Assembly: GCA_019753105.1 (NCBI GenBank)
Contig: JAIELJ010000005.1
Span: 1 to 64,000 of the forward strand
Source: Hyphomonadaceae bacterium
GTDB taxonomy: Bacteria; Pseudomonadota; Alphaproteobacteria; Caulobacterales; Aquidulcibacteraceae
Length of the DNA: 64,000 nucleotides
Direction of reading: 5' to 3'
In this document: piece by piece, positions 1 through 64,000 of the stretch
Numbering within the stretch: position 1 is the stretch's first letter
Layout: each line of letters starts with the position of its first letter
The notes under the pieces: generated by a model
Databases searched by the model: none
Seen by the model: only the letters and a program-made list of their open reading frames with translations
Told to the model about the DNA's origin: nothing
Translations under genes and position numbers: made by a program

Positions 1-1
1 T

Positions 2-364
2 CCGCCGCCGCCGCCTGTGGCGTGCCCGACGTCGGAATTCGTGGTGTATTTCGAGTGGGATCGCTCGAACCTCAACCAAGCCGCGCTCGAAACCATCGAT
101 GCTGCAGTCAACCGCGCACGCCAGTGCAACGTTGGCGGCGTCGTGGTCGTCGGTCACACCGACACCTCGGGCTCGACGGCGTACAACCAAGGTCTGTCGG
201 AGCGTCGCGCTTCGGTGGTCCGCGACGCCCTCGTGGCGCGTGGCATCGCCGCTGGTTCGATCCAGTCGCAAGCGCGCGGCGAAACCGATCTGGCCCGTGC
301 GACGCGCGACGGCGTGCGTGAGCCGCTGAACCGCCGTACGGCTGTAACGATCCGCTTCCGCTGA
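2..364 (+). CDS. OmpA/MotB C-terminal domain protein, 5' end truncated by window edge
   Basis: Open frame from base 2 (PPPPPVACPT...) with OmpA-like signature VVVVGHTDTSGSTAYNQGLSERRASVVRDALVARGI and NRRTAVTIRFR end; Pro-rich linker at the edge suggests the barrel/N-terminal part lies upstream. Confidence 0.9.
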   Translation, partial: PPPPPVACPTSEFVVYFEWDRSNLNQAALETIDAAVNRARQCNVGGVVVVGHTDTSGSTAYNQGLSERRASVVRDALVARGIAAGSIQSQARGETDLARATRDGVREPLNRRTAVTIRFR

Positions 365-391
365 TCGCCAGCTTCAAGGCTGACTAAGTTG

Positions 392-427
392 ACGGGCCCG
401 GCCAAAAGCCGGGCCCGTTTTCTATTT
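392..427 (+). terminator. Rho-independent terminator of the OmpA gene
   Basis: Perfect 11-bp stem acgggcccggc / gccgggcccgt, loop caaaa, followed by tttctattt. Confidence 0.92.
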
Positions 428-481
428 CAGCGCGGCGCTGAAGCACCGGCCGCCCCGTTAGCCCTATGGGTGGACTTAGAG

Positions 482-506
482 ATGCCGTGGCGGCATTTTC
501 CGCCAC
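482..506 (+). promoter_or_regulatory. Two overlapping, mutually exclusive hairpins in the leader immediately before the AST operon
   Basis: atgccg-tgg-cggcat followed by TTTT (482-499), and gtggcgg-cattTT-ccgccac (487-506) which ends at the base before ATG 507. Confidence 0.45.
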
Positions 507-1772
507 ATGTCAGCTGCTGAACACGTGACGTCGGCGCGCGCCTCATGGGGTGCCGATATAGATCCTTTGCTTGAAGCGCTCGATCACGCCGGTGAGGCGA
601 TGGTGGCGCGCGCGGAGGCGTGGTCGGTCATTAATTCTGGTTCGCTCGAATTGGCGGGCTTGGCGCGGATGCGCGCGCCACTTGCGGAGGCGCTTGCTGA
701 TCTGCCTGGGGCGGTTGAGGAAGCGGCGCTTGCGCCGTCGCAGCGCGTGCGTCCCGACGGCGAAGTCATCGACATCGAACACGGCGCTTCATTGCGTCTC
801 AAGGTGCGGCCCGATGCGCCGATTCAAATCGCCATGACCGGCCATTACGACACCGTGTTTCCCGCAGCGCACCCGTTCCAAACGCCCTGGCGCGAGGGCG
901 AGGTGCTGCGCGGGCCTGGCGTCGCCGACATGAAGGGCGGCATCGCTGTCATGCTCGCGGCGCTCGCCGCGTTCGAACGTTTGCCTGGCGCAAAACGCGT
1001 TGGCTACGAAGTGCTCTTGAGTCCGGATGAGGAGATCGGTTCTCCATCCAGCGCGGTGTTGCTCGCCGAACTCGGCAAACGCGCGCACCTCGGCCTGACA
1101 TACGAACCGGCGCTCGCTGACGGCGCGCTCGTCGACGCGCGCAAAGGCTCAGCCAATTACAGCTTGGCGCTGCGTGGACGCGCCGCGCATGCAGGGCGTG
1201 CGTTTCACGATGGCCGCAGCGCAGTGCTTGCAGCGTCCGCGGCCGCACTTGCGCTCGACGCCTTGAACGGCAAGCGCGATGGCGTGACCTTCAATATCGG
1301 CTCGATCGATGGCGGCAGCGCCGTCAATGTCGTGCCTGAGCGTGCGGTGCTGCGCTTCAATGTCCGCGTTCCGGATGTCGAAAGCGCTGCATGGGCGGAA
1401 GCCGAGGTTCACGCCGTCGTAGCCGCCGCAAGCGCGCGCGATGGCATCAGCGCTCATCTTCACGGCGGCTTCACGCGCCCGCCCAAGCCGCTCAACGATC
1501 AGCAGCGCACGATGGCGTCTTGGACGCACCGCGCCGGCCAGGCGCTGGGCCTAGACTTGAAGTTCCAACCCTCAGGCGGCGTCTGCGAAGGCAACAACCT
1601 CGCCGCCGCCGGTTGTCCGAACATCGACACGCTCGGCCCATGCGGCGGCGGCCTGCATAGCGATCAGGAGTTCGCACTGATCCCGAGCTTTGCCGAACGC
1701 GCAAAGCTCTCGTTCCTCATGTTGGCCGGCGTCGAACGCGGCTTGTTCGACGTAAAGAGCCTAAAGTCGTGA
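507..1772 (+). CDS. M20-family metallopeptidase / amidohydrolase, first gene of AST cluster
   Basis: 421 aa; GHYDTVFP, GVADMKGGI, SPDEEIGSP metal-site motifs of M20 family; stop overlaps astA start (GTGA). Confidence 0.9.
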   Translation: MSAAEHVTSARASWGADIDPLLEALDHAGEAMVARAEAWSVINSGSLELAGLARMRAPLAEALADLPGAVEEAALAPSQRVRPDGEVIDIEHGASLRLKVRPDAPIQIAMTGHYDTVFPAAHPFQTPWREGEVLRGPGVADMKGGIAVMLAALAAFERLPGAKRVGYEVLLSPDEEIGSPSSAVLLAELGKRAHLGLTYEPALADGALVDARKGSANYSLALRGRAAHAGRAFHDGRSAVLAASAAALALDALNGKRDGVTFNIGSIDGGSAVNVVPERAVLRFNVRVPDVESAAWAEAEVHAVVAAASARDGISAHLHGGFTRPPKPLNDQQRTMASWTHRAGQALGLDLKFQPSGGVCEGNNLAAAGCPNIDTLGPCGGGLHSDQEFALIPSFAERAKLSFLMLAGVERGLFDVKSLKS

Positions 1773-2803
1773 CATCGCCCCTCTACGTCGTACGCGCCGC
1801 GGGACCACAGGACCTCGAAGGCTTCAAACAACTCCGCGCCATAGCGGGCGCTGGCTTTACGAGCCTGATGCTCGATGACGCGGCGATGCTGAAAAAGCTC
1901 GAACTCTCCGCGTCTAGCTTTGCATCGCAAGCGCAGGAGCCCGGCGCCGAGCGCTACCTGCTCGCGCTTGAGCATATCGAAACCGGCGCGCTCGCTGGGT
2001 GCTGCGGCGTCAAGTCGACGATCGGCGAGACGCCGCCCTTCTTCAACTTCCGCATCATTCGCGAAGCGCAGTCATCGGCCGTTGTCGGCCGCCGCTTCGA
2101 TCTCGACGTGCTGATCGGCGTCAATGACTTCACCGGCTGCAGCGAAGTGGGCTCGCTCTTCGTGCGCCCGGAGCATCGCGTGCCTGGGCTCGGGCGTGCT
2201 TTGGCGCAGTCGCGCTATATGCTGATGGCCGCTGCGCCGCTGCGCTTCCGCGAGCAAGTGGTGTCCGAACTGCGCGGTGTCGTATCACCCGAAGGCGTAT
2301 CGCCATTCTGGGAGGCGATCGGCCGGCACTTCTTCCGTATGGATTTCGCCGAAGCGGACAAACTCAGCGCCACGACTGACAATCAGTTCATCCTCGATCT
2401 CATGCCGCAGCACCCGATCTATATTGATCTGCTCCCGGAAGCCGCGCGCGCCGTCATCGGCAAGTGCCACAAAGACGGCGAGGGCGCGCGCAGTTTGTTG
2501 GCGTGGGAAGGTTTCACGTTCTCGAACGTCGTGGACATCTTCGACGGCGGGCCGTTGGTCAGCGCGCCGCGTGATCACATCCGGACGAAACGAGAATCGC
2601 GGCGCGTTCGCGTGACCGCCGATGATGCGCTCAACGGCGGCAAGCGCGCGCTATTGGCTGCGCCAAACCTCGCCGAATATCGCTGCGTTCAAGCGCGTGT
2701 CGCATCCAGCGCCGACGGCGTGCGTACGAGCGCTGCGACGCTGCGCGCCTTGGGGCTCGCTTCCGGTGACGAAGCTCTTGTCTGGATAGATGATGCACAC
2801 TGA
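1769..2803 (+). CDS. astA: Arginine N-succinyltransferase
   Basis: 344 aa; YVVRAAGPQDLEGFKQLRAIAGAGFTSL start and EVGSLFVRPEHRVPGLGRALAQSRYMLMA typical of AstA; context astD-astB. Confidence 0.93.
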   Translation: MTSPLYVVRAAGPQDLEGFKQLRAIAGAGFTSLMLDDAAMLKKLELSASSFASQAQEPGAERYLLALEHIETGALAGCCGVKSTIGETPPFFNFRIIREAQSSAVVGRRFDLDVLIGVNDFTGCSEVGSLFVRPEHRVPGLGRALAQSRYMLMAAAPLRFREQVVSELRGVVSPEGVSPFWEAIGRHFFRMDFAEADKLSATTDNQFILDLMPQHPIYIDLLPEAARAVIGKCHKDGEGARSLLAWEGFTFSNVVDIFDGGPLVSAPRDHIRTKRESRRVRVTADDALNGGKRALLAAPNLAEYRCVQARVASSADGVRTSAATLRALGLASGDEALVWIDDAH

Positions 2804-4241
2804 GCTCTATATTGGCGGCGCTTGGCGACAAGGCGCGGGTGAGCGCTTCTCATCCCACAATCCCGTCAATGGCGACAAAGTCTGGGAAGGGCGGGCCGCG
2901 AGCGCTGACGATGTCGCCGAAGCGATGGCGGCTGCTCGGCTCGCGTTTCCATCGTGGTCGCGCCGTCCGGTGGAAGAGCGCGTCGCGATCGTTCGCGCAT
3001 TCGCCAAGGCGATCGAGAAACGCGGCGATGATCTCGCGCGCACGATCAGCGCCGAAATGGGCAAGGTCGCGTGGGACGCGAAAGGCGAAGTCGGTACGAT
3101 CATCGGCAAGGTCGAACTCGCCATCCGCGCGCAAGCTGAGCGGGCGGGCTTCAAGGAAGAGAAGGCGGCGTTCGGCGCGATGACGCTCTCGCACCATCCG
3201 CATGGCGTGCTCGCCGTGTTCGGTCCGTTCAACTTCCCAGGCCACTTGCCCAACGGGCACATCGTGCCCGCGCTCATCGCAGGCAATTGCGTGTTGTTCA
3301 AACCGAGCGAATTCACGCCGGGCGTCGGCGCGATCATGGCGGAGGCGTGGGAGGAAGCGGGGCTTCCGGCCGGCGTGTTCAACCTTCTGCAAGGCGCGCG
3401 CGAAACCGGCGCTGCATTGCTCGATGCGCCCAGTCTGAACGGCGTCCTGTTCACCGGCTCCGCGCACACCGGCGCGCTGATCCATCGCAAGTTCGCGGGC
3501 CGGCCCGACGTCATGCTGGCGCTCGAACTCGGCGGCAACAATCCGCTGATCGTTTGGCCGCCGACATATATGAGCGCGGCCGCCAACCTCATCGCGCACT
3601 CTTCATTCGCAACGAGCGGCCAGCGCTGCTCGTGCGCGCGCCGCTTAATCGTGCCGGACAATGTCGAGGGCGCGGCGATCGTCAAAGCGCTTGCCGATCT
3701 CGCGGTGCAAATCACTGTCGGGGCGGCGGACGCTCAGCCGGAACCTTTCATGGGCCCGTTGCTCAACGCGCAAGCCGCCGATCGTGCGGTAAAGCTGCAG
3801 GAAGGCTTGCTCGCAATGGGCGCTACAGCCGTGCTGCCGCTAAAGCGCGACGGCGCGTTTGTGACGCCAGGCATCATCGATGTGACAGGCCTTGCCGTGC
3901 CCGATGAGGAATTGTTCGGGCCGCTGCTTCAAGTTTATCGCGTGAAGGATTTCGACCACGCTCTCGATGTCGCCAACGCCACGCGCTTCGGCTTGTCCGG
4001 TGGTCTTATCAGCGATGACCCCGCTCTGTGGGCGCGCGTAAAGAACGAAATGCGCGCCGGCATTCTGAACTGGAATAGGCCCACCACTGGCGCATCTGGC
4101 GCGATGCCGTTCGGCGGGCCGGGGCTCAGCGGCTCGCTTCGACCGAGCGCATATTATGCGGCGGACTACGTCGCGTATCCTGTCGCAGCGCAATTGGCGG
4201 AGAAGGCGGCGGCGATCCCGGCGCCCGGCCTGCCGTCGTGA
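2790..4241 (+). CDS. astD: Succinylglutamate-semialdehyde dehydrogenase
   Basis: 483 aa ALDH; FGPFNFPGHLPNGHIVPAL, FTGSAHTG, ELGGNNPLIV, SGQRCSCARRL catalytic Cys; between astA and astB. Confidence 0.94.
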   Translation: MMHTELYIGGAWRQGAGERFSSHNPVNGDKVWEGRAASADDVAEAMAAARLAFPSWSRRPVEERVAIVRAFAKAIEKRGDDLARTISAEMGKVAWDAKGEVGTIIGKVELAIRAQAERAGFKEEKAAFGAMTLSHHPHGVLAVFGPFNFPGHLPNGHIVPALIAGNCVLFKPSEFTPGVGAIMAEAWEEAGLPAGVFNLLQGARETGAALLDAPSLNGVLFTGSAHTGALIHRKFAGRPDVMLALELGGNNPLIVWPPTYMSAAANLIAHSSFATSGQRCSCARRLIVPDNVEGAAIVKALADLAVQITVGAADAQPEPFMGPLLNAQAADRAVKLQEGLLAMGATAVLPLKRDGAFVTPGIIDVTGLAVPDEELFGPLLQVYRVKDFDHALDVANATRFGLSGGLISDDPALWARVKNEMRAGILNWNRPTTGASGAMPFGGPGLSGSLRPSAYYAADYVAYPVAAQLAEKAAAIPAPGLPS

Positions 4242-5575
4242 GCGCCGAAGAAATCAATTTCGACGGCCTCGTCGGTCAGACGCACAATTATTCCGGCTTA
4301 TCGGAAGGCAATTTAGCGTCCGCGCGTAACGCCAACATGATCGCGCGCCCGCGCGAGGCGGCGTTGCAAGGCATCGCCAAGATGCGGCGCTTGCGCGCGC
4401 TGGGCTTAAGCCAAGGCGTGCTGCCGCCGCATGAGCGCCCGAACATCAAATGGCTCCGCGCGCTCGGCTTTAGCGGCAGCGATGGCGCGGTTTGGGAAGC
4501 AGCATGGCGCACGCAGCCAACCATTGCGCGGGCTGCTTTGGCGTCATCGGCCATGTGGGCGGCGAACGCGGCCACGATCTCACCGAGCGCCGATTGCGCA
4601 GACGGTAAGCTCCACGCCACCGTCGCCAATCTGCAAACCATGCTTCACCGCATTCTGGAAGCCGAGCAAACCGAGCGGACATTGCGCCGGTTGATGCCGG
4701 ATGAAACACGCTTTGCCGTCCATTCGGCGCTGCTGGCGCATGACGCGCTTTCGGACGAGGGCGCCGCCAATCACATGCGCATGTGCGCAGCACCTGGCAG
4801 CGCCGGCGTCGAGATTTTCGTCTATGGCCGTAAAGCGAGCGAGACAAAGCAAGGCTTTCCTGCGCGGCAAACGCTTGAGGCGTCGCAGGCCATCGCGCGC
4901 GCGCACGGGCTCGGCGATGCTAACGCCGTCTTTGCCCGTCAGGCGTCAGCGGCCATCGATGCGGGCGCGTTTCACAATGACGTCGTCGCAGTCGCTCATG
5001 AGCAAGTGCTTTTCCATCACGAAGATGCGTTCGCAGATAAGGACGCGCTCTATGCCGAGGTGCGCGCCAAGGCGTCCGGCTTTGAGCCGATCTTCGTCGA
5101 GGTTCCGAGCGCTCGGGTAGGTTTGGAGGATGCGGTAACGTCGTATCTGTTCAACTCGCAGCTCGTACGTTTGCCAGGCGCAGAAACGCTTACGCTCATC
5201 CCGCCAACCGAAGTGCGCGAGAATAACAAGACCGCCGCTTACGTCGCCGAGATGATCGCGCAGCCGAACGCGCCGATTGGGCAGGTGGAGTATGTTGAAG
5301 TGCGCGAAAGCATGCGCAATGGCGGCGGGCCGGCGTGCTTGCGTTTACGCATCGTGATGACGCCCCAAGAGCGCGCCGCCGCGGCGCAGGGCTTTTTCCT
5401 AACGGACGCTCTCGCTGACCAACTCGAAGCTTGGGTACGCAAGCACTACCGTGAAGAGCTGGCGCCTGCCGATCTCGGCGCTCCAGCACTCGTCAGCGAA
5501 GTGCAAACAGCGCTCGACGAACTCACGCGTATCCTGCCGCTCGGCTCGGACTTCTATCCTTTTCAACGCGTCTAA
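4238..5575 (+). CDS. astB: N-succinylarginine dihydrolase
   Basis: 445 aa; EINFDGLVGQTHNYSGLSEGNLASARN start and MRNGGGPACLRLRIVMT typical of AstB; GTG start overlapping astD stop. Confidence 0.95.
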   Translation: MSAEEINFDGLVGQTHNYSGLSEGNLASARNANMIARPREAALQGIAKMRRLRALGLSQGVLPPHERPNIKWLRALGFSGSDGAVWEAAWRTQPTIARAALASSAMWAANAATISPSADCADGKLHATVANLQTMLHRILEAEQTERTLRRLMPDETRFAVHSALLAHDALSDEGAANHMRMCAAPGSAGVEIFVYGRKASETKQGFPARQTLEASQAIARAHGLGDANAVFARQASAAIDAGAFHNDVVAVAHEQVLFHHEDAFADKDALYAEVRAKASGFEPIFVEVPSARVGLEDAVTSYLFNSQLVRLPGAETLTLIPPTEVRENNKTAAYVAEMIAQPNAPIGQVEYVEVRESMRNGGGPACLRLRIVMTPQERAAAAQGFFLTDALADQLEAWVRKHYREELAPADLGAPALVSEVQTALDELTRILPLGSDFYPFQRV

Positions 5576-5580
5576 ACGAA

Positions 5581-5608
5581 ATCGGCGGCCGCCGTAGCGA
5601 CCGCCGAT
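5581..5608. terminator. Possible bidirectional hairpin between convergent astB and hspQ
   Basis: atcggcgg ... ccgccgat perfect 8-bp arms; no clear T-tract. Confidence 0.4.
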
Positions 5609-5629
5609 CGTTAGCACTAGCGCCCGCGC

Positions 5630-5953
5630 TTAGTTCAACGCTTCTGGACGCAGCTTGTATTCACCGTCGTCCGTCTCATCGAACAGCAGTTCGATTTGCG
5701 GGTGATCCACGGGCTCGCCGCTCTCATCCACCATCAAATTCTGCTCGGAAACGTAAGCGACGTAATGGCTGTCCGAATTCTCTGCGAAGAGATGGTAGAA
5801 GGGCTGGTTGGGGTTAGGCCGCACAGGCTCTGGGATCGCCTCGAGCCATTCCTCCGTATTGGAGAATTCTGGATCGACATCGAACACCACGCCCCGAAAC
5901 GGGAAGAGCTTGTGTTTGACCACCTGACCGATGGAGAATTTCGCTTCGCGCAT
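5630..5953 (-). CDS. hspQ: Heat shock protein HspQ
   Basis: 107 aa; KFSIGQVVKHKLFPFRGVVFDVDPEFSNTEEW ... PFYHLFAENSDSHYVAYVSEQNL characteristic of HspQ. Confidence 0.93.
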   Translation of the reverse strand: MREAKFSIGQVVKHKLFPFRGVVFDVDPEFSNTEEWLEAIPEPVRPNPNQPFYHLFAENSDSHYVAYVSEQNLMVDESGEPVDHPQIELLFDETDDGEYKLRPEALN

Positions 5954-6215
5954 GTTCTCCTCCTTCTTACCTCCTGTCGCCCTCGACAGTGACTAACGTA
6001 TGGAGTGTCAACGCGGCTCACAAGCATTGGAGCCATAGGCGGGCGCCGGTACACGAAGATGTGTGTCCTCGGGGGCGCAACGGCGCAAATCACGGCGAAA
6101 TCCGGGCTGAACCCCAGCTGAATATGCCAAAAACACTGCTGTCTCAGGCGATCGAATTGGCTACCATTGGGGCAACTCAGGATAGTGCGGGCGTGACCCG
6201 CTAGGTAGTTTGACG

Positions 6216-7253
6216 ATGGATGGCGATGGGCCCCAGGCCCCGTCGCGCGGCGGTGGACGGCAAGGTGCGCGAGGGCGCGCGCCGCTGTTCGCAGCGCTCG
6301 ATTTGGGCACCAACAATTGCCGCATGCTGATTGCGGCGCCGGATCGCGAGCAGGGATTGCGCGTGGTCGATGGTTATTCGCGCATCGTGCGCCTTGGCGA
6401 AGGCCTCACCCACACTGGGCGCTTGAGCGACGAAGCCATGGCGCGTGCGTATCAAGCGCTCGCCGCATGCGCACAGCGTATCGAAGCACGCAGCCCCGTC
6501 GCGATCGGCTGCGTTGCGACACAAGCTTGCCGGTCAGCGTCGAATGGTCAGGTCTTCCTCAATCGCATCAAGACCGATCTCGGCCTCGACTTCCAGATCA
6601 TCTCCTCCGAGGAGGAAGCGCAACTGGCGGCCCTCGGCTGCGCGAGTTTGATCGAGCCCGAACCGGACGTGACGCTGATCGTCGACATTGGCGGCGGCTC
6701 TACCGAGCTTTCCTGGGTCCGCCCCAAGGACGTGCTGGCCAATCCGCTTTCGGCGCCGATCCTCGCGTGGGGGACAGCGCCGCTGGGCGTCGTGACCTTG
6801 GCGGAAGAAGAGGAAGAACCGGCGAGCGGCAAAGAGGCTTGGTACGAAGCGCTCGTTGAGCGGCTCGCCGCGCAGTTGCAATCAGTGGGCGACGCTGGCC
6901 ATCTGCGCGCCGCGTTTGACGAGGGTCGCGCGCACGTCATCGGCACTTCGGGCACCGTGACGAGCCTTGCCGGCGTGCATCTTGGTCTGACGCGCTACCA
7001 GCGCGCGCGCGTGGATGGCTATTGGTTTGACGTTGCAGCGTGCCGCGAGACGATCGCGCAAATGCTCGCGAAGACGTTGGAGCAGCGCGCCGCCAATCCG
7101 TGCGTTGGCAATGACCGGGCTGATCTTGTTGTCCTTGGCGGCGCAATTCTCGATGCCGTCTTGCGTGTTTGGCCAACACAGCGCATCCGTGTTGCTGATC
7201 GCGGATTGCGCGAGGGCGTGTTGATGCGTCTGATGGCAAAGCACGGCACATGA
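6216..7253 (+). CDS. Ppx/GppA phosphatase family protein
   Basis: ALDLGTNNCRMLIA, VDIGGGSTELSWV, IGTSGTVTSLAG motifs; ORF track start is TTG at 6210, ATG at 6216 more likely. Confidence 0.92.
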   Translation: MDGDGPQAPSRGGGRQGARGRAPLFAALDLGTNNCRMLIAAPDREQGLRVVDGYSRIVRLGEGLTHTGRLSDEAMARAYQALAACAQRIEARSPVAIGCVATQACRSASNGQVFLNRIKTDLGLDFQIISSEEEAQLAALGCASLIEPEPDVTLIVDIGGGSTELSWVRPKDVLANPLSAPILAWGTAPLGVVTLAEEEEEPASGKEAWYEALVERLAAQLQSVGDAGHLRAAFDEGRAHVIGTSGTVTSLAGVHLGLTRYQRARVDGYWFDVAACRETIAQMLAKTLEQRAANPCVGNDRADLVVLGGAILDAVLRVWPTQRIRVADRGLREGVLMRLMAKHGT

Positions 7254-7957
7254 GTGGCGAAGAGCCCCCGAAACGCCGCTGGACCGGCAAGCCGACAAGC
7301 GCCAGCGGCGGCGAGCGCCAGATGGCGCAGCGCGTCAAGAATAAGAAGCTCGACGAAAGCTCCCGAAATTGGGTCAAGCGTCAGCTCAACGATCCCTATG
7401 TCGCGCGCGCCCGCGCCGAGGGTTACCGCGCGCGGGCCGCGTACAAGCTCATCGAACTCGACGAAGAGTTCGGCATTTTGAAGCGCGGTGCGCGCGTGAT
7501 CGATCTGGGCGCGGCCCCCGGGGGCTGGGCGCAAGTCGCCGATAAGCGCGGCTGCAAAGTCGTCGGCATCGACCTGTTGGACATTGACCCGCTTCCGGGC
7601 GTCACTTTTCTAAAAATGGACTTCCTTGCCCCCGAGGCGCCGGACGCTCTCATCGCGGCGCTCGGCGGCGCGCCCGATGTCGTTCTTTCCGACATGGCCG
7701 CCAACACCACCGGCCATCACAAGACCGACCAAATCCGCACCGGCGCCCTCGCCGAAGCGGCGGCGGAGTTTGCGCTGGAGCATCTGGTCGAAGGCGGAAC
7801 GTTCGTCACAAAAGCGTTTCAGGGCGGTCTCGATGCCACGCTGCTGACGCGGCTGAAGCAAAGCTTTGCTACGGTGAAACACGCTAAGCCCAAGGCCAGC
7901 CGGGCGGAAAGCCCGGAGGTCTATGTCGTAGCGCAAGGCCGCAAACCGCTGGCGTGA
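7250..7957 (+). CDS. rlmE: 23S rRNA (uridine(2552)-2'-O)-methyltransferase (RlmE/FtsJ)
   Basis: 235 aa; RARAAYKLIELDEEFGIL, VIDLGAAPGGWAQVA, DVVLSDMAANTTGHHKTD. Confidence 0.94.
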   Translation: MSGEEPPKRRWTGKPTSASGGERQMAQRVKNKKLDESSRNWVKRQLNDPYVARARAEGYRARAAYKLIELDEEFGILKRGARVIDLGAAPGGWAQVADKRGCKVVGIDLLDIDPLPGVTFLKMDFLAPEAPDALIAALGGAPDVVLSDMAANTTGHHKTDQIRTGALAEAAAEFALEHLVEGGTFVTKAFQGGLDATLLTRLKQSFATVKHAKPKASRAESPEVYVVAQGRKPLA

Positions 7958-9454
<1,497 letters not shown>

Positions 9455-9459
9455 GCGCG

Positions 9460-9840
9460 ATGGAGAAGGGCAATTTCATCCGCATCACGCCCTTCATTCA
9501 TGTGCCTGATATCGAAGCAGCCGTGGCGTTTTTTGAGAGTCTCGGCTTCACCACGTACTTTCGGATGGGGGATTACGCCTACGTTCAGCGCGAGTGCGCT
9601 GGCGTTCGCCTGATGCAAAACCAGGGCGATAACGGTGCGCCGCAAGGCAATCGGCGCTTCAGCTATTACATCGATGTCGAAGACATCGAAGCGCTGTTTC
9701 GGGAGTTAAGACCCGTCCTCGACGCGATGCCTCTTGGCCACGTGCATGGCCCGGCGGACAAGCCGTATGGCCAGCGTGAGGTGTGCGTGCTTGCGCCCGA
9801 CGGCAATCTGCTCGTATTCGGTCAATCCATCACGCGCTGA
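9460..9840 (+). CDS. VOC (glyoxalase/bleomycin resistance) family protein
   Basis: 126 aa; IHVPDIEAAVAFFESLGFTTYFRMGDYAYVQRECAGVRLM and PYGQREVCVLAPDGNLLVFGQ. Confidence 0.85.
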   Translation: MEKGNFIRITPFIHVPDIEAAVAFFESLGFTTYFRMGDYAYVQRECAGVRLMQNQGDNGAPQGNRRFSYYIDVEDIEALFRELRPVLDAMPLGHVHGPADKPYGQREVCVLAPDGNLLVFGQSITR

Positions 9841-9855
9841 AGCGCGCTTTTTCTT
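9833..9855 (+). terminator. Rho-independent terminator overlapping the stop codon of the VOC gene
   Basis: cgcgct-ga-agcgcg hairpin spanning TGA stop, followed by cTTTTTcTT. Confidence 0.75.
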
Positions 9856-9870
9856 GTAGGGGTTCCTCCC

Positions 9871-11142
9871 ATGCGCCCAGGCGCGCGGCAGCAAGCTGCC
9901 ATTGAAATTCTCACATCGCTCTCAAACCAGCGCCAACCCGCTGCGGATGCGGTGAAGGCTTGGATGCTTTCGCATCGCTTCGCTGGTTCGAAAGACCGCG
10001 CTGAGATCGGCGATCTGGTCTTCGGCGCCCTACGCTGGAAGCAATCGAGCGCTTGGCGCATGGGTTATGACGAACCACGCGCCTGGGTCTGGGGTGCATT
10101 GCGCTGGGGTTTCGGCTGGACCGCCGAACAGATCGAGCAAAGCGTCTACGAAGATCCGCACGCACCGTCGCCGCCAACCGAAGCCGAACGCGCAGCGCTT
10201 GCAGGCGACAACATTACTGACGCGCCGCCGCATGTGCGCGGCGATTATCCCGAATGGCTCGACGCTAGCTTCACGCGCGCCTTCGGAGATGAGCGCGCGG
10301 AAGAGGGCGCAGCACTCGCTGTGCCCGCATCGCTCGATCTGCGCTGCAACACGCTTAAAGCCACAAGTGACAAAGTCATCACCGCACTTGCGGAAAGCCC
10401 CAAGCTCACCGAGCCGCCGCTGCCCACGCCACACGCGCCGGATGGTGTGCGCATCCCGTGGAAACAGGGACGCACCTTCCCGTGGGCGACTGAGCAAGCC
10501 TTCGTCAAAGGCTGGTTCGAAGTGCAAGACGAGGGCAGCCAGCTCGCAGCTTTGCTCTCCGGCGCCGAACCCGGCATGCAAGTCGCTGACGTTTGCGCCG
10601 GTGGCGGCGGCAAAACGCTCGCGCTTGCGGCCTTGATGCAAAACAAAGGTCAGATCTTCGCTTACGACGTCGATGGCCGCCGCGTCGCGCCGATCAAGGA
10701 GCGCGCTGATCGCGCTGGTGTTCGCAATCTGCAAATCCGCACACCGATGCGCACCAAGGATGCGCTCGAAGATTTGCGCGACCGCATGGACATCGTCTTC
10801 GTTGATGCCCCGTGCAGCGGTTCCGGCACATGGCGTCGCAATCCGGATTCTAAGTGGCGCCTACGCCCGAACGCGCTCGCCAAGCGCCTTGAAGAACAAC
10901 GCCAAGCGCTCGCCATGGCCGCACCCTTGGTGAAGCCGGGCGGCAAGCTGATTTATGTGACGTGCTCGGTTTTGCCCGAAGAGAACGAGGATCAGGTCTC
11001 CGCGTTCATCGCCGAAAGCGGATTCACACCTGTGGATGTGCAATCGCCCGCGCTCGCGTATGCGCGCGCTGTCGGCCTGCAAATGACGCCAAAGCTCACT
11101 GGATGCGACGGTTTCTACGTCGCGGTTCTAAGGCGCGCTTAG
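9871..11142 (+). CDS. RsmB/NOP family 16S rRNA m5C methyltransferase
   Basis: 423 aa; VADVCAGGGGKTLALAALM, VFVDAPCSGSGTWRRNPDSKWRL, GGKLIYVTCSVLPEEN. Confidence 0.92.
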   Translation: MRPGARQQAAIEILTSLSNQRQPAADAVKAWMLSHRFAGSKDRAEIGDLVFGALRWKQSSAWRMGYDEPRAWVWGALRWGFGWTAEQIEQSVYEDPHAPSPPTEAERAALAGDNITDAPPHVRGDYPEWLDASFTRAFGDERAEEGAALAVPASLDLRCNTLKATSDKVITALAESPKLTEPPLPTPHAPDGVRIPWKQGRTFPWATEQAFVKGWFEVQDEGSQLAALLSGAEPGMQVADVCAGGGGKTLALAALMQNKGQIFAYDVDGRRVAPIKERADRAGVRNLQIRTPMRTKDALEDLRDRMDIVFVDAPCSGSGTWRRNPDSKWRLRPNALAKRLEEQRQALAMAAPLVKPGGKLIYVTCSVLPEENEDQVSAFIAESGFTPVDVQSPALAYARAVGLQMTPKLTGCDGFYVAVLRRA

Positions 11143-11450
11143 ACTTTGATATCGAGCAATCTGCCTTTCGCCGCTCGCCTGCGTTCAAACTCCGCTTCCT
11201 GATTGGCGAGCCGCTCATCGCGCAGCTTTTGACGTCGCGGCTCATCGTCACCGCGCAACGCCCGCGCCGCACGCTGCTTGTCGACCAGCGCGGCGGGATC
11301 GACGCGCAGCCGCTCTTGCACAACATCGCGATGCGTCACCGCCGCGCCGAAATCGGCGGCCGCGCGGCCTCCTTTCTCTTCGCGGGGCGGGGTGTGGTGC
11401 ATGCCCACCGCCGGTTCGATGCCTGAAATCGCGGCCATGACGGGCATCAT
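11139..11450 (-). CDS. Hypothetical protein, Arg/Glu-rich C-terminal half
   Basis: 103 aa ORF filling the gap between rsmB-like and FAD monooxygenase genes; stop codon overlaps that of the rsmB-like gene on the other strand (ttag); no family recognised. Confidence 0.5.
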   Translation of the reverse strand: MMPVMAAISGIEPAVGMHHTPPREEKGGRAAADFGAAVTHRDVVQERLRVDPAALVDKQRAARALRGDDEPRRQKLRDERLANQEAEFERRRAAKGRLLDIKV

Positions 11451-11502
11451 GCCGCATCGTCATTAGCGCGCCGTTCATGAGTGTTACTAATCTTTGCTAA
11501 GC

Positions 11503-12684
11503 ATGATGAAGCCGCTCGACATCGCCATTGCCGGCTGCGGCGTCGCCGGCCTCAGCGCCGCCGTGTTGCTGCGCGCGCAAGGCGCGCGCGTCGTGATCTT
11601 CGATCAGTTCGAAAGTCCGCGCCCGCTCGGCTCCGGCATTATCATGCAACCCGTCGGCATGGCCGTGCTCGACGAGATCGGCTGCGGCGATGCGTTGCGC
11701 GGACTGGGAGCGCCAATCACGCGTCTGCATGGCCGCAACACGCCCGGGCAAAATGTCGTGCTCGATGTCCGCTACGATGCGCGTGGCGCTAACGCGGAGA
11801 GTGGTCTGGGCGTCCATCGCGGCGCACTTTTCCAAGTGCTCTATGATGCAGCGCGCGCTGCCGGCGCGGAGATAGAGAGCGGGCGCAGTGTCGCCTCCGC
11901 CAACGATGGCCGTTTGCACTTCACTGGCGGCACGCAAAGCGCACGCTTCGATCTCGTGATCGACGCCCTTGGCGCACGCTCATCGCTATCGACGCCGGCC
12001 GAGCGCCCGCTGCCGTTCGGCGCACTTTGGGCAAGTCTCGATTGGCACGAGAGCTTCGCGCCCGACGCGCTCGAACAACGCTATCTCGACGCGCGCAAAA
12101 TGGCGGGCGTCATGCCGATTGGGCGGCTGCAAGGACGGGCGCGCAACCAAGCGGCGTTCTTCTGGAGCTTGAAGCACGAAGCTCGCGACGCCTGGGCAGC
12201 GGCTGATCTCGACGCATGGAAAGCAGAAGTCCGCGCCCTCTGGCCCGCGACCGAACCGCTACTCGCGCAGATCAACAGCCACGACGATCTCGTCTTCGCA
12301 GTTTACTCTCATCGCACGCTAAGCTCGCCGCTCTCCCGCGACGTCGTCCACGTTGGCGATTCCTGGCACACCACCAGCCCGCAGCTCGGGCAGGGCGCCA
12401 ACATGGCGCTGCTCGATGCGCTGGCACTCGCCCGCGCGCTAACTTGGCAAAGCGATCTCAGCGCCGCCCTCGACGAATACGCGCGCCTGCGCCTCTGGCA
12501 CATCCGCCTTTATCAAGCCGCGTCCTGGATGTTCACGCCAGCCTATCAGTCCGACAGCAAAGCCTTCGCGCTGCTCCGCGATTGGATCATGGCGCCCGTC
12601 TCGCGAATTCCACCCGCGCCGCAAATTCTTGCAGGGCTTGTTGCCGGCCAAATCGGGGCGCCGCTCAGCGCGATGCGCGATTAG
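11503..12684 (+). CDS. FAD-dependent monooxygenase / oxidoreductase
   Basis: DIAIAGCGVAGLSAAVLLRAQGARVVIFD FAD-binding, VGDSWHTTSPQLGQGANMALLDALALARAL. Confidence 0.9.
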   Translation: MMKPLDIAIAGCGVAGLSAAVLLRAQGARVVIFDQFESPRPLGSGIIMQPVGMAVLDEIGCGDALRGLGAPITRLHGRNTPGQNVVLDVRYDARGANAESGLGVHRGALFQVLYDAARAAGAEIESGRSVASANDGRLHFTGGTQSARFDLVIDALGARSSLSTPAERPLPFGALWASLDWHESFAPDALEQRYLDARKMAGVMPIGRLQGRARNQAAFFWSLKHEARDAWAAADLDAWKAEVRALWPATEPLLAQINSHDDLVFAVYSHRTLSSPLSRDVVHVGDSWHTTSPQLGQGANMALLDALALARALTWQSDLSAALDEYARLRLWHIRLYQAASWMFTPAYQSDSKAFALLRDWIMAPVSRIPPAPQILAGLVAGQIGAPLSAMRD

Positions 12685-12687
12685 CTT

Positions 12688-14277
12688 TCACTCCCACTCA
12701 ATCGTGCCCGGCGGTTTCGATGTGACGTCGTAGACGACCCGATTCACGCCGCGCACTTCGTTGATGATGCGCGTGGCGGCGCGGCCGAGGAAATCCATGG
12801 AGTAGGGGAAGAAGTCCGCCGTCATGCCGTCCGTGCTCGTCACGGCGCGCAGGGCGCAGACATATTCGTACGTCCGCCCATCGCCCATGACGCCAACCGT
12901 CTTCACCGGCAGCAACACCGCGAACGCTTGCCAGATCTTATCGTAGAGACCGGCTTTCCTGATCTCATCGAGATAAACCGCATCGGCCTCGCGCAAGATA
13001 TCGAGCTTCTCGCGCGTGATCTCGCCGGGAACGCGGATGGCAAGACCCGGCCCCGGGAAGGGATGGCGCCCAACGAACGTCTCCGGCAATCCAAGCTCAC
13101 GCCCCAGCGCGCGCACTTCATCCTTGAAGAGTTCGCGCAGCGGCTCGACCAGCTTCATGTTCATGCGTTCCGGCAAGCCGCCAACATTGTGGTGCGACTT
13201 GATCGTCACCGAGGGCCCGCCGATCGCGCTGACGCTCTCGATCACGTCCGGATAGAGCGTGCCCTGCGCCAGGAATTGCGCGCCGCCGATTCCCTTTGCC
13301 TTTTCCTCGAACACATCGATGAAAAGCTTGCCGATGGTTTTGCGCTTCACTTCCGGATCGCTGACGCCCTCAAGCGCGCCAAGGAAGCGCTCGCTCTCGT
13401 CGGCGTGGATCAGCGGAATGTTGTAGTGATCGCGGAAGAGCGTGACGACCTGTTCGGACTCACCCTTCCGCATCAAGCCGTGATCGACGTAAACGCACGT
13501 CAGCCGGTCGCCGATCGCTTCATGGATCAGCACAGCCGCGACGCTTGAATCAACGCCGCCCGACAACCCGCAAATCACTTTGCCGTCGCCGACTTGCGCA
13601 CGAATGCGCGCGATCGCTTCATCCTTGAACGCCGCCATCGTCCAATCGCCTTTGAAGCCGGCGATGCGATGGGTGAAGTTGCGCAAGAGCTTGCCGCCGT
13701 CGGGCGTGTGCACGACTTCCGGGTGGAACATCGTCGTATAGAAGCGGCGCTTCTCATCGACAGCGATCGCGAACGGCGCGTTCTCGCTGGTGGCGATGAC
13801 TTCAAAGCCATCCGCCAGTTTCGTCACGCGATCGCCGTGGCTCATCCACACCGGATATTTGCCGCCGACATCCCACACGCCTTCAAACAGTGGCGATGCT
13901 TTTTTGATCTCGACATCCGCGCGCCCGAACTCGCGCGCGTGACCGCCTTCGACCACGCCGCCGAGCTGCACTTGCATCGTCTGCTGGCCGTAGCAGATCG
14001 CCAACACAGGCAAGCCAAGCGTGAACACGTCGTCAGTCGCGCGCGGGCTTTCGCCTTCGAGCACGCTCGACGGTCCGCCCGAGAGGATGATCGCCTTCGG
14101 CCCGTAGGCTTTGAGGAAGGCGCCGTCGACTTTGTTGTACGGATGGATCTCGCAATAGACGCCGTTCTCGCGCACACGCCGCGCGATCAGCTGCGTCACC
14201 TGTGATCCGAAATCGATGATGAGAACGCGCTCGTGGACCGCATTGGAAGCGGGAGCGGAGGATGCTGGATGAGCCAT
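12688..14277 (-). CDS. guaA: GMP synthase (glutamine-hydrolysing)
   Basis: 529 aa; [55 protein letters not shown] end. Confidence 0.97.
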
Positions 14278-14428
14278 GGCCTGAAATGGAGCGCGTCGCC
14301 GGAAGCGTCAATTGCGCGGCGCGCAGCGCAGGGGTGCGGGAGCGCTGGCCAAGGCGCGTAAGCGGCTGCCTCTATGCTCAGCATCGAAAACGCCAATGCA
14401 TTGACTTGCCAGACCTAAGCGCCATCTA

Positions 14429-14445
14429 TTGCGAACGGTTCGCAA
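14429..14445. promoter_or_regulatory. Perfect dyad TTGCGAAC-G-GTTCGCAA abutting the start codon of the DUF2061 gene
   Basis: 8-bp arms around a central G, ends at the base before ATG 14446. Confidence 0.5.
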
Positions 14446-14658
14446 ATGGAAATAACGATGCGCTTGGTTCTGAAAACTGGCTCCTACTCGATCATGCACC
14501 TCGTGGTCGCGATCGCGGTCACCTACGCCATCACCCAAGACTGGCGCGCCGCCCTGGCTGTCGGCCTGATCGAGCCGGCCGTACAGACGGTTGCTTACGT
14601 CCTGCACGATCGCTTCTGGGCAAGGTTGGAGCGGAGGAAGGAAGCTTCGGCGACCTAA
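14446..14658 (+). CDS. DUF2061-type small membrane protein
   Basis: RLVLKTGSYSIMHLVVAIAVTYAITQDWRAALAVGLIEPAVQTVAYVLHDRFWARL; alternative start ATG 14458. Confidence 0.85.
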   Translation: MEITMRLVLKTGSYSIMHLVVAIAVTYAITQDWRAALAVGLIEPAVQTVAYVLHDRFWARLERRKEASAT

Positions 14659-14724
14659 CGCCTACCCGCCCTGGTTGCGGACTTATCCACATAGGTTAAG
14701 GTTCGTTAACTTGCGAGGGTGGGG

Positions 14725-15573
14725 ATGGTCGAGTTTTGGGGCAGCAGCCAAGAACTGGTTCGGGACTACGCTTGGATCGCACGCATCGTCGCGCTAGCCG
14801 CATTTATTCTCTTGATGGTGATGGTGGTCGCGCTGCTTTACAGTGGCGAGGTTCAAAATAGCGAGAAGGGGCCAATCTCTTTGGTCGCCAAATCCACGCT
14901 CAATGACCAAGCTTTCCAAGCTATAGACCCGATCATCACGAACAATCTCGATGGCAAGAAGGCTTATTGCACCTTCTACCTATCTTATCTCGATCGAAAT
15001 CAACGTCCGAGGAAAAAGCGTCTCCATCGCGCGCGGTTCGAGTTCAAAAAGCTCAATCGAAGCCCGAGCCGAGAGGAGGCTTCGACACTGGTGGGTTACT
15101 GGAATCCTCCCCGCCATGAGGAATTGCAGAATGTCCTCGAGCGCGTTGGCATAGTCCCGGACGCGCCGAATCTGTTTGCCGAGCAAGGCGAATTACAGCC
15201 GGGCACGCGCTCGCATATTGACCAGTACTTCTCACGAGAAATCGCTGAGACTCGGACCGTTGCAGTGTCCAACTCCACGCTCGCCGCGATAGGCGCGGCT
15301 CAAGCAAAGTTCCTCAGGGAGGAGTTCGCCAAAATCGAACGCATCCCTCGCGATAAGAATGGTGTTCGCCGGCTTGAGGGCAAAGCCGTCTATAACAGCC
15401 TTCCGAACCTGAGTGAGGATGGGCACTATTTTGTCGAGATGAAGTTCGACATCAATCCTGTCTTTGTGCTCACAGACCATCCAGACGGGCAAGTGAAGAC
15501 GACGGCATGGTTGACCGTGCTAACTAGTCTTTTCGCGATGTTCATGCAGGTGATCTACAACGGCTTCGGGTAG
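14725..15573 (+). CDS. Uncharacterised membrane-anchored protein, predicted TM at both termini
   Basis: 282 aa; N-terminal hydrophobic segment IVALAAFILLMVMVVALLY, C-terminal WLTVLTSLFAMFMQVIYNGFG, hydrophilic domain between; no family recognised. Confidence 0.7.
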   Translation: MVEFWGSSQELVRDYAWIARIVALAAFILLMVMVVALLYSGEVQNSEKGPISLVAKSTLNDQAFQAIDPIITNNLDGKKAYCTFYLSYLDRNQRPRKKRLHRARFEFKKLNRSPSREEASTLVGYWNPPRHEELQNVLERVGIVPDAPNLFAEQGELQPGTRSHIDQYFSREIAETRTVAVSNSTLAAIGAAQAKFLREEFAKIERIPRDKNGVRRLEGKAVYNSLPNLSEDGHYFVEMKFDINPVFVLTDHPDGQVKTTAWLTVLTSLFAMFMQVIYNGFG

Positions 15574-15574
15574 C

Positions 15575-16207
15575 TCAGCTCTTTTGCGCCGCCGCGACCA
15601 GCGCGTCATCGATCTCGCGCGCACGCACAGCAGCAGGGCGCGCAGAAATCCGCGCCACATAAGCTTCAAACGCCGGCCGCTTATCGAGCGTGCCGAACTG
15701 CAAGCCCCAGCCGATTTGCGCGCCAAGATACACATCAGCCGCGCTAAAGCGATCGCCGAGCAAATAGTCGCGGCCCGCCAGCGCTTTCTCGAGCGTCTCG
15801 ATCACTTGCTCGCGCGAGCCATAGCCGACCATGCCGCGCTTTTCGTCCGGAACGTTGACGCCAAGCGCCGTGTTCGACGCCATCGCTTCAACCGGGCCCG
15901 CGCCATAAAACATCCAGCGATAATAGGCGCCGCGCTCCTTCGATCCGATCGCCGGCGCAAGGCCCGCTTGCGGAAACGCGTCTGCCAGATAAGCGCAAAC
16001 GGCAGCGCACTCGGTGATCACCGTGTCCCCATGTTTGATCGCAGGCACTTTGCCCATCGGATTGATCGCGAGATATTCCGGCGCCTTCATCGTCGTGCCG
16101 TAGTCGAGCACGACGGTTTCGTACGGCTGGCCGATCTCTTCCAGCATCCAGCGCGCGATGCGTCCGCGCGACATCGGATTGGTGTAGAATGTGAGCGTAT
16201 CGGCCAT
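15575..16207 (-). CDS. Glutathione S-transferase family protein
   Basis: MADTLTFYTNPMSRGRIARWMLEEIGQPYE ... INPMGKVPAIKHGDTVITECAAVCAYLAD; ORF track start at 16618 is too long, overlaps the arsC-like gene. Confidence 0.93.
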   Translation of the reverse strand: MADTLTFYTNPMSRGRIARWMLEEIGQPYETVVLDYGTTMKAPEYLAINPMGKVPAIKHGDTVITECAAVCAYLADAFPQAGLAPAIGSKERGAYYRWMFYGAGPVEAMASNTALGVNVPDEKRGMVGYGSREQVIETLEKALAGRDYLLGDRFSAADVYLGAQIGWGLQFGTLDKRPAFEAYVARISARPAAVRAREIDDALVAAAQKS

Positions 16208-16240
16208 GGCGTTTTCTCCGCCGGTTTGCATAATACGCGC

Positions 16241-16600
16241 ATGGCCAAGAGCAAGCAGATTACGATCTACGGCATCAAGAACTGCGACACGATGAAGAAG
16301 GCGCGCGTTTGGCTCGATGAGCACGGCGTCGACTATGTGTTCCACGATTACAAAGCCGAAGGCATCGACAAAGCGTCGCTGGAGCGCTGGGCGAAAGAGG
16401 TGGGCTGGGAAGTCTTGCTCAACCGCGCCGGCACGACGTTCCGCAAACTGCCGGACGCGCAACGCGAGAACGTGACGGAGAAGAAGGCGATCGCGCTGAT
16501 GCAAGAGCAACCCAGCATGATTAAACGCCCGGTGCTCGATGTCGGCGGCAAGCTGATCGTTGGGTTTAAGCCGGAGGTGTATGCAAAACAGTTTGGCTAG
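16241..16600 (+). CDS. ArsC/Spx (YffB-like) family protein
   Basis: QITIYGIKNCDTMKKARVWLDEHGVDYVFHDYK ... NRAGTTFRKLPD ... IKRPVLDVGGKLIVGFKPEVY; starts ATG 16241 within longer ORF 15584-16600. Confidence 0.92.
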   Translation: MAKSKQITIYGIKNCDTMKKARVWLDEHGVDYVFHDYKAEGIDKASLERWAKEVGWEVLLNRAGTTFRKLPDAQRENVTEKKAIALMQEQPSMIKRPVLDVGGKLIVGFKPEVYAKQFG

Positions 16601-17268
16601 GCGTTGGAGATCATCCACGCAGCAGCAGTGTCCAGAATTCCAGCGAGTACCTGCGGATCTCTGCGGCCTGATTTTGCAGGCACATGGAAGCTGTGATCCG
16701 CATGCTCAGCGAGTGAAAGCGTCGCCCGCCTGCCGAGGCGCTGCACAATCGGCTGCAACAAATCGAGCTCCGCCAACGCATCGTTCGTCCCTTGCAGAAA
16801 CAGCATTGGTATTGCGACATCATCCAAGTGCTTCGCCCGCTCATCGCCCGGCTTGCCAGCCGGATGAAGCGGGAAGGCGAAGAAGACGAGCCCGCGCACA
16901 TTCGGCAATGGCGCCAACGCTTGCGCCTGCGACGTCATCCGCCCGCCAAAAGATTTGCCGCCAGCAAAGAGCGGCAGCTCGGGCGTAAGCTCTATCGTGT
17001 GCGCCACCGCTGCGCGGACAACGCTATGCGCAAGGGCAGGCGCATCAGGCCGTTTCGAGCCGCGCTCCATATAAAGAAAGTTGTATCGCAGCGTCGCAAT
17101 GCCACGCTCCGCCAAACCCTCCGCGATCGCCGCCATCGACTTATGCGCCATGCCAGCACCGGCGCCATGCGCGAAAACATACGCAGCCTTCGCATCTCTC
17201 GGCGCGAGCCAAAGCCCGGAGACGGAGGCGCCGCCGTCCAGTGAAAGGGTGCTCTCTTTTGCCGTCAC
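16597..17268 (-). CDS. Alpha/beta-hydrolase (KANL3/Tex30-like) family protein
   Basis: 223 aa; VFAHGAGAGMAHKSMAAIAEGLAERGIATLRYNFLY, LFAGGKSFGGRMTSQ, HADHSFHVP. Confidence 0.88.
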   Translation of the reverse strand: MTAKESTLSLDGGASVSGLWLAPRDAKAAYVFAHGAGAGMAHKSMAAIAEGLAERGIATLRYNFLYMERGSKRPDAPALAHSVVRAAVAHTIELTPELPLFAGGKSFGGRMTSQAQALAPLPNVRGLVFFAFPLHPAGKPGDERAKHLDDVAIPMLFLQGTNDALAELDLLQPIVQRLGRRATLSLAEHADHSFHVPAKSGRRDPQVLAGILDTAAAWMISNA

Positions 17269-17825
17269 GCCGGCCGATAGAACAGCAGAACGCCACCGCC
17301 AGCAATCGCGCGCGTCTCGATCAGCTCAAGCTTTTCCCGCGCATTCTCCGGCTTGAACATCGGCGCGCCGCCTGTTTTACCGAGAAGGATGGGCGCGATG
17401 CAGACGCGATATTCGTCGATCAATCCCGCTTCGCGCAACGCGGCCGTGAGTTTCGCGCTGCCGAAAACATAGATGCTCCTCTCAGAGTCACGCTTCAGCG
17501 CAGCGACCTCATCAATGCTGCGCAGCAGACGCGTGTTGTTCCAGGCCGCAGATTTGAGCGTCGTGGAGACAACAGCTTTCGCCGCATTATTCATTCCGCC
17601 CGCGATCTCGCCTTCATTCGCCGCTTCCGCGCTCGTCCAATATTGCGCCATGCCTTCGTAGGTCGCGCGGCCGAAGAGGAGTAGGCTCGCATCCGCAAGC
17701 TGCTGTTTCGAGAGCTTCTCCAACTCCGGTCCCCAGACCGTTTCATGCATGGAGAGATCCCAAGGTGCGGCACCTTCAAACGCGCCGTCGAGCGACATGA
17801 CGTTCCAAATGATCAGCTTGCCCAT
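17265..17825 (-). CDS. Dihydrofolate reductase-like (RibD C-terminal domain) protein
   Basis: 186 aa; GKLIIWNVMSLDGAFEG ... LLFGRATYEGMAQYW ... IYVFGSAKLTAALREAGLIDEYRVCIAPILLG. Confidence 0.88.
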   Translation of the reverse strand: MGKLIIWNVMSLDGAFEGAAPWDLSMHETVWGPELEKLSKQQLADASLLLFGRATYEGMAQYWTSAEAANEGEIAGGMNNAAKAVVSTTLKSAAWNNTRLLRSIDEVAALKRDSERSIYVFGSAKLTAALREAGLIDEYRVCIAPILLGKTGGAPMFKPENAREKLELIETRAIAGGGVLLFYRPA

Positions 17826-17872
17826 TTCTCAAGCCCCATCGCCATTGAGGAAGCGCCGCAACCGATGTTTCG

Positions 17873-18322
17873 TCATGCGAATTCCTTGGCGAGATTGTCG
17901 AGCGCCGCCGACCAGCCGAACTGGTAACCTTGCTCCATGTTCGAGCCATCGAACGATGCAATCTGCATGGTGAGGTGGAGATGCGTTCTCTCGCCGCGCG
18001 AAGAAAGCACCACGCTGATCAGCGCAGCCGAGACGCGTTTAGCGCCATGCTTCACGTCTTCCGCGAACACGATGCGCTCATCGTTTCGGATATCGAGGTA
18101 ATGAACCGTCGCGATGAAATCTTCATTGCCTGGCTCGATGCAACGAGAGACATCGCGGCCGCCTTCGCTGAAGTTCGCTTCTTCGTATTCGATGCGAATG
18201 TCATCAGCCGGCGCTGACCAGCGCTTACGGGCGTCGACGTCGGCCCAAGCGGCGAAGACGCGCGAGGGCGCAGCATCATAGTTTCGCTCCATCACGATGG
18301 TAGCGTGCGCAATGTCGGGCAT
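17873..18322 (-). CDS. SRPBCC (AHSA1-like) family protein
   Basis: 149 aa; ATIVMERNYDAAPSRVFAAWADVDARKRW ... FDGSNMEQGYQFGWSAALDNLAKEF. Confidence 0.9.
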   Translation of the reverse strand: MPDIAHATIVMERNYDAAPSRVFAAWADVDARKRWSAPADDIRIEYEEANFSEGGRDVSRCIEPGNEDFIATVHYLDIRNDERIVFAEDVKHGAKRVSAALISVVLSSRGERTHLHLTMQIASFDGSNMEQGYQFGWSAALDNLAKEFA

Positions 18323-18325
18323 GGC

Positions 18326-18961
18326 TTAAGCTCCGGGATACATGTGAAAGAGCGGCTCGGATTCTTTCACAGCGCGTTGGAAGGAGGGGCGGGCATTCAG
18401 GCGTTGAAGATAAGCGGCAATCCGCGGGAAGGCGCCATCGAGCGGCGCGTTACGCGTCGCGTACCAAAGCGCCGGCGCAGCCGAGCAGTCTGCGAGCGTG
18501 AAGCTGTCGCCAGCGATAAAACCGTCATCCCGCAACTGCGCTTCGATCACGCTATAGATGCCGCGCACGATGCGCTTGGCCTCTTCGACGCCATACGAAT
18601 CGCGCTGATCAGCCGGGCGGATGTTGTCGACGACGATCTTGGACATCGTCACATTCAGATGATCGAACACCCGGTCCCAGCGCCGAACCTCAAGCGCTGT
18701 ATCGAAGTCCTTCGGCACAAAGCGCGTGGGGCCCGGATAGTATGCGTCGAGATATTCGATGATCACCGAAGTCTCAGTGATCATCGCATCGCGATCGCTA
18801 TCGAGCAGGATCGGAAACTTGCCCATCGGCCACTTGGCGATGAAGTCGGCATAGGTGTTTTGATCCACCGTGATCAAATCGAACGGCGTGGCGTTTTCGT
18901 AGAGCGCGATCAGCACCTTCCAAGTGAAGGAAGAAATCGGGTGTCCGTAGAGCGTGAGCAT
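18326..18961 (-). CDS. Glutathione S-transferase family protein
   Basis: 211 aa; LTLYGHPISSFTWKVLIALYENATPFDLI ... WPMGKFPILLDSDRDAMITETSVIIEYLD. Confidence 0.93.
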   Translation of the reverse strand: MLTLYGHPISSFTWKVLIALYENATPFDLITVDQNTYADFIAKWPMGKFPILLDSDRDAMITETSVIIEYLDAYYPGPTRFVPKDFDTALEVRRWDRVFDHLNVTMSKIVVDNIRPADQRDSYGVEEAKRIVRGIYSVIEAQLRDDGFIAGDSFTLADCSAAPALWYATRNAPLDGAFPRIAAYLQRLNARPSFQRAVKESEPLFHMYPGA

Positions 18962-19293
18962 TAATCGTCTTTCGTTTCATCGAGAAATTGGCCGAGGCGA
19001 TCGAGGCGGCGTTCCCAAAGCGCGCGTCGTTCGGCGATCCAGTGTTCGGCTTGGGAGAGAACCTTCGGATCAATCTTGCAGGTGCGCGTGCGGCCGACCT
19101 TTTCTGAGATCACCAGCCCGGACGCTTCCAGCACAGCCAGGTGCTGCATCACCCCCGGTAAGCTCATCGCCAGCGGCTTGGCCAGTTCGCTGACCGTCGC
19201 CGGGCCTTGAACCAGCCGGTCCACCATGGCGCGGCGGCTAGGGTCGGCGAGGGCCTGGAAGGCCAGATCGAGGATCGCGTCCTGTCTGAACAT
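18961..19293 (-). CDS. ArsR-family (metalloregulator-like) transcriptional regulator
   Basis: MFRQDAILDLAFQALADPSRRAMVDRLVQGPATVSELAKPLAMSLPGVMQHLAVLEASGLV; TAATG stop/start overlap with the downstream GST gene. Confidence 0.92.
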   Translation of the reverse strand: MFRQDAILDLAFQALADPSRRAMVDRLVQGPATVSELAKPLAMSLPGVMQHLAVLEASGLVISEKVGRTRTCKIDPKVLSQAEHWIAERRALWERRLDRLGQFLDETKDD

Positions 19294-19319
19294 AACACTT
19301 AAGTAGATGCTTAAGTGTT
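19294..19319 (-). promoter_or_regulatory. Operator-like perfect inverted repeat immediately upstream of ArsR gene
   Basis: AACACTTAAG-TAGATG-CTTAAGTGTT: 10-bp perfect arms, 6-bp spacer, abuts the ATG (cat at 19291-19293). Confidence 0.85.
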
Positions 19320-19388
19320 CATTGGCAAGTCGCGCATCCAAAACGCCTCGCGGCGGCTGCATACTTCCCGAAACTGGAGGCGAGTCTG

Positions 19389-19790
19389 ATGATTTCGGGC
19401 GGTATGGAACGCTGGATGGTGGCGTTGTTCATCTTTGGCGCGGTTGCGGTGTCGATGCTCGCTGCCGGGTGGGCGCAGTATCTTGAGCACCAGCGCCGCA
19501 AGCAGGCGATGGATGTCATCAAGGCCGCCATAGAGGCGGGCAGAGAAGCGCCGCCGATCGTTTACGAGCAGCTCGCCAAGGCAGGACAATCGAAGCCGCC
19601 CTGGGGCGAAGTCGTCGTGTTCACCGCGCTTAGCTTTGGCTTCTGGATCGGGTTCGCGAATGCCGAGGGCGAGCAGCGCACGGGCTTCATGGTGGTGGCC
19701 GCGACTATGACGTTGACTGCGATTGGTTGCCTGGCGCTCGCGATCATGCGTCCCGATCGCGGCGGCGGCAAAGACGATGAGTCCGCATGA
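19389..19790 (+). CDS. Small membrane protein (DUF6249-like), module copy 1
   Basis: 133 aa, three hydrophobic segments; overlaps following sigma factor gene; paralogous layout to 20692-21078. Confidence 0.75.
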   Translation: MISGGMERWMVALFIFGAVAVSMLAAGWAQYLEHQRRKQAMDVIKAAIEAGREAPPIVYEQLAKAGQSKPPWGEVVVFTALSFGFWIGFANAEGEQRTGFMVVAATMTLTAIGCLALAIMRPDRGGGKDDESA

Positions 19791-20307
19791 AGAAGCGCGT
19801 CTCATCGCCGCCGCGCGCCGGGGAGACAGCCGGGCGTTCGCAGCGTTGGTGGACGCGCACCAGCAGGCCGTGCGCGGCTTTTTTCGACGTTTTGCCGGGC
19901 ATTGGGCTGAAGCGGACGATATCGCGCAGGAAGCGTTCGTGACCGCGTGGAGCAAGCTTTCGCGCTTTGAGGGGCGATCGAGTTTTCGCTCTTGGGTGTG
20001 CGGCATCGGCTATCGCATCGCGCGTGACGCGCGGCGCGCACACGGACGCGGCGCCGTGCGCGACAATGACTGGGCGAGCGTGCACGACGATCGCGACGCC
20101 GCCGCGCCGCTCGAAGATCGCATCGCGCTCGCCAAGGCGATGGCAGAATTACCTGACGATCAGCGGGCCGCGGTGGCGCTCTGTTTGGGTGAGGGCTTTT
20201 CGCACACCGAAGCAGCTGCAATCCTGGCGCTGCCGCTTGGCACGGTTAAATCTCATGTGACCCGTGGCCGTGAGCGATTACTCTCGCGCCTTCGTGGAGA
20301 CGATTAA
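19777..20307 (+). CDS. ECF-type RNA polymerase sigma factor, module copy 1
   Basis: MSPHEEARLIAAARRGDSRAFAALVDAHQQAVRGFFRRF..AEADDIAQEAFVTAWSKL (sigma2) and DQRAAVALCLGEGFSHTEAAAILALPLGTVKSHVTRGRERLL (sigma4). Confidence 0.93.
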   Translation: MSPHEEARLIAAARRGDSRAFAALVDAHQQAVRGFFRRFAGHWAEADDIAQEAFVTAWSKLSRFEGRSSFRSWVCGIGYRIARDARRAHGRGAVRDNDWASVHDDRDAAAPLEDRIALAKAMAELPDDQRAAVALCLGEGFSHTEAAAILALPLGTVKSHVTRGRERLLSRLRGDD

Positions 20308-20612
20308 TGGACGATGAAGCCCGTCTCGCGCGCGCCTTGGGCGCGCCGGCAGCGCCGAAGCGCGACGCCGCCTTCACGCTCGGGGTCATGCGCGAGGCCG
20401 AGCGCCAACGCTTCCGGCGCGCCTGGCTGCTCAGCCTGTTGCGGACCGCTGGCGTGGCCGCCGCGGGGGCGGCGCTCGCTGTTCCGCTTATGGGCTGGGC
20501 GCCCGGGAACCTGGCCGCCCTCCAGAATGGCCTGCTGACCGCCGGTTCCTTACTGGCGCTGGTGTCGTTTGCCCGGATCATGTCACAACGGCTTTCGATA
20601 GCCGCCCGCTGA
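20307..20612 (+). CDS. Small membrane protein, putative anti-sigma factor, module copy 1
   Basis: 101 aa, start overlaps sigma factor stop (TAATG); cytosolic N-terminus then two hydrophobic segments. Confidence 0.7.
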   Translation: MDDEARLARALGAPAAPKRDAAFTLGVMREAERQRFRRAWLLSLLRTAGVAAAGAALAVPLMGWAPGNLAALQNGLLTAGSLLALVSFARIMSQRLSIAAR

Positions 20613-20691
20613 GCACGTGCATCCAAAGCCTCCGGCCCGGGCATCTATGACGTAAATGGGGCATGAGACCCCGGGCTATGGAGAGCAAATT

Positions 20692-21078
20692 ATGGGTGCC
20701 GATGTCTTTGTGCCCTTTGTGTTTTTTGGGTTTTTGGCGGCCGTTATTCTGGTCCCGATCTGGCTGAAGGAACGGACCAAACAGTCTGCTCACCAGCTTT
20801 TGTCGCAGGCTCTGGAGAAGGGCCAACAGCTCGATCCGGCGCTGATGCGCCAGCTGACCGAGGGTCAAAAGCAGCAGCAGGACCGGCCACGCCGCACCTT
20901 GGGCAGTGGCGTCGTGCTCCTGGCGCTGGCGATCGGTTTCGTCGCCGCGAACTTCCTGGATGGCGGTGACTTCACCGGCGGCGCTCTGCTCACGGCGGCG
21001 GTGATCCTGGGGTCTTTGGGGGCGGCTTTCATCCTGCTCGCAATCGTGGATTATGCGTCCAAGAAGAAGGACCAGTGA
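20692..21078 (+). CDS. Small membrane protein (DUF6249-like), module copy 2
   Basis: MGADVFVPFVFFGFLAAVILVPIWLKERTKQSAHQLLSQALEKGQQLDPALMRQLTEGQKQQQ.. three hydrophobic segments. Confidence 0.78.
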   Translation: MGADVFVPFVFFGFLAAVILVPIWLKERTKQSAHQLLSQALEKGQQLDPALMRQLTEGQKQQQDRPRRTLGSGVVLLALAIGFVAANFLDGGDFTGGALLTAAVILGSLGAAFILLAIVDYASKKKDQ

Positions 21079-21088
21079 GTGGTAATCG

Positions 21089-21646
21089 GTGGCCGCGCGG
21101 GGGTTCCTCAATCTGGCTCAGGCCACAGAAGCCGCGCTGATTATCGCGGCCCAGGCCAGGGATCAGGCGGCTTTCGGGGAACTCGTAAAGCGCCGGCAAG
21201 GTTGGGCGCGTGCGCTGCTCAGGCGAATGTGTTCGAGCCACGCCGAAGCTGATGATCTCGCTCAAGACGCGTTCATCAAGGCGTGGGAAAGATTGACGGA
21301 CCTGGAAACACCGGCAGCGTTCCCGGGTTGGTTTAGGAGAATTGCAGTAACGACTTTTCTGATGGCCAAACGGAAGCAGAAGGCGATCTTCGAGGAGATC
21401 GACGATGCTTCCCCGATCGCAGCCGAGGGGAGCACCCCGGAAGCCGCGGCCGGCGCCAAGATTGACCTGGAAAAGGCTCTTGCGATGCTTTCAGATGCTG
21501 AGAGACTGTGTGTGACGTTGAACCACGGAGAAGGGCTCAGTCACTCTGAAATTGTAGAAATCACGGGTCTTCCCCTCGGCACCGTGAAATCACACGTACT
21601 AAGGGGGACCGAGAAACTGAAACGGCTATTGGAACCGGCGACATGA
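21089..21646 (+). CDS. ECF-type RNA polymerase sigma factor, module copy 2
   Basis: AALIIAAQARDQAAFGELVKRRQGWARALLRRMCSSHAEADDLAQDAFIKAWERL and LSDAERLCVTLNHGEGLSHSEIVEITGLPLGTVKSHVLRGTEKLKRLL. Confidence 0.93.
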   Translation: MAARGFLNLAQATEAALIIAAQARDQAAFGELVKRRQGWARALLRRMCSSHAEADDLAQDAFIKAWERLTDLETPAAFPGWFRRIAVTTFLMAKRKQKAIFEEIDDASPIAAEGSTPEAAAGAKIDLEKALAMLSDAERLCVTLNHGEGLSHSEIVEITGLPLGTVKSHVLRGTEKLKRLLEPAT

Positions 21647-22032
21647 ACGACTTTGACGCTCTTCTGAAGCGCTCCTTCGCGGAGGCCCCCGAACCAGCCG
21701 ATGACGGCTTTTCGGTGCAGATTAGTCGCGCCGTCGCTCATCGCGAGAAAACGGCGAAGGTCCGCAATGCCGCCTACACAGTTGGCATGGCCGCCGCGGC
21801 CGCAGCGGTTTGCTACGGCGCCTACGGTTTGATGGGCTTGTACGGCCAGGAAGTTCTGGCCACGGCCGGCTTGGAAGTGGCGCGCGTCCATGGTGCGCTG
21901 AGCGGCGCCCCGTCCGTGGGCGGCGCAGCCCAAGGCATGCTTCAGTCATTCGGCGCAGGCCTGACCCAGATGCTGCTTGTGTTCGGCGCGCTGGCTGGCG
22001 GCGCTGTGGCGTATCGCGCCGCTCAGGACTAA
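21643..22032 (+). CDS. Small membrane protein, putative anti-sigma factor, module copy 2
   Basis: 129 aa, ATGA overlap with sigma factor stop, two hydrophobic segments. Confidence 0.7.
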   Translation: MNDFDALLKRSFAEAPEPADDGFSVQISRAVAHREKTAKVRNAAYTVGMAAAAAAVCYGAYGLMGLYGQEVLATAGLEVARVHGALSGAPSVGGAAQGMLQSFGAGLTQMLLVFGALAGGAVAYRAAQD

Positions 22033-22109
22033 GGCTCACCCCACTGGGGTCGCGGCTGGCGCTGCATTGCAGCAAGGGCTAATTCTGCGGCCTTAGTCAG
22101 CGAGGGCCA

Positions 22110-22976
22110 ATGTCGCGCCATTCCGAAACTGTCCGCCGCCTTACTGCGCCCGATATTCGCGCGCGCAAAGGCGGGGAGCCGATCGTGTGCCTGACGGCCT
22201 ACACAGCGCCGATGGCGGAGCTTCTGGATCCGCACTGCGACTTGCTTCTGGTCGGCGATAGCGTCGGCATGGTGGTGCATGGCCTGCCCAACACTGTGGG
22301 TGTTTCGCTGGAAATGATGATCATGCACGGCCAGGCCGTTATGCGCGGCGCGCAGAAGGCGATGGTCGTCGTCGACATGCCGTTTGGCACGTATGAGTCG
22401 AGCCCTGAGCTTGCCTTTGCCAACGCCACACGCGTGCTGAAGGAGACGGGCGCTGCGGCCGTGAAGGTCGAGGCCGGGGCCTATGTCGGCGACACGATCG
22501 CTTATCTTGTCCAGCGCGGCATTCCGGTGATGGGCCACGTGGGCCTGCGCCCACAGGCGGTCAACGTAGACGGGAAATTTCGCGCCAAGGGGCGAACGGA
22601 GGAGGAGCGCGCGATCGTGCTCGCGGAAGCCAAGGCCGCCGACGACGCCGGTGCCTTTGCGATCGTCATCGAGGGCGTCGACGAAGCACTCGCTCCCGAA
22701 ATAACCGCGGCCGTTTCAGCGCCGACAATCGGCATTGGCGCCTCGGCCCAATGCGACGGCCAAATCCTCGTCACCGACGACATGCTGGGTCTTTTCGACT
22801 GGACCCCCAAGTTCGTCCGCCGTTACGGGGACCTGAAGGGGGTTATCGACAAGGCCGTGGGCGAATATGCAGCCGATGTCCGGAACCGCCGTTTTCCTGC
22901 CGCAGCCGAAACCTATGCCCTCAGGGGCAATGCGGCGCGGCAGCCGCGCGTTGCCCGGGGCGACAAGCGCGGCTAG
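22110..22976 (+). CDS. panB: 3-methyl-2-oxobutanoate hydroxymethyltransferase
   Basis: 288 aa; [89 protein letters not shown]. Confidence 0.96.
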
Positions 22977-23042
22977 CTTGCGCGCAATTTTCAGGGGGGA
23001 CTGGGTCGCCACTCCAGGGCGGGCCCAGGTCAGGATTGATTT

Positions 23043-23756
23043 GTGACCAACGATACCGACAGCTTTGTCCACGAAGTCGATGAGAGCCTGCGTCAGGATC
23101 GCATCACGACATTCTTGCGCCAGTGGGGGGTCTTCATCCTCGCCGGCTTTGTCGCGATCATCCTCGCGGTGGTCGCCTGGCAAGTGTGGCGCGCCTATAG
23201 CGTCGACCAAGCGCGCAACGCGGCGGAGGCCTACGCCGCCGCGCAAACATTAGCGCGCGATGGCGATCTCGACGGCGCCAAGACGGCGTTTGAAGGTCTA
23301 CGCGAAACCGGACCGCGCGTTTATCGCGTCATGGCGCACATGGAATTGGCCGCAGTGCTGCAGGCGCAAGGCGACCTTGAAGCGGCGCTCGCAGAATTCG
23401 ACGCCGCTGCCGAAAAAGCCAACGATCCGATCATGCGCGTGAGCGCACAAATGCGCGCCGCCTACATCGCCGCCGACACCGCCGACTTCGACACGCTGCA
23501 AACGCGTCTGACGCCGATCATCGAGTCCGAGTCGCGCTTCTCATATCTCGCGCGCGAGCTGCTCGCGATGGAAGCGTGGGAAGCCGGCCAAAACGATCTC
23601 GCACGCGATACGCTTGAAGCGCTGACACTCGCATTCGACGCGCCGGAAGCCGTCCGTCAACGCGCGCAAATCGCGCTCTCAGTCATCGGCCCAGCGCCGC
23701 AAACCTCAGCGGACGGCGCAGCTGCACCCGCGCCCTCCGAAGGAGACAATCAATGA
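23043..23756 (+). CDS. YfgM-like tetratricopeptide repeat membrane protein
   Basis: 237 aa; single N-terminal TM then TPR-like helices; directly upstream of bamB-der as in many proteobacteria. Confidence 0.85.
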   Translation: MTNDTDSFVHEVDESLRQDRITTFLRQWGVFILAGFVAIILAVVAWQVWRAYSVDQARNAAEAYAAAQTLARDGDLDGAKTAFEGLRETGPRVYRVMAHMELAAVLQAQGDLEAALAEFDAAAEKANDPIMRVSAQMRAAYIAADTADFDTLQTRLTPIIESESRFSYLARELLAMEAWEAGQNDLARDTLEALTLAFDAPEAVRQRAQIALSVIGPAPQTSADGAAAPAPSEGDNQ

Positions 23757-25126
23757 CCCGTTTGGCAAAGAGCCGTTTGGGACCGATCGCCGTACTCGCT
23801 GCGGCCGCTGCTTTGTCGGCATGCTCGACTGTTGAGCGCGTCGGCAGTGCGCTGAACCCGTTCGATGGCGGCGGCGAAGCAGCACCCACAGCGCGTCCGG
23901 ATGACGGACGCGTGTCGGTGCTCGCGTTCGAACAAGAGCTGACACCCGATCCGGCGCTTGCAGCCACCCGCATCTCGGTGCCGGCTGCTGTAGATTTGGT
24001 CGAGTGGAGCCAACCCGGCGGTGTCGCAGACAACTCGCCGCCCAACTCGCGCGGCGCGGCCGTGCTTGAGCGCGCCTGGCGCGCTGATCTTGGCTCTGGC
24101 TCGACCAATCGCGTGCAAGTGGCGTCGCCGCCGGTGATCGCATCAGGCCGGCTCTACTTCCTCGACTCGGATCATCGTGTGATCGCGGTCGATGCAAGCA
24201 ACGGCCGCCGCTTGTGGAGCCAGCAGATCCGCTCCGAGGCGCGTGACCGCCACGCGCGCGGCGGCGGCGTCGCCGTCTCCGGCGGACGCGTGTTCGTGAC
24301 GACCGGTTATGGCTTCATGGTCGCGCTCGATGCGGCATCAGGCGAAGAAGTGTGGCGCACGGAAGCAAGCGCGCCGTTCCACTCGGCGCCGACAGTGGCC
24401 GGAGGCCGCGTCTACGCGATCACCAATGATAGCGAGTTGATCGCGTTCGACACGTCAGACGGCTCGGTGCAATGGAACCACCAGGCTATCGCCGAACCGG
24501 CACGCATCCTCTCTGCGCCGAGCGTTGCGGTCGCGAACGATTCAGTGATTGCGCCGTTCGCGTCAGGCGAACTCGTCGCTTTGCTCGCCGCCAATGGCCG
24601 GCGCTTGTGGAGCGACTCGGTCGCGCGTTCATCGAGCCTCACCTCGCTGTCGGCCATCAATGATATTGCCGGCCGTCCGGTCGTGCAGAATGGCGTCGTC
24701 TACGCCGCCAGCCATTCCGGCTTGATCGCCGCCATCGATCTGCGCAGCGGCAACCGCATCTGGGCGCGCAACTTCGCATCGACGCAAACGCCATGGATCG
24801 CTGGCGACGTGGTGTATGCCGTGAGCACGGATGGCGTGCTCGTCGCGCTCAATCGTGAAAGCGGCAACGCCTATTGGGTCCGCCAGCTGCGCCGCTTCGA
24901 GAACGAAGAGAATCGGAGCGGCCGCGTCGCTTGGCAGGGCCCGATCATGGTTGGCGGACGTCTGATCCTGGCCAACTCTGTCGGCGATGTGATCGCGGTG
25001 ACGCCTGAGAACGGCCAGACCGTCGCTGAAGCCGATGCCGGTGGTGCGGTGTTCATTCCGCCGGTCGTGGCGGGTGGCAACATCTATGTCGTGACCGACG
25101 AAGCTCGCCTCGTCGTGTTCAACTGA
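23753..25126 (+). CDS. bamB: Outer membrane assembly lipoprotein BamB-like (PQQ-like beta-propeller)
   Basis: Lipobox ALSACS; repeated WSQQIRSEARD / AVDASNGRRLW / ALNRESGNAYWVRQL propeller blades; between yfgM and der. Confidence 0.88.
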   Translation: MTRLAKSRLGPIAVLAAAAALSACSTVERVGSALNPFDGGGEAAPTARPDDGRVSVLAFEQELTPDPALAATRISVPAAVDLVEWSQPGGVADNSPPNSRGAAVLERAWRADLGSGSTNRVQVASPPVIASGRLYFLDSDHRVIAVDASNGRRLWSQQIRSEARDRHARGGGVAVSGGRVFVTTGYGFMVALDAASGEEVWRTEASAPFHSAPTVAGGRVYAITNDSELIAFDTSDGSVQWNHQAIAEPARILSAPSVAVANDSVIAPFASGELVALLAANGRRLWSDSVARSSSLTSLSAINDIAGRPVVQNGVVYAASHSGLIAAIDLRSGNRIWARNFASTQTPWIAGDVVYAVSTDGVLVALNRESGNAYWVRQLRRFENEENRSGRVAWQGPIMVGGRLILANSVGDVIAVTPENGQTVAEADAGGAVFIPPVVAGGNIYVVTDEARLVVFN

Positions 25127-25137
25127 TTGATGGCGCC

Positions 25138-26478
25138 ATGACGATCAAGCTCGCGATTGTCGGGCGCCCAAATGTCGGCAAGTCCACTTTGTTCAACCGC
25201 TTGCACGGCAAGAAGGTTGCGATCGTGGATGATACGCCCGGCGTCACGCGTGATCGACGCCAGGGCGCAGGGCGTCTTGGCGATCTCGACTTTACGCTGA
25301 TCGATACAGCAGGCTTCGAGGATGTGACGGACTCGTCGCTCGAGTCGCGCATGCGCGAGCAGACGGAAGTCGCGATCAATGAAGCGGACGTCATTCTCTT
25401 TCTGATTGACGCCCGCGTCGGCGTGACGCCGCTCGATGAAGCGTTCGCCGCTTTGCTGCGCCGTGCGGACAAACCCGTCGTGCTCGCAGCCAACAAGGCC
25501 GAGGGCCGGGCTGGCGATATCGGCATCAGCGAGGCGTACGCGCTGGGCCTCGGCGAGCCCATCGCGCTCTCGGCTGAGCATGGCGAGGGCATGAGCGAAC
25601 TCTACGCAGCGATCGCACCACACGCGCCCGTGCCCGGCGAAGCCAGCGCCGAGGCGCTGGATCGGCCGATCCAACTTGCGATCGTCGGCCGGCCAAACGC
25701 CGGCAAGTCCACCCTGATCAACGCGATGATCGGTGAGGATCGTCTGCTCGTCGGCCCTGAAGCCGGCATCACGCGCGACTCCATCGCCATCGATTGGAAC
25801 TGGAACGGCAAGCCCTACAAACTCGTCGACACAGCCGGCATGCGAAAGAAGGCGAAGGTCCAAGAGAAGCTCGAGCGTATGTCGGTGGGCGATAGCCTCC
25901 ATGCCATTCGCTTCGCCGACGTCTGCGTGTTGGTGATGGATTCTGAAGAAGCGTTCGAGAAGCAGGACATCGTCATCGCCGATCTGGTCGAGCGCGAAGG
26001 CCGTGCACTCGTCTTCGCGCTGGCCAAGTGGGACAAGATTGCGGACGCGCGTGCACATTTCGAAGAGATGACGCTGGTCGCGCGTGAGCGCGTTCCGCAG
26101 GCGCGCGGCGCGCCCATCGTAACGCTCGCAGCGCAGGCAGGCGTTGGACTTGATCGGCTGATGAAGGCTGTCGATCAGGCGCACACGGATTGGACCGCGC
26201 GTGTCAAAACCAAAGACCTGAACGAATGGCTCTACGAGACCATTCAGCGGCATCCTCCGCCGGCCGTCCGCGGTAAACGCATCAAGCCACGCTACCTCAC
26301 TCAGATCAAATCGCGCCCGCCAACCTTCGTGCTCATCTGCTCGCGGGCGGAAGACATGCCGGAGAGCTACAAACGCTATCTGGTGAACGGCTTGCGTGAC
26401 GCGTTCAATCTGCACGCCACGCCGATCCGGCTGGTAGTGAAGGCCGGCAAGAATCCCTACGCCGAAGGCGAAGGCTAG
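25138..26478 (+). CDS. der: GTPase Der (EngA)
   Basis: 446 aa; two G domains GRPNVGKSTLFNRL and GRPNAGKSTLINAMI, KH-like C-terminus. Confidence 0.97.
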   Translation: MTIKLAIVGRPNVGKSTLFNRLHGKKVAIVDDTPGVTRDRRQGAGRLGDLDFTLIDTAGFEDVTDSSLESRMREQTEVAINEADVILFLIDARVGVTPLDEAFAALLRRADKPVVLAANKAEGRAGDIGISEAYALGLGEPIALSAEHGEGMSELYAAIAPHAPVPGEASAEALDRPIQLAIVGRPNAGKSTLINAMIGEDRLLVGPEAGITRDSIAIDWNWNGKPYKLVDTAGMRKKAKVQEKLERMSVGDSLHAIRFADVCVLVMDSEEAFEKQDIVIADLVEREGRALVFALAKWDKIADARAHFEEMTLVARERVPQARGAPIVTLAAQAGVGLDRLMKAVDQAHTDWTARVKTKDLNEWLYETIQRHPPPAVRGKRIKPRYLTQIKSRPPTFVLICSRAEDMPESYKRYLVNGLRDAFNLHATPIRLVVKAGKNPYAEGEG

Positions 26479-27183
26479 CTATTGGCGCCAGCCTGGCGGG
26501 CATTGTTCGCCGATGATTGCGCACATGTCGCGCCGCAGCCGAGCAGCAATGTGCGGTGCGCCCGTCGCTGCTTGCCCGACTTCCGACATCAGCACGCCGA
26601 GTTCGGCCGTGCGAGCTTGAAATGCGGCGCCGCCAGCTGTCTGTGAGAAACGCTCCAATGCTTCGGTCTCGGCGGGCGAGGGCGCAGTGGTCGGTGCCGT
26701 GCGGTTTGCTTCTGCGTTGACGCCATCGATGACGCTGCGGCGGAAGAGGGCCGAACCCTCTGGCGAACGCATGTAAGCGCTGATGTCGCTAAGCTCCGCT
26801 TCGCTGAACAGCAGCGCCATGCGCGGCGCAAAGCGCGTGATCAAGTCAGGGGCACCGCGAACCGCCTCTTCCTGGCCAATCGGACCGATGCCATCGATGT
26901 AGGTCGTGATTGCTTGCTGACGCTGCGGCGTAAGCGTCGCGTAGAGCGGGGAACTGGTGATCTGCGCGCGAAATTGCGGCGCAAGCACTGAGTAAGCCTG
27001 GTAGGAGCCGGCGGAGATGGCGCCGCTCTCGATCAACATTGCGCTAAGCGTATCTTGCGCTGCCGCAATATGGCTGGCGCTGAAATTCATTTCTTGCGTG
27101 TTGTCGGACGAGGTTTGGCTCCATGCCGGTTGCGTCACAAAAGCGAGGCAAAGCCCCATGATCGCCGCAGCAAACAAGCGCAT
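26479..27183 (-). CDS. DUF2059-like secreted protein
   Basis: Signal peptide MRLFAAAIMGLCLAFVTQPAWSQ; RFAPRMALLFSEAELSDISAYMRSPEGSALFRR typical of DUF2059. Confidence 0.75.
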   Translation of the reverse strand: MRLFAAAIMGLCLAFVTQPAWSQTSSDNTQEMNFSASHIAAAQDTLSAMLIESGAISAGSYQAYSVLAPQFRAQITSSPLYATLTPQRQQAITTYIDGIGPIGQEEAVRGAPDLITRFAPRMALLFSEAELSDISAYMRSPEGSALFRRSVIDGVNAEANRTAPTTAPSPAETEALERFSQTAGGAAFQARTAELGVLMSEVGQAATGAPHIAARLRRDMCAIIGEQCPPGWRQ

Positions 27184-27296
27184 CGCACTATCCCCAAATC
27201 TTTCCCTCGCGCACGACATTAGAGAGCGGCTGGCAACCGCGCCAGTGCGTCAATGCAACGTGTGGTCCGTCGCATCACACCCGTCGGCAAGCGCGA

Positions 27297-28475
27297 TCAA
27301 AGCGCTTGCGCCGCCGCCCAGCCGCTCGACCAGGCCCACTGGAAATTATAGCCGCCGAGCCAGCCAGTGACGTCAACGGCTTCGCCGATAAAGAAGAGGC
27401 CGGGCACGGTGCGCGTTTCCATCGTCTTCTGTGAGAGCGCATCGGTGCTGATGCCGCCGACGGTGACTTCGGCTTTAGCGTAGCCTTCGTCGCCCGCTGG
27501 CGTGAGGCGCCAGGTTTTCAAACGCTGCATCGCCTCCACGAGTGCGGCATCCTTCAGATCGCCCAGGGGAGGCGCCGGCAACGTTTCGGCGAGCGCGCCA
27601 GCGAGGCGTTCCGATAACGCTTCACTCAGCGCGCTTTTGATATGCGCTTTAGGCCGTGCGCGTTTGCGTTGCGCCAGCCAATCATCGTTAGCGTCCGGCA
27701 TCCAGTCGACGCAGACGCTCTCGCCAGGCGCAAGGTAGGACGAGGCTTGCAGCACCGATGGGCCTGATAGTCCGCGATGCGTAAAGAGCGCCGCTTCGCG
27801 GAACGCGGCTTTGCCGGCGCTCACGACAACATCGGCAGACACGCCGCGCAGCGGGCTCATCCAAGCGAGATCGCGCTCGGCGAACGTCAGCGGCACGAGA
27901 CCTGGGCGCGTTGGTTCGATCGCGATGTCGAACTGGCGCGCAAGATCGTACGCGATGCCCGTCGCGCCGAGTTTTGGAATTGAGAGCCCGCCGGTCGCGA
28001 CCACCAAGGCAGTGCTCTCGAACGCGCCTTGGCTGGTCTCGATCACGAAGCAGTCTGCCTTGCGGACGCTGGTGATCTTGCAATGCGTGCTAATCGCGGC
28101 GTGCGCGGCGGCGCATTCGTCCAGAAGCATGCCAACGATGCGCGCCGAAGAGCGCGCGCCATCGCAGAAGAGTTGGCCCAGTGTTTTTTCGTAGTGATCG
28201 ATCCTGTGCTTGCGGATGAGAGCGATGAAGTCGTGCTGGGCGTGCCGCGTCAGCGCCGAGCGGGCGAAGTGTGGGTTGGCGCTGACGAAGCGCGACGGGT
28301 CGTTGGCGTTCAGATTGGTGAAGTTGCAGCGGCCGCCGCCGGAGATGAGAATCTTCGCGCCCGGATCGGCATTGTGCTCGAGCACGCGGACGCGTCGGCC
28401 GCGCTTGGCCGCGTGCATGGCGCAATAGAGACCAGCCGCACCTGCGCCGATGATGATGGCGTCATAGTGCGCCAT
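27297..28475 (-). CDS. HI0933-family NAD(P)/FAD-dependent oxidoreductase
   Basis: 392 aa; AIIIGAGAAGLYCAMHAAKRGRRVRVLEHNADPGAKILISGGGRCNFTNLN; FFIGEAVDVTGWLGGYNFQWAWSSGWAAA. Confidence 0.93.
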   Translation of the reverse strand: MAHYDAIIIGAGAAGLYCAMHAAKRGRRVRVLEHNADPGAKILISGGGRCNFTNLNANDPSRFVSANPHFARSALTRHAQHDFIALIRKHRIDHYEKTLGQLFCDGARSSARIVGMLLDECAAAHAAISTHCKITSVRKADCFVIETSQGAFESTALVVATGGLSIPKLGATGIAYDLARQFDIAIEPTRPGLVPLTFAERDLAWMSPLRGVSADVVVSAGKAAFREAALFTHRGLSGPSVLQASSYLAPGESVCVDWMPDANDDWLAQRKRARPKAHIKSALSEALSERLAGALAETLPAPPLGDLKDAALVEAMQRLKTWRLTPAGDEGYAKAEVTVGGISTDALSQKTMETRTVPGLFFIGEAVDVTGWLGGYNFQWAWSSGWAAAQAL

Positions 28476-28483
28476 TGCGTGCC

Positions 28484-29194
28484 TCAGGCGCGCTGAAAAC
28501 GGATGGTGGCGCCGTTGGCGTCGTAAGTTGGCTCGAGCATGTCAACAATCGAGGGCGCGACTTCGGCCGGTGTCGGTAGCGTCATCGGATCTTCGCCGGG
28601 GAACGCCTTGGCGCGCATCGCGGTGCGAACCGGGCCGGGGCTGAACAGATTGGCCTTGATCGGCGTCACGTTTAGTTCAGCAGCGTAGCACTGCACGAGC
28701 ACTTCGAGTGCGGCCTTGCTCGCGGCGTACGGCGCCCAATAAGCGCGCGGATCGCGCACGACGCCGGTGGTCAGAAAGACAGCGCGTCCCGCATCGGACC
28801 CGCGGAGCAATGGATGGAACGAGCGGATCAGGCGCTGATTGGCCATGAAGTTCACGCCGATCGTGTCTTCCATGATCGACGGCGTCGCTTGGTGAGCAGG
28901 CGTGAGCGATCCGAGCACGCCGGCGCATGCGGCCAAGCCATCAAGCCTGCCGAAGCGTTCGAACAAAGCTGCGCCCAGCTGATCGATGCCCGCGTAGTCC
29001 TTCAGATCCATCGGTACGAGCGTTGCTTCGCCGCCCAGCGCACGAATGTCGTCGTCGAGTTTCTCTAGCGCTTTCTGGGCGCGTGCGACGGCGACCACCC
29101 GCCAGCCGCGTTGTGCCAGTTCAAGTGCTACAGCGCGGCCAATGCCGCGCGACGCGCCGGTGACCAGCGCAACTCGCTTCTGTTCGCTGCTCAT
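28484..29194 (-). CDS. SDR-family oxidoreductase
   Basis: 236 aa; VALVTGASRGIGRAVALELAQRGWRVVAVAR; YAASKAALEVLVQCYAAEL. Confidence 0.93.
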   Translation of the reverse strand: MSSEQKRVALVTGASRGIGRAVALELAQRGWRVVAVARAQKALEKLDDDIRALGGEATLVPMDLKDYAGIDQLGAALFERFGRLDGLAACAGVLGSLTPAHQATPSIMEDTIGVNFMANQRLIRSFHPLLRGSDAGRAVFLTTGVVRDPRAYWAPYAASKAALEVLVQCYAAELNVTPIKANLFSPGPVRTAMRAKAFPGEDPMTLPTPAEVAPSIVDMLEPTYDANGATIRFQRA

Positions 29195-30717
29195 TCCGCG
29201 GCGCGTTCAGCCAGAAGCGGCAGTTGAACACCTTTGCCCGAACGCATCGCTTCTTGATCTGCGAGCGGTGTCGGGTAATCGCCGGTGAAGGCGTTATCGG
29301 TGAATTGTGGATTTGCAGGATCGCGCTTGGCGACCCCCATCGCGTCGTAGAGGCCATCAACCGAGAGGAAGCCGAGCGAGTCGACGCCCAGGCTCTTGCG
29401 CATTTCTTCGAGCGTCATTTGTGCGGCCATCAGATCGGCTACCGCCGGCATATCGATGCCGTAGAAATCCGGATGCTTGATCGGCGGCGACGCGCTGCGG
29501 AAGTGGACTTCACGCGCGCCGGCTTCGCGCACCATCTGCACGATCTTGCGCGAAGTGGTGCCGCGTACGATCGAGTCGTCGACGAGCACAACGCGCTTGC
29601 CCTTGAGCACTTCACGATTGGCCGAGTGCTTCAGCCGCACGCCGAGCGCGCGGATTTCTTGCTTCGGCTGGATGAAGGTGCGGCCGATATAGTGGTTGCG
29701 GATGATGCCGAGTTCGTACGGGATGCCGCTTTCCGCCGCGAAGCCCATCGCCGCCGGCACGCCCGAATCCGGCACCGGCACGATGACGTCGGCTTCGACG
29801 CCCGTTTCTCGCGCCAGCCTGCGGCCCATGCGTTTGCGGAGGTCGTAAACAGAACGCCCGTCCACGATGGAATCGGGGCGGGCGAAATAGACGAACTCGA
29901 AGAGGCACGGGCGCGCTTGGCGTTTGCCGAACGGGAAGTGGCTGGTGATCTCCACTTTGCCAGATGTGCCGTGCTGAATGACGACCACTTCGCCTGGCTC
30001 GATCGTGCGCACGAACGTCGCGCCAATCATGTCGAGGGCGCAGGTTTCGGATGCAAGGATCGCAGCGCCTTCGCGGTCGCCCAGTACGAGCGGGCGAATG
30101 CCGATCGGATCGCGTGCGCCGATCATCATGTCGCTGGTCAGGCCGACAAGCGCATAGGCGCCTTCGATGTCGTGCAGCGCATCGACGAAGCGATCGACGA
30201 TCGTCCGGCGCTCGGAGCGCGCGATGAGTTGAAGGATACACTCGGTATCGGAGGTCGACTGGAAGATCGAGCCGTTCTGCACGAGATGATCGCGCAGATA
30301 GACGGCGTTCGTCAGGTTGCCATTGTGCGCGATGGCAAAGCCGCCGAAGGCGAGTTCAGCGAACAGCGGTTGCACGTTGCGCAGAATGGTGCCGCCGTGC
30401 GTGGCGTAGCGTGTGTGACCAATGGCGGATGGCCCGGGCAGGCGCTCGGGCATGTTCGAGCCGGCAAAGTGCTCGCCGACCAAACCGAGATAGCGCTCGT
30501 GATAGAAGCGTCCGCTCTCGTGGCTGACGATGCCGCAGCCTTCCTGGCCGCGATGCTGAAGGCCGTGCAGGCCCAGCGCTGTCAGAACCGAGGCGTCCTC
30601 GCTGCCGAACACGCCGAACACGCCGCACTCTTCGCGCGGCTTGTCATCGTGTTCCCATCGATCAGCCGGGTCTGCCGGCGCCTGGAGAAACTGGAGTGAG
30701 GGGCGCTCGGCGGTCAT
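29191..30717 (-). CDS. purF: Amidophosphoribosyltransferase
   Basis: 508 aa; ECGVFGVFGSEDASVLTALGLHGLQHRGQEGCGI; VVLVDDSIVRGTTSRKIVQMVREAGAREVHFRSASPP. Confidence 0.97.
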   Translation of the reverse strand: MTAERPSLQFLQAPADPADRWEHDDKPREECGVFGVFGSEDASVLTALGLHGLQHRGQEGCGIVSHESGRFYHERYLGLVGEHFAGSNMPERLPGPSAIGHTRYATHGGTILRNVQPLFAELAFGGFAIAHNGNLTNAVYLRDHLVQNGSIFQSTSDTECILQLIARSERRTIVDRFVDALHDIEGAYALVGLTSDMMIGARDPIGIRPLVLGDREGAAILASETCALDMIGATFVRTIEPGEVVVIQHGTSGKVEITSHFPFGKRQARPCLFEFVYFARPDSIVDGRSVYDLRKRMGRRLARETGVEADVIVPVPDSGVPAAMGFAAESGIPYELGIIRNHYIGRTFIQPKQEIRALGVRLKHSANREVLKGKRVVLVDDSIVRGTTSRKIVQMVREAGAREVHFRSASPPIKHPDFYGIDMPAVADLMAAQMTLEEMRKSLGVDSLGFLSVDGLYDAMGVAKRDPANPQFTDNAFTGDYPTPLADQEAMRSGKGVQLPLLAERAAE

Positions 30718-30742
30718 TGGTCCTCAGGGTGCCCCCCTCAAA

Positions 30743-31372
30743 TTAAGGCTGGGCCTGGGTTTCAGCGGGCTCTGCCGGCGGGATTGGCGCCGACTCGCCC
30801 TGACGACGTTCAATTATATCACGAGCCCGGTCTTGGGCCCGCGGGGTCAATGCAAGGATGGCAGAGGCCACGCTGGAATAGATAGGATAAGTGCGCGCAG
30901 CTACCACCCCATCTCGGTAGACGCTAGGTTCATTCTGCGCTTCCTCCGGCATCATCACGCGAATGGGAAGCACGAAGAACACAGCCACAAAAAGGATACC
31001 GCGCAGGATGCCGAAGGCGAGGCCGGCGGCGCGGTCGAAGCTGCCGATTTCGGTCGACTGGTGAAACGTTTTGGCGACCGAGGAGGTCACCACGGTGATC
31101 ACCACGAAAATCACCAGAAAGATAAAAAGACCGCCGGCCAGATCAGCCATCAGGCCTTCCAGCGGCGTGATGCTCTCCACGAATGGCCGCGTCCAGCCCA
31201 TGAAGAAGAGGAAGAGGGCGCCGAACACGCCCGCGCCGAACGCCACGATCGAGAACACTTCCCGGATCAAGCCGCGTGCAAACGCCATTACGCCCGAGAG
31301 ACCCACAACCACCAGGGCCGCGAAGTCAAACCAAGTAAGGCCGAGATCCATTCCGTCCGCTCCCCACCCCAT
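30743..31372 (-). CDS. cvpA: CvpA family membrane protein
   Basis: 209 aa; TWFDFAALVVVGLSGVMAFARGLIREVFSIVAFGAGVFGALF; next to purF. Confidence 0.92.
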   Translation of the reverse strand: MGWGADGMDLGLTWFDFAALVVVGLSGVMAFARGLIREVFSIVAFGAGVFGALFLFFMGWTRPFVESITPLEGLMADLAGGLFIFLVIFVVITVVTSSVAKTFHQSTEIGSFDRAAGLAFGILRGILFVAVFFVLPIRVMMPEEAQNEPSVYRDGVVAARTYPIYSSVASAILALTPRAQDRARDIIERRQGESAPIPPAEPAETQAQP

Positions 31373-31462
31373 GCGCCGCTCATCCTAAGCGGCTAGCCAG
31401 CGATCCTGGGATAGCCGTACCCGCGCGGCCTGGAAAGTCCGCTCAACCATACATGCCGCACC

Positions 31463-32839
31463 TCAATCGGTCGTTTCGACCCCGATCGCGGCGGCGAGGT
31501 CCGCGATGTGGCTGATGTTGCGCATTTTGACGGCTTCGCTGCCGCCATTGCGCTTCTGCGGCGGCGCGAACGCGCTTGAGAAGCCGAGCTTGGCGGCCTC
31601 TTTCAACCTGAGATCGGCACGCCCGGCCGGCCGCACCTCGCCCGAGAGGGCGACCTCACCGAAGATCACGCAATCCTTCGGCAGCGGCCGATCCGCGAGC
31701 GCAGAGATGAGCGCCGCCGCGACAGCGAGGTCGGCGGCAGGCTCAGTGATCCGCAGGCCGCCAGCCACCGAGAGATAGACGTCGCGTCCGGAGAATGAGA
31801 GCCCGCAACGCGTCTCAAGCACCGCGAGGATCATCGCCAGTCGCGATGAATCCCAGCCGACCACGGCGCGTCGCGGCGTGCCGTAAGCCGTCGGCGCCGC
31901 GAGCGCTTGAATCTCAACCAGCACGGGCCGCGAGCCTTCGACGCCTGCGAATACGGCCGCGCCCGATGGCCGCTCACCCGCGCCGCCGAGAAAGAGCGCG
32001 GACGGGTTGGGCGTTTCGACCAAGCCTTGTTCGAGCATCTCGAACACACCGATCTCATCAGTCGGTCCGAAGCGATTTTTCACGGCGCGCAGGATGCGGA
32101 ACGGCATGCCGCGCTCGCCCTCGAAATAGATCACAGCGTCGACCAAGTGCTCAACGACGCGCGGTCCGGCGATCTGCCCGTCCTTGGTGACGTGGCCGAC
32201 CAGGATCAGAACGCAGCCACTTTTCTTGGCGAAGCGCACCAATTCATGCGCGCATGCGCGCACCTGCGCGACGGTCCCGGGCGCTGCTTCAACGCCATCC
32301 GCCCATACCGTTTGGATCGAATCCACGATTGCGACGTCGGGTTTGAGCTGCTTTAGGCCCTCGAGAATCTTGCGGAGATCGGTCTCGGCCGCGAGTTGCA
32401 CGGGCGACTGTTCCGCCTTCAACCGCCGCGCGCGATCTTGCACCTGTGCTTCGGCTTCTTCGCCGGTGATGTACGCCACGCTTTGACCGTTTCGCGCGAG
32501 TGCGGCAGCGGCTTGCAGCAGCAATGTCGACTTGCCGACGCCCGGATCGCCGCCGACCAGAATGGCAGAGGCGGGCACCAACCCGCCGCCGCACACGCGG
32601 TCGAACTCGGAAATGCCAGAGGCGAGGCGAGAGGGCGGCTCTGCGTCGCCGGCGAGTTCGACAAAGGCGAGCGCCTTGCCTTTCTTTCCCATCGGCGCTG
32701 CGAGCGCGCCGGGCACGGCGGTGCGCGCGGCTTCTTCCACGAGCGTATTCCACTCGCCGCAGGCCTCGCATTTGCCGGCCCATTTCGGCCAGATCGCGCC
32801 GCAGGCCTGGCAGGTGAAAACGTGGTCTGACTTCGCCAT
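31463..32839 (-). CDS. radA: DNA repair protein RadA
   Basis: 458 aa; zinc finger FTCQACGAIWPKWAGKCEACGEWNTL, GGDPGVGKSTLLLQ, KNRFG motif, Lon-like C-terminal domain. Confidence 0.97.
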   Translation of the reverse strand: MAKSDHVFTCQACGAIWPKWAGKCEACGEWNTLVEEAARTAVPGALAAPMGKKGKALAFVELAGDAEPPSRLASGISEFDRVCGGGLVPASAILVGGDPGVGKSTLLLQAAAALARNGQSVAYITGEEAEAQVQDRARRLKAEQSPVQLAAETDLRKILEGLKQLKPDVAIVDSIQTVWADGVEAAPGTVAQVRACAHELVRFAKKSGCVLILVGHVTKDGQIAGPRVVEHLVDAVIYFEGERGMPFRILRAVKNRFGPTDEIGVFEMLEQGLVETPNPSALFLGGAGERPSGAAVFAGVEGSRPVLVEIQALAAPTAYGTPRRAVVGWDSSRLAMILAVLETRCGLSFSGRDVYLSVAGGLRITEPAADLAVAAALISALADRPLPKDCVIFGEVALSGEVRPAGRADLRLKEAAKLGFSSAFAPPQKRNGGSEAVKMRNISHIADLAAAIGVETTD

Positions 32840-32913
32840 GCGCGCCCCGAATCTCCAGCCTCAGCCTAGCCTGTCCGCGCCCTGAGGTTCCGTATTGCCC
32901 CGAGTCAGGAGGA

Positions 32914-32928
32914 GAACATATATAGAAC
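32914..32928 (+). promoter_or_regulatory. LexA-type SOS box (alphaproteobacterial consensus GTTC-N7-GTTC, here GAAC-ATATATA-GAAC)
   Basis: Exact GAACatatataGAAC, 2 nt before ATG 32931 of the radical SAM gene, in the radA/rSAM divergent intergenic region. Confidence 0.78.
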
Positions 32929-32930
32929 AA

Positions 32931-34142
32931 ATGCAGCTGCGCGAAAAGCTCCGAATTCTGGCCGATGCCGCCAAGTACGATGCATCCTGCTCGTCTAGCG
33001 GTGGGCGCAAGCGCGACAGTCTCAAGAGCGGCGGCATCGGCTCGAACGAGGGAAGCGGCATCTGCCACTCCTACACGCCCGACGGCCGCTGCGTGTCGCT
33101 GCTCAAAATCCTGCTGACCAATCAGTGCCTCTACGATTGCGCCTATTGCATCAATCGCCGCTCCTCGAATGTGCCGCGCGCGAAGTTCACGGTGGACGAG
33201 GTCGTCAAGCTCACGCTCGATTTCTACAAGCGCAATTACATCGAGGGGCTTTTCCTATCGTCCGGCATCATCAAATCGCACGACGAGACGATGGAAGAGA
33301 TGGTGCGCGTCGCGCGCAGCCTGCGCGAGGAGCACAAGTTCGGCGGCTACATCCATCTGAAGCTGATCGCCGGCGCCTCGCCCGAACTGATTGCGCAAGC
33401 AGGCGCTTACGCCGACCGCGTCTCCGTGAATGTCGAGCTGCCGAAAGCGGACAGCCTGCAAGTGCTGGCGCCAGAAAAGCGCGGCGACATTATTCGCAAG
33501 TCCATGGCCGAGGTACGGCTCGGCATCGATGCAGGCAGCGAGAAAAACGCGCCCGCGTTTGCGCCGGCCGGGCAGAGCACGCAGATGATCGTCGGCGCTG
33601 ACGGCGCGAATGATCGCGATATTCTGGCGTCGAGCCGCCAGCTCTATTCCTCGTATCGCTTGAAGCGCGTGTTCTATTCCGCCTTTAGCCCGATCCCGGA
33701 TTCGAGCGCGCGTCTGCCGCTGCAAGCCGCGCCCTTGATGCGCGAGCACCGGCTTTACCAAGCCGATTGGATGATGCGCTTCTATGGCTTTACCTCCGAC
33801 GAGATCGTCACCGGCGACGATGGTTTGCTCGATCTTGCCATTGATCCGAAGCTTGCCTGGGCGCTCGCCCATCGCGAAGCGTTTCCGGTCGACATAAACC
33901 GCGCCGATCGCGAGCTTCTGCTGCGCGTGCCGGGATTGGGCGTCAAATCCATCGACAAGATCATTGCCGCGCGCCGCCAGCGTACGCTCGGCCTGGAGGA
34001 CATTGCGCGCCTCACGCGCTCGCTGGAGAAGTGCCGGCCATTCATTGTCGCACGCGACTGGCGGCCTGTGGCGCTCTCCGATGATGGTAGCTTGCGCGCT
34101 AAACTCGCGCCGCCGCCCGAGCAGATGGATCTCTTCCGGTGA
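32931..34142 (+). CDS. Putative DNA modification/repair radical SAM protein (UDG-linked, TIGR03916-like)
   Basis: MQLREKLRILADAAKYDASC; LLTNQCLYDCAYCINRRSSN (CxxxCxxC); C-terminal HhH LLLRVPGLGVKSIDKIIAARRQRTLGLEDIARL; GTGA overlap with UdgX-type gene. Confidence 0.93.
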   Translation: MQLREKLRILADAAKYDASCSSSGGRKRDSLKSGGIGSNEGSGICHSYTPDGRCVSLLKILLTNQCLYDCAYCINRRSSNVPRAKFTVDEVVKLTLDFYKRNYIEGLFLSSGIIKSHDETMEEMVRVARSLREEHKFGGYIHLKLIAGASPELIAQAGAYADRVSVNVELPKADSLQVLAPEKRGDIIRKSMAEVRLGIDAGSEKNAPAFAPAGQSTQMIVGADGANDRDILASSRQLYSSYRLKRVFYSAFSPIPDSSARLPLQAAPLMREHRLYQADWMMRFYGFTSDEIVTGDDGLLDLAIDPKLAWALAHREAFPVDINRADRELLLRVPGLGVKSIDKIIAARRQRTLGLEDIARLTRSLEKCRPFIVARDWRPVALSDDGSLRAKLAPPPEQMDLFR

Positions 34143-35602
34143 TCGCGGCCAATCTGTCGGCGATCCCTGCGTACGAGGAATGGCGTGAAGCTGCGCGCAA
34201 CATGCTGTCGATTGCCGCCGCACCTGAAGACGTGGTGTGGCGTACGCAGGGCGCTAGCGATCTCTTTGCCTGTGCGCCGACACCCAATCTTCAGCCCACG
34301 AAGCCGCTCTTCGTCTCGCGCGCGTTCATTGATCTTGCGCGCAAAGCGGTGTTGCACACCGATCCCGAACGCTTCGCGCTTCTCTATCGCGCGCTCTGGC
34401 GTCTGCAGCGCAACCGTGAACTCTGCCAAGACGCGGCGGACGCGGATATTGCGAGGCTCAATGCGATGGCCAAGGCTGTGCGCCGCGATGAGCACAAGAT
34501 GCACGCTTTCGTGCGCTTCAAGGAAATCGAGACACCCGACGGCCCGCGCTTCATCGCTTGGTTCGAGCCGCAATTTCACATCGTCGACGAGACAGCCGAT
34601 TTCTTCGTGCGCCGCTTCGCTGGCATGCGCTGGTCGATCATCACGCCTGAAGCGAGCTTGCATTGGGACGGCGAGCGATTGAGCCGCGGCCCACGCGGCG
34701 TGCGCAGCGACGTGCCGCCCGATGATGCGCGCGATGCCGATTGGCGCGCTTACTATGAGAGCATGTTCAATCCGGCGCGGCTCAAGGTCGCCGCTATGAC
34801 GCGCGAAATGCCGAAGCATTACTGGAAAAATCTTCCCGAGGCGCAGGACATCAGCGCGCTCATCCGCGCCGCCTCGTCGCGCGCAGACGACATGGTGGCC
34901 GCCGAACCAACTGCGCCGCGGAAACGCGCGGGCGCCGCGCATGCGAAGATCGCGCCTGAAGATTTGCCTGAACGCCTGACGCCTGTGGCAGAGCATGCGA
35001 ACGCGCCGCACTCGATTGAGGATCTGACGCGCGCGCTGAAGGCGTGTCGCGCATGTCCGCTTTGGAAGGACGCGACGCAAGCCGTGCCCGGTGAGGGCGC
35101 GAGCGATCACCCTTTGCTTGCGCTCGTCGGCGAACAGCCGGGGGACCAAGAGGATCTCGCTGGTCATCCGTTCATTGGCCCAGCCGGACTGGTGCTTGAT
35201 CGCACGCTGGAAGCGGCGGGCATCGCGCGGCGCGAAGTGTTCATCACCAACGCGGTGAAGCATTTCAAGCATGAGCCGCGCGGCAAGCGCCGTTTGCATA
35301 AGCGACCGGATCGCAGTGAGGTCGAGATGTGCCGATGGTGGGTCAAGCACGAGCTTGATCTGGTGCAGCCGAGGCTCGTTGTGGCGTTGGGTGTCACGGC
35401 GCTGCATTCGCTCTCCGCGCACAAGGGATCGCTGAGCGCCATCCGTGGTGAAGCGTTGGAGACGCGCGAGGGCTTAGCCATGCGCGCCACGATTCACCCC
35501 TCGGCGTTGCTGCGTTTGCCGGACGAAGCCGATAAGGAGGCGGAGTTCGCCCGCTTCGTCCAGGATTTGAAGGACGCCCGCGCCGCGGCCCTGGCGGGGT
35601 GA
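34139..35602 (+). CDS. UdgX-type uracil-DNA glycosylase fused to an N-terminal rSAM-linked DNA metabolism domain (TIGR03915-like)
   Basis: 487 aa; N-terminal FARLYRALWRLQRN/DEHKMHAFVRFKE..WFEPQFHIVDETADFFVRRFAGMRW; C-terminal CRACPLWKDATQAVPGEG, GEQPGDQEDLAGHPFIGPAG, GKRRLHKRP, IHPSALLRLP. Confidence 0.93.
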   Translation: MIAANLSAIPAYEEWREAARNMLSIAAAPEDVVWRTQGASDLFACAPTPNLQPTKPLFVSRAFIDLARKAVLHTDPERFALLYRALWRLQRNRELCQDAADADIARLNAMAKAVRRDEHKMHAFVRFKEIETPDGPRFIAWFEPQFHIVDETADFFVRRFAGMRWSIITPEASLHWDGERLSRGPRGVRSDVPPDDARDADWRAYYESMFNPARLKVAAMTREMPKHYWKNLPEAQDISALIRAASSRADDMVAAEPTAPRKRAGAAHAKIAPEDLPERLTPVAEHANAPHSIEDLTRALKACRACPLWKDATQAVPGEGASDHPLLALVGEQPGDQEDLAGHPFIGPAGLVLDRTLEAAGIARREVFITNAVKHFKHEPRGKRRLHKRPDRSEVEMCRWWVKHELDLVQPRLVVALGVTALHSLSAHKGSLSAIRGEALETREGLAMRATIHPSALLRLPDEADKEAEFARFVQDLKDARAAALAG

Positions 35603-35626
35603 AACCGGCTTTGCTAGCGTCGCCCC

Positions 35627-36367
35627 ATGACGGGACTGCGCGCGCTTCATCCGCTCAAGGGCGAACGGGATTTCGAGTGGCGCGGCGGAAATCCGACCCG
35701 CGTCGAAGCACTCACCGACATGGTGTTCGCGTTCGCGCTGACATTGCTCGTGGTCTCGAACTCGCCGCCGAGTTCGTTTGCGGAACTGACTGATCTGTTG
35801 TGGGGCTTTCCGGGTTTCGCGGCAGCGTTCGCAATCCTGCTTTTGATCTGGCATTCGCATTACATTCTCTTCCGGCGATACGCGCTCGAGGATGGTTGGA
35901 TGACAGCGCTCAATGCGGGCTTGCTCTTCCTCATCCTATTCTTTGTGTATCCGCTGAAATATCTGGCGACGATGCTGTCGGAATTCGTGCGCTCGCTTGC
36001 CGAAGGCGCGCCGCGGCCTCCGCTGAGCCTTGGAGAAGCGGAAGTTGCGTTGATCATCCTGTCGATCGGCTACAGCGCAGTCTTCCTGATGTTCTTTCTG
36101 CTGTACACGCACGCACTCAGCCGCGCGGATGCGCTGGAGCTGAACCCTCGCGAGCGTCAGCTGACGCGGTTTGCCGTTTACCAGCAATGCGTGCATGTGG
36201 CGGTGGGTTTGCTCGTTGTGTTGGGCGTGCTGGTTATTCCGCGGCCTTGGGCCACGTTCTCGGGCTTTCTTTATTGTTTGATTGGTCCATTGATTTTCTT
36301 CGGCGGCGCGGTCCTCGTGCCGGAGCCGAAGAAGAGCCCGAAGCCGGGCATCGTGACGGAGGCGTGA
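35627..36367 (+). CDS. TMEM175/DUF1211-like integral membrane protein
   Basis: 246 aa; RVEALTDMVFAFALTLLVVSN (FSDxVFA..TLLV-like), WHSHYILFRRYALEDGWMTALNAGLLFLILFFVYPLKYL; about 6 hydrophobic segments. Confidence 0.82.
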   Translation: MTGLRALHPLKGERDFEWRGGNPTRVEALTDMVFAFALTLLVVSNSPPSSFAELTDLLWGFPGFAAAFAILLLIWHSHYILFRRYALEDGWMTALNAGLLFLILFFVYPLKYLATMLSEFVRSLAEGAPRPPLSLGEAEVALIILSIGYSAVFLMFFLLYTHALSRADALELNPRERQLTRFAVYQQCVHVAVGLLVVLGVLVIPRPWATFSGFLYCLIGPLIFFGGAVLVPEPKKSPKPGIVTEA

Positions 36368-36369
36368 TC

Positions 36370-36840
36370 ATGCGCATTGCTGCAATCGTTCTTGCCCTAA
36401 CGCTGGCCGCGTGTGGCGCGCCGCCTGCGGCCGAGGCGCCGCAAGACGCGAGCGCAGGCTCAACGGGTGTTGGCAATGTGCCCGAGCAAGTGTTCGCGCT
36501 GGAATCGGAAGCGCTTGTCGGGCTGTGGTCGTTCGAGCGCGATTGCGGGCTCTATGACCTCGTGTTCGACGCGGACGATCTGGTGCAATATTACGACTAC
36601 ACCACCACGCCGGGGAATGTGATCTCGTATCGCGGCTCTTGGTCGATCGCCGACAACAACCGCGTTGTGCTGAATGTCAGCCTCATCGACATGGAGAACG
36701 AACCGACGGACGAAGCGCGTACGTTTCATTTGGACGTCAGCGCCCCGGTCACGGACGATCTTGTTGGCGCGTTCGGGCCCGCGGGCGGGCCGGCGCGCGA
36801 CGTGACCGCGCGGCGTTGCGAAGACGAGGATCGCGAATAA
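36370..36840 (+). CDS. Uncharacterised lipoprotein
   Basis: MRIAAIVLALTLAACGAPPA lipobox; 156 aa; stop overlaps gpx start (TAATG). Confidence 0.78.
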   Translation: MRIAAIVLALTLAACGAPPAAEAPQDASAGSTGVGNVPEQVFALESEALVGLWSFERDCGLYDLVFDADDLVQYYDYTTTPGNVISYRGSWSIADNNRVVLNVSLIDMENEPTDEARTFHLDVSAPVTDDLVGAFGPAGGPARDVTARRCEDEDRE

Positions 36841-37319
36841 TGACGAGCATCTACGATCTCTCCGCGCGCACCATTGACGGCGCCGAGCGGCCGCTTGGAG
36901 AGTATCGCGGCAAGGTGCTGTTGGTCGTGAACACGGCGAGCCAATGCGGCTTCACGTATCAGTATAAGGGGCTCGAGGCGCTGCATCGCAAGTACGCGGA
37001 TCGCGGCTTCGAGGTGCTCGGGTTTCCGTGCAATCAGTTCGGCGCGCAGGAGCCTGGCGATGCGGATGAGATCAAGAATTTCTGCTCGCTGAATTACGAC
37101 GTGACCTTTCCGATGTTTGCCAAGATTGATGTGAAGGGCCCGCAAGCGCATCCGATCTACGAGCATCTGACGCGCGCCAAAGGCGGCGGTTTGCTTGGGC
37201 GCGACATCAAGTGGAACTTCACCAAATTCCTGATCGGCCGCGATGGCAAGGTGATCGCGCGCTTTCCACCAACGGCGAAGCCGGAAACGCTTGAGGGCGC
37301 GATCGAAAGGTCGCTCTGA
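36840..37319 (+). CDS. Glutathione peroxidase (Cys type)
   Basis: GKVLLVVNTASQCGFTYQYKGLEALHRKYADRGFEVLGFPCNQFGAQEPG; KWNFTKFLIGRDGKV. Confidence 0.95.
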   Translation: MTSIYDLSARTIDGAERPLGEYRGKVLLVVNTASQCGFTYQYKGLEALHRKYADRGFEVLGFPCNQFGAQEPGDADEIKNFCSLNYDVTFPMFAKIDVKGPQAHPIYEHLTRAKGGGLLGRDIKWNFTKFLIGRDGKVIARFPPTAKPETLEGAIERSL

Positions 37320-37384
37320 TGGGTTCAGCGCGCACGCATAGGGGCGCGTGCATGCATCATCGCGCTCCATGAGAGCCGAAGAGC

Positions 37385-37455
37385 GGGACGCTGAGCTGAC
37401 GCGCTAAGGCGCCGAATGACTAAGACGAGAGACTGCGCGTTTCGCTCAGCGTCCC
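37385..37455. repeat. Long imperfect hairpin in a gene-poor region: perfect 12-bp inverted repeat plus nested 6-bp stem
   Basis: gggacgctgagc (37385-37396) / gctcagcgtccc (37444-37455); nested acgcgc (37399-37404) / gcgcgt (37435-37440). Confidence 0.6.
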
Positions 37456-37492
37456 TGTGATGCTGACGCTCGCGCAAGAGATGAGGAGCTAT

Positions 37493-38167
37493 TCACTCCG
37501 GGCCCTGTGCGCCAACGGCGAGTGGGTCAGTCCAACACCGATCCCCAGACCGCGACGGTTTCAATCCCCGCCGCCTAACCTCGCTCACCACAGTCCGCTT
37601 CACGCTGGGTTGGACCAATGCCCCTTCGATGATGCGGACGTGTGAAGGATATGGCCGCGCGCTAGGTGTGGGATAGATTTTTTGCGAAGTGTTGAAACGT
37701 AAGGGCGAGAGCGCCGCCGCGTGTTGGATAGATTCACCAGAGCGTATCGCTGACGCTCCAATAGGGATCGCCTGACACGCCGGGGAAGCGCCGTGCATCG
37801 ACTTGTAACCACGCGCCGCGTTTGGAAATGCGGCCAGGGCCTCCTTTTCTTCGTATGGGTCTTCTAGCCAAGCGCGAAGCTTGAGGTCGCCGGCGATGCG
37901 CAGCTCTGCGCGCACCCAGTTGCTTTCATGGCGCGTGAGCTCGATCACGCCATCGCCGCGCTCGGACTTGAAGAACAGCGTAGCGTGGTCGCCGTCAGCG
38001 CGCGTCGTGCTCCAGATGCGCCCGCGCGCGTCGCCACGAAATTCGACTGGGTCCCGTACCCAACTCGCGAGTTGGCCGATCAAGCCGCGCGCGCAATCGG
38101 CGAGCGGCCAGCCATAGCTTTCGTTATCGCAGTAGTGCGGCGGACGTTTGGGTGGTTCTTCGACCAT
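37493..38167 (-). CDS. Hypothetical protein; C-terminal ~80 residues look like non-coding translation
   Basis: 224 aa; N-terminal ~140 aa plausible (MVEEPPKRPPHYCDNESYGWPLADCARGLIGQLASWVRDPVEF...), composition changes after GASAIRSGESIQ. Confidence 0.5.
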   Translation of the reverse strand: MVEEPPKRPPHYCDNESYGWPLADCARGLIGQLASWVRDPVEFRGDARGRIWSTTRADGDHATLFFKSERGDGVIELTRHESNWVRAELRIAGDLKLRAWLEDPYEEKEALAAFPNAARGYKSMHGASPACQAIPIGASAIRSGESIQHAAALSPLRFNTSQKIYPTPSARPYPSHVRIIEGALVQPSVKRTVVSEVRRRGLKPSRSGDRCWTDPLAVGAQGPE

Positions 38168-38194
38168 AAACTCAGGCTAGCGCCCCGGCGCGGC

Positions 38195-38956
38195 TCAGAC
38201 CACTGCCTGGATCGGCCCGTCAGCACGTCCAGCTACGAACTGCTCGACCATCGCGTTGCCGCTTGAGTCCAGCGACGCGGTCGGGCCGCGCCAGACGATC
38301 TTGCCGCCGTGGAGCATGGCGATCTCGTCTGCGATTTTGCGCGCGCTGGCCATGTCGTGGGTGATCGAGACGGCGGCGCAGCCGAGTTCTTTGGTCATCT
38401 CGACGATGAGATCGTTGATTGCGTCGGCGGTGATTGGATCAAGCCCGGTGGTTGGCTCGTCGAAGAAGAGGATGTCGGGCTTGGCGATAATGGCGCGCGC
38501 GAGGCCGGCGCGCTTTTGCATGCCGCCGGAAAGCTCGATGGGGCGCACGTCGGCGAAGTCCGGAGAGAGCCGTACTTTGCGCATCGTCTCGATGGCGCGT
38601 TCGCGCGCTTCAGGGCGCGCGACATTGTCGGCGTAGATCAGGCGGAAGGCGATGTTTTCCCAGACGGTGAGCGAGTCGAACAGCGCCGCACCTTGAAACA
38701 GCATGCCGAACTTGCGCATCACGCGGGCGCGGATTTCTTCCGGCATGCGGGTCACGTCGGCGCCGTCGACCAAAACTTGACCGGCGTTCGGCTTCATCAG
38801 GCCGAGCGCGCATTTCAGCGTCACCGACTTGCCTTGCCCCGAGCCGCCGATGATCACCAGCGAGCGCCGTTCGCGCACGTCGATGTCGACGCCATCGAGC
38901 ACCTGGCGGCCGCGAAGCATCTTCTTGATGCCGACGAGTTGGAGTTTTTCGGCCAT
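38195..38956 (-). CDS. ABC transporter ATP-binding protein, MlaF-like
   Basis: 253 aa; Walker A GGSGQGKSVTLKCALGL, LSGGMQKRAGLARAI, DEPTTGLDPI; next to MlaE-like permease. Confidence 0.92.
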   Translation of the reverse strand: MAEKLQLVGIKKMLRGRQVLDGVDIDVRERRSLVIIGGSGQGKSVTLKCALGLMKPNAGQVLVDGADVTRMPEEIRARVMRKFGMLFQGAALFDSLTVWENIAFRLIYADNVARPEARERAIETMRKVRLSPDFADVRPIELSGGMQKRAGLARAIIAKPDILFFDEPTTGLDPITADAINDLIVEMTKELGCAAVSITHDMASARKIADEIAMLHGGKIVWRGPTASLDSSGNAMVEQFVAGRADGPIQAVV

Positions 38957-38960
38957 GGCG

Positions 38961-39734
38961 TCAGTTCACGAAAAACGCGGTGATGAGGTAGTTGACGGCG
39001 AGGATCAGCACGATCGAGCCGACGACCGCGTTGGTGGTCGCGCGGCCGACGCCGAGCGCGCCGCCGGAAGAATGATAGCCTTGATAGGCACCCATCGACG
39101 CGATGATGAATCCGAACACGCCAGCTTTGACGAGGCCAAGGATAACGTCCTGCGCTTCGACAAACTCGAACGTGTTGCGCAAGTATGTGGCGCCGTTGAA
39201 GCCGAGACTGTTCACGGCAACGAGATAACCGCCCATAACGCCGATAACGTCGGCGGCGAGGACGAGGATCGGCAGCGTCAGCGTCGCTGCCAGAACGCGC
39301 GGTGCGATCAGGAAGCGGAACGGATCGGTGGAGAGCGTCGTCATCGCGTCGATCTGTTCGGTCACGCGCATGGTGCCGATTTCGGCCGCGATCCCCGCGC
39401 TGACGCGGCCGGCTAGCATGAGGCCCGCGAGCACCGGCCCAAGCTCGCGCGTGATGCCGAGCACGACGATGTTCGGCACGAATTGTTCAGCGTTGAAACG
39501 CGCGCCGCCGACATAGATGTTGAGCGCGAGCGCGGCGCCGATGAACACGGCCGTGATGCCGATCACGGGCAGTGAAAAATAGCCGATCGCTAAACACTGG
39601 CGCAGAAACTGGCCGATGAAGATGGGCGGCGAGACGATCGCCGCGGCGGCGCGTCCCGTGAACGCGGAGAAGCGGCCGATCTCGGCGCAAAAGCCGATTG
39701 TCGCGCGGCCGATGGGAGCGAACGGATTGATCAT
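38961..39734 (-). CDS. MlaE-family ABC transporter permease
   Basis: 257 aa; GITRELGPVLAGLMLAGRVSAGIAAEIGTMRVTEQIDAMTTLSTDPFRFLIAPRV. Confidence 0.94.
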   Translation of the reverse strand: MINPFAPIGRATIGFCAEIGRFSAFTGRAAAAIVSPPIFIGQFLRQCLAIGYFSLPVIGITAVFIGAALALNIYVGGARFNAEQFVPNIVVLGITRELGPVLAGLMLAGRVSAGIAAEIGTMRVTEQIDAMTTLSTDPFRFLIAPRVLAATLTLPILVLAADVIGVMGGYLVAVNSLGFNGATYLRNTFEFVEAQDVILGLVKAGVFGFIIASMGAYQGYHSSGGALGVGRATTNAVVGSIVLILAVNYLITAFFVN

Positions 39735-40834
39735 CCGTGCACGCCCGTCTTGCGCACCGTGCCGGCGAAGGTGGTGAGGAGTTCGTAGGGCGCGGTGCCA
39801 GCCAGCGCCGCGATCTCGTCGATCGGTGCGTTGGGGCCCAGGAATTCGACCATCGCGCCAGGCTGTGCTTCGGCGCAGCCCGTCACATCGATAATGATGA
39901 GGTCCATGGAAACGCGCCCCAGAATGGGGCGTTTGGCCCCCGCGAGGAACCCATAGCCGCGCGTACTCAGTGACCGCAAGTAGCCGTCCGCGTAGCCGAG
40001 CGCGACGGTGGCGGTGCGCATCTTTTGTGCAGCAGTGAAGGCGCCGCCATAGCCGAACGTTTCGCCTGGTTCGACATCGCGCACCTGCAGGATGGGCGCG
40101 TCGATCGTGGCGGCGACGTTGAGTTTCGGATTGTCGGCATCGAGACCGCCCGAGCCGTAAAGGCCGATGCCGGGGCGGATGAGATCGAAATGATAGTCCG
40201 GGCCGATCAGCACGCCGCCTGTCGAGGCGAGGCTGCGCGACGCTTTCGGGAAGAGCGTCGCTGCGTCGACAAAGCGGCGCAGCTGGATAGCGTTGAACGC
40301 GTGCTTGATGTCTGAGGCGCAGGCGAGATGGCTCATGACCAGCGCCATGCTGACATCTTTCAACGCGCTTGCGGCGGCGGTGAGTTCTTCTGGGCCGATG
40401 CCGAGGCGGTTCATGCCGGTGTCGATGTGCAAGCCTGCCGGGCCGCGCTTATCCCAGAGCTGGATTTGCGCCATCGAGTTCAGGATCGGCGTGAGCTTCG
40501 CTGCCGCATAGACGCCGAGATCATCTCTCGTCGGCCCGTTGAGCACGAAGATTTGCGGGCCTTCGCCGAGCGCGCGGCGCACGAGCGCTGCTTCTGCCGA
40601 TGTCGCGGTGAAGAAGATGCGCGCGCCTGCTTGCGCCAAAGCGCGCGATGCGCTGACAGAGCCAAGGCCGTAGGCGTCGGCTTTCACAACGGCAGACACA
40701 GCAGCGCCCGGCGCTTGCTTCTTGAAGAAGCGCCAATTCTCGACAATCGCGGCGTGATCGACCTTTAAGCGCGCAAGCCGCCTGGGCTCACGAGCGATTG
40801 GAGAGGTTGCCGAATCTTGTGTAGCGGCTGTCAA
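39731..40834 (-). CDS. alr: Alanine racemase
   Basis: 367 aa; AVVKADAYGLGSVSASRAL, HIDTGMNRLGI, GRVSMDLIIIDVT; the upstream start is TTG at 40834 inside dnaB. Confidence 0.94.
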   Translation of the reverse strand: MTAATQDSATSPIAREPRRLARLKVDHAAIVENWRFFKKQAPGAAVSAVVKADAYGLGSVSASRALAQAGARIFFTATSAEAALVRRALGEGPQIFVLNGPTRDDLGVYAAAKLTPILNSMAQIQLWDKRGPAGLHIDTGMNRLGIGPEELTAAASALKDVSMALVMSHLACASDIKHAFNAIQLRRFVDAATLFPKASRSLASTGGVLIGPDYHFDLIRPGIGLYGSGGLDADNPKLNVAATIDAPILQVRDVEPGETFGYGGAFTAAQKMRTATVALGYADGYLRSLSTRGYGFLAGAKRPILGRVSMDLIIIDVTGCAEAQPGAMVEFLGPNAPIDEIAALAGTAPYELLTTFAGTVRKTGVHG

Positions 40835-42272
40835 AGAAGAGCTTCACTTTCCCAATCGGACCGTGACGCTGCTTGCCGATAATGACCTCGGCTTGGTTGC
40901 GCACTTCGTCCACCTGCCGCATCCACGCAATATGCTCGTCGGTGCCTTCGCGCGGTTCGGCGCGCTCTAGATAATAGCTTTCGCGATAAACGAACAGGAC
41001 CGAGTCCGCGTCTTGTTCGATCGAGCCGGATTCGCGCAGATCCGAGAGCTGCGGGCGCTTATCGTCGCGGGTTTCGACCTGACGCGAGAGCTGCGAGAGC
41101 GCAATGACCGGGACGTGCAGGTCTTTGGCCAGTGCTTTCAGGCCCTGTGTAATCTCCGACACTTCCTGCACGCGGCCTTCGCCGCCTTTCTTCGAGCCGG
41201 TCACCAGCTGAAGGTAGTCCACGACGATGCAATCGAGGCCGACGGTGCGCTGCAGGCGGCGCGCGCGGGCTTGTAACGGTGCGATGCCGATGGCGCCGGT
41301 TTCGTCGATATGGAGCGGCAGCTTTTGTAGGTTGGTCGCTTCTTCGCGTAGCTTTTCGTATTCGCGCGCGCTGATCTTGCCGCGGCGGATGCGATCACTT
41401 TCGATCTCGGCGGCGTCGGAGAGGAGACGCGTTGCGAGCTGCTCGGCCGACATTTCGAGCGAGAAGAAGGCGACGATGCCGCCCTTGGTCGCGGGCTTTT
41501 CGTGCTCCGGCGCCTGATCGTGGTGAAGTTTGTTCTTGGCGATGTTGAACGCGATATTGAGCGCGAGCGCCGTTTTGCCCATCGACGGGCGGCCGGCGAG
41601 GATGATCAAGTCCGAGCCGTGCAAGCCGCCGAGCATGCGGTCCAGATCTTCGAAGTTCGTGGCCAGACCGGAGACTTCCGTGTCGCTTTCATAAGCAGCG
41701 GCTGCGCTTTCGATCGATGCAGTCAGCGCCTGCGAGAACGGTGAGAAACCCTTGTTCGCCGCGCCGCTTTCGGCGAGCGAGAAGAGGGAGCGCTCGGCTT
41801 CCTCAATGATGTCTTCAGCATCGTGATCTTCGGGCGGGTTTTCCGCGAGATCGGCGATGACGTTGCCAACGCGGATGAGTTCGCGGCGGAGCGCCAGGTC
41901 ATAAATGATGTTGGCGTAGGATTGCGCCTGTGCGGAGAGCGGCGCTGCCGCCTCCATCAGCTTCATCAGATAAACCGCGCCGCCGATTTCCTTGATGCCG
42001 CCATCGCGCGCGAAGCGCTCGCGCAGCGTCACGCCATCGGCGAGATCGCCCGCGGCGATGAGTTCGACGCACGCCTGGAAAATGCGGCCATGCACCGGAT
42101 CGTAGAAATGATGCGGCCGGAGGTTTCCGTTGATGCGATTGTAGGTCTCGTTGTCGAACAGGATCGCGCCCAAGAGCGCTTGCTCTGCCTCAAGATTGTG
42201 CGGCGCGACGCGTGGCGTTGCGGGCTGCGGCGCGGGCGGGACCGCTAAGGGGAGCGAGGGCTGGTTCGACAT
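40788..42272 (-). CDS. dnaB: Replicative DNA helicase
   Basis: 494 aa; PHNLEAEQALLGAILFDNETYNRI, LIILAGRPSMGKTALALNIAFNIA, LSQLSRQVETRDDKRPQLSDLRESGSIEQDADSVLFVYR. Confidence 0.97.
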   Translation of the reverse strand: MSNQPSLPLAVPPAPQPATPRVAPHNLEAEQALLGAILFDNETYNRINGNLRPHHFYDPVHGRIFQACVELIAAGDLADGVTLRERFARDGGIKEIGGAVYLMKLMEAAAPLSAQAQSYANIIYDLALRRELIRVGNVIADLAENPPEDHDAEDIIEEAERSLFSLAESGAANKGFSPFSQALTASIESAAAAYESDTEVSGLATNFEDLDRMLGGLHGSDLIILAGRPSMGKTALALNIAFNIAKNKLHHDQAPEHEKPATKGGIVAFFSLEMSAEQLATRLLSDAAEIESDRIRRGKISAREYEKLREEATNLQKLPLHIDETGAIGIAPLQARARRLQRTVGLDCIVVDYLQLVTGSKKGGEGRVQEVSEITQGLKALAKDLHVPVIALSQLSRQVETRDDKRPQLSDLRESGSIEQDADSVLFVYRESYYLERAEPREGTDEHIAWMRQVDEVRNQAEVIIGKQRHGPIGKVKLFFDSRYTRFGNLSNRS

Positions 42273-42446
42273 GGGGGATGTACCATGCCGCGATTCGGCA
42301 CGGCATTCGTTTACAGGCCGAAACCTAAATGCTGCTTTTCCCGAGTCGTGAGGGCGAGTTCGTTGTTGACGGTAAACGACGAGTCAGGCGCTGCGCCGCT
42401 CAAAAAATTTCTGACCCGAAAATCCGGCGAAGCGCGCTTTCTCGTC

Positions 42447-42743
42447 ATGCCCAGAACGCGCCCGCTCAAGGTTTACGTCACCCAGATCGGCTTCCACGAA
42501 GCGATCGTCGCCGCGCATAGTCAGCGCGCGGCGCTCGAAGCTTGGGGGATAAGCCGCAACCTCTTTGCCGTTGGCCGCGCGCACGACACGCGCGATCCGG
42601 CAGTCTGCGCGATGGCTATGGCTGAGCCTGGACGCGTGTTCGCACGGCCGATGAACAGCGCCAAACCGTTCCGCGCCGTGCGCGACATAAAAGAAGGGGC
42701 CGTCACCCTTGCGGATGACGGCCCCTCTGGTCAGTCGAAATGA
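42447..42743 (+). CDS. Conserved hypothetical protein (small family often mis-annotated as TolA-like in alphaproteobacteria)
   Basis: MPRTRPLKVYVTQIGFHEAIVAAHSQRAALEAWGISRNLFAVGRAHDTRDPAVCAMAMAEPGRVFARP; 98 aa. Confidence 0.7.
   Translation: MPRTRPLKVYVTQIGFHEAIVAAHSQRAALEAWGISRNLFAVGRAHDTRDPAVCAMAMAEPGRVFARPMNSAKPFRAVRDIKEGAVTLADDGPSGQSK
42688..42725 (-). terminator. Rho-independent terminator of rpsF-rpsR-rplI operon
   Basis: ggggccgtca (42696-42705) / tgacggcccc (42716-42725) 10-bp perfect stem; on the minus strand followed by TTCTTTTA. Confidence 0.9.
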
Positions 42744-42752
42744 ACGGCGCGC

Positions 42753-43334
42753 TTATTCGGCGCGCGCGCTCGGATCGTTGGTGATCGAATTGGCGGCCAA
42801 TTCCTTGGCTGCCGCTTCTGAATCGGCGCGGTCGGCTTCGAGCGCCGATGCGATGACGTTTTCGCCTTTCGCTTGGCGCTCGGCTTCGTCATTCGAACGC
42901 GCGACATTGACCTTCACATTGGCGTAGACTTCCGCGTGCAGGCGCACGCGCACGTCGTAGACGCCAATGGACTTGATCGGCTTGTCGAGAACGACCGCGT
43001 TGCGATCGATCTTGGCGCCGCCCTTGACGATTTCGTCAGCGACGTCGCGCGAGGACACCGAACCGTAGAGCTGGCCAGCTTCACCCGCTTGGCGGATGAG
43101 CACGTAGCTCTTGCCGTCGATCGAGCCGGACGCCTTTTCAGCGGCGGCTTTTTGTTCGGCGTTGCGCGCTTCGAGCTCAGCGCGGCGCGCTTCGAACGAT
43201 TTGCGGTTGGCGTCGGTGGCGCGGAGCGCCTTCTTTTGTGGCAGCAGGAAGTTGCGCGCGTAACCGTCACGCACCTTCACTTCGTCGCCGATGACGCCGA
43301 GATTTTCGACGCGTTCGAGCAGGATGACATGCAT
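42753..43334 (-). CDS. rplI: 50S ribosomal protein bL9
   Basis: 193 aa; [37 protein letters not shown]. Confidence 0.97.
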
Positions 43335-43346
43335 GTGCGGTCCTCC

Positions 43347-43625
43347 TTACTGAACAGCGAACGGCAGCAGCGCGAGTTCACGGGCCAACTTGATGGCCTT
43401 GGCGAGTTCGCGTTGCTTCTTGGCGGAAACGGCGGTGATGCGCGCCGGGACGATCTTGCCCTTTTCGCTGATGTAGCGTTGGAGCAGCTTTACGTCCTTG
43501 TAGTCGATCTTCGGCGAGGCATTGCCCGAGAACGGGCAGACCTTGCGCCGGCGACCGAATGGGCGACGAGCCGGAATGTTCGAGATATTGAACTTCGGGG
43601 CGCCCTTCTGAATTTTCTGGGCCAT
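43347..43625 (-). CDS. rpsR: 30S ribosomal protein bS18
   Basis: 92 aa; [62 protein letters not shown]. Confidence 0.97.
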
Positions 43626-43627
43626 GA

Positions 43628-44032
43628 TTATTCCTCCCCGCCTTCAAACTCACCGCCACCTTCGTCACCGTCGCGGCCGTCACGGCGCGCACGGCGGCGC
43701 TCGTCGCGGTCGCGACGGGCCAGGATCGGCGAGGGCTCTTCATCGAGTTGCTCAACGCGGATCGTCTTGAAGCGCATGATGTCTTCGTTGATGCGAAGAC
43801 GGCGCTCGAGTTCGGCGATTGCGCTGGTCGGTGCGTCGATGTTGATGAGGGCGTAGTGACCCTTGCGGTTCTTGCGAATGCGGTAGGTCAGGTTGCGCAG
43901 GCCCCAGTATTCGGTCCTGCTGGTCGCGCCACCGAGTTCTTTCACCGTGTTGGTAACTTCCTCGACGAGCGCGTCCACTTGCTGCGGCGAGATTTCCGGC
44001 CGCGCAATAAACACGTGTTCGTAATAAGCCAT
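43628..44032 (-). CDS. rpsF: 30S ribosomal protein bS6
   Basis: [68 protein letters not shown]; start ATG at 44032. Confidence 0.97.
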
Positions 44033-44049
44033 TGATTCCTCTTCCAAAA

Positions 44050-44144
44050 ATCTGCGGCGCTCGAGCCCCTGGAAGGGCCTCCCGAAGGAGGCGCAAGGCC
44101 AAAACGATGGACCCCGGGCGGCGGATGCCCCCGGGGCCGCAGAT
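44050..44144 (-). promoter_or_regulatory. Structured 5' leader of rpsF-rpsR-rplI mRNA (multi-hairpin closed by a 9-bp stem)
   Basis: Outer stem atctgcggc (44050-44058) / gccgcagat (44136-44144); inner ccccggg (44112-44118) / cccgggg (44130-44136), sharing base 44136 with the outer stem; gcctcc-UUCG-ggaggc hairpin (minus strand, 44077-44092). Confidence 0.65.
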
Positions 44145-44256
44145 CGCGAAGGCGCGGAGGTATGCGAAACGAGCCCGGAAAGCAAGGGCTTGCCCGGTCT
44201 GGCGCGGGATTGGGGCCGCGCTTAGGGTGCGACTGGAGATCGTAAGGGATGCCTCG

Positions 44257-44772
44257 ATGCGGCCGCTGACCTGGGCTCAACTCACGGCCACGGTACTTGT
44301 CTCGGCGGTACTGGCCTGCGCAGCTTCGGCGCAGGTTGCTAGCGATCCGCCGGCGGAGGTCGAAGCGCCGACACTGAGGGGTGATCAAGTTGTCATCAAC
44401 CCTCAGGCGCTGCCGCCTTTGCTTCCGGCCGTTGTCGTGCCGCAAGACTCGCCGCCTCCAGCGCCACCGCCGCCCGCAGGTTATGTCTGGAATGTGATCT
44501 GGACGGATGAGACCGATCCGCAAGCTGTGCGCCGGCTTTATCCGGCGCACGCCTATCGCGAGAATGTCAGCGGCGAAGCGCTCATCGAGTGTTTGATCGC
44601 GAGCGATGGCGCTTTGACGGGGTGCCGTGTCGTGCGCGAGACGCCGATGGGGTACGGCTTTGGCGAAGCCAGTATAGCGGTCGCGCGCAACTTCACTGTC
44701 GCGCCGCTCACGCGTGATGGCCGGCCCACAGATGGCATGCGCGTTCGGCGCAACATTCGGTGGGCGCGTTAG
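44257..44772 (+). CDS. TonB C-terminal-like (energy transducer) secreted protein
   Basis: Signal peptide, PPPAPPPPAG proline-rich linker, YRENVSGEALIECLIASDGALTGCRVVRETPMGYGFGEASIAVARNFTVAP. Confidence 0.82.
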   Translation: MRPLTWAQLTATVLVSAVLACAASAQVASDPPAEVEAPTLRGDQVVINPQALPPLLPAVVVPQDSPPPAPPPPAGYVWNVIWTDETDPQAVRRLYPAHAYRENVSGEALIECLIASDGALTGCRVVRETPMGYGFGEASIAVARNFTVAPLTRDGRPTDGMRVRRNIRWAR

Positions 44773-44784
44773 CCGCGTGTTTCA

Positions 44785-45876
44785 GTGAGCGATCGTCCAC
44801 TCCGGATCCTAACCCTAGTCCATTGGCTGATCGGCTATGGCGGGCTGCATGAGAACGTGCTCGACGTATCCGCAGCATTCGCCAAGCGCGGCCATCGCGT
44901 CACCGTCATGCATCCGCCCAGTCCGATCGATGCGCGTCTGCGCGCCGTAGGCTGCGCCTCGATCACGGATGATCTGAACAACGCCGCGCACGTCCTGGAG
45001 ATCGCGGCCCGCGAAGGGCCGTTTGATCTGATCTACGCGCATCCAGGCCTCGCGCGCGTCGCGGCCCGCGAGATCGCGCGGGGCATCGGCGCGCCGCTTT
45101 TTCTCACCATCCACGGCCAATATCCCGACAAGCTCCCGGAATACTGGCAAGAGGTCGTGCGCGTCGTCGCTGTTTCCGATGCGATACGGGCCTACCTCGC
45201 AAGCCTTGGCGTACCCGACGAGCGCATCATCGTTTGCCCGAATTGCGTCGACTTTGATCAGTTCGCGCCGTCGCCATACGCAGCGCCCGACGCCGCCACC
45301 GTGCTGGTCGCGAGCCGCATCGATCCTGACAAGCACGTGTTGCTGGAGGCGCTACGCGACTGCGTCGATGAAATCGCGCGCCGCGGCTCACCATTAGGCG
45401 CGCCGGTGCGCTGGCGTTTCGCGGGCGAAGGCTTTTACGGCGACGCTGCTGCGCTTCTGTTCGCCGAGATGAAGCAAAAGCTGCACGCCGATCAGCAGAC
45501 TTTTGAAGCCGCTGGATGGATCGAGGATCGCGCCGCGCTCAACGGCGCATTCCAAGCAGCCAGCGTCGTCATCGCCTCGGGCCGTGCAGCGGCCGAGTCG
45601 ATTGCGGCTGGACGGCCAACCATTGCTGTCGCCTCGCGCGGTTATGAAGGCCTCATCGGGGCAGCCAATTTCGACGCCGCGCTCAGCCGTAATCTTGGCG
45701 GCGTCGCGACGCCGGAGAGCAGCTACAGCCCAGGCCGGCTCTACGCCGACATCGCCGCAGCGCGCACCGGCAATGATCCTGCGCCGCTCATCACCAAGCT
45801 CCGCGCCGAACGCAGTTTAGCGCAGGTCGACGCGCATGTGCGCGACATCGAAGCGATACTGGCGCGAGGTGCGTGA
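44785..45876 (+). CDS. Glycosyltransferase family 4-like protein
   Basis: 363 aa; LVHWLIGYGGLHENVLDVSAAFAKRGHRVTVMHPP, VSDAIRAYLASLGVPDERIIVCPNCVDFDQF, SGRAAAESIAAGRPTIAVASRGYEGLI. Confidence 0.88.
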   Translation: MSDRPLRILTLVHWLIGYGGLHENVLDVSAAFAKRGHRVTVMHPPSPIDARLRAVGCASITDDLNNAAHVLEIAAREGPFDLIYAHPGLARVAAREIARGIGAPLFLTIHGQYPDKLPEYWQEVVRVVAVSDAIRAYLASLGVPDERIIVCPNCVDFDQFAPSPYAAPDAATVLVASRIDPDKHVLLEALRDCVDEIARRGSPLGAPVRWRFAGEGFYGDAAALLFAEMKQKLHADQQTFEAAGWIEDRAALNGAFQAASVVIASGRAAAESIAAGRPTIAVASRGYEGLIGAANFDAALSRNLGGVATPESSYSPGRLYADIAAARTGNDPAPLITKLRAERSLAQVDAHVRDIEAILARGA

Positions 45877-45915
45877 GCGCTTGTCCGGGCTTTCGCCTTG
45901 GCCTAAGCCGCGCCC

Positions 45916-46857
45916 ATGACATTCGCCTTCATTTTTCCCGGCCAGGGAAGCCAAGCGCCCGGCATGGGCAAGAGCCTCTACGACGCCTTCGGCGCGAGCC
46001 GCGAGGTGTTCCAGGAGATCGACGATGCGCTGGGCGAAAAGCTCTCGCGCCTGATCTTCGAAGGTCCCGCCGATGAGCTGACGCTGACCGCTAATGCGCA
46101 ACCGGCCTTGATGGCTGTGAGCATGGCGGCGATGCGCGCTCTCGACCGTGAATTCGGTGTCTCTACGTCGAAAGCGGGATTCGTCGCCGGTCACTCGCTC
46201 GGTGAGTATTCCGCGCTCGCTGCCGCTGGCGCGCTCTCGGTTTCGGACGCCGCGCGGCTGCTGCGTACACGTGGCAATGCGATGCAGGCAGCGGTGCCAG
46301 TCGGCGAAGGCGCGATGGCGGCGCTGATCGGCAAGGTCGATGTCGCGCTGGCTGAAGAGATCGCTGCGAAGGGCGCTGAGGCTGGGCCCTGTGTGGTCGC
46401 GAATGACAACAATATCGGCAATGTCGTCATTTCGGGCTCGAAGGCTGGCATCGATGCGGCGCTCGCCTACGCCAAAGAGAAGGGCGCGCGCGCTATAGCG
46501 CTCAACGTATCAGCGCCGTTTCACTCGCCGCTGATGCAGCCTGCCGCTGACGCGATGGCGGAAGCGCTGGCCGGTGCGAGCATCGCGCCACTGGTTGCGC
46601 CGCTTGTCGCCAACGTTACTGCGCGTCCGGTGCAGGAACCGGCGACGATCCGCAAGCTTCTGGTGGAGCAAGTCACCGGCCGCGTGCGCTGGCGCGAGAG
46701 CATCGAGTGGATGGCGACTGAGGGCGGCGTTGCTCGCTTCGTCGAAGTCGGCGCCGGCAAGCAGCTCTCCGGCATGGTCAAGCGCAACGCGCCTGATGCG
46801 GAGACTGTGGCGTTGAACGAGCCGGCCGATCTCGAAGCGTTCGCGAAAACGGTTTGA
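45916..46857 (+). CDS. fabD: Malonyl CoA-acyl carrier protein transacylase
   Basis: 313 aa; FIFPGQGSQAPGMGKSLYDAF, GHSLGEYSALAAAGALSVSDAARLLRTRGNAMQ. Confidence 0.97.
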   Translation: MTFAFIFPGQGSQAPGMGKSLYDAFGASREVFQEIDDALGEKLSRLIFEGPADELTLTANAQPALMAVSMAAMRALDREFGVSTSKAGFVAGHSLGEYSALAAAGALSVSDAARLLRTRGNAMQAAVPVGEGAMAALIGKVDVALAEEIAAKGAEAGPCVVANDNNIGNVVISGSKAGIDAALAYAKEKGARAIALNVSAPFHSPLMQPAADAMAEALAGASIAPLVAPLVANVTARPVQEPATIRKLLVEQVTGRVRWRESIEWMATEGGVARFVEVGAGKQLSGMVKRNAPDAETVALNEPADLEAFAKTV

Positions 46858-47372
46858 CGCGCCAAGTCGCACTTCTGCGCGGCGTCAATCTCGGCAAGCG
46901 CCAAGTTGTGATGGCGGAGCTGCGGGCTGTGCTTGAAGCGGCGGGCTTTGAAGGCGTGCGCACGTTGATCGCGAGCGGCAATGTTGTGCTTACGTCGAAG
47001 CTCAAGGGCGCAAAGCTTGAGGCGAAGCTCGAAGAAGTGATCCTAGCTGGCCTCGGCCTGAAGACGGACGTCTTCGTCCGCACTGGCGACGAACTTGACG
47101 CCATCATGGCTGCCAACCCGTTCAAGACGTTCACGAAGACGACGCCGACTTTCATGGTCGTAAACTTCATGCGCGGAGCTGCGACGAAGGCCGAAATGGA
47201 GGCGATGGAGAAGTCGTCGCTCACTGGCGAAGAGGTCGCCCAGGGAGAGCGCTGCCTCTACATCAAGTTTCCCAACGGCCAGGGACCGTCGAAGCTGAAG
47301 CTGCCGAAGCTGGGCTCGGCGCGGAACTGGAATACGGTGACAAAACTTGCCGCCGCCGTGCGCGCGGAATAG
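46854..47372 (+). CDS. DUF1697 domain-containing protein
   Basis: 172 aa, TTG start overlapping fabD stop; VALLRGVNLGKRQVVMAELRAVLEAAGFEGVRTLIASGNVVL. Confidence 0.9.
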   Translation: MTRQVALLRGVNLGKRQVVMAELRAVLEAAGFEGVRTLIASGNVVLTSKLKGAKLEAKLEEVILAGLGLKTDVFVRTGDELDAIMAANPFKTFTKTTPTFMVVNFMRGAATKAEMEAMEKSSLTGEEVAQGERCLYIKFPNGQGPSKLKLPKLGSARNWNTVTKLAAAVRAE

Positions 47373-47396
47373 CAAGCACCAAAGAAGAGGGTCCTC

Positions 47397-48137
47397 ATGT
47401 TCAATCTCAGCGGAAAAACCGCGCTTGTAACAGGCGCTTCGGGTGGCATTGGCGGCGCGATTGCCAAGGCGCTGGCGGCGCAGGGCGCGCGCGTGGCGCT
47501 CTCCGGCACGCGGGTTGAGGCGCTGGAGAAGGTCAAAGCTGAACTCGGCGGCGACCATGTGATCACGCCGTGCAATCTCTCAGATCCCGCCGCTGTCGAT
47601 GCACTGGTTGGCCAAGCCGAAGCAGCGCTTGGCGGCAAACTCGATATCCTCGTGGCCAATGCTGGCATCACCAAGGATGGGCTCTTGCTGCGGATGAAGG
47701 ACGAGGATTTTCAGAGGGTCCTCACCATCAATCTCGAGGGCTATTTCCGCCTCTCGCGCGCGGCCTTGAAGACGATGATGAAGAACCGCTGGGGCCGGAT
47801 CATCGGCATCACGTCGGTCGTGGGCGTCACCGGAAACCCCGGACAGGCGAATTATGCGGCGTCAAAAGCCGGCATGATCGGCTTCACCAAGGCGATGGCG
47901 GCGGAAGTCGCCAGCCGCAACGTGACCGCCAATTGTATCGCGCCGGGCTTCATCTCATCGCCGATGACGGACGTGCTGAATGAGGCCCAAAAAAGCGCTT
48001 TGATGGTCAAAATCCCCGCTGGGCGCTTGGGCGAAGGGGCTGATGTCGCAGCTGCGGCTGTCTTCCTGGCCAGCGAAGAGGCGGGCTACATGACCGGTCA
48101 GACATTGCATGTGAACGGCGGCATGGCCATGATCTGA
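47397..48137 (+). CDS. fabG: 3-oxoacyl-ACP reductase
   Basis: 246 aa; [61 protein letters not shown]. Confidence 0.96.
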
Positions 48138-48259
48138 CCGGCGGGTTTGCAGAACCGGCGGTGAAAAGGGCTTGCGCCCCGGACCGCCTGTGTTCAAAAG
48201 GCCGCTCACAAGCGTCCCTCACGGGCGTGAACAATTATTCAGCACTTGGCGAGGCGTGC

Positions 48260-48496
48260 ATGTCGGAAGTTTTTGAGCGCGTGAAGGCGATCGTGATCAA
48301 GCATCTCGAAGCCGATCCGGCCAAGGTGACGGAGAAGGCCTCCTTCATCGACGATCTGGGCGCAGACAGCCTGGACAATGTCGAGCTGGTCATGGCGTTC
48401 GAAGAAGAGTTCGGCATCGAGATTCCGGACGACGCGGCCGAGCACATTCAAACGGTTGGCGACGCCGTGAAGTTCATCTCGGAGAAGCAGGGCTAA
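48260..48496 (+). CDS. acpP: Acyl carrier protein
   Basis: 78 aa; [46 protein letters not shown]. Confidence 0.98.
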
Positions 48497-48511
48497 GCCC
48501 TGCCGCTGCCC

Positions 48512-49792
48512 ATGCGGCGCGTTGTCATCACAGGCATAGGGCTCGTTACCCCGCTGGCCGCGAACCGCGAAGCCAGCTGGGAGCGGCTTGTTGCGGGCAA
48601 ATCCGGCGCGAACAGGATTGAACACTTCAAGGTGGACGATCTGCCGTGCCAGATCGCCTGTGTCGTCCCGCGCAGCGATGGCCGCGCTGGCGGCAGCGGC
48701 GATGCGCACGCGTTCAATCCTGACAACGTCATGTCTGCGAAGGAGCAGCGTCGCATCGAGGACTTCATCCTCTACGCAATCGCCGCCGCTGATGAGGCGG
48801 TCGCCGATAGCGCGTGGAAGCCCGAGAGCGACGAAGACAAAAATCGCACCGGCGTTCTGATCGGCTCCGGCATTGGCGGTATCGAAGCGATCGGCGCGAA
48901 CCAAACGATCCTCGATCGCGACGGCCCGCGGAAAATCTCGCCATTCTTCATCCCAAGCGCGCTGATCAATCTGGCCTCGGGCCAAGTTTCGATCCGTCAC
49001 GGCTTCCGCGGCCCTAACCACGCTGTGGTCACCGCGTGCGCGACTGGCGCGCATGCCGTTGGCGATGCGTCGCGGCTGATCATGTACGGCGACGCTGACG
49101 TGATGGTGGCTGGCGGCGCTGAAGCGGCAGTCTGCCGTCTGGCGATGGCAGGCTTCTGCGCGCTGCGGGCGATGTCGACGAATTTCAACGACACGCCGGA
49201 GAAGGGCTCGCGTCCGTACGATAAGGATCGCGATGGCTTCGTCATGGGCGAGGGTGCGGGTTGCTTGGTGCTCGAAGAGTACGAGCACGCCAAAGCACGC
49301 GGCGCGAAGATTTACGCTGAAGTGAAAGGCTACGGCCTCTCCGGCGATGCTTATCACATCACCGCACCGGCCGAGGATGGCGACGGCGGCTATCGCGCCA
49401 TGCAAGCGGCGCTGAAGAACGCCGGCATGAGCCCGGGCGATATCGACTATCTCAACACCCACGGCACTTCGACGCCGCTTGGCGATGAAATCGAGTTGCG
49501 CGCCATCGAGCGCCTGTTCGGCAATGCCGCAGCCAACCTCTCTGTGTCGTCCACGAAATCGGCCATCGGCCATTTGCTCGGCGCGGCGGGTGTGGTGGAG
49601 GCCGTGTTCTGCGCGCTCGCCATCCGTGATGGCGTTATTCCGCCGACACTGAACCTGGACAATCCTTCAGTCGAAAGCGCCATGGATTTGACGCCTCATA
49701 AGGCCAAGAAGCGGCCAGTGAGAGCAGCAATGTCAAATTCCTTCGGGTTCGGCGGCACGAACGCCGCTGTGATCCTGACCGCGGTGGATTAA
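48512..49792 (+). CDS. fabF: 3-oxoacyl-ACP synthase II
   Basis: 426 aa; RRVVITGIGLVTPLA, VVTACATGAHAVGDASRLI, NTHGTSTPLGD, FGFGGTNAAVIL. Confidence 0.97.
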   Translation: MRRVVITGIGLVTPLAANREASWERLVAGKSGANRIEHFKVDDLPCQIACVVPRSDGRAGGSGDAHAFNPDNVMSAKEQRRIEDFILYAIAAADEAVADSAWKPESDEDKNRTGVLIGSGIGGIEAIGANQTILDRDGPRKISPFFIPSALINLASGQVSIRHGFRGPNHAVVTACATGAHAVGDASRLIMYGDADVMVAGGAEAAVCRLAMAGFCALRAMSTNFNDTPEKGSRPYDKDRDGFVMGEGAGCLVLEEYEHAKARGAKIYAEVKGYGLSGDAYHITAPAEDGDGGYRAMQAALKNAGMSPGDIDYLNTHGTSTPLGDEIELRAIERLFGNAAANLSVSSTKSAIGHLLGAAGVVEAVFCALAIRDGVIPPTLNLDNPSVESAMDLTPHKAKKRPVRAAMSNSFGFGGTNAAVILTAVD

Positions 49793-50850
49793 TGGCGCGC
49801 GCACCAGCACGCCGCGCTGGCGGCGGCTCCTTCCTGTTCTGGATTCTGGCGCTGGCTGGCGCTGCTGCGATTTTCGTCTTCTTCTTTTTCTCCAGCGCCA
49901 TGAGCCGGCCTGGCCCAAGCGCTGAAGACCGTGCTTTCCTTGTCGAGCGCGGCGATAGCGGCGCGGCGATCGCTTCGAACTTACAAGAACAGGGCTTCAT
50001 CACCGACGATCTGCTCTTCCGCATCGCCAACCGGCTCTATGGTGGCGGCGTTGCGCTGCAAGCGGGTGAATATCAAATCCCGGCGCGCGCTTCGGTGCGC
50101 GAGATCGTCGAGATGATGACGAGTGGCGACGCGCTTCAGCACGCCATCACGTTCCCTGAAGGCATTACCATCGCTGCGGTAATGCGCATCATCGAAGAAA
50201 GTGATGTGCTCACTGGTGATATGCCGGAGGCGCCGCCCGAGGGCTCGATCCTGCCGGATACGTATCACGTTCAGCGCGGTATGACGCGCGCAGCACTCCT
50301 GCAGATCATGCGCGACGCGCACGATGATGCCGTTGCCGAAATCTGGGCCAATCGCGCGCCAAATCTGCCGATCACGACGGTTGAGGATTTCGTGACGTTG
50401 GCTTCGATCGTGGAGCGTGAGACCGGCATCCCGTCGGAGCGTCCAATGGTGGCGGGCGTTTTCGTCAATCGTTTGCGCGTGCCGATGCGCCTCGAAACCG
50501 ATCCGACGATCATTTACGGCGTCTGCTTGCGTTTCCCGAATCGTTGCCGCGATGGGCGCCTGGTCGATGCGCAGGGCAATCGCCGCACCATCCGTCAAAG
50601 CGAGATTGATCTCGACACCGGCTACAACACGTATCGCATCGACGGCCTGCCGCCGACACCGATCGCCAATCCTGGCCGGGCTGCACTGGAAGCGACGGCC
50701 AACCCTGCGACGACCAACGCCATCTTCTTCGTCGCCGATGGCACAGGCGGTCACCTATTTGCGGCGACGCTGGCCGAGCACCAGGCCAATGTCCGCCGAT
50801 GGCGCGAGATTGAAGCCGAGCGTCTAGCGCAACAACGCCAGGGACGCTGA
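49792..50850 (+). CDS. mltG: Endolytic transglycosylase MltG
   Basis: 352 aa; N-terminal TM; LASIVERETGIPSERPMVAGVFVNRLRVPMRLETDPTIIYG. Confidence 0.95.
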   Translation: MARAPARRAGGGSFLFWILALAGAAAIFVFFFFSSAMSRPGPSAEDRAFLVERGDSGAAIASNLQEQGFITDDLLFRIANRLYGGGVALQAGEYQIPARASVREIVEMMTSGDALQHAITFPEGITIAAVMRIIEESDVLTGDMPEAPPEGSILPDTYHVQRGMTRAALLQIMRDAHDDAVAEIWANRAPNLPITTVEDFVTLASIVERETGIPSERPMVAGVFVNRLRVPMRLETDPTIIYGVCLRFPNRCRDGRLVDAQGNRRTIRQSEIDLDTGYNTYRIDGLPPTPIANPGRAALEATANPATTNAIFFVADGTGGHLFAATLAEHQANVRRWREIEAERLAQQRQGR

Positions 50851-50902
50851 CATGCGCGCGGCGGGGATGCGCCGCCGCTGATTCCCCTGTAATCACTCCG
50901 TC

Positions 50903-51793
50903 ATGACCATTTCAGGCATGACCGGCTTTGCCCGCGCCGAAGGCGAACACGCCGGCCAGCGCTGGGTGTGGGAAGTCCGCAGCGTCAACGGCCGCAACCT
51001 CGATCTCAAGCTGCGTCTGCCGCCGGGCTTCGATGCAATCGAACCGCCCGCGCGCGCCGGCGCAAACGCCGCCTTCAAGCGCGGCAGCGTGCAAGCGACG
51101 CTAACGCTGGCGCGCGACGCCGCTGCCGCCGCGCCGCTCAGAATTGATTTCGCACTGGTGGACCGCCTGATCGACGCGGGCGAGCCTTTGGTGCGTGCGA
51201 ACAAGGTCGAGCGCGCGCGTTGGGATGGTCTGCTCAGCGTCCGTGGCGTGTTGCAGAGCGAGGATGCCGCTGAGCTGAGCGACGAGGACCGCGCCGCACT
51301 CGAAGCCGCACTCGTCGCGGGCTTCCATCAGGCCCTCGCCGGACTTGCGCAGGCTCGCCAAGCCGAAGGCCGCTCGCTGGCTGCGATCTTCAGCGATGCC
51401 GCTGACAAGCTCGATGCTTTGATCGCCGCTGCACGCGTTACCGCGGGCGCTGCGCCACAAGCGGCGCTTGATCGGATCAAACAACGCCTTGAGGCGCTGG
51501 CGCCCGACATCAAGCTCGATCCCCAACGCGTCGCACAAGAAGCTGCGATCGCCGCCATGCGCGCAGACGTCGCCGAAGAACTGGAGCGGCTGACGGCGCA
51601 CGCCGCCGAACTGCGCGCACTCATCACCAAGCCAGAGCCCGCTGGCCGCAGGCTGGATTTCCTTAGCCAAGAGCTCTCGCGCGAAGCCAATACGCTTTGT
51701 TCGAAATCAGCCGATCTCGAACTCACACGCATCGGTCTCGATCTCAAAACCGTGGTCGATCAGATCAAGGAGCAAGCCGCCAATGTTGAATGA
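50903..51793 (+). CDS. YicC/YloC family endoribonuclease
   Basis: 296 aa; MTISGMTGFARAEGEHAGQRWVWEVRSVNGRNLDLKLRLPPGFDAIE; GRRLDFLSQELSREANTLCSKSADLELTRIGLDLK. Confidence 0.95.
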   Translation: MTISGMTGFARAEGEHAGQRWVWEVRSVNGRNLDLKLRLPPGFDAIEPPARAGANAAFKRGSVQATLTLARDAAAAAPLRIDFALVDRLIDAGEPLVRANKVERARWDGLLSVRGVLQSEDAAELSDEDRAALEAALVAGFHQALAGLAQARQAEGRSLAAIFSDAADKLDALIAAARVTAGAAPQAALDRIKQRLEALAPDIKLDPQRVAQEAAIAAMRADVAEELERLTAHAAELRALITKPEPAGRRLDFLSQELSREANTLCSKSADLELTRIGLDLKTVVDQIKEQAANVE

Positions 51794-52421
51794 ACACGTC
51801 GCGCGGCGCGGCCTCATGTTCGTGCTGTCGAGCCCGGCAGGTGCTGGCAAATCAACGCTGGCGCGTAAGCTGATCGAGGAAGACCAGAACACAGCGATGT
51901 CGGTCTCGGCGACGACGCGGGCGCCGCGCGGAAATGAGATCGATGGGCGCGAATACAAGTTCGTCTCGCGCGAAGTGTTCGAGGAAATGGCCGATCGCAA
52001 CGAGTTTCTCGAACATGCGATGGTGTTCGGCAACCATTACGGCACGCCGCGTGCGCCGGTAGAGGCGTTGCTGATTCAAGGGCGCGATGTGCTCTTCGAT
52101 GTCGATTGGCAGGGCGCGCGAGCGCTGCGGGCGGCTGCGCCGGAGGATGTCGTCGGCATCTTCATACTGCCGCCCTCGATGACGGAGCTTGAGCGGCGTC
52201 TGCGCTCGCGCGCGGAGGACAGCGAAGAAACGATCAATCGTCGCATGGCGCGTTCGCTCGATGAGATCGCGCACTGGAGCGAGTATGATTACGTGCTGGT
52301 CAATGCGTTGCTCGAACAGACGCTGACGCAGATCAGGCAGATTCTCGCCGCAGAGCGCTTGAAGCGTCACCGCCAGATGTGGCTGCCGTTGCATGTTGAG
52401 CGGTTGGAGCAGGGGATTTAG
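51783..52421 (+). CDS. gmk: Guanylate kinase
   Basis: 212 aa; LMFVLSSPAGAGKSTLARKLIEED, SVSATTRAPRGNEIDGREYKFVSREVFEEM. Confidence 0.97.
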   Translation: MLNEHVARRGLMFVLSSPAGAGKSTLARKLIEEDQNTAMSVSATTRAPRGNEIDGREYKFVSREVFEEMADRNEFLEHAMVFGNHYGTPRAPVEALLIQGRDVLFDVDWQGARALRAAAPEDVVGIFILPPSMTELERRLRSRAEDSEETINRRMARSLDEIAHWSEYDYVLVNALLEQTLTQIRQILAAERLKRHRQMWLPLHVERLEQGI

Positions 52422-52425
52422 GGCG

Positions 52426-53034
52426 ATGCGGCGCGCGCTCGTTTTGGCGATCGCGCTCATCCTCTCCGCCTGCGGTCAATCGGGGCCCGCTACACCCCGC
52501 GCGTTTGAGCGCTGGATCGCTGCAGAGCCTGCGCGCGCAGAGTCTCTTGCCCGCTTCGAAACACTGCTCGCGCGCGAGGGCGTCTCTAACGTTTTTCCGG
52601 TGCGCGAGCTTTGGTTTGTCGATCGGATTGATCCTGAGTGCGTCGTCGAGCCGTTCGTCATTCCACCAGAAGAGTTGTGGCCGAACATCGTGCCGACGCT
52701 GCGCTACATTCGCGACCATGTCGTGCCTGCGATTGGCCCCGTGACGGTCGCCTCCGGCTATCGCGATCCTGACTTTAACGCCTGCATCGAAGGCGCATCG
52801 CGCAGCGCCCATCGCGGCTTCCATGCGCTCGATCTCTTCCCGCGGGATCCATTAGTGACGCGTGAACGGCTGATCTCAGTCTTATGCCCCATTCACGCTG
52901 CTGAGGGGCGGCGCCTCGATGTCGGCATGGGCATCTACCGTGCCCGGCGTTTCCACATCGACGCGCACGGCTATCGCGGTTGGGGCGAGGATTTTCGCGG
53001 CGCGACATTTCCATGCACGGCAGAGCGCGCATGA
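52426..53034 (+). CDS. Peptidase M15-like (D-Ala-D-Ala carboxypeptidase-type) lipoprotein
   Basis: Lipobox ILSACGQS; ASGYRDPDFNACIEGASRSAHRGFHALDLFP and RRFHIDAHGYRGWG metal-site-like motifs. Confidence 0.82.
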   Translation: MRRALVLAIALILSACGQSGPATPRAFERWIAAEPARAESLARFETLLAREGVSNVFPVRELWFVDRIDPECVVEPFVIPPEELWPNIVPTLRYIRDHVVPAIGPVTVASGYRDPDFNACIEGASRSAHRGFHALDLFPRDPLVTRERLISVLCPIHAAEGRRLDVGMGIYRARRFHIDAHGYRGWGEDFRGATFPCTAERA

Positions 53035-53175
53035 CGACATTGGAATTCGTCTCAGTTCTAATGCGAGCGCGCGCGCCACGCGCCCGATAGGCGCTCAATG
53101 GAACTTCAGCGCCTTTTGTTCGTTCTTCTAGTTACCGCGCCACCAAGTTTGCGATTTGAGAGATACATCATCGCA

Positions 53176-53204
53176 CCCCGCCGCGCGCGGAGGGGAGATT
53201 TTTT
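53176..53204 (+). promoter_or_regulatory. Terminator-like hairpin overlapping Shine-Dalgarno, directly upstream of ATG 53206
   Basis: CCCC g CCG-CGCG-CGG a GGGG then agaTTTTTT; ggagggg (putative SD) forms the 3' arm. Confidence 0.6.
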
Positions 53205-53205
53205 C

Positions 53206-53550
53206 ATGCAAGAGACCATCATCAAGAAGCCCGCTCACGAGCGGGCTGGCAAGTACGTGGCCATTACGGTGCTCGCGTTGGGATTAGGCGCGTGTGCTGC
53301 TGGGTCGACGGATGCCGCACAAGCTGCAGACTCTGGTGGAGTGTCGTTGTTCGTGCTGGGCTTCTGGCATGGTCTCATCGCGCCGCTGACGCTGCTCGTG
53401 GAAGCCATCAATGAATTCGCCACTGGCGCGCTGCCCTGGTCGCCGCGCATGTACCAAGAAGGCGGCGGCGTCATTTACGATCTCGGCTTTTTCATCGGCA
53501 TTATCGGAGGCCCCTCGATCCTCTGGTCTGGCTCCCTGCGCCGACGCTAG
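53206..53550 (+). CDS. Small uncharacterised lipoprotein with conserved [11 protein letters not shown] / YDLGFFIGI motifs
   Basis: 114 aa; lipobox [32 protein letters not shown]...[21 protein letters not shown]. Confidence 0.8.
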
Positions 53551-54377
53551 ATCTGGCGCGCGCGCCAGGCGTCAGCGAGTGCGCGAAAGCCCGCTTGATC
53601 GATTTCCTCGGCGCGCGCTGTCGGCTCTAGTCGAGCTTCGTTCAACAACGCCTCCGCGTCAGGGGTAAGCGCGCGCAGAGCAGAACGCAGCATCTTGCGG
53701 CGCTGGCCGAACGCGGCGGCCGTCACGCGCTCCAGCGCATCGAGATGCGGGTACGGATCGGCGCGATCGCGGAGCGTGACGATGGCGGACGCAATCTTCG
53801 GCGGCGGCGTGAACGCGCGCGCCGGGACGGTGAACTCCAGCCTGCATTCGCAACGCGCTTGCGCGAGCACCGCAAGGCGCCCGTAAGCGTCGCTGCCGGG
53901 CTTTGCGACGATGCGCTGTGCGACTTCCTTCTGGAACATGAGCGTCATGTCCCCACGCCACGCACCTGCCTTTAGCCAGTTCACCAAGAGCGGCGTGCCG
54001 ACATTGTAAGGCAGGTTAGAAATGATCGCAGCGCTCGCGCCGCTCACCAGAGCTGCCTGATCCACCTGCAACGCATCGCCCTGCACGATGGTGAGCCGTC
54101 CCTCGCTCCATGCGATCAGCGGTTCGAGCAGTGGCAGGAAGCGTGTGTCTTTTTCGATCGCCGTGACGTGCGCGCCGGATTCGAGCAATGCGCGCGTAAG
54201 GCCCCCAGGCCCCGGGCCGACTTCAATCACTTGCTTGCCGGCTAAATCGCCCGCCGTCTTGGCGATGCGGCGGGTGATGTTGAGATCGAGCAGGAAGTGT
54301 TGGCCGAGGCCTTTATTGGCCCACAGTCCATGCGCTTCCAATTCATCACGCAGCGTCGGCAACTCGTCGGCGTTCAT
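53547..54377 (-). CDS. rsmA: 16S rRNA (adenine(1518)/(1519)-N6)-dimethyltransferase
   Basis: [60 protein letters not shown] overlap with pdxA stop. Confidence 0.96.
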
Positions 54378-55384
54378 GCGCGCGCACGGCGTTCGGCCAT
54401 CGCCCATGCCATCGTCATCGCCGCACGAACGCTGTCTGGCCGCGCGACGCCTTTGCCGGCGATATCAAAGCCGGTGCCGTGATCGGGTGAGGTGCGCACG
54501 ATTGGCAGGCCAAGCGTGATGTTTACGCCATCCCAGAAGTGCAGCGTCTTGATCGGGATCAGCCCCTGATCGTGATAGAGCGCGATTGCCGCATCGTAGG
54601 TCTGACGCGCTTCCTCGTGGAAGAGCGCATCGGCCGAGCGAGCATCGCTGACGGCCCAGCCCTCCGCGCGCAGGATCGCGGCTGCCGGATTGATGATCTC
54701 GATCTCTTCGCGGCCTATCGTACCGTTTTCGCCCGCGTGCGGATTGAGGCCGCAAAACACCAAGCGTGGCTCAGCAATACCGAAGTCGCGCCTGAGCGCT
54801 TCGGCGACGACGCGGCCGGTTTGGACGAGCATCAGGCGATCGAGTTGCTTTGGAACGTCAGCAAGCGGCGTATGGATGGTCGCCAGCGCCACGCGCAATG
54901 ACGGGCCGGCGAGCATCATGACGGGGCCGCGCGCCTGTGGCCAAACATCGTCCTTGGTTAGGTGTGCAATGAACTCCGTGTGACCGGGGAAGCCGAAGTC
55001 AGCCGTGTGCAGCACCGACTTTGCGATTGGCAGTGTCACCAGCGCCGAGGCGGCGCCGGTGCGGACGGCGTCTACGCCGCGCGCGATGGCGGCGATGGTG
55101 GTTTCGGCGTTTACGGGATCCGGTTCGCCCGGCGTTTCTTCCATCGCGAGCGGTGTCTCGAGCACAGACAACGCATTGCCGCCCGCGCTGACGGCGCGGG
55201 CGTCCGTGACGACGTTGAGCGTGGGCTTGGTTAGCCCCAGCCGCGCGGACGCGCGCTCAAACGCATCCGCATCGCCGACCAAGAAAAAGGGCGGCGTCGC
55301 GCTATCGCGAGCCGCCCAAATTCGCGCCGCCAGTTCGAGGCCGATCCCTGCGGGATCGCCCATCGAAACGGCAAGCGGCTTCAT
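54374..55384 (-). CDS. pdxA: 4-hydroxythreonine-4-phosphate dehydrogenase
   Basis: 336 aa; [84 protein letters not shown]. Confidence 0.97.
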
Positions 55385-56622
55385 TAGCGCGTGATGATCG
55401 TGGCTTCGCGGCGCAGGTTACGCAGATAGCGCTCAGCCAGCATGTTCAGCTCTTGCTCGCGCAAGCGCCCTTCGATCTCGCGGCGGTCCGGCACGCCGGC
55501 GCCGCCAGCCGTGCGGGAGCAGACCATGAGCATGTCTACTTGATCGCCGTTGACGCGCACTTCGGAGGCTTGGCGTTCGCCGAGGCCGGCGATGCGCTCA
55601 CGGATCGCCGGCGAAAGATCGGCCTCGGCTGTTTGGCCAAGTTCGACTGCCGACGCTCCTTGGATGTTGGCAAGCTGCCGCTCAAGGTTCGGGCACCCTT
55701 CTTCGCGGCGACGCACGCGTTCCAGATCGGCCTGGCGCGCAGCTGGCGCAGTGATCTGGACGAGGTCAATGATCGACGACGAGCCTGGGGCGCCGCCAGC
55801 GCGACGATCGCGCATGGCAATGATGTATACGCCGCTCGGTGTGCGTACCGGCAATGAGACTTGGCCCTGCTGAAGGCGCTCAGCCACCGGCTGCAGTTCT
55901 GGCGAAAGTTCAGTTGAAGCAATCCAGCCAATGTCGCCGCCCGAAGCGGCTGACGGCGCACCGGAGAACTGACGCGCAACCATCGGGAACGGCGCGCCGC
56001 GCTGCATTTCCTGCAGCAGACGCATCGCGCCTTGCTCCATTTCGTTGAACTCGCGCTCGTTCTCGGCCGGAAGGAAGATTTCCGAGATCAGATATTGTGG
56101 GCGCGTCAGGTTTGCCGCGATGCGGTTTTGCGTGGCCGTGACCTCCGCATCGGAAACGCGCAAACGCGCGCCATAGAGGCCGCTCATCAGCCGCGTCCAG
56201 GCGAGGTCGGAGCGAATCTGTGCGCGCAGTGTCGTGATCGAGACGTTGCGTGAGGCGAGCTGCCTCTGCAGGCCCGGCAGATCGGTTTCGTTCTGGCGCG
56301 CGATATCGGCCAGGCGGCGTTCGATATCGGCATCCGAGACGCCGACTTCGAAGCGCGTGGCTTCCTGAATTTGCAGCGCTTCGTCGATCAGATCGCGCAG
56401 CGCCTGCAAACGCGCGCGTTGCTGCATTTCCTCGTTCGGCGCTTCGATGCCGGCGGACATCAGCAGCAAATTGGCGCGCTGGCGCACGTCGAAGGTGGAG
56501 ATCACGCGGTCATTGACGATCGCGGCGACGCCTTCGGATGTCTGACCGATCGCAGGCGAGGCGGCGCCCGCCAGCGCCGCTGCGACAGCAACCGCTGCAA
56601 AAAACTTCTTCACGTTCATCAT
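55384..56622 (-). CDS. surA: SurA-like periplasmic chaperone / peptidyl-prolyl isomerase
   Basis: Signal peptide, GVAAIVNDRVISTFDVRQRANLLL N-terminal SurA domain, PpiC-like domain; between pdxA and lptD. Confidence 0.9.
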   Translation of the reverse strand: MMNVKKFFAAVAVAAALAGAASPAIGQTSEGVAAIVNDRVISTFDVRQRANLLLMSAGIEAPNEEMQQRARLQALRDLIDEALQIQEATRFEVGVSDADIERRLADIARQNETDLPGLQRQLASRNVSITTLRAQIRSDLAWTRLMSGLYGARLRVSDAEVTATQNRIAANLTRPQYLISEIFLPAENEREFNEMEQGAMRLLQEMQRGAPFPMVARQFSGAPSAASGGDIGWIASTELSPELQPVAERLQQGQVSLPVRTPSGVYIIAMRDRRAGGAPGSSSIIDLVQITAPAARQADLERVRRREEGCPNLERQLANIQGASAVELGQTAEADLSPAIRERIAGLGERQASEVRVNGDQVDMLMVCSRTAGGAGVPDRREIEGRLREQELNMLAERYLRNLRREATIITR

Positions 56623-56632
56623 TAGCTCCGCC

Positions 56633-58858
56633 TCAGCTCCCGCCGAATACCCCGAGCGAGCGCAGACCAATCCGGATCTGTATCCCCTCGTCAGGGCCGA
56701 TCGTGCCCCGCTGCGTTTCCGTGCGGGTGTAGGCAATCTCAAGGAAGGTGCAATCGTCCTCGTAAATTGCCCGGATTTCCTGACGCAGATTTATGTCTGA
56801 ATCTAGGTCGCGAGTGAGGCCAGCCTGCATTCGCCAGCCACGCGCAAGGTCAATACCGACACGGCCGGTCAGTTGTTCGGTCGGGGCGTCGGGCGGGGCA
56901 ATCGATTCGTCGATATTGAAGTAGCGGCCGGTAACGCTGAAGCGGCCGACGGCAGCACGGACGCCGAGATCGATGCGCTGCATCTCCAACGTGTCGTCCG
57001 CCAGCCGGAACCGGGCCGACGCGCCGAGATTGGAACCCAGGTCCACCTGCGCTGCGCCGACCCAATCAGAGGTCTCGCCGCCGAGATTATTGGTTTCGGT
57101 AAAGCCGTCGGCCTGCTCTTCGCGCCAGCGGCGGCCGAACATGAGCGATGCGCTCTCGCCGCTACGGGCGCGGGCGGTTGCACGCAGGCCCGCACTCACG
57201 CGCGCGCCGGGCTCCCAAATATCGTAGTTGGGCGCAGCGTTGGGCCGGAACAAATTGGAATCGTCGAGCTCAAACGAGAGGCTGTCCTCGTTGCGGATGC
57301 GCGGGTCCTCGGCGTCCTGGCTGGCCCACGCCGCCATAACGACCGGCTCGACCACGAGATCAAAACGCTCACCCGGCCTCATGAAGGGCCAGCTGATTTC
57401 CGTTCCAGCCATGCCGAGGCCGCGGGAGAAGGTCTCGTAGTCTTCGTCGGCCGTCTCGACGTGGAAGACGTCGCCGCGTGCTTGCGCAAACGGGCTAACC
57501 ACCACGCCAGGGCCGAAGATCATGTCGCGGCGCCACGTGGCGCCGAGTGAGAAGCGTGCGTTGCTGCCTTGGAAGTCGGGCAGGTCGAGCGTGTCTTCGT
57601 TCTCGCGCACGAGCGCTACAGTGTTGCTTGCGACGCGCAGCTGCCCGCCAATGCCGGGCACGTGGAAGATGTGGTCCGTTTGCAGATACGGCAGAATAAG
57701 CGGCAGCAGTTCGGAGTTATCGGTTTCACGCAAGCCCTGCACGCTCGCGAACGCGACCGAAGCATATGAGTTTGGCGTTTGGCCGATGCCGAACAATTGA
57801 GAGATCAGCCGCGTGTCCTGGCCGATATAGGGACCACGGCGTTCAGCGGCGCCGTCCAGGTCGTAACGGCGCAAATACTGGTCGTCATAGGCGTTCTCGA
57901 CGCCAAAACCCCAGTTCCAGTCATTGTTGATGCGGAAGAGGCCTTCGGCAAAAACGCTATGGCGAAATTGCTCATCGCCGAGACGGTCGCCGTCGCCGTC
58001 GAACAATTCTTCCTGTGTGAACGTCGTGTCGATCTCGAGCATGCCCGACCAGAAACGGCGGCGATATTCGAGACCAACGAGCGGATTGACGTTGCCATGG
58101 ACGCGCAGTGATGCGGTCAGATCCGAATAGGGCGAGATCGCCCAGAAATAGGGCTGGCCGTAGAATGAACCGAGGCGCCGGTTGCGGCCGATTTCCGGCG
58201 GCAGGAAACCGGAAGCGCGTTCGATCGAAGGATCGGGGTGCGCGATATACGGCAGATAAAGCACCGGCACGCCGGCCACTTCGAGCACGGCGCCCTGATA
58301 CGAGATCGTACGGCTCTCGCGATCCTGAATCGCACGGCGCGCGCGCAAGCTCCATGTCGGCGGGCGATCGCCGGTCGTGCAGATCGGGCAGCTTGTGTAG
58401 ATGACGTTGCGAAGTTCGCTCTCGCCTTCGCCGTGACGAAGTGCTGCGCGCGCTGCGAGCGTTCCGCTTTGGCCAAGACGCGCACGCAACTCGGTCGCGG
58501 CGCCGACATTCATCGCCTCGTCGGCTTCGACTTCGTTGGCGTAGGTGACGGAGCCGTCTTCGAGCGCAATCTCGACATTGCCGATGGCCCGGATCGTGCC
58601 GCTGTTCAGATCGTAGACGAGGCGATCGGCGCGCAGCGTACGGCCCTGATAGCGGACGTTGACGTTGCCTTGCGCGGTGATGGTGCGCGCGTTCTGATCA
58701 TCGATCAGTTCGTCGGCCTCTAGGAGGACGCGATCGGTCTCTTCCTCAGCCGAGGCGGCGACGGGTTGCGTCGTCTGCGCCATCGCGGTCGGACTGACCG
58801 TAACGGCAAGCGCAGCCGCAAGCGCGGCCCACCCTAGCGGCTCCCCCGAACGGCGCAT
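56633..58858 (-). CDS. lptD: LPS-assembly protein LptD
   Basis: 741 aa; OstA-like NARTITAQGNVNVRYQGRTLRADRLVYD, CPICTTGDRPPTWSLRARRAIQDRESRTISYQGAVLEVAGVPVLYLPYIAHPDPSIERASGFLPP. Confidence 0.96.
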   Translation of the reverse strand: MRRSGEPLGWAALAAALAVTVSPTAMAQTTQPVAASAEEETDRVLLEADELIDDQNARTITAQGNVNVRYQGRTLRADRLVYDLNSGTIRAIGNVEIALEDGSVTYANEVEADEAMNVGAATELRARLGQSGTLAARAALRHGEGESELRNVIYTSCPICTTGDRPPTWSLRARRAIQDRESRTISYQGAVLEVAGVPVLYLPYIAHPDPSIERASGFLPPEIGRNRRLGSFYGQPYFWAISPYSDLTASLRVHGNVNPLVGLEYRRRFWSGMLEIDTTFTQEELFDGDGDRLGDEQFRHSVFAEGLFRINNDWNWGFGVENAYDDQYLRRYDLDGAAERRGPYIGQDTRLISQLFGIGQTPNSYASVAFASVQGLRETDNSELLPLILPYLQTDHIFHVPGIGGQLRVASNTVALVRENEDTLDLPDFQGSNARFSLGATWRRDMIFGPGVVVSPFAQARGDVFHVETADEDYETFSRGLGMAGTEISWPFMRPGERFDLVVEPVVMAAWASQDAEDPRIRNEDSLSFELDDSNLFRPNAAPNYDIWEPGARVSAGLRATARARSGESASLMFGRRWREEQADGFTETNNLGGETSDWVGAAQVDLGSNLGASARFRLADDTLEMQRIDLGVRAAVGRFSVTGRYFNIDESIAPPDAPTEQLTGRVGIDLARGWRMQAGLTRDLDSDINLRQEIRAIYEDDCTFLEIAYTRTETQRGTIGPDEGIQIRIGLRSLGVFGGS

Positions 58859-58962
58859 TCAATCCCTCTGATCGACTCCCCGAAAGCTACCTAACCGCCT
58901 GAAGCGTAAGGCGTCCAGCGCCGGAAACCGTATGGGGCAATCCATTCGTCAGGTGTGTCTCC

Positions 58963-60063
58963 TCAGCCGTCTTCCATGAAGGCGACGATGGCGAGGGCGA
59001 TGAACATCCCGGCAAAGGGCGCGCTCCAGGCCGCGACCGCCGCCGGGACCGATTGGGTCATGGCGAAGGCGCCTGCCAGCTGGCCGTAGAAGAAGAGGAA
59101 TAAGCCCACACCCACCCCGGCTGTCCCCCAGCGGGCGAGGTTCCCGAGCCGTTGAAGTTGTAGCGAAAACGCCGCGCCCAGGCCCGCCATAGCGGCCAGC
59201 AGCAATGGGTAGGCCAGGAGAGCCTGCCATTTGAGTTCGTAGCGGGTCGGCGCAAAGCCCGCCTGACGCGCCTCGTGGATAAAGCCCGGGAGTTCCCAGA
59301 ACGAGAGCGACGCCGGCGCCACGAACCGATCGATCATTTCGGTTGCGTCGAGGGTTGTGGGGATAGCGAGGTTGGCGTGGCGTATCGGGCGCCCGCCAGG
59401 CGTCGCCTCGACGAGGTTGGTCAGCTGCCAGAACCCAGGCCGGAGAACTGCCGTCTCGGCAAAGATGCGGCGCGTGAAGCGCAGGGCGTCCTGACGCTCC
59501 TCGAAGAACATGAAGGTCGCGCCCTGGAGCGTGGCGCCGGAGGAATCGACGCCGTTGGCGTGAATGACAACTTGGCCGTCGGGGTCCCCCTGGCGGATCC
59601 AGATGCCAGCGCTGCCAGCACCGGATTGAGCCGTGGAGTATTCCCCGGCGCGCTCGTTCTCGAACGACCGATAGAAGTACGCGCCGACTGGGTTCAGCAC
59701 AGTGATCGTGAATAGGCCAACCAGCACGCCGACTAATGCGGCCGGCGCAAGAAAGCGCCACGCCGAGACGCCCGAGGCGCGCATTGCTACAAGTTCGCTC
59801 GATCGGTTCAGTCCGATGATCGCCATCATCACGCCCGCGAGCACGATGAACGGCAGCGTCTGCTCGACCAGCATCGGTGTTTTGAGCAGCGTGAGCCGGA
59901 GCGCCTCCAAGATCGAAAGCTCGGCGCGTGCGCCTACCGTGCGCATCTGCTCCACAAGATCGATTAGCAGGATTGAACTCAAAACCGCGAGCAATGCGAT
60001 CAGAATGCCGACGACGACGCGCGCGATGACGTAGCGCCCGAGGCGGGAGAACATGAAACCCAT
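58963..60063 (-). CDS. lptG: LPS export ABC transporter permease LptG
   Basis: MGFMFSRLGRYVIARVVVGILIALLAVLSSILLIDLVEQMR; TPMLVEQTLPFIVLAGVMMAIIGLNRSSELVAMRASGVSAWRFL. Confidence 0.95.
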   Translation of the reverse strand: MGFMFSRLGRYVIARVVVGILIALLAVLSSILLIDLVEQMRTVGARAELSILEALRLTLLKTPMLVEQTLPFIVLAGVMMAIIGLNRSSELVAMRASGVSAWRFLAPAALVGVLVGLFTITVLNPVGAYFYRSFENERAGEYSTAQSGAGSAGIWIRQGDPDGQVVIHANGVDSSGATLQGATFMFFEERQDALRFTRRIFAETAVLRPGFWQLTNLVEATPGGRPIRHANLAIPTTLDATEMIDRFVAPASLSFWELPGFIHEARQAGFAPTRYELKWQALLAYPLLLAAMAGLGAAFSLQLQRLGNLARWGTAGVGVGLFLFFYGQLAGAFAMTQSVPAAVAAWSAPFAGMFIALAIVAFMEDG

Positions 60064-60067
60064 GATC

Positions 60068-61192
60068 TCAGGCCTCCGCCAACACTGAAGGGCCCATCGA
60101 CACGCGTTTGCGCCGCGACCGCCTGCCGGCAAGCAACACGCTACAGATCAGGATGACGACAAGCGGTAGCGCAATCTGCACCGGATTGAGCGCAGGCTCG
60201 TCCTGCGCCGCAGATTGCAACGCGATCGGCACCACGCGCACCAGCAAAGCGATGCCGCCCGCCACCATGATGCGCCGGCCGTACCCGCGGCGGTTAAAAT
60301 CGCCGCCAAGCACGCCAACAAGTGCGATCATCGCGAGCGCTATGCTGAGCAAAGGCGACGCGATGCGTGACACCGCCTCCGCCTGGAAATCCTGCGAATT
60401 TTGAATGTCGTAGTGGGCTGTCCAATCCGGCAGCAAGAGCTGATGAAGCGTGCGGTCCGATTGCTTCAGGAAGAAATATCCCGACTCTTCAATGTCGCCA
60501 TCGAGCTGCAGAACGTAACGGTCGAAATCGAGCACATCGACGGTGCCGTCTTCGATCTGACGCTGGATCTGGCCGTCACGCATGACGATCGCGGGACGGC
60601 CCTCGATGGTTTGGATGGCGCCGGCGCGGGCTGTGTAGGTGATCGGAAATTGTGGCCGCGCGTCGTTGATCAGGAGATCGCGCAATTCGCCGCCGCCGCC
60701 GCGCTCGCGGGCGTAGAGCGTCAAATCTTCGCTCGGGAATGTAAACGCGCCTTCTTCGATCAAGCTTGAGGCGATGTCGGTACGCAGCGCGAAGAATGTC
60801 TCGCGCCTCTCCTCGAACGCCCAGGGTTGGATGATGACGTTGATTGTCAGGTGCACGAGCGCCGCGAGCGTGGCGAGTTGCACGATCGGGCGCGCGATGT
60901 GCTGGCGCGATACGCCTGAGCCATAGAGAACGGCGATTTCGCTCTCCGACTGCATGCGGTTCAGCGCGTACACGACAGCGACAAACATCGCGATCGGCAG
61001 CACGAGTGAAATCAGCTGCGGCAACGCCAGGATCGTCACCCAGGCAAAGGCGAAGCCGGCGCGGCGATTGGTGATGATGATGTCGAGCTGATTGAGGCCC
61101 TGGGTCAGGATCGCAATGGCTGCGAGCGCCCCCAGGATCGCCAGGAGCGGGCCCAGCACCTGCCGGAACACGTAGGCCGAAATAGTGTTCAT
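60068..61192 (-). CDS. lptF: LPS export ABC transporter permease LptF
   Basis: 374 aa; ISAYVFRQVLGPLLAILGALAAIAILTQ; LNRMQSESEIAVLYGSGVSRQHIARP. Confidence 0.95.
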   Translation of the reverse strand: MNTISAYVFRQVLGPLLAILGALAAIAILTQGLNQLDIIITNRRAGFAFAWVTILALPQLISLVLPIAMFVAVVYALNRMQSESEIAVLYGSGVSRQHIARPIVQLATLAALVHLTINVIIQPWAFEERRETFFALRTDIASSLIEEGAFTFPSEDLTLYARERGGGGELRDLLINDARPQFPITYTARAGAIQTIEGRPAIVMRDGQIQRQIEDGTVDVLDFDRYVLQLDGDIEESGYFFLKQSDRTLHQLLLPDWTAHYDIQNSQDFQAEAVSRIASPLLSIALAMIALVGVLGGDFNRRGYGRRIMVAGGIALLVRVVPIALQSAAQDEPALNPVQIALPLVVILICSVLLAGRRSRRKRVSMGPSVLAEA

Positions 61193-61356
61193 CGCGTCCC
61201 TTTGCTGGCGGCGGCTGTCGCGTCCGATGCCCTAACCGCCGCACTCAGCTTTTCAATTCGTTCGGGCATGGCTACCACAGCGCCTGACCAAGGTTGAAGC
61301 GGGCTTTGCCCGTTGGTTCAGCCCATTCTCCCAGAGGGCCAAGCCCAGAGGAATCT

Positions 61357-62850
61357 ATGGACATTCGATTTGTGACCGCCGGCAGCGGCGACGTTGTGGC
61401 GGTTATGGCGACGGAAGGCGGCGAGTTATTGGAGGCCGGCAAGGCGCTGGACGGCGCAGCCGGCGGGCGCATCGCCAAGGCCGTGAAGGCCGCTAATTTC
61501 AAGGGCGGCGCGGGCCAGGTGGTCGATGTGTTGGCGCCGGAAGGTCTGGATTTCGCCCGCGTGCTGGTGATCGGGCTCGGCAAGGCCGAGGCGGCTGACG
61601 GGATGGCAGTCGAGCGCTGGGCCGGCCACGCCGTGAAGCGGGTGCTGACCTCGGGCGCTGAGAAACTCGTTTTGCAACCGGACGCATTGCCGGGGGTCTC
61701 GAAAGCCGAAGCCGGTTCGCACGCCGCCATGGGTGCTCGGCTCTCCTCTTATCGCTTTGACGCCTATCGCACCAAGCTGAAGCCCGAGCAGCAACCGACG
61801 CTGGCCATTGTCGAGATCGCGATGGACGGCACCGCCGCCGCCAAGGCACGCGCGGAAAAGGACTCCGCCATCGTCGAGGGTGTCTTCTTCGCACGCGATC
61901 TCGTCAGCGAGCCGCCGAACGTTCTCTATCCCGAGAGCTTCGCCGAACGCCTGCGCGATCTCGAAACACTCGGCGTGCAAGTCGACGTGCTCGACACCGC
62001 CACAATGGAGCGTCTCGGAATGGGCGCGCTTCTGGGCGTCGCTCAAGGCAGCGCACGCCCGGGCCGTCTCGTCACGATGGTGTGGAACGGCTCAAGCGAC
62101 AAAAAGGGCAAGCCCGTCGCTCTCGTCGGCAAAGGCGTCACGTTCGATACGGGCGGCATTTCGCTGAAGCCGGGCGCAGGCATGGACGAAATGAAGGGCG
62201 ACATGGGCGGCGCCGCCGCTGTCGCTGGCGCGATGAAGGCAATCGCGCTGCGGAAGGCAAAGGCCAATGTCGTCGGCGTTGTGGCGCTGGTGGAGAATAT
62301 GCCGGGCGCCAACGCACAGCGCCCTGGCGATATCGTCACGACGATGTCCGGCCAAACCATCGAAGTGTTGAACACCGACGCTGAAGGCCGTCTCATCCTG
62401 GCCGATGCGGTTTGGTACGCGCAGGATAAGTACGATCCGAGCGCGGTCATCGATCTTGCGACACTTACGGGCGCAGTGATCGTAGCACTCGGCAACGAGC
62501 ACGCTGGCCTCTTCTCCAACGATGAAGATTTGGCGCAGGCGATTACGTCCGCAGCGACCGCCGAAGGCGAGCCCGTTTGGCGCCTGCCGCTCAATGCCGC
62601 CTATGACAAGCTGATCGACACGCCGAACGCCGACATGAAGAACATCGCCGGCAAGCCGGTTGCTGGTTCGATCGTCGGCGCACAGTTCGTGAAGCGTTTT
62701 GTCAAAGACGGCACACCGTGGGCACACCTCGATATCGCCGGCACCGCCTGGAAGTCCGGCCCGTACGAAGATCCGCTCTCGCCTGCTTGGGCGACTGGCT
62801 ATGGCGTGCGCTTGCTCAACAGGCTGATCGCTAATCGCTACGAGGATTGA
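61357..62850 (+). CDS. pepA: Leucyl aminopeptidase
   Basis: LVGKGVTFDTGGISLKPGAGMDEMKGDMGGAAAVAGAM, NTDAEGRLILADAV. Confidence 0.97.
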   Translation: MDIRFVTAGSGDVVAVMATEGGELLEAGKALDGAAGGRIAKAVKAANFKGGAGQVVDVLAPEGLDFARVLVIGLGKAEAADGMAVERWAGHAVKRVLTSGAEKLVLQPDALPGVSKAEAGSHAAMGARLSSYRFDAYRTKLKPEQQPTLAIVEIAMDGTAAAKARAEKDSAIVEGVFFARDLVSEPPNVLYPESFAERLRDLETLGVQVDVLDTATMERLGMGALLGVAQGSARPGRLVTMVWNGSSDKKGKPVALVGKGVTFDTGGISLKPGAGMDEMKGDMGGAAAVAGAMKAIALRKAKANVVGVVALVENMPGANAQRPGDIVTTMSGQTIEVLNTDAEGRLILADAVWYAQDKYDPSAVIDLATLTGAVIVALGNEHAGLFSNDEDLAQAITSAATAEGEPVWRLPLNAAYDKLIDTPNADMKNIAGKPVAGSIVGAQFVKRFVKDGTPWAHLDIAGTAWKSGPYEDPLSPAWATGYGVRLLNRLIANRYED

Positions 62851-63074
62851 TGACAGAACCCGCGCCACCCCAAGACCGTTTCTGGGTCTCACTCGTGAAT
62901 TTGCTTCTGGCGCTCGCGGTGATCTGGGGTGGAGCAGCGTTGATCATGAGCGCGCCGATGGGGGCGAATGACTGGGTCGGCATAGGCCCGCTCTTCATTG
63001 TCCCGGGCGTCTTTCTTCTGTTTATCGGCGTGGTGTTGGTCGTCACTATGCTTAGTCGAAAAAGCCAGGACTAG
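62850..63074 (+). CDS. Small two-TM membrane protein between pepA and holC
   Basis: 74 aa; ATGA overlap with pepA stop; LLLALAVIWGGAALIM and FIVPGVFLLFIGVVLVVTML. Confidence 0.72.
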   Translation: MTEPAPPQDRFWVSLVNLLLALAVIWGGAALIMSAPMGANDWVGIGPLFIVPGVFLLFIGVVLVVTMLSRKSQD

Positions 63075-63078
63075 GCCG

Positions 63079-63534
63079 ATGGCTGAACTCTGGTTCTACC
63101 ATCTTGAGCGCAGCGACCTTGAACGTGCGCTGCCGCCCTTGTTGGAGAAGTGTCTGCAGCGCGGTTGGCGGGCGCTTGTGCGCGGCGGTTTGTCGGAGCG
63201 GCTGGACTCTCTCGATGCGACGCTGTGGAGCTACAAGGACGAGAGCTTCTTGCCGCACGCTGTCGATGGCGGCGCAGGTGTTGATCCCTCGCGCCAGCCC
63301 ATTTTGCTGACGGGCAAAGGCGGCAACCCAAACGGTGCGCAAGTGCTCTTTCTGATCGATGGCGCCGAACCCGGAGACATTAGCGGCTTTGAGCGCGCTT
63401 GCCTCGTCTTCGACGGGCGCGACGAAGCTGCCTTGGTTTCGGCCCGTTCGCGCTGGAAAGAGGCCAAAGAGAGCGGCATTGTCGCGACTTACTGGTTCGA
63501 AAGCGGAGATGGGAAGTGGGAGAAAAAGGGCTGA
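63079..63534 (+). CDS. holC: DNA polymerase III subunit chi
   Basis: MAELWFYHLERSDLERALPPLLEKCLQRGWRALVRGGLSERLDSLDATLWSYKDESFLPH. Confidence 0.94.
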   Translation: MAELWFYHLERSDLERALPPLLEKCLQRGWRALVRGGLSERLDSLDATLWSYKDESFLPHAVDGGAGVDPSRQPILLTGKGGNPNGAQVLFLIDGAEPGDISGFERACLVFDGRDEAALVSARSRWKEAKESGIVATYWFESGDGKWEKKG

Positions 63535-63845
63535 TCCGGGCGCTCGCGGGCGTTGCGCTTTTAGCGCTGGCCGCGTGCGCGTCACCGGCGCCGACCAATC
63601 GCGATCTTGAGCGTTTGGGCCGCAACTATGAGGATTCCGGCGTCAGCCCGCTCGCCGATCGCGGCGCAAGCTGCGGCGCCAACCAACATACGGCGCGGAT
63701 CGGCACTGCGATCGCCGATTGGACCCCGCCTGCGGGGGCGCGCGTTATCCGCCCAGGAACGCCGGTCACACGCGATTTCCGCCGTGAGCGGTTGAACGTC
63801 ATCGTCGACGCCGAAGGGCGTATTACTTCGTTGGAGTGTTACTAA
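63516..63845 (+). CDS. I78-family peptidase inhibitor-like lipoprotein
   Basis: GTG start; lipobox ALAACASP; CGANQHTARIGTAIADWTPPAGARVIRPGTPVTRDFRRERLNVIVDAEGRITSLECY fits I78 domain. Confidence 0.82.
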   Translation: MGEKGLIRALAGVALLALAACASPAPTNRDLERLGRNYEDSGVSPLADRGASCGANQHTARIGTAIADWTPPAGARVIRPGTPVTRDFRRERLNVIVDAEGRITSLECY

Positions 63846-64000
63846 TGATCCGCGCCTCTTTGTTTGCATTCGCCCTGCTGGCCGCCGCTTGTACGCCGCC
63901 GGCTGAAACGCCGCCGGAGCAACCCGTGGCCGAAGAACCGACCGCGCTGCCGCAAACCGCCGCTGAAGCGACCGCGCAAGATACGTGCGGCGCAGCCCAG
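63845..64000 (+). CDS. Second I78-like lipoprotein, 3' truncated by window edge
   Basis: ATG overlapping previous stop; MIRASLFAFALLAAACTPPAETPPEQPVAEEPTALPQTAAEATAQDTCGAAQ..., CGAAQ is the usual I78 domain start. Confidence 0.68.
   Translation, partial: MIRASLFAFALLAAACTPPAETPPEQPVAEEPTALPQTAAEATAQDTCGAAQ

Follow-up and report, generated by a model that had tools for sequence, protein, structure and literature searches.

Two old, paralogous ECF sigma factor modules with DUF6249 membrane proteins and distinct predicted promoters in a Hyphomonadaceae bacterium

Results

The window analyzed here is the whole 64,000-nucleotide stretch at positions 1 to 64,000 of contig JAIELJ010000005.1 (assembly GCA_019753105.1). 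It carries two consecutive three-gene sets on the plus strand, and all six genes were confirmed at the coordinates and in the common order given by the original prediction. Each set encodes a DUF6249 membrane protein, an ECF sigma factor and a small protein with two transmembrane (TM) segments. Set 1 encodes a DUF6249 protein of 133 residues (19389..19790), a sigma factor of 176 residues (19777..20307) and a third protein, a putative membrane anti-sigma factor, of 101 residues (20307..20612). The corresponding products of set 2 have 128 residues (20692..21078), 185 residues (21089..21646, GTG start) and 129 residues (21643..22032). The three overlaps proposed earlier are also present: the ATG of sigma 1 at 19777 lies inside the end of the first DUF6249 gene (19790), the start of the set 1 third gene and the stop of sigma 1 have one base in common at 20307, and the sigma 2 and third genes of set 2 overlap by ATGA at 21643. 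The GTG start of sigma 2 lies 10 bp past the second DUF6249 gene. Set 2 is followed by panB, yfgM-like, bamB-like and der-like genes, named by resemblance (22110..26478, plus strand), which are conserved downstream neighbors of the module.

Both sigma factors contain Sigma70_r2 and Sigma70_r4_2 domains over the Pfam cut-off with no domain between them, which is the ECF domain make-up, and neither matches an NCBIfam equivalog. The DUF6249 protein of set 2 scores 36.2 bits against PF19762 (curated cut-off 33); that of set 1 scores 28.7 bits (E 1.3e-6), just under the cut-off, yet it spans the full profile. The two first proteins, for which a common layout had been proposed, both belong to DUF6249.

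Upstream of set 1, and divergent from it, lies an ArsR-like gene (18961-19293, minus strand). Directly upstream of this gene is a perfect palindrome, AACACTTAAG-TAGATG-CTTAAGTGTT (19294-19319), which is conserved at the majority of the genus's set 1 loci and is probably the ArsR operator.

Homology between the sets, proposed gene for gene, holds for all three pairs. The sigma factors are 39% identical (E 6e-32) and the DUF6249 proteins 25% identical (E 8e-7). The third proteins fall short of significance by BLASTP (E 0.075); comparison of their profiles by hhalign, built from 14 set 2-type and 18 set 1-type relatives (the latter including the murG-murC and C6 copies described below), gives a probability of 97% and E 8e-11, with an alignment starting at residue 1. 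The resemblance suggested for these proteins is borne out by a common N-terminal motif, L/F-x-x-A ... D-x-x-F-x3-V, kept in 14 set 2 orthologs and followed by two hydrophobic stretches. Such a layout would be expected of a membrane anti-sigma factor whose cytoplasmic end is short. The LPLGTVKSHV block noted at the end of both sigma factors is real but carries no special evidence: it is the ordinary recognition helix of region 4.2, and all four sigma paralogs compared have it as LPLGTVKSHV or APIGTVKSHV.

The tandem placement of the sets, in the same order and orientation, would suit a recent, lineage-specific duplication without special function. We rejected this explanation, to which we assign almost no probability, on the DNA comparison and the sigma tree. 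At the DNA level the sets share a 25-bp match and nothing more, indicating that the duplication is not recent. In a tree of 64 sigma factors, the set 1 sigmas of three families (this family, the Caulobacteraceae and the Maricaulaceae) form one clade (100/99), within which the sigmas of the mur copies nest, and the set 2 sigmas are placed elsewhere. Both clades have members from Caulobacter, Brevundimonas, Phenylobacterium, Maricaulis and Hyphobacterium. The block of panB, yfgM-like, bamB-like and der-like genes comes after the module, in the same order, in families f1 and f3 as well as in some members of f2 and f4, and two sigma genes occur in 26 of 80 named loci. Together, the tree, the conserved neighborhood and the two-sigma loci indicate that the pair is older than these families. 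Phylogeny, to which the original prediction had left the question of a lineage-specific duplication, therefore answers it in the negative: the sigma 1/sigma 2 split predates the Caulobacteraceae, the Maricaulaceae and this family. The pair of ECF modules is real, old and functionally coherent.

Of 200 genomes from the order, 163 contain DUF6249; among 385 genomes taken from the whole class it was detected in 18, and some of these 18 belong to the order itself. DUF6249 lies directly upstream of the sigma gene in all 78 named loci (among the 80) long enough to show it. Set 2 evolves slowly, with sigma 2 identities of up to 96% within the genus; set 1 evolves faster (81% within the genus) and is absent from several genomes. 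The present genome has five DUF6249 genes, two of them in the window. A third full DUF6249-sigma-third module lies between murG and murC (C4, about 14470-15800; L008:2971-4299), a position kept in 8/8 genomes having this copy, as far as the contigs extend. A fourth, on C6 (about 124670-125890; L007:3169-4393), has a sigma factor whose branch in the tree is long and isolated, and neither promoter described below was found directly upstream of it within two mismatches. The fifth DUF6249 gene is an orphan on C11 (L006:2880-4703), downstream of a histidine kinase gene and with a set 2-type promoter of its own; its product is 55% identical to DUF6249-2 and 19% to DUF6249-1.

Each set is preceded by a conserved promoter-like motif. 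Alignment of 25 set 2 upstream regions revealed an almost invariant TGCATCC-N16-GCATC, located at 20618..20645 (plus strand) and separated in the window from the start codon by 46 nt. Families f1, f2 and f4 have the same motif ahead of the module, as do Maricaulis, Hyphobacterium, Emcibacter, Chitinimonas and some gammaproteobacterial genomes. Set 1 has its own conserved motif, GCATCC-N15-GGCT(G/A)CA, found here as GCATCCAAAACGCCTCGCGGCGGCTGCA at 19334..19361 (plus strand; -35 GCATCC, -10 GGCTGCA). The two sets thus have the same -35 element and different -10 elements, each conserved, in two families: the Caulobacteraceae also show GCATC -35 elements, with a -10 of CGCCTCT for set 2 and, from few sequences only, GGCGACTA for set 1. 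The 46-nt set 2 leader (20646-20691, plus strand) contains a hairpin, GGGGC...GACCCC (20658..20672), that is kept in most orthologs and lies before a conserved ribosome site, CTATGGAG; GGGCTATGGAG follows the hairpin in nearly all of them. Translational control of set 2 by this hairpin is possible.

Region 4.2 of a sigma factor reads the -35 element, and regions 2.3-2.4 read the -10 element. Sigma 1 and sigma 2 are 66% identical in region 4.2 but 23% identical in regions 2.3-2.4, which matches the common -35 and the differing -10. Judged by this conservation, each sigma appears to read its own promoter, and cross-talk between the sets at the promoter level looks limited.

Sites of the set 2 motif were counted by pattern matching, as in all the regulon searches. 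There are 11 sites in this genome against 0 for a reversed control (14 against 1 with a relaxed motif), 59 against 3 in ten genomes of the genus, and 22 against 0 in ten more distant genomes, counts in which orthologous sites have a common history and are not independent events. The genes behind set 2-type sites include the module itself, Pfam-confirmed DUF2807 proteins, an S46 peptidase (preceded by a lipoprotein-like gene), a DUF2268/GldB-like protein, an ABC transporter ATPase and an outer membrane efflux protein. Beyond its own operon, sigma 2 probably governs a distinct group of cell-envelope genes.

This genome has three DUF2807 transcription units, each with the set 2 motif (the third at one mismatch). 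The motif is also present at 16/16 units examined in other genomes of the genus (at most one mismatch), where four additional DUF2807 genes come second in such pairs. Each scanned stretch spanned about 0.5-1 kb, and at a background of 0.07 sites per kb and strand fewer than 0.1 sites are expected in each. The link was also seen in two further genera of this family but is absent from the f2, f3 and g8 genomes tested, indicating that the output differs between lineages; in a Caulobacteraceae genome, the Caulobacteraceae-type promoter was not found at the DUF2807 genes. A profile search found no DUF2807 gene adjoining the module in the named loci. DUF2807 is the Toastrack domain, which is linked to envelope stress systems (PMC11237479).

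Orphan DUF6249 genes carry a variant of the set 2 motif in 24 of 24 cases (23 at one mismatch, one at two). In every genome, the orphan therefore appears to be controlled by sigma 2, and DUF6249 is tied to the sigma circuit by regulation, beyond its position.

In this genome, reading frames of 30-34 codons, for example MSKFLCLAAALALFAPVAMATLNQAALIVA, lie behind three sigma 2-type sites. They belong to an unannotated family of hydrophobic 30-residue microproteins, present in 29 of 30 genomes of the genus, with 15 copies in this genome (C9:194179-194268, L345/L163; C9 at about 194575, L209; C10 at about 158230, L210; and about 12 other positions) and as many as 22 in relatives. Among the top-scoring matches, 16 of the 26 copies read have a set 2-type motif at most 130 nt upstream, and copies often stand in tandem about 130 bp apart. 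The first 20 residues resemble a signal peptide and the last ten, TLNQAALIVA, are near-invariant; we speculate that this end might be a secreted decapeptide. A further set 2-type promoter precedes a candidate sRNA of about 80 nt (C17:32133-32220, L212), on the strand opposite to a LytTR-like regulator gene. The site occurs in four genomes (counterparts L165, L185 and L188), each with a hairpin followed by the T-run of an intrinsic terminator within about 80 nt, and the candidate has no Rfam match.

The set 1 motif behaves differently from that of set 2. In ten genomes its strict form, which may miss further or weaker targets, gave 9 matches, 8 of them at set 1 itself, against 0 for the control. 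Because the motif is nearly confined to its own operon, set 1 is probably a self-amplifying input upstream of set 2. We found no terminator-like site on the plus strand in the 80 bp between the operons; transcription of set 1 could thus continue into set 2, and such read-through is plausible. These results bear on the possibility that the sets are functionally redundant copies reading the same promoters, as their gene order, their common -35 element and the similarity of region 4.2 might suggest. We consider redundancy very improbable, given that the -10 elements differ and are conserved in two families, that regions 2.3-2.4 have diverged to the extent described, that the set 1 motif hardly occurs outside its operon, and that separate clades have been kept for the age of the order.

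We now consider which membrane protein restrains the sigma factor. The third gene lies 3' of the sigma gene, mostly overlapping or touching it, and its product has about 40 residues ahead of the first TM segment; class I anti-sigma factors are defined by a recognizable domain of about 100 residues ahead of the TM segment, and no such domain is seen in the third proteins. In a weak model of the set 2 protein (pTM 0.34), a short helix and a linker are followed by a second helix that continues into the first TM segment. The third proteins have no Pfam family match at a meaningful level and no anti-sigma match in Pfam or NCBIfam, and their profiles, from both sets, retrieved neither CnrY nor any other relative at E <0.2 among solved chains. 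CnrY grips its sigma factor by two short helices, of which one binds sigma4 and the other sigma2 (PMC7406223). Set beside this grip, the modeled helix-linker-helix-TM arrangement makes a CnrY-like way of working plausible, and by this analogy a CnrY-like membrane anti-sigma factor is the most likely identity of the third protein.

The main anti-sigma factor could instead be DUF6249, with the third protein as an accessory membrane protein. DUF6249 carries a conserved cytoplasmic helix and is detected more widely than the third protein in distant loci, and its extra copy under apparent sigma 2 control would fit a feedback inhibitor. That orphan copy, however, has no adjoining sigma gene; it is the third gene, not DUF6249, that occupies the usual anti-sigma place downstream of the sigma gene; and the cytoplasmic end of the third protein holds its most conserved residues. 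We therefore regard this assignment as unlikely and favor the third protein as the anti-sigma factor. The DUF6249-2 model consists of three long helices (pTM 0.50) and has no structural relative at E <0.9; DUF6249 is most likely a co-regulated membrane partner of the putative switch.

Discussion

An ECF sigma factor with a membrane anti-sigma factor is a known kind of system; the DUF6249-linked variant, its promoters (TGCATCC-N16-GCATC included) and its regulon are undescribed in the literature searched, which was thin on subscription papers. The sigma factors may already have a published ECF group number. It is instructive to compare the locus with characterized systems. Solved relatives of sigma 2 include CnrH of the CnrH-CnrY pair of Cupriavidus metallidurans (PDB 4CXF), and the third protein may resemble CnrY, a class II anti-sigma factor, in its two short helices predicted before the first TM segment. 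Unlike CnrY, the third proteins have two hydrophobic stretches and an upstream DUF6249 partner, and they show no sequence match to CnrY.

RpoE of the Escherichia coli RpoE-RseA system is among the closest solved sigma factors, and control linked to the membrane is probable here too. The E. coli sigma E regulon comprises envelope targets, an sRNA included, and the predicted envelope targets here likewise include a candidate sRNA. In contrast to RpoE-RseA, no class I anti-sigma domain was found at this locus, the promoter is TGCATCC-N16-GCATC, and the operon has no RseB or protease gene. A third comparison is offered by Toastrack/DUF2807 systems (PSP and Lia partners), in that DUF2807 proteins are predicted outputs here. 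Toastrack gene neighborhoods with an operonically linked sigma factor have been described (PMC11237479). The link here differs in running through a common promoter, not an operon, and the locus has no PspA, PspC or LiaRS genes. Caulobacter SigT, SigU and SigV are ECF sigma factors from the same order as sigmas 1 and 2. SigV-type promoters are described as being of the GGAA type (PMC13171946), and SigV was rejected as the same system since its promoters are of another type.

Taken together, the locus likely represents two paralogous, separately autoregulated ECF switches, each with the third protein as anti-sigma factor and DUF6249 as partner, in which sigma 2 would command an envelope regulon and set 1 would provide a second input. 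We propose that the cytoplasmic N-terminus of the third protein, of roughly 40 residues, holds the sigma factor inactive, and that the co-transcribed DUF6249 protein (a TM segment, a cytoplasmic helix and two further TM segments) modulates sigma release or feedback. An envelope signal would free sigma 2, which would then act at promoters of the TGCATCC-N16-GCATC type to transcribe both its operon and the orphan DUF6249 gene, and would turn on DUF2807/Toastrack proteins, secreted peptidases and many of the hydrophobic 30-residue microproteins. Sigma 1 would recognize the same -35 with the other -10 (GGCTRCA), nearly exclusive to its own operon, and transcription running from set 1 into set 2 would give the same output a second input, set 1. 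More tentatively, and less probably than not, the locus could be a two-tier sigma cascade that has persisted for as long as the order has existed, in which paralogous modules with one -35 are insulated by their -10 elements: set 1 would activate only itself and, by read-through, set 2, and sigma 2 would then drive Toastrack proteins, a feedback copy of DUF6249, an sRNA and multicopy 30-residue peptides with a possibly secreted TLNQAALIVA end.

These results give a DUF6249-linked ECF family, widespread and extending beyond the Alphaproteobacteria, a predicted promoter, a putative anti-sigma factor and a predicted regulon, so that its function becomes testable. The paralogous sigma factors, apparently with a common -35 and separate -10 elements, would offer a clean case of duplicated sigma factors separating their targets, and the predicted regulon reveals a microprotein family, previously unannotated, that reaches 22 copies per genome.
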